From: a virus
Reading direction: 5' to 3' (one strand)
Virus record (IMG/VR): IMGVR_UViG_3300030099_000365
Span: 1 to 24,511 of that record
Length of the DNA: 24,511 bases
Part shown: piece by piece, positions 1 through 24,511 of the stretch
Layout of the letters: every line of letters begins with the position of its first letter
Position numbering within the stretch: position 1 is the stretch's first letter
Notes under the pieces: generated by a model
The model's input: the letters and a program-made list of their open reading frames with translations, nothing else
Told to the model about the DNA's origin: nothing
The model's database searches: none
Program-made: the position numbers and the translations under genes

Positions 1-657
1 TGTACCTGCGGCTTCGGATATTACAAACCGTGGGTTGTTGATAAGTTCAAACGCACCTGCCACAGATATCAATACGTTTGAGTACGCATTTACTTTTTCT
101 TCGGGCCAATCTTTAACATTAGTCTGATCTCCCTGAAACATAAGCCCTTTCTTTGGATGATACCCTCCGATAGATACTGGCTTGGTTAGGGGAGCGGCAA
201 GCATGACGGAAGTAACACCATCCTCAAAGTATTGAGTAAGCACACCAGAATTTCTTACGCCCACATGTCTAGTTATTTCACTCAACCGTATATAACACAA
301 CTCTGATGGAGGACGTGTAAACTCACTAAGACGTATCTCATTAAACTCGACATCATCAAATTGATCTCCGTAATCCTTTATCATATCGGTAAACTCGTCA
401 CCCATATAATACAGATCACTTATTTTGAGACGCTGCACCACCTCTCGCATTGCTAGTTTCTCATCAAATCCAAACGTTTCTCCGTCACCAGTATCTATTA
501 TATGTCGGTATGCGCGGAGAGTGTCTTCAATAGTTTCAATAAACCCTTCACGATTGCCAATCTCTGGCACGTACCCACTTTCTAGTTGTAACTTCCCCTC
601 ATCATTTTCGTCAGCCACAGCCATAGTAGGCTCTTTAAGTATACGCTGCTCTGCCAT
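1..657 (-). CDS. Unknown protein, last visible gene of the MoxR/VWA operon (partial, C-terminus off the left edge)
   Basis: An open frame of 219 codons runs from an ATG at 657 to the window edge without a stop. The start overlaps the stop of the VWA gene as TGATG, and GGGAGG lies about 8 bases upstream, so translation is probably coupled. The visible part is acidic in its first 100 residues, with stretches such as GYVPEIGNREGF and DDVEFNEIRLSEF, and becomes more mixed later (HPKKGLMFQGDQ). I see no membrane segment, signal peptide or catalytic motif, and I do not recognise the family. Its position directly behind the ATPase and VWA genes suggests it is a substrate or partner of that module, but this is inference only. 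The gene is probably real given its length, its start signal and the coupled overlap. Confidence 0.8.
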   Translation of the reverse strand, partial: MAEQRILKEPTMAVADENDEGKLQLESGYVPEIGNREGFIETIEDTLRAYRHIIDTGDGETFGFDEKLAMREVVQRLKISDLYYMGDEFTDMIKDYGDQFDDVEFNEIRLSEFTRPPSELCYIRLSEITRHVGVRNSGVLTQYFEDGVTSVMLAAPLTKPVSIGGYHPKKGLMFQGDQTNVKDWPEEKVNAYSNVLISVAGAFELINNPRFVISEAAGT

Positions 658-1892
658 CACATGTTCCTCCCTTTGACGTGCACAGTTTTGCCACAGTCTG
701 GCTTGGCGTTGTCATTGTCCATGATTGTCCAGAGCACAGGCATGTTCCATTGACCCCAACCACCGTACAGATACCCGTCAGTGAGCACGATACACGCTTG
801 CGCCTTGACTTGTTTCTGTGTGATGTACTCGGTAACACACCTTACGTCCGTACCCCCACCACCTTGCGGCTTAGTAGACTGTACTAGGTTTTCGATTTCA
901 TCGTCTGCGTAGCGTTCGTCCGCGCATACCTCGGTGTCCCAATACAACAGACGAATAGCCTCGGGGTGCACCGTGTCACATATCTCCTTAACTTCTGATA
1001 AGAAGACAGACAGTTCACGTTGTCCGATAGAACCAGACGTGTCGATAGCCACGACCAACTCACCGACCTTCTCACTGATACCGCTTGGCATGTAGATACC
1101 TGCGCCAATGTATCTGCGGTTTGGCTTGCGCCATGTTGAGTAGTCATTACCTGCGCACGTAGATGTGATGAAGTCACGCAATACCTCACGCCAATCCACT
1201 TGTGGTTTGAGCAGTTCAACAAGGTCACGGTCACCACCACTCCCAGTTTTACCTGCGACGAGTGCGCCTTGACGTATGGCTTCATCTATCTCCCGGGCAA
1301 GCTCACGTTGCTCATCAGGTGATAACTCGTTAGCGTCTTCCCATCCATGCTCGTCAAAGCCCGCGCCACCTCGGTTACCACCACTGCCGCCTCGGTTACC
1401 ACCATTGACACCGCCGCCATTGCCGCCACCGTTTTTCTTCAGATCGTTGAACACTTGTGCGCTGTCCCACCCACGATACTTCTCGTCAAAGCAACCACAC
1501 TCTAACTTACCATCCATCGTTGCAAAGTTATCAGTATTGTCATCCACCAGTTTGACGTTGATAACATAGTCACATGCCATGTTAGCCAAGTCAGGGTCTT
1601 CCTTGTACAGATGTTGCCACGTTGTAAGGTGACGGTATAACTTGTGATACACTTCGTGCAGTACAAGAAACCGTAGCTGTTTGTCATTCAAATCGACAAT
1701 GAAGTTCGCACCGTACACCTCGTTCTTACCGTTCGTGTATGCGGTTGGGCATTTGGTAGGGTCAGTCTCAACCCTACGCTCACCGATCATCAATACACCT
1801 GCAAGTGCGGCATACTTCGGGTTAGCCATGATATCCACGACTGCCTTCGATACACGTTGCTCTGGTGTAAGTTGTTTACCTATGGTTAACAT
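657..1892 (-). CDS. Putative metallopeptidase with C-terminal VWA-like domain (DUF2201 type)
   Basis: This 411-residue protein joins two domains. The N-terminal domain has the zinc-protease signature HEVYH at 79-83, followed by ACDYVIN at 106-112, the arrangement seen in the DUF2201 putative metallopeptidase family. A glycine/asparagine linker spans about 154-178. The C-terminal domain is VWA-like: VAIDTSGS at 281-288 is a MIDAS-type DxSxS metal site, and IVLTDG later supplies the matching acidic residue. Proteins of this layout are usually paired with a MoxR-type AAA+ ATPase, as here (2109-3200), and such pairs are thought to remodel or load metal into client proteins. The client here is unknown. 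GAGGAG precedes the start, which overlaps the 73-residue gene upstream by 17 bases. A cytoplasmic location is inferred from the lack of a signal peptide. Confidence 0.88.
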   Translation of the reverse strand: MLTIGKQLTPEQRVSKAVVDIMANPKYAALAGVLMIGERRVETDPTKCPTAYTNGKNEVYGANFIVDLNDKQLRFLVLHEVYHKLYRHLTTWQHLYKEDPDLANMACDYVINVKLVDDNTDNFATMDGKLECGCFDEKYRGWDSAQVFNDLKKNGGGNGGGVNGGNRGGSGGNRGGAGFDEHGWEDANELSPDEQRELAREIDEAIRQGALVAGKTGSGGDRDLVELLKPQVDWREVLRDFITSTCAGNDYSTWRKPNRRYIGAGIYMPSGISEKVGELVVAIDTSGSIGQRELSVFLSEVKEICDTVHPEAIRLLYWDTEVCADERYADDEIENLVQSTKPQGGGGTDVRCVTEYITQKQVKAQACIVLTDGYLYGGWGQWNMPVLWTIMDNDNAKPDCGKTVHVKGRNM

Positions 1893-2097
1893 TTTCGTTC
1901 TCCTCTATGTTCATCATTTCTTCAAATATCTTATCCCACTGCTTTTCTTTTTCTTTTGTTAGCTCCTCTACCGTCCAAGCAGCGTTATTCAAATGCTTAA
2001 TCACATTTTCCATTGCATAATCCAAAGCATCATCGTCGCTGTCGGCTTTGACATCCATTGTTACTATACAAGTAACTTCCCACTTTTTCTTTTTCAT
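1876..2097 (-). CDS. Small acidic protein of unknown function
   Basis: This 73-residue protein sits between the MoxR-type ATPase and the VWA metallopeptidase and overlaps the latter by 17 bases. AAGGAG lies about 8 bases before its ATG. The first half looks like a beta-alpha unit (WEVTCIVTMDVKADSDDDAL), a pattern of small phage proteins in which a strand of alternating hydrophobics precedes an acidic helix. The second half is highly charged and helical (EELTKEKEKQWDKIFEEM). There is no membrane segment or cysteine pair. Its place inside a coupled operon suggests an accessory role with the ATPase and VWA proteins, but the sequence shows no more than that. Confidence 0.75.
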   Translation of the reverse strand: MKKKKWEVTCIVTMDVKADSDDDALDYAMENVIKHLNNAAWTVEELTKEKEKQWDKIFEEMMNIEENENVNHR

Positions 2098-2108
2098 TGT
2101 TGTACTCC

Positions 2109-3200
2109 TTATACTTTATCTGCGGCGAACATGTAGTTGTTTGCCATAGCCCACTGCGTGAACTTTTTGTTGGTCATAACCATTGACTGCTTACTGTACT
2201 TCGGCGCACGTACACCGTTGGCGAACATGCCCTGTGCCTCTTTGTCGAGACGTGGCAAGTAATCCATCCAAGCATTGAGCCATTCTTTCTCTAAACTTGC
2301 TAGGGTGCGATACACCACCATACAAACGGCTGCGGCACTGTCGGGTACTTTTGCGCCTTTCGGATCATCTTTGATTGACTGTAAGCTAGGCAGTTGGTCA
2401 GCCAGTTTGACAAACGCCATCAAGTCCATCGCGCCACGGTCACCGATTGTACCCATGAGCATAGCGGTCAGGGTCTGGTCATCAAACTTGTCACGCACCT
2501 TGAGCCAATCAGATGCGGCTTCGAGTGAACGCGGTGTGACAAACGCCGCACGTTGTGACTTCGGATGGTAGATGTATGGGTTCTCGTCTGGATCTTTTAC
2601 GTCCTCGAATGACAAGAATAGTTGTGGGTTGTCTTTACACCAACCAAGTAATGTGTGGTCAATGTCGTTGTTGATGCCCCACTCAATCCATTCAAGGTTG
2701 CTCGGTTTGCGAGCAGTCACCACCGTGATGCGGTTACGTGCATGTGGTGGTAACAAGTCACCCACACCCTCTGCGCCAAGGTTCGTCGTTGCGAACACGA
2801 TACTGTCAGGGTGCAGTGCGTACGATCCGATCTTACGTTCTAGCATAAGACGTAACAGTGCGAGCTTCACTGATGGATTAGCTTTGCCATACTCGTCGAT
2901 CATCAATATGATAGGCGCGTTGATGTGTGCACCCAATTCTTCGTTAGTGGCGTAACTAACAAAACCTTGACCATCAGCGGTCTTGATGTTGGGTAGCGTA
3001 ATGTCACCCAAGTCTTTTGTGGTACAGTCAAAGTAACACGCGGTATGCGTAGGATTACGTCTTGACAACTCAGTGAGTAGTGACGATTTGCCAGTACCCA
3101 TGTGACCTTGTACCAGTGTGGTACGTTTGTTACCACCTGCTTCGACACCCTCTAGAATTTGATCTAGATTAAGTGCGTACATTTGTTGTGCATTGCTCAT
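2109..3200 (-). CDS. MoxR-type AAA+ ATPase
   Basis: This 363-residue protein carries a full AAA+ core. Walker A is GHMGTGKS at 32-39, Walker B is IILMIDEYGKA at 97-107, a sensor-1 segment is VFATTN at 135-140, and the arginine-rich PPHARNR at 151-157 sits where MoxR proteins place their arginine finger. The DEYGKAN sequence after Walker B resembles the MoxR/CobS subgroup. Such ATPases form hexameric rings and act with a VWA partner to remodel target proteins or help insert metal cofactors; the VWA partner is two genes downstream. AAGGAG is spaced about 7 bases from the ATG. An 11-base gap separates it from the DUF3150-like gene upstream. The C-terminal third has no motif that I recognise. Clients are unknown. 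Confidence 0.92.
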   Translation of the reverse strand: MSNAQQMYALNLDQILEGVEAGGNKRTTLVQGHMGTGKSSLLTELSRRNPTHTACYFDCTTKDLGDITLPNIKTADGQGFVSYATNEELGAHINAPIILMIDEYGKANPSVKLALLRLMLERKIGSYALHPDSIVFATTNLGAEGVGDLLPPHARNRITVVTARKPSNLEWIEWGINNDIDHTLLGWCKDNPQLFLSFEDVKDPDENPYIYHPKSQRAAFVTPRSLEAASDWLKVRDKFDDQTLTAMLMGTIGDRGAMDLMAFVKLADQLPSLQSIKDDPKGAKVPDSAAAVCMVVYRTLASLEKEWLNAWMDYLPRLDKEAQGMFANGVRAPKYSKQSMVMTNKKFTQWAMANNYMFAADKV

Positions 3201-3211
3201 TGTTTTTCTCC

Positions 3212-4183
3212 TTATATATCCAATGATGGTAGCTGTGCGATTGCTTCGTCCACCGCACGTTTAGTTTCGGTGCGCAAGTATTCATCCTCACGCAAGGCGT
3301 CAGGCGTCACACCATTGAGTGCATCGTCTAACTTGTCAGCCATGGCTGTCATTTGTGTTGAACCTGTCACATTACACACGCGCAAGAGTTCAACCATCTC
3401 GGACACGTTCTCGACCAAACTGTCACGAAATACTTTCTTCTTCTCGTTGTCACCATAGTCCAGACGCTCCGACATACGTTTGAGCACGTCATGTGTGCGA
3501 TACCACACGTCGTTCATAGCGTTACTCAGTTGTGTACTGTAATAACTTACATAGTGTTCCTTGATCTCGTCCGCTGCTTCGTTGGCTATGTCGATACGAA
3601 AATCACCTGCATCGGGTAGCGGTATGTATGTCAGACGGAACTTGAACTTCTGTCGCAACGCCTCGATGGTGGGATAGTCATCACGGTGAAACAAGTCACC
3701 AAGCTTGGCTTGTGCTTGCGTGATTTCCCAGTCGTATGCGTCAAGAAAGTTATCGACCAGACGATTGAACTCGTCTTGCACCGCAGTCATTGCCTCGTTG
3801 TACTTGAAATACTGAGCCGTGGGTAACAGACGCAGACCAGTATCCGACCATGGCATTGTCATGCCGTAGTGTACGTTGCGTGAGTTACCGACAAACTTCT
3901 GTACCGCAGATAGTTCGGCGCAGTCACCCAGTAGCTTTTTGTTTACGTTCGCCACACCTGATGTTGCGTGGTTTTGCGTGGTAACTTCTTTGGATGCGCG
4001 GCGGTCTAGCTTGCGACCTGTCCAATGCGATACACTTAGTTCGACGAGCATTGAACTCGACGAGATTGTGGGTGCTGCCGCCTCTGGTGCAGCGTCTATG
4101 TTTACGATAGGCATGTTTTTCTCCTTTGCGACAGCCGCTATGTTTGCTTCCATATCACTTTTATTTCCATTCATTACGTTCAT
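3212..4183 (-). CDS. DUF3150-like protein
   Basis: This is a protein of about 323 residues, mostly helical and charged, with the segment VELSVSHWTGRKLDRR near its N-terminus. That segment and the gene's place before a MoxR-type ATPase and a VWA protein resemble the DUF3150 group. I recall the family by pattern and cannot confirm it here. Two in-frame starts have good ribosome sites: ATG at 4183 behind GGAG (6 bases), and ATG at 4114 behind AAAGGAG (6 bases), which would give about 300 residues. An ATG at 4195 is also in frame, but its own codon forms part of the first ribosome site. The residues between the two starts are low in structure. No enzymatic motif is visible. A role as an adaptor or regulator of the ATPase/VWA pair is inferred from context. 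Confidence 0.82.
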   Translation of the reverse strand: MNVMNGNKSDMEANIAAVAKEKNMPIVNIDAAPEAAAPTISSSSMLVELSVSHWTGRKLDRRASKEVTTQNHATSGVANVNKKLLGDCAELSAVQKFVGNSRNVHYGMTMPWSDTGLRLLPTAQYFKYNEAMTAVQDEFNRLVDNFLDAYDWEITQAQAKLGDLFHRDDYPTIEALRQKFKFRLTYIPLPDAGDFRIDIANEAADEIKEHYVSYYSTQLSNAMNDVWYRTHDVLKRMSERLDYGDNEKKKVFRDSLVENVSEMVELLRVCNVTGSTQMTAMADKLDDALNGVTPDALREDEYLRTETKRAVDEAIAQLPSLDI

Positions 4184-4199
4184 TGTTTTCTCCATTTCT

Positions 4200-4216
4200 G
4201 TTAGTGATCCACTAAC
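4200..4216. promoter_or_regulatory. Palindrome GTTAGTG-ATC-CACTAAC
   Basis: Perfect 7-base arms flank the centre ATC. It lies between the zinc-finger gene, whose stop codon it covers, and the DUF3150-like gene. It is one of six copies in this window and the only one whose right flank is G rather than A. It is probably an operator or a small RNA hairpin. Confidence 0.7.
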
Positions 4217-4427
4217 GTTTCTGATTGAGGTGTTTTAGTTCCTCTTTGTTTGTGACACGTGTGTAGTGTCCTTTCGGTGTTGGCACGATTGTCCAACCCA
4301 ATCTCTCTTCTTGTGCTTGCATGTCTCCACACTCGAGACATGTATCGTAACCGATCTGTCGGCGGCGTTCGGGGAACGGATCACCACACTCGGTGCAGGT
4401 TGCGTATGCGTTGTTATACTGTGTCAT
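4212..4427 (-). CDS. Small zinc-finger protein resembling the DksA/TraR C4 finger
   Basis: This 71-residue protein contains CTECGDPFPERR at 11-22 followed by CLEC at 30-33. This is the four-cysteine spacing and the CG-x-x-(I/F)-P-x-x-R pattern of the DksA/TraR zinc finger. The remainder (GWTIVPTPKGHYTRV, then a Lys/Glu-rich end) does not contain the coiled-coil of DksA, so it is at most the finger plus a short tail. DksA/TraR proteins bind RNA polymerase; whether this one does is untested. AGGAGG stands before the ATG at 4427, and the start overlaps the stop of the membrane-protein gene as ATGA. A longer frame reaching 4730 is open but would cover two other supported genes, so I chose 4427. 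The stop codon lies inside one of the GTTAGTG palindromes. Confidence 0.8.
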   Translation of the reverse strand: MTQYNNAYATCTECGDPFPERRRQIGYDTCLECGDMQAQEERLGWTIVPTPKGHYTRVTNKEELKHLNQKR

Positions 4428-4570
4428 GGCTTTACCTCCTGTGTGCCTAAGACTAAGCTGTCGAGAAACGGCGCGAATGCCAACCCTGCAAACAGCAAGA
4501 ATACGAGAGCCAATACCGCAACGAGTTCGGCTACACGCACTAATACTTTGAACCAGATATCGTCTGTCAT
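4424..4570 (-). CDS. Small single-helix membrane protein
   Basis: This is a 48-residue frame. After a short polar start (MTDDIWFKVLVR) it has a hydrophobic stretch of about 20 residues at roughly 14-35 (ELVAVLALVFLLFAGLAFAP) that is long enough to cross the membrane once. A short tail follows. Both ends overlap neighbours by ATGA: its start overlaps the stop of the 66-residue gene, and its stop overlaps the start of the zinc-finger gene. This marks a translationally coupled set. A ribosome site GGGGTGA lies a few bases upstream. It could be a small inner-membrane effector or a holin-like protein, but its early-operon position does not favour lysis, and no lysin is adjacent. Confidence 0.65.
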   Translation of the reverse strand: MTDDIWFKVLVRVAELVAVLALVFLLFAGLAFAPFLDSLVLGTQEVKP

Positions 4571-4767
4571 TGGTCACCCCAACGCTTGCAAGTGTGTGGG
4601 TTGTTCTTGTGCATATTGTGATACAGCGTGATAGGTTCACGTGTGTCATGCGATAGCGCACGCCGCTGGTCTTGGTTGAGACCACGATAACCTTTGCGTA
4701 CACGATGGACAAAGTTGCCGTTGGCGACATAGTCAGCGCATAGCTTGGAAAGTTCGGTATCTGTCAT
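4567..4767 (-). CDS. Unknown 66-residue protein, first gene of the leftward operon
   Basis: The protein is polar and rich in His, Arg and Asn, with segments such as NGNFVHRVRKGYRGL and TLYHNMHKNNPHTCKRWGD. It has one cysteine and no membrane segment. I do not recognise the family. It is the promoter-proximal gene of the operon that includes the zinc-finger, ATPase and VWA genes. An AAGGA lies about 10 bases upstream of the ATG, and the GTTAGTG palindrome at 4783-4799 lies just beyond that, inside the predicted leader. Its stop overlaps the next start as ATGA. The charged composition would fit a small nucleic-acid-binding or host-takeover protein, but this is a guess. Confidence 0.7.
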   Translation of the reverse strand: MTDTELSKLCADYVANGNFVHRVRKGYRGLNQDQRRALSHDTREPITLYHNMHKNNPHTCKRWGDQ

Positions 4768-4782
4768 GTTCTTGTAATCCTT

Positions 4783-4799
4783 GTTAGTGGGACACTAAC
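4783..4799. promoter_or_regulatory. Palindrome GTTAGTG-GGA-CACTAAC
   Basis: Perfect arms with centre GGA, extended to 8 bases by flanking T and A. It lies between the predicted sigma-70 promoter and the first gene of the leftward operon, about 50 bases inside the expected transcript, so it could act as an operator block or as a leader hairpin. Confidence 0.75.
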
Positions 4800-4853
4800 A
4801 GAGTTAGCTGTTAGTATCAAGTGGTATGTGGTTAAGTCTGTCATTGTCCTTAT

Positions 4854-4882
4854 ATAATATCACAAGTTACAGGCTATGTCAA
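4854..4882 (-). promoter_or_regulatory. Sigma-70-type promoter for the leftward operon
   Basis: On the minus strand TTGACA (4882-4877) is followed after exactly 17 bases by TATTAT (4859-4854). This is a full consensus -35 and a 5-of-6 -10 at the ideal spacing. Transcription would start near 4847 and read leftward into the 66-residue gene, with a leader of about 80 bases that contains the palindrome at 4783-4799. Host RNA polymerase would be expected to use it, consistent with early expression. Confidence 0.75.
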
Positions 4883-4918
4883 GTAATGGTGAGTAGTGTC
4901 ATATAATGGTAGGTGATG

Positions 4919-4936
4919 TAATGTTCCGTAATGTTC
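4919..4936 (-). repeat. Reverse-orientation iteron pair
   Basis: TAATGTTC occurs twice with two bases between. Read on the minus strand this is GAACATTA-CG-GAACATTA, the same octamer as the forward pairs to the right, with one extra spacer base. Confidence 0.7.
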
Positions 4937-4971
4937 TAATAGTGGTCAGCGTAAGTGCTTGTAAATAAAAG

Positions 4972-4986
4972 AATGTTCGAATGTTC
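4972..4986 (-). repeat. Reverse-orientation iteron pair, inner left
   Basis: AATGTTC occurs twice with one base between, which is GAACATT twice on the minus strand. It borders the AT-rich stretch to its right. Confidence 0.65.
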
Positions 4987-5102
4987 TATTTATTTATATA
5001 TTTATATATAGCTCTATAAAACGTTACAGTGTGTGGTGAGGACGCACATTGCATATGCAAAAGAGGGGGGAACAGTTTCAGAGACATATATTAAAAATTT
5101 GC

Positions 5103-5119
5103 GAACATTACGAACATTA
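5103..5119 (+). repeat. Iteron pair GAACATTA-C-GAACATTA, first copy
   Basis: Two identical octamers are separated by one base. The 17-base unit is repeated exactly at 5165-5181, and similar pairs in reverse orientation lie at 4919-4936 and 4972-4986. Confidence 0.8.
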
Positions 5120-5123
5120 TAAT

Positions 5124-5140
5124 GATTTCAATGACTTAGC
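5124..5140 (+). repeat. Dispersed repeat ending in ACTTAGC, copy 1
   Basis: GATTTCAATGACTTAGC matches the copies at 5186-5202 and 6331-6347 at most positions. The shared pattern is A(A/T)TCAAnnACTTAGC. Confidence 0.6.
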
Positions 5141-5164
5141 TGCGAACAAAGCAATTTATTTTTC

Positions 5165-5181
5165 GAACATTACGAACATTA
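5165..5181 (+). repeat. Iteron pair GAACATTA-C-GAACATTA, second copy
   Basis: An exact second copy of the 17-base unit at 5103-5119, 62 bases away. Each copy is followed within a few bases by the AAATCAAnnACTTAGC-type repeat. Confidence 0.8.
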
Positions 5182-5185
5182 CTTT

Positions 5186-5202
5186 AAAATCAATAACTTA
5201 GC
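5186..5202 (+). repeat. Dispersed repeat ending in ACTTAGC, copy 2
   Basis: AAAATCAATAACTTAGC follows the second forward iteron pair by four bases, and copy 1 follows the first iteron pair in the same way. Confidence 0.6.
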
Positions 5203-5212
5203 GTGGTGGCGT

Positions 5213-5229
5213 GTTAGTGTGTCACTAAC
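5213..5229. promoter_or_regulatory. Palindrome GTTAGTG-TGT-CACTAAC
   Basis: Perfect arms with centre TGT, flanked by T and A. It lies just right of the iteron array, 62 bases from the next copy at 5275-5291. Confidence 0.7.
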
Positions 5230-5241
5230 ATTAACTTATTA

Positions 5242-5271
5242 GGCGCTACGCTTCTCTAAGAACTGGCATCA
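5242..5271 (-). repeat. 30-base repeat, copy A
   Basis: This copy and 5363-5392 agree at all but about four of 30 positions and share the uninterrupted core CTCTAAGAACTGGCATCA. Each lies beside a minus-strand terminator in a stretch without a gene. It may be a promoter for a phage-specific factor or part of a small RNA. Confidence 0.65.
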
Positions 5272-5274
5272 CTT

Positions 5275-5291
5275 GTTAGTGTATCACTAAC
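5275..5291. promoter_or_regulatory. Palindrome GTTAGTG-TAT-CACTAAC
   Basis: Perfect arms with centre TAT. On the minus strand it begins immediately after the T-tract of the terminator at 5292-5317, so transcripts that read through would contain it first. Confidence 0.7.
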
Positions 5292-5317
5292 AAAAAAAGC
5301 CCCACATGACGTGGGGC
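5292..5317 (-). terminator. Intrinsic terminator, leftward
   Basis: On the minus strand GCCCCAC and GTGGGGC form a 7-base GC-rich stem with a 5-base loop, followed by seven T's. It lies about 85 bases beyond the terminator at 5401-5432, with no gene between, so it is either a backup or the end of a short untranslated RNA. Confidence 0.85.
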
Positions 5318-5362
5318 AGTAGGTGTTGTCTAGCAATGCACTGTGTGTATAGCACCTTGTCG

Positions 5363-5392
5363 GGCGTTACGCAACTCTAAGAACTGGCATCA
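5363..5392 (-). repeat. 30-base repeat, copy B
   Basis: Second copy of the repeat at 5242-5271. It lies directly left of the terminator at 5401-5432. Confidence 0.65.
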
Positions 5393-5400
5393 TTGGGCAC

Positions 5401-5432
5401 AAAAAAATGCCCAACCACCGGAGTGATTGGGC
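5401..5432 (-). terminator. Intrinsic terminator of the 199-residue gene, with a UNCG-type loop
   Basis: On the minus strand GCCCAATCAC pairs with GTGGTTGGGC (one G-T wobble) across the loop TCCG. C(UCCG)G belongs to the very stable UNCG tetraloop class. A and seven T's follow. The hairpin begins 7 bases past the stop codon at 5440. A second, competing pairing (5393-5399 with 5408-5414) would enclose the T-tract. Confidence 0.9.
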
Positions 5433-5439
5433 GAGAGTG

Positions 5440-6039
5440 TTAAACGATAGCATCAATTGATACTGGTTTGTTTTTGGTTTTTAGTTTGTAAACCTTGCGA
5501 AAGGTTTGGATTGTTTTAGTCGCGGTAGGTACGTCAAACCAATCTGGAAAAACGCCGTCACCCTGCAGTATTCTCTCGGCAGTATCAATGGCATCACCAA
5601 GTTTTTCAATTGCAGGCTTGGTCACTTTTGGCTGGGTTGTATTAGCCTCGGGGTTAGCTGCAGCCTCGCGCTTTTCTAAACCATCGAAAAAATCTTTAAG
5701 CCTTGCGCCAATTTGTTGTTGCCAATAGCGCTTGTTTGCCTTGTCGATATCTTCTAACGACTTAGTAGGCTTGTCCAACAATTGCTGTACAGCCTTGGTA
5801 AATCCCGCGACTACAGCAGATTTTGCCTTGGCGTAATCTTCTTTGGTGGCAGTTGATACCTTGCCATCCTTGCGGTCTTTGCTATCTGGCGAAATCATAT
5901 CAGTTGACCTTGCGCCATTAGCCCAGAGCACATCAATGGCGCTATCCATTTTATTATCTGCTTTGCGCTTTGCTTCAACAGCAGCAGTCATTGCATTAAA
6001 TGAGGCTTCAACGGCCCAAGTAGTAGTATTGTTTGTCAT
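5440..6039 (-). CDS. Unknown 199-residue protein
   Basis: This is a soluble, charged, mostly helical protein without cysteines or membrane segments. The N-terminal half is Ala/Lys-rich (VEAKRKADNKM, TKEDYAKAKSAVVAGF). The middle holds a possible helix with KRYWQQQIGARLKDFFDGLEK. The C-terminal third starts after a Pro/Thr/Asn linker (about 128-142) and ends in a strongly basic segment (FRKVYKLKTKNKP). I do not recognise the family. AAAGG lies about 9 bases before the ATG. It is transcribed alone, with two GTTAGTG palindromes upstream (6107 and 6180) and strong terminators directly downstream, so it looks like a separately regulated early gene. A regulator or DNA-binding role would fit this setting and the basic end but is unproven. 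Confidence 0.82.
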   Translation of the reverse strand: MTNNTTTWAVEASFNAMTAAVEAKRKADNKMDSAIDVLWANGARSTDMISPDSKDRKDGKVSTATKEDYAKAKSAVVAGFTKAVQQLLDKPTKSLEDIDKANKRYWQQQIGARLKDFFDGLEKREAAANPEANTTQPKVTKPAIEKLGDAIDTAERILQGDGVFPDWFDVPTATKTIQTFRKVYKLKTKNKPVSIDAIV

Positions 6040-6106
6040 GGTATAAACCTTTCATATGACGTTAAATCGCAAGCAGAATTGCCTGTCGATAAACAACTTA
6101 TGCCAT

Positions 6107-6123
6107 GTTAGTGGCCCACTAAC
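6107..6123. promoter_or_regulatory. Palindrome GTTAGTG-GCC-CACTAAC
   Basis: Perfect arms with centre GCC, flanked by T and A. It lies about 68 bases upstream of the 199-residue gene, where an operator for leftward transcription would be expected. Confidence 0.75.
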
Positions 6124-6179
6124 AATAGATAACGCCCAGATAATAATACTTGATAGTACTTGCTACTGTTTACAATCTT

Positions 6180-6196
6180 GTTAGTGGAGCACTAAC
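6180..6196. promoter_or_regulatory. Palindrome GTTAGTG-GAG-CACTAAC
   Basis: Perfect arms with centre GAG, flanked by T and A. It is spaced 73 bases (start to start) from the copy at 6107, about seven helical turns, so two bound dimers could lie on the same face of the DNA. Confidence 0.75.
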
Positions 6197-6330
6197 AAAA
6201 ATCCCGTAACGCTACCCATACCCCACCCCCACCCCGCCTTTGACTGTTTAGGATTCCACACTTCCTTATGTATTACTAATTTACACAAATAAATCGCATC
6301 TCACCGCGTCAGTTCCACAAAAAAGTAAAT

Positions 6331-6347
6331 AAAATCAAAGACTTAGC
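6331..6347 (+). repeat. Dispersed repeat ending in ACTTAGC, copy 3
   Basis: AAAATCAAAGACTTAGC matches the two copies in the iteron region more than 1.1 kb to the left and has the same orientation. Confidence 0.6.
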
Positions 6348-6506
6348 ATTTTACCGCCGGTCCATCTGCGACGGCGTACACAGAAACACCCCCCGTCAAT
6401 GGTACCTAAAAGTATCCTGCATAAAAAATTGCTATGCTACAGAGTCTTGCGAAATTATATTTTAAGAAGTAAGGTCGTGATATCGGCAACTAGCCTGCGA
6501 TAAGAG

Positions 6507-7076
6507 ATGACGCTACAAATAACACCAGAGACTGGGGTGCCAGTTGATAAACGAGCGCCAAAAATAGACTTAAAGGACCGCGCCGCAGCGTGTGCCAAGA
6601 CTATTTCACTCCTCTCAACTCACGGGTTAGACGTAGATATTACAGATGAGGACAGAGATACTGCTGCCGACCCAGATAAGACATCTAAAGCTGTTACAGA
6701 TAAACGTGCTGCTAAACTTACCCCGGCAGTGATACAGCAGACACATGGAATCTTGGATGAATTTGGTCGAAGTGTCGTCGATTCTGCTGTGACTGTAAGA
6801 CATTTGGTTACAAACAAACTTATACTGGAGACAGAGAACCCTGATCCGCGAGTACGAATAAAAGCGTTGGAGTTGTTGGGTAAGATAAGTGATGTGGGGC
6901 TGTTTGCAGAGAAAAGCGAAGTTACAATTACGCATCAGACAACAGACGACTTGAAAGAGAAGCTACGAAAAAAGTTACAAAAGTTAACTGAGCCTGTAGA
7001 ACATGTAGAAGATGCGGTAGTTATAGATGCAGACTTTATAGATGTGGATAAGGAACTAGGTGTAGTAGATGAATAA
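6507..7076 (+). CDS. Probable terminase small subunit
   Basis: This 189-residue protein directly precedes the large terminase gene and overlaps it by 8 bases, the normal place for the DNA-recognition subunit of the packaging motor. The N-terminal 75 residues are polar and may hold a DNA-binding region. The middle is helical (VIQQTHGILDEFGRSVVDSA, then PRVRIKALELLGKISDVGLF), which would suit the oligomerisation core of small terminases. The C-terminus is charged and acidic and could contact TerL. The ATG at 6507 follows an in-frame TAA two codons upstream and has only a weak ribosome site (ATAAGAG). The assignment rests on position and general features, as no family motif is decisive. It is the first gene of the rightward block. 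Confidence 0.72.
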   Translation: MTLQITPETGVPVDKRAPKIDLKDRAAACAKTISLLSTHGLDVDITDEDRDTAADPDKTSKAVTDKRAAKLTPAVIQQTHGILDEFGRSVVDSAVTVRHLVTNKLILETENPDPRVRIKALELLGKISDVGLFAEKSEVTITHQTTDDLKEKLRKKLQKLTEPVEHVEDAVVIDADFIDVDKELGVVDE

Positions 7077-8619
7077 GGTGTTGGACTTTACCGAGGAAGA
7101 GATTGAGCATATGCTCAGTAACCTCGACGCGTTCACGCCGGAAGAGGTAGCCGAGATAGACCGCATGGTCGATGAGCTTGCCGCTAGAAATGCAAACCAA
7201 GCGTCTTATGATGACTTGTTGGCGTTTTGTAAGAAGATGGACCCTAACTATATTGTAGGTAGGCATCACAGACTACTGGCAAACATGCTCATGGACATCG
7301 AGAAAGGTGTGAAAGACAGGATATGTGTTAACATGCCACCACGTCATGGCAAGTCACAGTTAGTCTCTATCTTCTATCCTGCTTGGTTTCTTGGACGAAA
7401 CCCTGACAAAAAGGTCATGATGGTGTCACACACCACAGACTTAGCGGTGGATTTTGGGCGGAAGGTTAGAAACCTGATCGCAACAGATGGGTACAAAGAA
7501 GTATTTCCTACAGTCTCGCTAGCCATAGACAGCAAGTCTGCAGGGAGATGGAACACAAACCACAAGGGGGAATATTTTGCCTGTGGTATCGGTAGTTCCA
7601 TCGCGGGTCGAGGTGCCGACTTACTCCTCGTGGATGACCCTCACTCAGAGCAAGATGTGTTGAACGGTAACTTCGAGGTGTTTGATCGCGCATACGAGTG
7701 GTTTACGTTCGGCGCTCGGACACGTCTTATGCCGGGTGGACGGGTTGCGATTATCCAGACACGTTGGCACCTCGACGACTTAACAGGTCGTGTGACAAGA
7801 GACATGGCAAAGAATGATAAAGCAGATCAATACGAAGTCGTAGAGTTCCCTGCGATACTGGATATTACAAATAAAAAGACTAAGGAGGTGGAGTATAAGC
7901 CGTTATGGCCTGAGTTCTTTGATATGGCAGCACTTGAGCGTACAAAAGCCTCTATGCCTGTATTTCAGTGGAATGCTCAGTATCAGCAGCAACCCACCGC
8001 CGAAGAAGCCGCACTTATCAAACGTGAGTGGTGGCAGATATGGGAGAAGGACGATCCTCCCACGTGTGAGTATATTATCATGTCGCTGGACGCAGCGGCA
8101 GAAACACATAACCGCGCTGACTTTACGGCTATAACAACTTGGGGTGTGTTCCTCAACGAAGAGACCGGGGCACACAATATAATATTGTTAAATAGTATAA
8201 AAGAGCGTATGGAATTTCCTGAGCTTAAACGTGTTGCAATGGACTCTTACGATGAATGGGAGCCAGATGCGTTTATTGTAGAGAAAAAGAGTGCGGGTAC
8301 CGCGCTTTATCAGGAGATGCGCCGCATGGGTATACCTGTACAAGAGTTTACACCGCACCGTGGTTCGGGAGATAAACTTGCACGGCTGAACTCAGTGGCA
8401 GATATTGTGGCATCAGAAATATGTTGGGTTCCAGAGACCCGATGGGCTGAAGAAGTCGTAGAGGAGATAGCGGGGTTTCCTTTTATGTCGCATGATGACT
8501 TAGTTGATGCTACAGTGATGGCATTAATGCGTTTTCGCAATGGAGGGTTTATCCGCCTGCCCACCGACGAACCAGAGGAAATGCAATATTTTAAACAGCG
8601 CCGGGGCGGCTATTATTAA
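7069..8619 (+). CDS. terL: Terminase large subunit (packaging ATPase and nuclease)
   Basis: This 516-residue protein powers DNA translocation into the prohead and cuts the concatemer. The ATPase half shows a Walker A-like PPRHGKS at 90-96, Walker B LLLVDDPH at 185-192 and the coupling motif IIQTRWH at 228-234. The C-terminal RNase H-like nuclease half has MSLDAAAE with Asp341, FIVEKKSAG with Glu405 and HDDLVDA with Asp476, Asp477 and Asp480 as likely metal ligands. The length is normal for the family. The ATG at 7069 overlaps the end of the small subunit and has AGGTG a few bases ahead. The portal gene follows after 10 bases. The packaging type (headful, cos or direct repeat) cannot be told from this sequence alone. 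Confidence 0.96.
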   Translation: MNKVLDFTEEEIEHMLSNLDAFTPEEVAEIDRMVDELAARNANQASYDDLLAFCKKMDPNYIVGRHHRLLANMLMDIEKGVKDRICVNMPPRHGKSQLVSIFYPAWFLGRNPDKKVMMVSHTTDLAVDFGRKVRNLIATDGYKEVFPTVSLAIDSKSAGRWNTNHKGEYFACGIGSSIAGRGADLLLVDDPHSEQDVLNGNFEVFDRAYEWFTFGARTRLMPGGRVAIIQTRWHLDDLTGRVTRDMAKNDKADQYEVVEFPAILDITNKKTKEVEYKPLWPEFFDMAALERTKASMPVFQWNAQYQQQPTAEEAALIKREWWQIWEKDDPPTCEYIIMSLDAAAETHNRADFTAITTWGVFLNEETGAHNIILLNSIKERMEFPELKRVAMDSYDEWEPDAFIVEKKSAGTALYQEMRRMGIPVQEFTPHRGSGDKLARLNSVADIVASEICWVPETRWAEEVVEEIAGFPFMSHDDLVDATVMALMRFRNGGFIRLPTDEPEEMQYFKQRRGGYY

Positions 8620-8629
8620 GAGGTAACCT

Positions 8630-11089
8630 ATGGCTATTGAAAAAGGAATATTTTCTGCCCCACTTGGGATGGACGAAGAAATGGAAGAAGGTCAAGAAGT
8701 TGATCTAGATATTGAGATTGTTGATCCCGAATCAGTTACATTGAGCGATGGAGGCATGGAAGTTACTCTTGTACCTGATGCCGGACTATCTGATATGGCA
8801 GATTTTAACGCTAATCTTGCAGATTTTATGGAAGACGGTGATCTCCGCACGCTATCTGACGACTTAGTTGGGCTAATTGAGGCTGATATGGACAGCCGGA
8901 AAGACTGGGTTGATGCGTATGTACAAGGTTTGGACGTGTTAGGCTTCAAATATGAAGAGCGAACACAGCCTTGGGACGGGGCGTGCGGAGTGTTTTCCAC
9001 AATTCTTGCAGAAGCCGCGATCAGATTCCAAGCAGAAACTATGTCGGAGACATTTCCAGCCGCTGGGCCTGTAAAAGTTAAAGTACTTGGAGACGAAACC
9101 AAGGATAAAACCGAAGCCGCTGAACGTGTAAAAGCGGATATGAACTACGAAATCACTGAACGTATGGTAGAATACCGTTCAGAACACGAAAGAATGCTTT
9201 ATAGCCTTGGTTTATCAGGCTCTGCGTTTAAAAAAGTGTACTTTGACCCAAATATGGGGCGTCAAGTCTCTGTGTATATACCCGCAGAAGATGTAATTGT
9301 GCCTTATGGAGCGAGTCATTTAGAGACAGCCGAGCGTGTTACGCATGTTATGCGTAAAACTAAGAACGAAATGATGAAATTACAGGCTGGTGGGTTCTAC
9401 AAAGAGGTGGATCTAGGAGAACCGCAAGCCTATCACTCAGATATTGAGGAGAAAAAAGCTGAAGAAGGCGGGTATAGCCTTACTGATGACAACAGATACG
9501 CGTTATACGAGTGTCATGTTGAGATGAACATACCGGGAATTGACGATGAGGAAGATTTACCCAAGCCATATGTAGTTACTATAGAACGTGGGTCAGGGGA
9601 AGTCTTGGCAGTGCGTAGAAACTACGAAGAAGGCAGCGCACTGACACTAAAAAATCAATTTTTTGTGCATTACCCTTATGTTCCGGGGTTTGGGTTCTAT
9701 GGATTGGGGCTAATTCACATTATTGGAGGGTATTCTCGCGCAGGAACGTCTCTGATTCGTCAATTAGTGGACGCAGGTACGCTATCTAACCTGCCGGGGG
9801 GTTTGAAAACACGTGGTTTGCGTATCAAAGGCGACGATGCACCCATTGAACCAGGTGAGTTTAAGGATGTAGACGTGCCGTCTGGTAGTATTCGTGATAA
9901 TATCATGACTTTACCGTATAAAGAGCCGTCTCAAACACTCCTTACTTTGTTAGACCGTATTACTCAAGAAGGGCGCAGATTAGGGGCTATTTCAGACCTA
10001 AATATCTCAGATATGTCCGCAAATGCGCCTGTGGGTACAACATTGGCTCTACTGGAGCGCACGTTGAAGCCCATGGCAGCGGTTCAAGCGCGTGTTCACT
10101 ACGCTATGAAGCAAGAATTTAAGCTGCTGAAAGCCATTATTGCTGAACATGCCCCTACTGAGTACTCTTACCTACCTGAACGTGGGGAAGTAAGTGCGCG
10201 TCAACTAGATTACATGATGGTAGACGTTATTCCTGTCAGCGATCCAAACTCTTCTACAATGGCGCAACGTGTTGTTCAGTATCAAGCAGTGCTGCAAATG
10301 GCACAGCAATCGCCTCAAATATACAACCTACCTGTCTTACATAGAGAGATGATGGAGGTTTTGGGTATTAAGAACGCAGATAAAATCGTACCCACTAAGG
10401 AAGATGCGAAACCGACTGATCCTGTTAGTGAGAACATGGATGCCTTGGTTGGTAAGCCAATGCGAGCGTTTATCTACCAAGATCACCAAGCACACATCGC
10501 TGCACATATGTCATTCCTACAAGATCCTATGATTGCGCAGATGATCGGGCAAAACCCGCAAGCCAAGCAGATTCTTGCTTCATTGCAGGCACATATTGCT
10601 GAACATCTTGGGTTTCAGTATCGTTCTCAGATTGAGGAGAAGTTGGGTGCTCCGTTACCTTCACCAAACGAAGAGTTACCAGAAGATATTGAGGTACAAC
10701 TTTCTCGGCTCGTGGCTGATGCAGGTAGACAGCTTACTCAGACACACCAACAACAGGCTGCTCAGAAGAAAGCACAAGAACAAGCAAAAGATCCTGTGTT
10801 ACAAATGCAACAGGCTGAACTTCAAATTAAAGCACAAGAAGTTGAGCGTAAGAAAACCAAGGATCAGGCTGATGCTGTCCTTAGAGCGGAGCAACTTAAA
10901 CTACAACAAGCCAAAACTGCAACTGATGCGATGATTAAAGCAGAAGAACTTAATGTAGATAAAACAGAACTCGCCATTGACGCCGAAGTAAAGGGGGTAG
11001 AGATGGATCGGGCACGCCGTGAAGCACAGGTTAAAAATGCTGTGGAGATGGCGAAGATAACACAATCTAAAAAAGGAGCTGAAGAGTAA
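8630..11089 (+). CDS. Portal protein
   Basis: This 819-residue protein lies directly after the large terminase gene and has the size and organisation of a podovirus-type portal. That protein forms the dodecameric ring through which DNA enters and leaves the head. The N-terminal 90 residues are acidic. Residues from about 95 carry the conserved-looking segment RKDWVDAYVQGLDVLGFKYE and then QPWDGACGVF, followed by the long alpha/beta body. From about residue 697 the sequence becomes a Gln/Lys/Ala-rich coiled coil (QQQAAQKKAQEQAKD and onward to the end), which fits a C-terminal barrel like that of P22. AGAGGT lies 6 bases before the ATG. Recognition is by overall pattern and position. Confidence 0.9.
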   Translation: MAIEKGIFSAPLGMDEEMEEGQEVDLDIEIVDPESVTLSDGGMEVTLVPDAGLSDMADFNANLADFMEDGDLRTLSDDLVGLIEADMDSRKDWVDAYVQGLDVLGFKYEERTQPWDGACGVFSTILAEAAIRFQAETMSETFPAAGPVKVKVLGDETKDKTEAAERVKADMNYEITERMVEYRSEHERMLYSLGLSGSAFKKVYFDPNMGRQVSVYIPAEDVIVPYGASHLETAERVTHVMRKTKNEMMKLQAGGFYKEVDLGEPQAYHSDIEEKKAEEGGYSLTDDNRYALYECHVEMNIPGIDDEEDLPKPYVVTIERGSGEVLAVRRNYEEGSALTLKNQFFVHYPYVPGFGFYGLGLIHIIGGYSRAGTSLIRQLVDAGTLSNLPGGLKTRGLRIKGDDAPIEPGEFKDVDVPSGSIRDNIMTLPYKEPSQTLLTLLDRITQEGRRLGAISDLNISDMSANAPVGTTLALLERTLKPMAAVQARVHYAMKQEFKLLKAIIAEHAPTEYSYLPERGEVSARQLDYMMVDVIPVSDPNSSTMAQRVVQYQAVLQMAQQSPQIYNLPVLHREMMEVLGIKNADKIVPTKEDAKPTDPVSENMDALVGKPMRAFIYQDHQAHIAAHMSFLQDPMIAQMIGQNPQAKQILASLQAHIAEHLGFQYRSQIEEKLGAPLPSPNEELPEDIEVQLSRLVADAGRQLTQTHQQQAAQKKAQEQAKDPVLQMQQAELQIKAQEVERKKTKDQADAVLRAEQLKLQQAKTATDAMIKAEELNVDKTELAIDAEVKGVEMDRARREAQVKNAVEMAKITQSKKGAEE

Positions 11090-11092
11090 TTT

Positions 11093-11290
11093 ATGGCAAC
11101 TACCGTCTTTGACGTGCTTATTAAAAATATCGACGAGGAAATCTCGTCTGCACAAACCTTTGTATGTGGTGGATCTCCAAAAGAGTATGCTGATTACAGG
11201 GAAGTTGTAGGCTTAATTCGGGGTCTTGAAGCCTGCAAACGTTATGTAGAAGACCTCTCGCGTAACTACATGGAAAATGATAATGACTGA
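11093..11290 (+). CDS. Small unknown protein between portal and co-chaperonin genes
   Basis: This 65-residue protein starts 3 bases after the portal stop and overlaps the co-chaperonin gene by 8 bases. It is helical, with DVLIKNIDEEISSA and an end segment VVGLIRGLEACKRYVEDL that could form a helical hairpin. There are two cysteines and no membrane segment. Small proteins of this size and pattern often follow portal genes in marine phages, without a known function. The ribosome site is weak and distant (GGAGC about 16 bases upstream), so translation is probably coupled to the portal gene. A head-assembly accessory role is inferred from position. Confidence 0.75.
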   Translation: MATTVFDVLIKNIDEEISSAQTFVCGGSPKEYADYREVVGLIRGLEACKRYVEDLSRNYMENDND

Positions 11291-11660
11291 AGCAGCGATT
11301 AAAATAAAGAAAGAACAGGAGTTTGAGGCACAGCTTCCAACCCCTGCGGGATACAAAATACTTATTGCCCTACCAAAAGCCTCTGAAACTTATGAAGGGT
11401 CAAGTATTCTTAAATCTGATAAGGAAAAAGATTTAGACCATATAATGTCTATTATCGGGCTTGTTATGGATGTAGGTCCACAAGCCTATGCCGATACAGA
11501 TAGATTTCCAAATGGACCATGGTGTAAACAAGGTGATTATGTAATGTTTCGTATGAACTCAGGCACTAGGTTTAAATTAGATGGTATGGAGTACCGTTTA
11601 ATGAATGATGATAACATCGAGGCAGTTGTGGCTGATCCTCGTGGTATTACACGTGCGTAG
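11283..11660 (+). CDS. GroES-like co-chaperonin
   Basis: This is a protein of about 125 residues with the GroES beta-barrel pattern. Counting from an alternative ATG at 11277, GYKILIALPKASE (25-37) matches the first strand. ETYEGSSILKSDK (37-49) corresponds to the flexible mobile loop whose hydrophobic tripeptide (IVL in GroES) binds GroEL, here SIL. GLVMDVGP (61-68), GDYVMFRM (86-93) and the end DGMEYRLMNDDNIEAVV complete the pattern. Like T4 gp31, it probably works with host GroEL, perhaps folding the capsid protein encoded 2 kb downstream. The later ATG at 11283 is favoured because GGA then lies 8 bases upstream. The protein is longer than bacterial GroES (about 97) because of the N-terminus and an insert around 69-84. 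Confidence 0.85.
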   Translation: MTEAAIKIKKEQEFEAQLPTPAGYKILIALPKASETYEGSSILKSDKEKDLDHIMSIIGLVMDVGPQAYADTDRFPNGPWCKQGDYVMFRMNSGTRFKLDGMEYRLMNDDNIEAVVADPRGITRA

Positions 11661-11671
11661 GAGGTAATCTA

Positions 11672-12724
11672 ATGGCATTTCAAAAAGTAGAATTTGAATT
11701 TCCCGACACGGATGACGATAAGATTGATGTGGAACCATCTAGTGCAGAAAAACTAGATTCTTCTAATAGTGTAGAAGTAGAGGTTGAGGAAGAAAAACCC
11801 GCAGAGCCAGAAAAGGTTAAAGCTCCAATCAAGGAGGACGATGACGTTGAAGTTGAGGTTGTAGACGATACACCAAAGGCAGATCGTGGACGAAAACCTA
11901 TGAAAGAGCCACCCGCAGATGTCACTGACGAGGAACTTGCAGAGTATTCTGAACGTGCCCAAAATAGAATTAAACATTTTTCTAAAGGGTATCATGAAGA
12001 ACGTCGTAGAAAAGAAGAGGCGGAACGTAGAAGTGTGGAACTTGAACGTGCTACACAGCAGTTACTTGAAGAGAATAAGAAACTAAAAGAGTCTACTAAT
12101 AAGAGTCAGACAGCACTTATATCTCAAGCTAAGAAAAACGCCGAAGCTCAATTAGCTACTGCAAAAACAGCATACAAAACAGCATATGATGCTGGTGATG
12201 CTGATGCGGTAGTAGACGCACAAGATAAGTTATCAGATGCTAAGATTAGGCTTGATAAATTAAACAATATTAAAGTACCAGCTTTACAGGAGGAAGAAAC
12301 ACCTGTAGAGTTGTCACCAGAAGTATCTAAACCCGCCCCGGCTCCACAAGTCGATAAGCGAACCTTAGAATGGAAAGATAACAATTCTTGGTTTGGTGTG
12401 GATGATGAAATGACGAGCTTTGCGCTGGGGTTGCATAATAAGCTCGAAAAAGAGGGCGTTAGTCCTCAAACAGAAGAATACTACGAGCGGATCGACACTC
12501 GTATGCGGCAAGTGTTCCCCGAAAATTTTGAGGACACTGAAGAAGTCGAGGTAGCCCCGGAGCCGAAGCGTAAAGCACAGGTTGTGGCACCAGCAACGCG
12601 CAGCACTGCGCCGAAGAAGGTGACATTAACTAAGACACAAGTGCAGATCGCCAAGAGGCTTGGACTGACCCCGCAACAATACGCCAAACAGGTTGCAATA
12701 GACATGAGGAAACAAAATGGCTGA
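11672..12724 (+). CDS. Probable head scaffolding protein
   Basis: This 350-residue protein is built like a scaffold. A very acidic, low-complexity N-terminus of about 80 residues (VEVEVEEEKPAEPEKV) is followed by a long Glu/Lys/Arg coiled coil (about 100-200, ERRRKEEAERRSVELERA). A Pro-rich linker and a basic C-terminus follow (about 310-350, PKKVTLTKTQVQIAKRLGLT), which would be the end that binds the capsid shell. It lies between the portal and capsid genes, the usual place for the scaffold. Scaffolds are removed or cleaved during head maturation, and no protease gene is seen nearby. GGAGGT precedes the ATG. It overlaps the next gene by 8 bases. No enzymatic motif is visible. Confidence 0.8.
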   Translation: MAFQKVEFEFPDTDDDKIDVEPSSAEKLDSSNSVEVEVEEEKPAEPEKVKAPIKEDDDVEVEVVDDTPKADRGRKPMKEPPADVTDEELAEYSERAQNRIKHFSKGYHEERRRKEEAERRSVELERATQQLLEENKKLKESTNKSQTALISQAKKNAEAQLATAKTAYKTAYDAGDADAVVDAQDKLSDAKIRLDKLNNIKVPALQEEETPVELSPEVSKPAPAPQVDKRTLEWKDNNSWFGVDDEMTSFALGLHNKLEKEGVSPQTEEYYERIDTRMRQVFPENFEDTEEVEVAPEPKRKAQVVAPATRSTAPKKVTLTKTQVQIAKRLGLTPQQYAKQVAIDMRKQNG

Positions 12725-13166
12725 AAACAGAATTGACCGTGAATTACAAACTCGCGAGAAAACTGCTCGTAAGAAGTCTTGGCAGCGTCCGGAAACTCTT
12801 CCATCGCCAACACCTGAAGACGGGTATTCTTACCGTTGGATTCGCGTAAGCACACAAGGCAATACTGATGCCACAAATGTTTCTTCAAAAATGCGTGAAG
12901 GTTGGGAGCCTGTAAAGGCAGCAGACCATCCAGAAATTACGTTGGTAACTATCGAAAATGAACGATTTGCTGACAACGTGGTAATTGGTGGTTTAATGCT
13001 TTGCAAAGCTCCAACAGAACTAGTTCAGGAACGAAATGAGTATTATGATACACAAAGTAAGTCTCAAATGAATGCTGTAGACAACAATTTCATGCGTGAG
13101 AACGATCCTCGTATGCCTCTTTTTAACGAGAGAAAAACGAAGGTCACTTTTGGTAACGGAACTTAA
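12717..13166 (+). CDS. Conserved-looking head-region protein of unknown function
   Basis: This 149-residue protein lies between the scaffold and head genes and overlaps the scaffold stop by 8 bases, with GAGGAA ahead of its ATG. It begins with a charged helix (RIDRELQTREKTARKKSW). A compact part with aromatic residues follows (YRWIRVST, REGWEPVKAADHPEI, GGLMLCKAP) and then a charged end containing DNNFMRENDPRMPLF and a basic strand KTKVTFGNG. I associate this arrangement with proteins found just before capsid genes in marine phages, none of which I can name. It may be a minor head protein or an assembly factor. There is no signal peptide or membrane segment. Confidence 0.8.
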   Translation: MAENRIDRELQTREKTARKKSWQRPETLPSPTPEDGYSYRWIRVSTQGNTDATNVSSKMREGWEPVKAADHPEITLVTIENERFADNVVIGGLMLCKAPTELVQERNEYYDTQSKSQMNAVDNNFMRENDPRMPLFNERKTKVTFGNGT

Positions 13167-13178
13167 CAGGAGCTTAAA

Positions 13179-13772
13179 ATGGCTTATCCTACTGTAAGCG
13201 GTCCTTATGGACTCGTTCCGGTAAAATTGTTGAGCGGCTCTCCTTTCGTGGGCGTAACTCGCCACTTTCAAATCGCAAGTGGTTATGCTACGGCTATATT
13301 TAACGGGGATGCTGTTAAACTAGTTACCGGGGGCACCGTTGAACGTGATACGTTTGACGCTGCTATGACACCCGTGGGTGTCTTTCTTGGCTGTTCTTAT
13401 ACAGACCCTAATCTTGGCTACAAAGTATTTCGCCAAAACTATCCAGCAAGCACTGTTGCTTCGGATATAGAGGCATATGTTGCTGATAGCACTGATGTCC
13501 TATACAAAGCTGCGGTACTGTCTTCAGGCACCACTATTGGTGATTTGGCACAGACAGATGTTGGTGCTAACGTCGCGGGTGTAGACAATACTGGTGATTC
13601 TACTTCGGGTAATTCTCGTTGTGGTATCTCAGATACGTCTGCAACTACAAACACTCTTCCTTTCCGTATCGTCGGTTTGGTTGAGGAAACCAAAAACAGC
13701 TCGGGTGGTTATACCGAAGCCTACGTTAAATGGAACGCAGGCCATCAGTATGACAACACGACTGGCGTATAA
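13179..13772 (+). CDS. Probable head decoration or minor capsid protein
   Basis: This 197-residue protein is rich in Gly, Thr, Ser and Val, with many short beta-type segments (GPYGLVPVKLLSGSPF, GDAVKLVTGGTVER, FRIVGLVEETKNSSGG). It has few charged residues, the composition of a surface beta-structured virion protein. It lies immediately before the major capsid gene, where decoration or cement proteins are commonly encoded. AGGAG is placed 6 bases before the ATG, and the stop is followed 13 bases later by the capsid start with a stronger AAGGAGGAG. A function in capsid stabilisation is inferred from order and composition. A minor structural protein of another kind is possible. Confidence 0.75.
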   Translation: MAYPTVSGPYGLVPVKLLSGSPFVGVTRHFQIASGYATAIFNGDAVKLVTGGTVERDTFDAAMTPVGVFLGCSYTDPNLGYKVFRQNYPASTVASDIEAYVADSTDVLYKAAVLSSGTTIGDLAQTDVGANVAGVDNTGDSTSGNSRCGISDTSATTNTLPFRIVGLVEETKNSSGGYTEAYVKWNAGHQYDNTTGV

Positions 13773-13785
13773 GGAGGAGTAGACA

Positions 13786-14694
13786 ATGGCTATTTCACGC
13801 GCCCAGTTACTTAAAGAACTCCTTCCCGGCCTGAACGCTCTGTTCGGAATGGAGTACGCAAAGTACGGTGAAGAGCACGCCGAAATTTATGAAACTGAAT
13901 CTTCAGATCGCTCGTTTGAAGAAGAAACCAAGTTATCAGGCTTTTCTGCAGCACCAGTCAAAGACGAAGGTTCTGCAATTGAGTACGATAATGCACAAGA
14001 AGCGTGGACTGCACGTTACACACACGAAACCATCGCAATGGGTTTCTCTATCACTGAGGAAGCTATTGAGGATAACTTGTACGACTCATTGTCTGCACGT
14101 TATACGAAAGCGTTGGCTCGTGCGATGGCGTACACCAAACAAGTTAAGGCTGCATCTGTGTTGAATAATGCATTCGCTGCAGGCACAACTTATGGTGACG
14201 GTAAAGCATTGTGTGCAACTGACCACCCACTTGTATCTGGTGGAAGTAACTCAAATACTCCAGCAGTAGCTTCTGACCTTAACGAAACTTCTTTGGAAGC
14301 GTCTGTTATTCAAATTGGTCAGTGGACAGATGAGCGTGGGTTGTTGATTGCAGCTATGCCGCGTAAGTTGATTATTCCATCAAACTTACAATTTGTTGCT
14401 ACTCGCCTTCTAGAAACAGAAGGTCGTGTTGGAACAGCGGATAATGACATCAACGCACTTCGCAACAATGGTTCTGTACCTGAAGGATATTCAGTTAATC
14501 ATTATCTAACAGATACAGACGCTTGGTTCTTGATGACTGACGTTCCAAACGGTTTGAAGCATTTTGTTCGTGCTCCGATGGCTACATCTATGGATGCAGA
14601 CTTCGACACAGGCAATAGTCGCTATAAAGCCCGTGAGCGTTATTCGTTTGGGGTTTCAGATCCCCTTGGTATCTTCGGTTCACCCGGAGCGTAA
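13786..14694 (+). CDS. Major capsid protein (Mu gpT-like, HK97 fold expected)
   Basis: This 302-residue protein has features of the Mu gpT-like major head proteins: a helical N-terminus (AQLLKELLPGLNALFGM), an acidic E-loop-like segment, the motif ALCATDHP in the middle, the strand PRKLIIPSNLQFVATRLL and a C-terminus with GLKHFVRAPMATSM followed by YSFGVSDPLGIFGSPGA. It has the strongest ribosome site in the structural region (AAGGAGGAG, 7 bases) and is followed at once by an intrinsic terminator, both suited to very high expression. It follows the scaffold and decoration genes in standard order. No separate maturation protease gene or pro-peptide is obvious, so the mature N-terminus may equal the translated one. 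Confidence 0.92.
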   Translation: MAISRAQLLKELLPGLNALFGMEYAKYGEEHAEIYETESSDRSFEEETKLSGFSAAPVKDEGSAIEYDNAQEAWTARYTHETIAMGFSITEEAIEDNLYDSLSARYTKALARAMAYTKQVKAASVLNNAFAAGTTYGDGKALCATDHPLVSGGSNSNTPAVASDLNETSLEASVIQIGQWTDERGLLIAAMPRKLIIPSNLQFVATRLLETEGRVGTADNDINALRNNGSVPEGYSVNHYLTDTDAWFLMTDVPNGLKHFVRAPMATSMDADFDTGNSRYKARERYSFGVSDPLGIFGSPGA

Positions 14695-14702
14695 CCACAC
14701 TA

Positions 14703-14740
14703 AAAGGGGGCGATTTACTTTGCCCCCTTTATTTTTATTT
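14703..14740 (+). terminator. Intrinsic terminator after the major capsid gene
   Basis: AAAGGGGGC (14703-14711) pairs with GCCCCCTTT (14722-14730) across a loop of 10 bases and is followed by a T-rich run. It begins 8 bases after the capsid stop. It would end or reduce transcription between the head genes and the virion genes downstream, giving extra capsid message or separating two transcripts. Confidence 0.92.
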
Positions 14741-14813
14741 TATTTATGATATAAGAAATCAATCCCTGACAGTCGCATGGGGTGACTGACACTAGCCAAG
14801 ACAGGAGATTCAC
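14741..14813 (+). promoter_or_regulatory. Leader between the capsid terminator and the next gene, possible promoter
   Basis: This short AT-rich gap contains TATGAT (14745-14750) as a possible -10, without a recognisable -35. A small inverted repeat CAGTC/GACTG (14770-14774 and 14784-14788) follows, then a clear ribosome site CAGGAG before the ATG at 14814. Because a terminator lies just upstream, a new promoter is expected here, perhaps for a phage-specific or modified polymerase. The 8-mer ATGATATA at 14746 also occurs upstream of the small gene at 19541. Confidence 0.35.
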
Positions 14814-15296
14814 ATGGCTAATACAACATTTGCTGGCCCAGTAAGGTCGGAAAACGGTTTTAAAAATATTGTTAAAAGCTCTACAACTGGTGATCTCACT
14901 AGTGAAATGACTTTATCTGTGTACACCGCAACAGTGACTGTTGCTGATGGTGCAACCACAGGCAAAGAGGCTTCAATTGGTATTCCTTCAAACTTTATCC
15001 CTATGGGTGTTATGATCGCCGTAACCACTGCAGCAGCTAATGCTGTAAATCTTGTTGATATTGGAACAGATGCAGACACAGACGGTTTTGTTGATGGTAT
15101 AACCGCTGCTGTAAACAGCACTGGTTTTAAAGGGTTTTTCCCATGTAACGGTGTTTTAGGTATGTCTGGCGGTACAACAACTGCTGCAACTGCTACCGCA
15201 GATGAGGTTGAAGTTGTACTTTCTGGTGATCCCGGTGGTGATACTGTCGTAGTTATGAAGTTCATAGGTATTTCTAGTTCTTCAGACGCGTCATAA
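14814..15296 (+). CDS. Probable virion structural protein
   Basis: This 160-residue protein is rich in Thr, Val, Gly, Ala and Asp and poor in Lys/Arg after the N-terminal 20 residues. The sequence alternates in strand-like segments (LSVYTATVTVADGAT, VEVVLSGDPGGDTVVVMKF), indicating an all-beta fold. It is the first gene after the capsid terminator and has CAGGAG before the ATG. Similar Thr/Gly-rich beta proteins in this position are usually virion components such as head fibres or decoration proteins. I cannot assign it to a named family. It is followed closely by another small beta-type protein with a very strong ribosome site. Confidence 0.7.
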   Translation: MANTTFAGPVRSENGFKNIVKSSTTGDLTSEMTLSVYTATVTVADGATTGKEASIGIPSNFIPMGVMIAVTTAAANAVNLVDIGTDADTDGFVDGITAAVNSTGFKGFFPCNGVLGMSGGTTTAATATADEVEVVLSGDPGGDTVVVMKFIGISSSSDAS

Positions 15297-15309
15297 TTGG
15301 AGGTGATAC

Positions 15310-15591
15310 ATGAGTCATTCCTCTGACGTATTAACAAAACGTGTTACTGGAACAGGTTCTTTAGCGGTTGGCCCCGCACGTATTCGTCAAATACAAGTTT
15401 TAACAGACTCTGGCGGTGCGGGCAGGCTAACAATTACTGACGCTAATGGAGGCAGTACAGTGTTAGATTTGGATTTTAAAGTGTCTGACTCACATTCTGT
15501 CAATATTCCTAATGATGGTATTAGATGTGCTTCCGATGTGTATATATCTGCAGCAACAAACATCACTGCCATAACAGTGTTCTACAATTAG
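15310..15591 (+). CDS. Small beta-rich protein, probable virion component
   Basis: This 93-residue protein is almost entirely strand-like, with Gly/Ser/Asn turns: GTGSLAVGPARIRQIQVL, GRLTITDANGGSTVLDLDF, SVNIPNDGIRC and ITAITVFYN at the end. There is one cysteine and no membrane segment. GGAGGTGAT stands 4 bases before the ATG, a very strong start signal, so it should be made in quantity. It is next to the 160-residue beta protein and may assemble with it. A small decoration or fibre-tip protein is a reasonable guess; no family is recognised. Confidence 0.68.
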   Translation: MSHSSDVLTKRVTGTGSLAVGPARIRQIQVLTDSGGAGRLTITDANGGSTVLDLDFKVSDSHSVNIPNDGIRCASDVYISAATNITAITVFYN

Positions 15592-15600
15592 GGTGCTTAC

Positions 15601-15909
15601 ATGCGGGCTTATTATAAAAAAGGCGGGGGTGTAAAGTCCCCTGCTTGGCAACGTAAAGAAGGCAAAAGTGAGTCTGGTGGACTCAATGCAAAAGGTGTCG
15701 CAAGCTACCGCAAAGCCAACCCCGGCAGCAAATTAAAAACTGCTGTCACTACAAAACCTAGCAAACTTAAAAAAGGTTCTAAAGCTGCTAAACGGCGTAA
15801 GTCTTTTTGCGCTCGTATGAAGGGCATGAAAAAAAGCCGTACAAGCGCAAAAACAGCTAATGATCCAAATAGTCGTATTAATAAAAGTCTACGGAAGTGG
15901 AATTGCTAG
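15601..15909 (+). CDS. Small very basic protein resembling DUF6321
   Basis: This 102-residue protein has about one third Lys/Arg. The segment WQRKEGKSESGGLNAKG, the following NPGSKLKTAV, then GSKAAKRRKSFCARMKGM and the ending SLRKWNC form a pattern that I recognise as DUF6321-like, found in marine phages. The function is not known. The composition suggests binding to nucleic acid or to acidic surfaces, and two cysteines could bind metal or form a disulfide. AGGGTG precedes the ATG by about 6 bases. It is the first of a cluster of tiny basic proteins (15601-17732, plus 19541) and overlaps the start of the next one by one base. Confidence 0.8.
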   Translation: MRAYYKKGGGVKSPAWQRKEGKSESGGLNAKGVASYRKANPGSKLKTAVTTKPSKLKKGSKAAKRRKSFCARMKGMKKSRTSAKTANDPNSRINKSLRKWNC

Positions 15910-16034
15910 TGGCTATTAGTCGTGCAAACATGAAAAAACAAATACAAACGTCGCCTTCTAAGTTGTCTCAACAACGTAAGAAAGCGGCAGCAAAGAAACG
16001 TAAAAAGGAACTTAATGCCGTATCTACAAAGTAG
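15909..16034 (+). CDS. Tiny basic protein (41 residues, GTG start)
   Basis: A GTG at 15909 shares its G with the stop of the DUF6321-like gene and opens a 41-codon frame ending at 16034. The product has 12 Lys and 3 Arg and includes SRANMKKQIQ and SQQRKKAAAKKRKKE, so a basic helix is likely. There is no strong ribosome site, so translation would depend on coupling to the upstream gene. Its end overlaps the start of the 229-residue gene by 20 bases and supplies that gene's AAAGGA. An in-frame ATG at codon 8 is an alternative start. It is similar in style to its neighbours, which is the main reason to accept it. Confidence 0.6.
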   Translation: MAISRANMKKQIQTSPSKLSQQRKKAAAKKRKKELNAVSTK

Positions 16035-16704
16035 TATTCCGTATTTTAAGGCATGGGTACGAAGAGAGTACACAAAGAATTTAGAAGACTATCACGGAGA
16101 GTTTTTACACGCCATGGTTGTTGCAGTAACTACAATGCCAAACAGAACACTTAGTTTTCAAGTGATTTTCACTGGCTGCGAGTCTGACGATACAGATGAG
16201 CCAAACGTCCATGGCGGAGCCATGTGGGCGCGTATGCCGCTTACTGCCCTAGTTGCAGATACTCCGCTGGAAGAATGGCCTACGGAATTGCCTCCGTATA
16301 TGGCACAACCTTGGGATTGTATGTCTCATACTCATTCAGTTTATAAAATAGAACGCGCATCTCCTGCACCATGGATAGCTAAAGTTGATGGCGAGTTTTA
16401 TCCTGCAAAATACTATTTTACTGTTGACTACACTGATAGTGAGGTTGCAGACGATCCAGCGCAACATAAACAAAGCCATGTACTTGAGTTGTTAGACGCT
16501 GGAGAGTACACTGGAAATATGGTAGCATTACCAAATAATCGGGTTCGTGTTACGCACCCTGCGTGGTTTGAAACAGGGCAAGGTGCTCCAGACTTCAAAC
16601 CGAATCAACATTCCTACGGTTCAAAAGAAGATGTAGATTACGTTTGGGATACAGATAGAGTATTTAACAATTTGTATAAGGAGACTGATAATGATGAAAC
16701 CTAA
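16015..16704 (+). CDS. Unknown 229-residue protein
   Basis: This is an acidic, aromatic-rich, soluble protein quite unlike the basic proteins on either side. It contains well-formed segments such as YFKAWVRREYTKNLEDYHGE, TMPNRTLSFQVIFTGCE, GAMWARMPLTALV, PYMAQPWDCMSHTHSV and YYFTVDYTDSEVADD. This suggests a folded globular domain, perhaps enzymatic, with conserved-looking Trp, His and Cys residues (CMSHTHS at about 103-109 could bind metal). I recall similar uncharacterised proteins in marine phages but no function. AAAGGA lies 5 bases ahead of the ATG. The last 14 bases overlap the start of the Lys/Gly repeat gene. Confidence 0.8.
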   Translation: MPYLQSSIPYFKAWVRREYTKNLEDYHGEFLHAMVVAVTTMPNRTLSFQVIFTGCESDDTDEPNVHGGAMWARMPLTALVADTPLEEWPTELPPYMAQPWDCMSHTHSVYKIERASPAPWIAKVDGEFYPAKYYFTVDYTDSEVADDPAQHKQSHVLELLDAGEYTGNMVALPNNRVRVTHPAWFETGQGAPDFKPNQHSYGSKEDVDYVWDTDRVFNNLYKETDNDET

Positions 16705-17032
16705 AGCACGACCTTCAAAAATGAAAAAAGGCTTCAAAGCTGGTGGCAAAATGAAAAAAGGCTTTAAAGCTGGTGGCAAAATGAAAAAAGGCTTCAAAGC
16801 TGGTGGCAAGCTAGAAATGGTTAAAAATAAACAGGGCGATATGGTTCCTTTTTACGCTGCTGACGGCAAAGGTAAAATGAAAGCTGGCGGTAAAGTTAAA
16901 AAAGGTTATGCCGCAGGTGGTAAAGCTAAAGGTGCAGCTAAAGGTGGTAAAACTAAAGGAGCAGCTAAAGGCGGTAAAGTAAGAGGAGCAGGTATTGCCC
17001 GTAAAGGCGTACGCCCTGCTAAAATGCTATGA
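16691..17032 (+). CDS. Lys/Gly-rich repeat protein with KVRGxG tail
   Basis: This 113-residue protein is made almost only of Lys, Gly, Ala and Met. Residues 10-39 are three exact copies of KMKKGFKAGG. A less repetitive part (LEMVKNKQGDMVPFYAADG) follows, then copies of KGAAKGGK, and the end KVRGAGIARKGVRPAKML. That tail recurs in shortened form in the next gene and in the 47-residue gene at 19541. AAGGAG lies 8 bases before the ATG at 16691; an ATG at 16694 is also possible. It is expected to be disordered and strongly positive, and may bind DNA inside the head or acidic host surfaces. The function is unknown. Confidence 0.78.
   Translation: MMKPKARPSKMKKGFKAGGKMKKGFKAGGKMKKGFKAGGKLEMVKNKQGDMVPFYAADGKGKMKAGGKVKKGYAAGGKAKGAAKGGKTKGAAKGGKVRGAGIARKGVRPAKML
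16718..16807 (+). repeat. Three tandem 30-base repeats inside the Lys/Gly-rich gene
   Basis: Three head-to-tail units of 30 bases (16718-16747, 16748-16777, 16778-16807) differ only by a silent C/T change in the middle copy. The high identity at silent positions points to recent duplication or slippage rather than selection on protein alone. Confidence 0.9.
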
Positions 17033-17229
17033 ACAAAAACCGTTCTGCACAATTAAGAGACCAGCTAGCGGGGCTATCGCCTGATGACGATATGTACCAA
17101 ATATTGTTGGACGAGATAATGATGCTAGAAGGTAAAGGCCCGTACGCTAAACCTAGAAAGTTTGGTGGCGGTGGTAAAGTTCGTGGGTATGGTAAGGCTC
17201 GCGGCGCTAAACCCTGTAAGATGAGGTGA
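17029..17229 (+). CDS. Small protein with acidic helix and KVRGxG basic tail
   Basis: This 66-residue protein overlaps the stop of the repeat gene by ATGA. Unlike its neighbours it has a normal acidic helical part (QLRDQLAGLSPDDDMYQILL, DEIMMLEGKG) followed by a Gly/Lys/Arg tail that ends in KVRGYGKARGAKPCKMR, clearly related to the tail of the preceding protein. This looks like a small folded domain carrying a shared basic tag. There is no strong ribosome site, so it is probably translated by coupling. Function unknown. Confidence 0.72.
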   Translation: MNKNRSAQLRDQLAGLSPDDDMYQILLDEIMMLEGKGPYAKPRKFGGGGKVRGYGKARGAKPCKMR

Positions 17230-17235
17230 TACTTT

Positions 17236-17403
17236 ATGCGTAGATATTACAAATCAGGAGGAAAGATCTGTGCGAAGGGTAAAGCATGGGCAAAACGCAC
17301 CTTTGATACGTACCCCTCTGCGTATGCAAACATGGCAGCGTCTAAATACTGTAAAGACCCTAATTACGCAAAAGGATCTAAAGGTAAAAAGGCGAAGAAA
17401 TAA
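17236..17403 (+). CDS. Small basic Cys-containing protein (55 residues)
   Basis: An ATG at 17236 opens a 55-codon frame with GAGGTGAT about 5 bases upstream. The product begins with RRYYKSGGKICAKGKAW and continues with KRTFDTYPSAYANMAASKYC, then a Lys-rich end. The two cysteines and the central Tyr/Ala segment look like a small conserved fold; I associate this pattern with short proteins of marine phages and cyanophages of unknown function. Its stop TAA shares an A with the next start, so the two genes are coupled. Its shortness makes it easy to miss, but the start signal and composition support it well. Confidence 0.78.
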   Translation: MRRYYKSGGKICAKGKAWAKRTFDTYPSAYANMAASKYCKDPNYAKGSKGKKAKK

Positions 17404-17732
17404 TGGGCGAGCTAAAGAAATGGCGAGACCAACAATGGGTGAGGATTGGAACCGATGGCAAAGTTAAAGGTCCGTGCGGCACTTCAAAAGATAAAAAGAA
17501 TCCTGACAGGTGCCTTCCAAAAGCTAAAGCAAATAGTCTTTCAAGGGAAGAAAGAAGAAAAACCGCGCAAAAGAAAAAACGCGAAGGGAAAAAAGGCAAA
17601 ACAGTAGTAAAGAATACAAAAGCTGCTACAGTAAAGTTGTCAAGTGGTGGATTAGCTCGTCGCAAACGCTCAATTGCCAGAGGTTGTGGGGCAGTTATGG
17701 AAAATAGAAGGAAACAAACACTATATACATAA
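17403..17732 (+). CDS. Small basic protein resembling DUF5872 with ARGCGAVM tail
   Basis: This 109-residue protein contains WRDQQWVRIGTDGK, then GPCGTSKDKKNPDRCLPKAK with two cysteines, then SREERRKTAQKKKREGKKGK. That order resembles DUF5872, a small phage family without a known function. A separate C-terminal tail reads GGLARRKRSIARGCGAVMEN and ends NRRKQTLYT, another version of the Arg/Gly tails seen in neighbouring proteins. The start codon overlaps the previous stop by one base. It may be a fusion of a DUF5872-like unit to a shared tail. The predicted charge is very positive, so nucleic acid binding is plausible. Confidence 0.78.
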   Translation: MGELKKWRDQQWVRIGTDGKVKGPCGTSKDKKNPDRCLPKAKANSLSREERRKTAQKKKREGKKGKTVVKNTKAATVKLSSGGLARRKRSIARGCGAVMENRRKQTLYT

Positions 17733-17741
17733 GGGTAAGAT

Positions 17742-18062
17742 ATGGAAATTTTTCAAAATGGCAGGTTCTCTTCAGGTGAACCAGTGTATCAAATTGGCAC
17801 AAAGAATGCCGATGGTACTTATGAAGTAAAAGTTTTTGACTTGATGACAAAAGCACAAGCAGAAGCTAAAATGAAATCTATGGGTGTTAAATCAGAAACC
17901 CCAAAACCTGCGGTCTCTATTAAAAAGTTGAAGCCCAAATATGACAGTATGTCTAAATTAGAGCTTGAAACTCTTATGCGAGAAGAAGGAATTGAATTAG
18001 ATCGCCGTAAATCTAAGGCTAAACTACTCGCAGAAGTAAAAGCACACTTTAAAGGTAAATAA
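17742..18062 (+). CDS. Small protein with C-terminal HeH/LEM-like helix pair
   Basis: This 106-residue protein has two parts. The N-terminal 45 residues look like a short beta unit (QNGRFSSGEPVYQIGTKNAD, then TYEVKVFDLM). After a basic linker, residues about 68-104 read SMSKLELETLMREEGIELD followed by RRKSKAKLLAEVKAHF. This is the helix-turn-helix spacing of HeH/LEM or SAP-type domains, which bind nucleic acid or membrane-linked partners in other proteins. The assignment is by pattern only. AAGGGT precedes the ATG. It is the last small gene before the adaptor-like gene, which starts 2 bases after its stop. A role in assembly or DNA handling is possible. Confidence 0.75.
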   Translation: MEIFQNGRFSSGEPVYQIGTKNADGTYEVKVFDLMTKAQAEAKMKSMGVKSETPKPAVSIKKLKPKYDSMSKLELETLMREEGIELDRRKSKAKLLAEVKAHFKGK

Positions 18063-18064
18063 AT

Positions 18065-18745
18065 ATGGCTACATCGGGCACCACATCGTTTAACATGGAC
18101 TTCACGGAGATCGCTGAAGAAGCATGGGAACGTGCGGGTCGAGAGATGCGATCTGGGTATGACCTTCGCACTGCTCGTCGCTCGATGAACTTAATGACTA
18201 TTGAATGGCAAAATCGTGGAATAAACTTATGGACGATTGATGAAGGCACTGTAAGCCTTACGGAAGGCACTGCTACTTACAATCTTCCCGCAGACACCAT
18301 TGATTTGCTTGAACAAGTGGTGCGTACAGGTAGTGGTACTGCACAACAAGACCTTACAATATCACGAATCAGTGTAAGTACGTTTGCTACTATACCAAAT
18401 AAAACTGATACTGGTAGACCGATTCAAGTGTTCATTGAGCGTTTACGAGATCAACCACGCATCACCGTATGGCCTGTTCCTAGCTCTGATGAATATACGT
18501 TTGTATATTGGAGACTACGTAGGATTGAAGACGCTGGCTCTGGTACTCAAACAGCGGATATGAATTTCCGCTTCCTCCCGTGTTTGGTGGCGGGGCTGGC
18601 GTACCATATTGCTATGAAAGTATCTGAATTAGCTCCGCGTGTGGATATGCTAAAAGCAGAGTATGAGGCACAATTTGTTTTAGCGGCGGGAGAGGACCGA
18701 GAAAAAACCCCGTTTCGATTTGTGCCTAATATGATGAGGCCGTAA
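18065..18745 (+). CDS. Head-tail adaptor-like protein (P22 gp4-type or tubular A-type)
   Basis: This 226-residue protein has the layout of connector proteins that dock on the portal. A helical N-terminus (FTEIAEEAWERAGREMRSGY) is followed by a helix RRSMNLMTIEWQNRGINLW and a beta part beginning TVSLTEGTATYNLPADTIDL. A further strand pair (PRITVWPVPSSDEYTFVYWR) and a C-terminal helix bundle complete it. Such proteins close the head and hold the tail in podoviruses (P22 gp4, T7 gp11). The position in the virion gene series, before a second adaptor-like gene at 19688, agrees. AAAGG lies 8 bases before the ATG. The exact family is not certain. Confidence 0.75.
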   Translation: MATSGTTSFNMDFTEIAEEAWERAGREMRSGYDLRTARRSMNLMTIEWQNRGINLWTIDEGTVSLTEGTATYNLPADTIDLLEQVVRTGSGTAQQDLTISRISVSTFATIPNKTDTGRPIQVFIERLRDQPRITVWPVPSSDEYTFVYWRLRRIEDAGSGTQTADMNFRFLPCLVAGLAYHIAMKVSELAPRVDMLKAEYEAQFVLAAGEDREKTPFRFVPNMMRP

Positions 18746-19479
18746 TGGACCGTTTTGCGTCTGCACGAAAAGCATTAGCTATATGCGATGTTTGTGGCTT
18801 CTCTTATAGATTAAAAGAATTACGTCCTTTGTATGTAAAAGGAAATAATACAAATACACTTGCGTGTCCTACATGTTGGAATCCAGATCATCCACAGCTT
18901 CGATTAGGAGAATTTCCCGTAGATGACCCGCAGGCACTTCGCAACCCTCGTCCAGATACTGCTGAATTAACACCTTCTAGGAATAACCAATATGGTTTTA
19001 ATCCTGTAGGTTTAAATGATCCATTCAACTTACAAGATAATAATTTAATTGCACAATCAGGCGTGGGAGTTGTTGTAGTAACGGCTACTTCTGGCACAAG
19101 CGGTGCAATTAACGTTACAGGTGTGGCTGGCACTTTAGGTATTGGTGATCCAACAATAAGTGTAGACACAGGGTATACGGTTACCGTGGCTAACCCCGGT
19201 TCGGGAAATAAATACTATATTGATAGTGTTTTACAGCCAACTCTTAACTTGTCTGAGGGTAGCACGTACGTCTTTAATTGGTCAGCAGCTACAGGGCATC
19301 CTCTTCGTTTTTCAACTACTTCTGATGGAACGCATGGAGGGGGGTCTGAATATACAACGGGGGTAACAATAGATACATCCGCGTATACTTCAACTATAAC
19401 TGTCGCTTCTGGTGCTCCTACTCTTTATTACTATTGTCAACATCATAGCGGTATGGGGGGTCAGCTTAATACAATATAA
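18745..19479 (+). CDS. Zinc-finger plus cupredoxin-like protein
   Basis: The N-terminal 70 residues of this 244-residue protein contain CDVC at 14-17 and CPTC at 41-44, a four-cysteine zinc site, followed by a conserved-looking WNPDHPQLRLGEFPVDDPQA. A Thr/Gly/Val-rich beta stretch spans about 105-150. The C-terminal 95 residues look like a cupredoxin. GHPLRF supplies His185 and YYYCQHHSGMGG supplies Cys231, His234 and Met237, the Cys-x2-His-x2-Met loop of type 1 copper proteins. If copper is bound, electron transfer is possible; otherwise it is a structural beta-sandwich in the virion. The start overlaps the adaptor stop by one base. The position among tail and connector genes suggests a virion protein. 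No signal peptide is seen. Confidence 0.8.
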   Translation: MDRFASARKALAICDVCGFSYRLKELRPLYVKGNNTNTLACPTCWNPDHPQLRLGEFPVDDPQALRNPRPDTAELTPSRNNQYGFNPVGLNDPFNLQDNNLIAQSGVGVVVVTATSGTSGAINVTGVAGTLGIGDPTISVDTGYTVTVANPGSGNKYYIDSVLQPTLNLSEGSTYVFNWSAATGHPLRFSTTSDGTHGGGSEYTTGVTIDTSAYTSTITVASGAPTLYYYCQHHSGMGGQLNTI

Positions 19480-19540
19480 TATTACGAGTTCTACTAGATT
19501 TGTCAGTTGAGTTATTGTAACAATGATATAGGAGATTACT

Positions 19541-19684
19541 ATGATGAAAAAAGGTTACAAAAAAGGCGGTAAGGTAAGTAAACCTGTTAAAACTGCAAAA
19601 ACCCCTAAAAAAACTAATGGGGTAAAGGTTCGCGGTACAGGCGCTGCCACAAAAGGTTTATATGCAAGAGGGCCAATGGCGTAG
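19541..19684 (+). CDS. Tiny basic protein with KVRGTGAA tail (47 residues)
   Basis: ATG at 19541 is preceded by AGGAG (7 bases) and opens a 47-codon frame. The product starts MMKKGYKKGGKVSKP and ends KVRGTGAATKGLYARGPMA, the same type of tail as the genes at 16691 and 17029. It is nearly all Lys, Gly, Thr, Ala and Val and is likely disordered. It lies apart from the main basic cluster, between the cupredoxin-like gene and the second adaptor-like gene, whose ATG comes 3 bases after its stop. That start has no good ribosome site of its own, so this small gene may also serve to bring in ribosomes. Confidence 0.78.
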   Translation: MMKKGYKKGGKVSKPVKTAKTPKKTNGVKVRGTGAATKGLYARGPMA

Positions 19685-19687
19685 CAC

Positions 19688-20317
19688 ATGAATTATACTG
19701 AGTTAAAAACAAACATAGAAGATGTCTGTGAGAACACGTTTACAGACGACCAATTAGCTATGTTTACTCAGCAAGCAGAACAAAAAATATATAACTCTGT
19801 GCAGCTACCAGCGTTACGCAAGAATGTAACTGCTACTTTAACCGCAAATGATAAATACTTAGCGTTGCCTTCAGATTATTTATACACGTATAGTTTGGCA
19901 ATTGTTGATAGTTCTAGTAATTATATATACTTACTAGATAAAGATGTTAATTTTATTAGGGAAGCATATCCAAAGCAAACCACTACAGGCGTGCCCGTAC
20001 ACTACGCAAATTTTGATGATAGTGCATTTATTTTAGGACCAACACCAGATACAGCGTATCAAACGGAGCTACATTATGGATATTACCCACAATCAATTGT
20101 AACTGCAGGAACTACATGGTTGGGGGATGAGTTTGATTCCGCGTTACTTAATGGTGCATTAGTTGAAGCAATTCGGTTTATGAAGGGTGAGCAGGATATG
20201 GTAGATGTGTATAACAAAATGTATGCTTTTTCTATCGGGCTTCTTAAAAATCTTGGAGATGGTAAGTTAAGAGGAGACACTTATCGTTCTGGACAACCAA
20301 GAAACCCAGTCAGTTAG
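19688..20317 (+). CDS. Phage adaptor-like virion protein
   Basis: This 209-residue protein has the segment order of phage adaptor proteins: an N-terminal helix pair (YTELKTNIEDVCENTFTDDQ, LAMFTQQAEQKIYNSVQLPA), a beta part (VTATLTANDKYLALPSDYL), a PTPDTAYQTELHYGYYP segment and a helical C-terminus (LLNGALVEAIRFMKGEQDMV). The last 12 residues are polar. In related phages this protein sits between portal and tail. It is the second such gene here, and two stacked adaptors are known in podovirus necks. The start lacks a ribosome site and is 3 bases from the upstream stop, indicating coupling. The exact family name is uncertain. Confidence 0.75.
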   Translation: MNYTELKTNIEDVCENTFTDDQLAMFTQQAEQKIYNSVQLPALRKNVTATLTANDKYLALPSDYLYTYSLAIVDSSSNYIYLLDKDVNFIREAYPKQTTTGVPVHYANFDDSAFILGPTPDTAYQTELHYGYYPQSIVTAGTTWLGDEFDSALLNGALVEAIRFMKGEQDMVDVYNKMYAFSIGLLKNLGDGKLRGDTYRSGQPRNPVS

Positions 20318-20325
20318 GATGTTTA

Positions 20326-20622
20326 ATGTTTAAAATAGACGTAAGTGTACCACAACATGAAACTATAGTAGGAGTCAACACAACAAATAATCGTGGTTTT
20401 ACTTCAGATGAACTTGCAGAACAGTGTGTTCAAAAAATTATATCGGTCTCCGATGATACGCATCCCGGCGTTAGGGACCAAGCCCGTGCTTTTTCCAAGC
20501 ACATTGAAAAACTCGTTGCATTTTATATGCGACAAGCTATTCGCAGTGACCGTACGACTGTGTACAACGCAATAAAAGATGCGGGTCATCCCCAACTGGC
20601 TGAACTTATAAGGAGACTTTAA
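20326..20622 (+). CDS. Unknown helical protein (98 residues)
   Basis: A soluble, mainly helical protein after a short beta start (FKIDVSVPQHETIVGVNT). The central helix ELAEQCVQKIISVSDDTHPG and the following RDQARAFSKHIEKLVAFYMR form a likely helical core. The end (YNAIKDAGHPQLAELIRRL) is amphipathic and basic. I associate this pattern with uncharacterised marine phage proteins next to tail genes. AGGA is spaced 8 bases from the ATG. It may be a tail-assembly factor or a minor virion protein; nothing in the sequence decides between them. Confidence 0.75.
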   Translation: MFKIDVSVPQHETIVGVNTTNNRGFTSDELAEQCVQKIISVSDDTHPGVRDQARAFSKHIEKLVAFYMRQAIRSDRTTVYNAIKDAGHPQLAELIRRL

Positions 20623-20623
20623 T

Positions 20624-21070
20624 ATGGCCTTTTCTGGAAACTTTATGTGTACTTCTTTTAAGCAAGAGCTGCTTACGGGTAGTCACGATTTTACAAACGG
20701 AAACGATCAATTTAAGATTGCACTGTATGACAATAACGCTTCATTTACTGCGGCAACTACAGCGTATACAACTTCTAACGAAGTTTCTGCGTCTGGTTCG
20801 TATTCTGCAGGTGGTGGCACGTTAACAAATGTAACTCCAACAACATCTGGAACTACAGCGTTTACAGACTTTGCTGACATTACATTTACATCTGCAACAA
20901 TTACTGCTCGTGGTGCTTTAATTTATAACACGCAAACAGCAGGTGGTTCTGGAACTACAGACACGGTTGTTGTTTTGGACTTTGGTTCTGACAAGACATC
21001 TACAGCAGGAGATTTTCAAATTGCTTTCCCTGCAGCGGGTGCTTCAACGGCTATTATTAGAATTGCTTAA
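20624..21070 (+). CDS. Beta-rich tail or neck structural protein
   Basis: This 148-residue protein is full of Thr, Ser, Ala and Gly and reads as alternating strands: [20 protein letters not shown], then [35 protein letters not shown] and [20 protein letters not shown]. It resembles Thr/Gly-rich proteins encoded just before tail fibres in marine phages and is probably a virion component. AAGGAG precedes the ATG by 8 bases and starts inside the previous gene's last codons. The spike gene begins 2 bases after its stop. There is one cysteine (FMCTSF) and no membrane segment. Confidence 0.75.
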
Positions 21071-21072
21071 AA

Positions 21073-22914
21073 ATGGTTGTATTAGCCAATAGAGTAAAGG
21101 TCGCTACTAGCACTACTGGCACTGGCACGATAACGCTCGGATCTGCGGAGGCGGGGTTTCAAACTTTCGCAGACGGCGGTATTACTAATGGTCAGACAGT
21201 CAGGTATACCATAGAAGATGGTTCTGCTTTTGAGATCGGTACAGGCACATATACTGCTTCTGGCACTACCTTATCCAGAACGCTGACTGAAAGCTCCACA
21301 GGTTCATTGCTTGATCTAAGTGGCAGCGCAGTTGTATTCATCACGGCTGCAAATGAAGATTTAATTGTAGAAAGTGGCGGCACATTTTCTGGTGACATTG
21401 CGTTAAATAACGCAAATATTGTCTTTGAAGGCGCAACGGCTGATGACTTTGAGACTACAGTTACAGTAGCTGACCCAACCGCTGATCGAACAGTTACTAT
21501 TCCCGATCAAACAGGCACTGCAATGCTGTGGCAAAGTGCTTGGCCTGATGATCCTGGAACTGATAATATTGCCATAGGAAATTCGGCTTTATCCGCTGCT
21601 ACGTCAGACGCACAGCAAAACACTGCTATTGGGGACAATGCCGCCGCTGCGTTAACTACGGCTACTTTCTGCACTGCCGTAGGCTACAACGCTATGAAAA
21701 ACAATACGACGGACCTTGGCACAACATCTGTTGGTTATTACTCAGGTGGCGGTGATTTATTAACTGGTGGCACTTATCTTGGCTATTATGCAGGTGAGTA
21801 CGACAGCGATAGCAAAGATTATCAGGTCGCTGTTGGCTACCTTGCAATGAATGATTGTACTGGAGACGAATCTGTAGCGGTTGGGGCATATTCCATGTCA
21901 GATGGCAATCATTATCGGTCTGTGGCAGTAGGACATGATGCTTTAGGCAAATCATCCACAACTAGTCCATATTATAATGTCGCTATCGGGTGGAGTGCAG
22001 GCTCTAATGTAAATACAGTGGATTACACTATTGCGGTGGGTTATAACGCTGAAGCCTTACACACTTATGGCATAGCAATAGGCACTAATTCTAGAACAAC
22101 AGGCAATCAAAGTGTTTCTGTGGGTTATCAAGCAGGTTATAGCTACTCTAGTAGCTCTGATTATTGTACAATAGTAGGTTACCAAGCAGGCTATGATATG
22201 GACGGTGGTGATTACTGTACATTTGTTGGTTGGAAGGCTGGGTATGCAGGTGGGACAGGGATAAGCAATGCTGGGTTCGGGATAAATTCCCTAAAGGCTT
22301 TAACAAGTGGTGCTCAAAACACAGGATGTGGACGCAGTACATTACAGGCTATATCTAGTGGAGATAGCAATACTGCTGTTGGATCAGGAGCAGGGTATAG
22401 TCAGACTACTTCGGATAATAATACGTATGTAGGCAGAGATGCAGGGTATAATGTAACAACAGGGTCTAATTTAACCATATTGGGGTATGATGCAGATCCA
22501 TCAAGCAATACAGCTACAAATGAAGTTACTCTTGGTAATAGTTCCGTATCAACGCTACGATGCAATGTCCAAACAATCTCAAGCCTATCTGATGAAAGAG
22601 ACAAGACTGCTATAGAAGATTTACCGTATGGCTTAAACTTTATAAACGACATGCGCCCAGTGCAATTTACTTGGAACAGGCGCGATGGGTCTTTGGGTGC
22701 AACTCCTGACATGGGGTTTATAGCTCAAGATTTGTATGATGTGGAGCTTGAACACTCATCAACATCTCGAACAAGACTTGTAAAGTGGGAAAATCCAGAA
22801 AAATTAGAAGCGGATTATGTGCGATCATACCCTATTCTAGTGAAGGCCGTGCAGGAATTATCGGCAAAGGTAGATGCGTTGACAGCGCGAGTTAAAGAAT
22901 TAGAAGGAAGTTAA
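21073..22914 (+). CDS. Tail spike/fibre with YadA-head-like repeats and C-terminal S74 chaperone
   Basis: A 613-residue receptor-binding-type protein. Residues 1-100 are a beta-rich attachment domain ([18 protein letters not shown], then [19 protein letters not shown]). From about 165 to 490 there are roughly 19 degenerate repeats of the type [18 protein letters not shown] and SVSVGYQAG, the pattern of trimeric YadA-type beta-roll heads. The C-terminal 108 residues are an S74 intramolecular chaperone. SDERDK at 506-511 gives the Ser/Lys dyad with the usual +5 spacing, followed by [10 protein letters not shown] and a final coiled coil ([20 protein letters not shown]). S74 domains trimerise the fibre and then cut themselves off before Ser506. 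No enzymatic depolymerase domain is seen, so binding rather than degradation is likely. Confidence 0.9.
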
Positions 22915-22915
22915 T

Positions 22916-23158
22916 ATGGCTGTAAATGAATTAGATCGTGACTATTTAAAACTATTACATATGTGCGACGGAATTGAAAACATTATTGGCGGCATGAAAA
23001 TGGATCAAGAAACAGATTCTGAAAAGAAAAAGCAAGTCGGTAATATGGTCATGCATTTAGAGATGGAAGTGTTAGATAGCAAATATACGGACGCTAAAAA
23101 AGACTTAACTAGAGTAAACTCCACGATCACAAAAGGTCGAACTTACTGGAAGTCATAA
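22916..23158 (+). CDS. Small unknown protein after the tail spike
   Basis: This is an 80-residue, charged, helical protein with Met-rich segments (LLHMCDGIENIIGGMKMDQ, NMVMHLEMEVLDSKYTDAKK) and the basic end ITKGRTYWKS. It starts 1 base after the spike stop, with AAGGAAG just inside the spike gene, so the two should be produced together. Small helical proteins after fibre genes are sometimes fibre-assembly chaperones, which is a reasonable but unsupported idea here. There is one cysteine and no membrane segment. Confidence 0.75.
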   Translation: MAVNELDRDYLKLLHMCDGIENIIGGMKMDQETDSEKKKQVGNMVMHLEMEVLDSKYTDAKKDLTRVNSTITKGRTYWKS

Positions 23159-23161
23159 TAA

Positions 23162-23929
23162 ATGTTAGGCTTTACACCATTAGCCTCCGCAACACTTGCG
23201 AGTAGTGGCAGCACTGCTGCATCAGTATCAGTATCCGTTACAGGTGTAGCCGCAACAGGTGCTTTAGGGTCAGTAAGTGTAAACGCTAATTCATCAGTTT
23301 CCGTTACAGGCTTGGGAGCAACTGGAGATGTAGGCAGCGTTACTGTTTCTGCGTCAGCGGTTGTATCAGTAGATTCTTTAGCGGCTCAAGGGTTTGTAGG
23401 AAGTCTTTCTCCCGGGGGCAATTCTTTTGTTGTTGCCACAGGGGTAAGCGGTACAGGAGCAGTTAATGATGCTACAGCCGCCGCAGGAGCTATTGTTTCA
23501 GTAACAGGGTTGGAAGCTACAGGCGGTGTCGAAGCTGTTGTCGTTACTCCTAAAATAGTTGTTACCCCAACAGGGTTAGAAATTACGAGTTCTGTAGGCA
23601 CAGTTACAGCTACAACTGATGTGGCTATTTCAGTTACAGGAGTTTCTGCAACGGGTGCTTTAAGTGATGTTACAGTCACAGGTGACACTGTTGTTTCAGT
23701 TACAGGACTTTCTGCAACAGGCGAGGTGACATCTCCGTTAGTTTGGAGTAATATAGTTCCAAGTCCGGGGACTTCTTGGAGTGGTATAGCACCGAGTCCG
23801 GGGACTTCTTGGAGTGGTATAGCACCAAGTCCGGGGACTTCTTGGAGTAATGTAACACCGAGTCCGGGGACTTCTTGGAGTAATATAACCCCAAGTGCAA
23901 ATACAACTTGGACGGAAATAGCGGCGTAG
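23162..23929 (+). CDS. Repeat-built virion protein with WSxIxPSPGTS C-terminus
   Basis: This 255-residue protein consists of two repeat zones. Residues about 20-190 are degenerate repeats of the type SVTGVAATGALGSV with each unit roughly 20-25 residues, all Val, Ser, Thr, Gly and Ala, which suggests stacked beta strands. Residues 195-249 are five 11-residue repeats such as WSGIAPSPGTS, ending WTEIAA. There are almost no charged residues and no cysteine. The hydrophobic N-terminus could suit a tail-tip or fibre stem. It lies between the spike and a second fibre gene, so it is probably part of the adsorption apparatus. The start is 3 bases after the previous stop. Confidence 0.75.
   Translation: MLGFTPLASATLASSGSTAASVSVSVTGVAATGALGSVSVNANSSVSVTGLGATGDVGSVTVSASAVVSVDSLAAQGFVGSLSPGGNSFVVATGVSGTGAVNDATAAAGAIVSVTGLEATGGVEAVVVTPKIVVTPTGLEITSSVGTVTATTDVAISVTGVSATGALSDVTVTGDTVVSVTGLSATGEVTSPLVWSNIVPSPGTSWSGIAPSPGTSWSGIAPSPGTSWSNVTPSPGTSWSNITPSANTTWTEIAA
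23744..23908 (+). repeat. Five tandem 33-base repeats inside the repeat-built gene
   Basis: Units of 33 bases begin at 23744, 23777, 23810, 23843 and 23876, each starting with TGG. The first four keep the core AGTCCGGGGACTTCT nearly unchanged, and the fifth is more diverged. The near identity at silent positions suggests recent expansion. Confidence 0.88.
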
Positions 23930-23939
23930 GAGGTATCAT

Positions 23940-24511
23940 ATGGCAAGCACATACACAACAAACGGCGGTATAGAAAAGATAGAGCCGGGAACACAATCTG
24001 GTGCATGGGGGGCTACTACAAATACTAACTTTGATATTATTGATCGTTTGGCAGTAGGTGTTGGAGACATAACTTTGTCTGGGACAACGCATACCCTAAC
24101 CACGTCAGATGGTTCTTTATCGGATGGAATGTATAAAGTTCTTGTATTAGGAGGGTCACCTTCTGGCACAAACACTATAACAGTCGCTCCAAATGACGCC
24201 AAAAGACTGTATTTTGTAAAAAACAACTCTGGGCAGACAGCTACGTTTTCACAAGGGTCAGGCGCAAACGTAAGTGTTACTAACGGAAACTCCGCAATTA
24301 TTTATTGTGATGGCGCAGGCTCTGGCGCGGCGGTAGTAGATCTTACATCTACATTTGCTTCCGTACCTGTCACAGGCGGTTTACTAGCTGCAAACAATTT
24401 GTCAGATGTGGCAAATGCATCGACAGCAAGAACAAATTTAGGAGTTGCGATTGGGTCAAACGTATTGGCATATGACGCAAACCTACAGTCTTTTGTAACG
24501 GCTCTTACCCT
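23940..24511 (+). CDS. Tail fibre protein, N-terminal part (runs off the right edge)
   Basis: An ATG at 23940 preceded by GGAGGT opens a frame of 190 codons to the window edge without a stop. The product begins with TYTTNGGIEKIEPGTQSGAW and continues with NTNFDIIDRLAVGVGDITLS. After Thr/Gly/Ser-rich strands come ANNLSDVANASTARTNLGV (about 153-171) and SNVLAYDANLQSF, a repeat motif very common in phage tail fibres. The first 130 residues probably form the domain that attaches to the virion. The adhesive tip would be encoded beyond the window. It is the second fibre-type gene after the S74 spike, so the phage may carry more than one adsorption protein. Confidence 0.88.
   Translation, partial: MASTYTTNGGIEKIEPGTQSGAWGATTNTNFDIIDRLAVGVGDITLSGTTHTLTTSDGSLSDGMYKVLVLGGSPSGTNTITVAPNDAKRLYFVKNNSGQTATFSQGSGANVSVTNGNSAIIYCDGAGSGAAVVDLTSTFASVPVTGGLLAANNLSDVANASTARTNLGVAIGSNVLAYDANLQSFVTALT

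Follow-up and report, generated by a model that had tools for sequence, protein, structure and literature searches.

The question raised by this locus is what a small protein that carries paired cysteines near its N-terminus and a His, Cys, His and Met set near its C-terminus does next to an adaptor gene of a virus. A sequence-only reading had described it as a zinc-finger protein fused to a cupredoxin-like domain. The stretch of DNA that was analysed, hereafter the window, is a 24.5-kb IMG/VR virus record. Its genes include those for a large terminase, a portal, a Mu/gpT-type major capsid protein and a peptidase-S74 tail protein, which together with the SU10-type adaptors indicate that the window comes from a tailed phage, probably one with a short tail.

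Gene order around the adaptor genes

The open reading frame (ORF), as well as each cysteine, histidine and methionine proposed as a ligand, was found where the sequence-only reading had placed it. The features are as follows.

18065..18745, plus strand: SU10-type adaptor gene, directly upstream of and overlapping the ORF (PF24175, E=1.7e-14)
18745..19479, plus strand: the ORF, 244 aa, with N-terminal module, linker and C-terminal cupredoxin-like domain (ORF translation; relatives)
18745..18969, plus strand: N-terminal zinc-ribbon-like module, residues 1-75, with the conserved DPQALRNPRPD tail (alignment A1, AlphaFold2 (AF2) strands, tree)
18784..18795, plus strand: C14-x2-C17, putative first zinc knuckle, clade-specific (sequence, alignment, tree)
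18865..18876, plus strand: C41-x2-C44, putative second zinc knuckle, clade-specific (sequence, alignment, tree)
18970..19164, plus strand: linker, residues 76-140, with one INVTGVAGTLGIGD-type repeat (19108-19149), modelled at low confidence (alignment, AF2)
19165..19476, plus strand: predicted cupredoxin-like domain, residues 141-244 (fold model, profile and structure matches)
19297..19299, plus strand: H185, first predicted copper ligand, in a G-H-P motif (sequence, conservation)
19435..19455, plus strand: C231-x2-H234-x2-M237, the other three predicted copper ligands (sequence, conservation)
19688..20317, plus strand: second SU10-adaptor-family gene, downstream of the ORF (PF24175, E=2e-22)

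The two PF24175 genes flank the ORF, and their products show no similarity to each other by BLASTP. The ATG of the ORF lies inside the stop codon of the preceding adaptor gene (TAATGG). In phage SU10 the long tail fibre docks on the adaptor dodecamer (PMC9509320), and the fibre gene comes after the adaptor gene. The window has the same order (18065-18745, then directly 18745-19479), so that the ORF, with a PF24175 adaptor gene upstream as in the SU10 gp11/gp12 tail, occupies the position of the adaptor-docked fibre gene; a gene of the same type also follows the adaptor gene in Roseobacter phage CRP-902. The protein is, however, far shorter than SU10 gp12, and hhalign of its N-terminal part against gp12 gave a probability of 0.3%, with no sequence similarity found. 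For this reason we put forward docking on the adaptor as a hypothesis, by analogy with SU10. A virion location of the protein is suggested by the gene position and by relatives annotated as virion, tail or baseplate proteins.

Elsewhere in the window, five small Lys/Gly/Arg-rich ORFs are located between the capsid and tail genes (15601-15909, 16691-17032, 17029-17229, 17403-17732 and 19541-19684), with examples such as three in-frame KMKKGFKAGG copies and a 47-aa product with MMKKGYKKGGK encoded right 3' of the ORF. Related 30-nt repeats are common to three of the five. On the minus strand, a DUF2201 metallopeptidase/VWA-like protein adjoins an AAA ATPase (657-1892 and 2109-3200), a MoxR-VWA-like pair in a phage, and a phage-encoded GroES-like protein (11277-11660; Cpn10, E=4.3e-8) lies between the portal and capsid genes.

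The C-terminal domain and its predicted copper ligands

The linker was poorly modelled in the full-length AF2 prediction, so the C-terminal domain was modelled on its own from an alignment of greater diversity. Residues 137-244 alone (33 relatives) gave a model with nine strands, pLDDT 91.9 and pTM 0.84. When this model was compared with the PDB using Foldseek, the top structural matches were almost all cupredoxins, with TM to target up to 0.61, and included rusticyanin, three-domain copper nitrite reductase, pseudoazurin with an amicyanin loop, plastocyanin and AcoP; the few others were Ig-like parts of Semaphorin and of the IL-18 receptor and an aspartic peptidase. Much the same matches were obtained with the full-length model. 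Profile A2 matched copper nitrite reductase in the PDB (E=8.4e-4), followed by plastocyanins, pseudoazurin, amicyanins and rusticyanins, whereas the broader profile A4 reached PDB copper proteins only at E 0.1-0.9. The window domain scored 15.0 bits against Pfam PF00127 (Copper-bind), below the gathering cut-off of 21.2, and 7 of 31 family members matched PF00127 weakly (best E 0.0016). Searches with single sequences gave no significant PDB match, and all their Pfam matches lay below cut-off; GH115_C and oestrogen-receptor matches among them were judged to be chance.

With A4 weak and PF00127 below its cut-off, the sequence evidence for the fold is marginal, and the modelled fold and the ligands carry the case. 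Residues 141-244 are predicted to form a Greek-key cupredoxin-fold domain, in agreement with the cupredoxin-like domain and plausible type 1 copper site first read from the letters. Like plastocyanin, pseudoazurin and rusticyanin (PF00127), the domain has a predicted Greek-key beta-sandwich, a His followed by Cys-His-Met, and a C-terminal ligand loop. It differs from these type 1 cupredoxins in residing in virion structural proteins, in falling below the Pfam cut-off, in having no known redox partner and in the proline that follows the first His.

Conservation of the ligands was assessed in relatives. Across 31 diverse copies, 28-75% identical to that of the window, the only invariant columns were one F, H185, Y229, C231, H234 and M237; several degenerate, short or insertion-split copies had been left out of this set by choice. 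A choice-free repeat, in which every ORF of the fetched loci was searched with a profile masked at the four ligand columns and copies were made non-redundant at 80%, recovered the His, Cys, His and Met set in 40 of 44 copies. The other four comprised one that stops before the loop and keeps the His, one that stops before the loop and has His replaced by Leu, and two without the site. Adding genome matches raised the count to 68 intact sets among 73 non-redundant copies, a figure biased by the genome loci, as the search pattern used there (profile A3) contains Cys and His; A3 was used because the diversity of A2 made it unsuitable for scanning genomes, and its cellular loci never served as sole evidence of conservation. 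Most deviating copies belonged to large proteins, of cyanophage or cyanophage-like type, in which another copy is present too. Chance occurrence of the motif was rejected on conservation; when the protein's own residues were shuffled, H-x(30-60)-CxxHxxM appeared in 7 of 20,000 cases.

All these suggest that the type 1 ligand set, His, Cys, His and axial Met in this order, is the most constrained part of the domain. Such strong conservation argues that a metal is bound, and the domain probably binds copper, as judged from the ligands and the model. It could instead be that the fold was reused without metal and that Cys, His and Met are kept solely as buried residues, in keeping with the 5 of 73 non-redundant copies that miss the intact set. 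We consider this improbable: a profile blinded to H, C, H and M still has these four among its best-conserved columns, with most other positions variable, and the deviating copies miss the whole set rather than single ligands, two of them ending before the loop.

Proline follows the first His ligand in 63 of the 68 copies (Pro186 in the window). A His-Pro pair is usual at the type 1 site of multicopper oxidases. In amicyanin the ligands are His53, Cys92, His95 and Met98, with Asn54 after the first His, and in rusticyanin this position is Ser86 (PMC12723479). The window domain thus shares the C-x2-H-x2-M loop spacing of amicyanin (C231, H234, M237) but has H185-P186 in place of H53-N54, as well as no methylamine dehydrogenase context. 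Because of the proline, the properties of the predicted site may differ from those of amicyanin.

The N-terminal module, the linker and exchange of the tip

The N-terminal module is a conserved family of its own, of about 75 residues and ending in DPQALRxPRPD. AF2 predicted a small ribbon-like fold with strands at 11-13, 20-22, 27-31 and 34-40, at moderate confidence (pLDDT 70-85 for residues 11-50). The module of the window has the two CxxC knuckles of a zinc ribbon (C14/C17/C41/C44). Among 59 non-redundant members of the module family, however, all four cysteines were present in 18 and no Cys ligand in 40, the Cys-free modules typically having SDRSG for CDVCG and VGPDE for CPTCW. The module tree indicated at least two changes of the Cys4 trait, in an alignment of few columns and with the root unknown. 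One locus (L220:4449-5255) carries a CDRCG...CRSC module amid Cys-free modules in the tree, which hints at independent loss or regain of a zinc site.

These comparisons suggest that the module fold outlives its zinc ligands. The zinc site proposed in the sequence-only reading is plausible for the clade of the window but does not extend to the module family, where it appears to be a labile trait, and a zinc site as the defining feature of the protein was rejected. Both parts of the proposed fusion are present, but as modular and widespread domains rather than as a one-off fusion.

The linker differs in length among relatives. Its GVxxTxxVG-type repeats recur in another ORF of the window (23162-23929), whose 255-aa product is built from VSVTGLxATGxVGxVTV repeats and, C-terminal to them, repeats of GTSWSGIAPSP; the former type is the one shared with the linker.

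To the C-terminal side of the module, gene content varied even between close relatives. Residues 1-75 of the window are 96% identical to those of one locus that has the tip as well (L001; tip 92% identical), 96% identical to those of another whose protein stops at about 113 aa and has no tip (L090), and 95% identical to those of a third with a different tail and a divergent copy of the domain in the next gene (L084). Conversely, tips 90-91% identical to that of the window are joined to modules of just 39-47% identity (L003, L007). The domain is encoded immediately before the module gene in phage 023Pt_psg01, in some other loci it lies at the start of a protein of its own, about 1.1 kb downstream of the module, and it is absent from most Cys4 relatives of the module. 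Near-identical modules with the tip, without it or with another tail, together with near-identical tips on distant modules, support an exchangeable cupredoxin-like tip on one tail protein, swapped among related phages.

Distribution and proposed role of the domain

The sequence-only reading had regarded virion proteins with a copper site as unusual, a view that does not agree with the distribution of the domain. With a permissive threshold (E up to 10), a tblastn search with the domain matched 320 phage records, nearly all of them phages of Synechococcus, Prochlorococcus, Pelagibacter or Methylophilales or marine phages. At E<=1e-5 the full protein matched 15 records, via the cupredoxin-like domain, and fifteen phage genomes had one to five domain matches apiece. 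A scan of IMG/VR yielded at least 594 confirmed stretches. The phage genes that carry the domain are annotated as tail fibre, baseplate wedge, gp9/gp10 tail-fibre connector or virion structural protein, and the domain occurs both in tandem copies and in many unrelated virion proteins. It is shared with PHROG 677, 708, 6005 and 30742 (cyanophage baseplate wedge, tail fibre connector and virion proteins; E 3.6e-12 to 1.1e-8), which differ in their N-terminal parts and virion positions and in which its function is unnamed.

Scanning of GTDB genomes gave 34 loci (profile A3, biased for the Cys and His ligands). Many were phage-like, with the same N-terminal module or cyanophage-type genes, and others looked cellular, encoding short proteins that begin with a lipoprotein-like signal (L229-L231, L235-L238) and in some cases also contain a cadherin domain. 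In large cellular-looking proteins the domain accompanies cadherin, RTX, Ig-like or collagen repeats, which are surface contexts. The proteins with a lipoprotein-like start, from marine Gammaproteobacteria/SAR86 and similar sources, have a single domain of the same family. Structural matches also included proteins of Pithovirus and Marseillevirus assemblies. Taken together, the matches indicate that the cupredoxin-like domain is common in ocean viruses.

Ig-like accessory domains of phage virion proteins are mobile beta-sandwiches found on varied virion proteins. The present domain resembles them in this respect and differs in its conserved metal site. Its site may thus be purely structural, with copper, or zinc or Cu(I) taken up in the cytoplasm, locking a small beta-sandwich whose role would be that of a generic Ig-like virion decoration and would not depend on the metal. 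We give this reading a considerable chance, though one short of even. It fits the tandem copies, the many unrelated virion carriers, the Ig and cadherin neighbours in cells and the lack of a recognisable redox partner gene beside the ORF in the window. Ig-like decorations, however, require no metal, and the site was lost in few copies (4 of 44), yet those copies are evidence that the fold can survive its loss.

The reading that we favour, and hold to be fairly likely, is that of an adaptor-proximal virion (tail) protein made of an anchor, a spacer and a cupredoxin tip with a predicted copper site, serving in attachment or decoration. The position of the gene after the adaptor gene, as for the SU10 fibre, suggests that the anchor is on the adaptor side and that the tip, beyond the spacer, is exposed. 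The anchor would be the ribbon-like N-terminal module, encoded right after the adaptor, and the spacer would be of variable length. The tip would be a cupredoxin-fold domain with an intact predicted type 1 site (His185, Cys231, His234, Met237), a mobile accessory carried by a wide variety of virion proteins in marine phages. Virion proteins are assembled in the cytoplasm, which holds very little free copper, so loading of copper into the tip would likely follow release or lysis. The tip may then be exposed and serve in binding or decoration, with strong selection acting on its metal site.

Binding or decoration is favoured over electron transfer by the surface and adhesin-like contexts of the domain in cells. 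A working redox module, acting for example against reactive oxygen species or on host surface redox proteins at infection, would account for the complete type 1 ligand set and the amicyanin spacing of the loop (PMC12723479). It seems quite unlikely to us, as the domain is tethered to structural proteins, has no partner gene and, in cells, occurs in those same contexts. Nothing pointed to the redox-dependent assembly that had been considered from the sequence.

The concentration of the domain in phages of marine bacteria would also fit a copper 'Trojan horse', in which a copper-loaded tip is recognised by copper-uptake or copper-binding proteins of the host surface. An iron 'Trojan horse' has been proposed from HxH motifs in marine phage tail fibres (PMC11705849), and this precedent makes the copper version conceivable; we attach little probability to it, because it has no known host receptor and is pure analogy with an iron hypothesis that is itself unproven. 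Attachment or decoration by an exposed tip remains our preferred reading. A bolder extension of it is that display of a copper-loaded type 1 cupredoxin domain is widespread among ocean phages, on tips, fibres and baseplates, with the domain exchanged with surface proteins of marine bacteria and used in a copper-dependent step of attachment or of the particle's function. We regard this as tentative and rather unlikely; if such display is broad, virions would form a copper-binding pool in seawater.

The fold and the site are of known kinds; as a mobile domain of virions they appear not to have been described. In the open-access literature, to which the search was confined, no paper joined bacteriophage, cupredoxin and virion or was seen to describe such a domain, searching for phage cupredoxins brought up only unrelated papers, and no experiment on any family member was found. 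The domain has thus gone unnamed, out of reach of Pfam and with no describing paper found in that literature. If the site holds copper, an unnamed blue-copper-type metalloprotein would rank among the most common accessory domains on virions of marine phages, and the debate on metals in phage tails would widen from iron to copper. The domain makes the copper content of cyanophage particles directly testable, and it marks an exchange point at which related phages appear to swap the tip of one tail protein.
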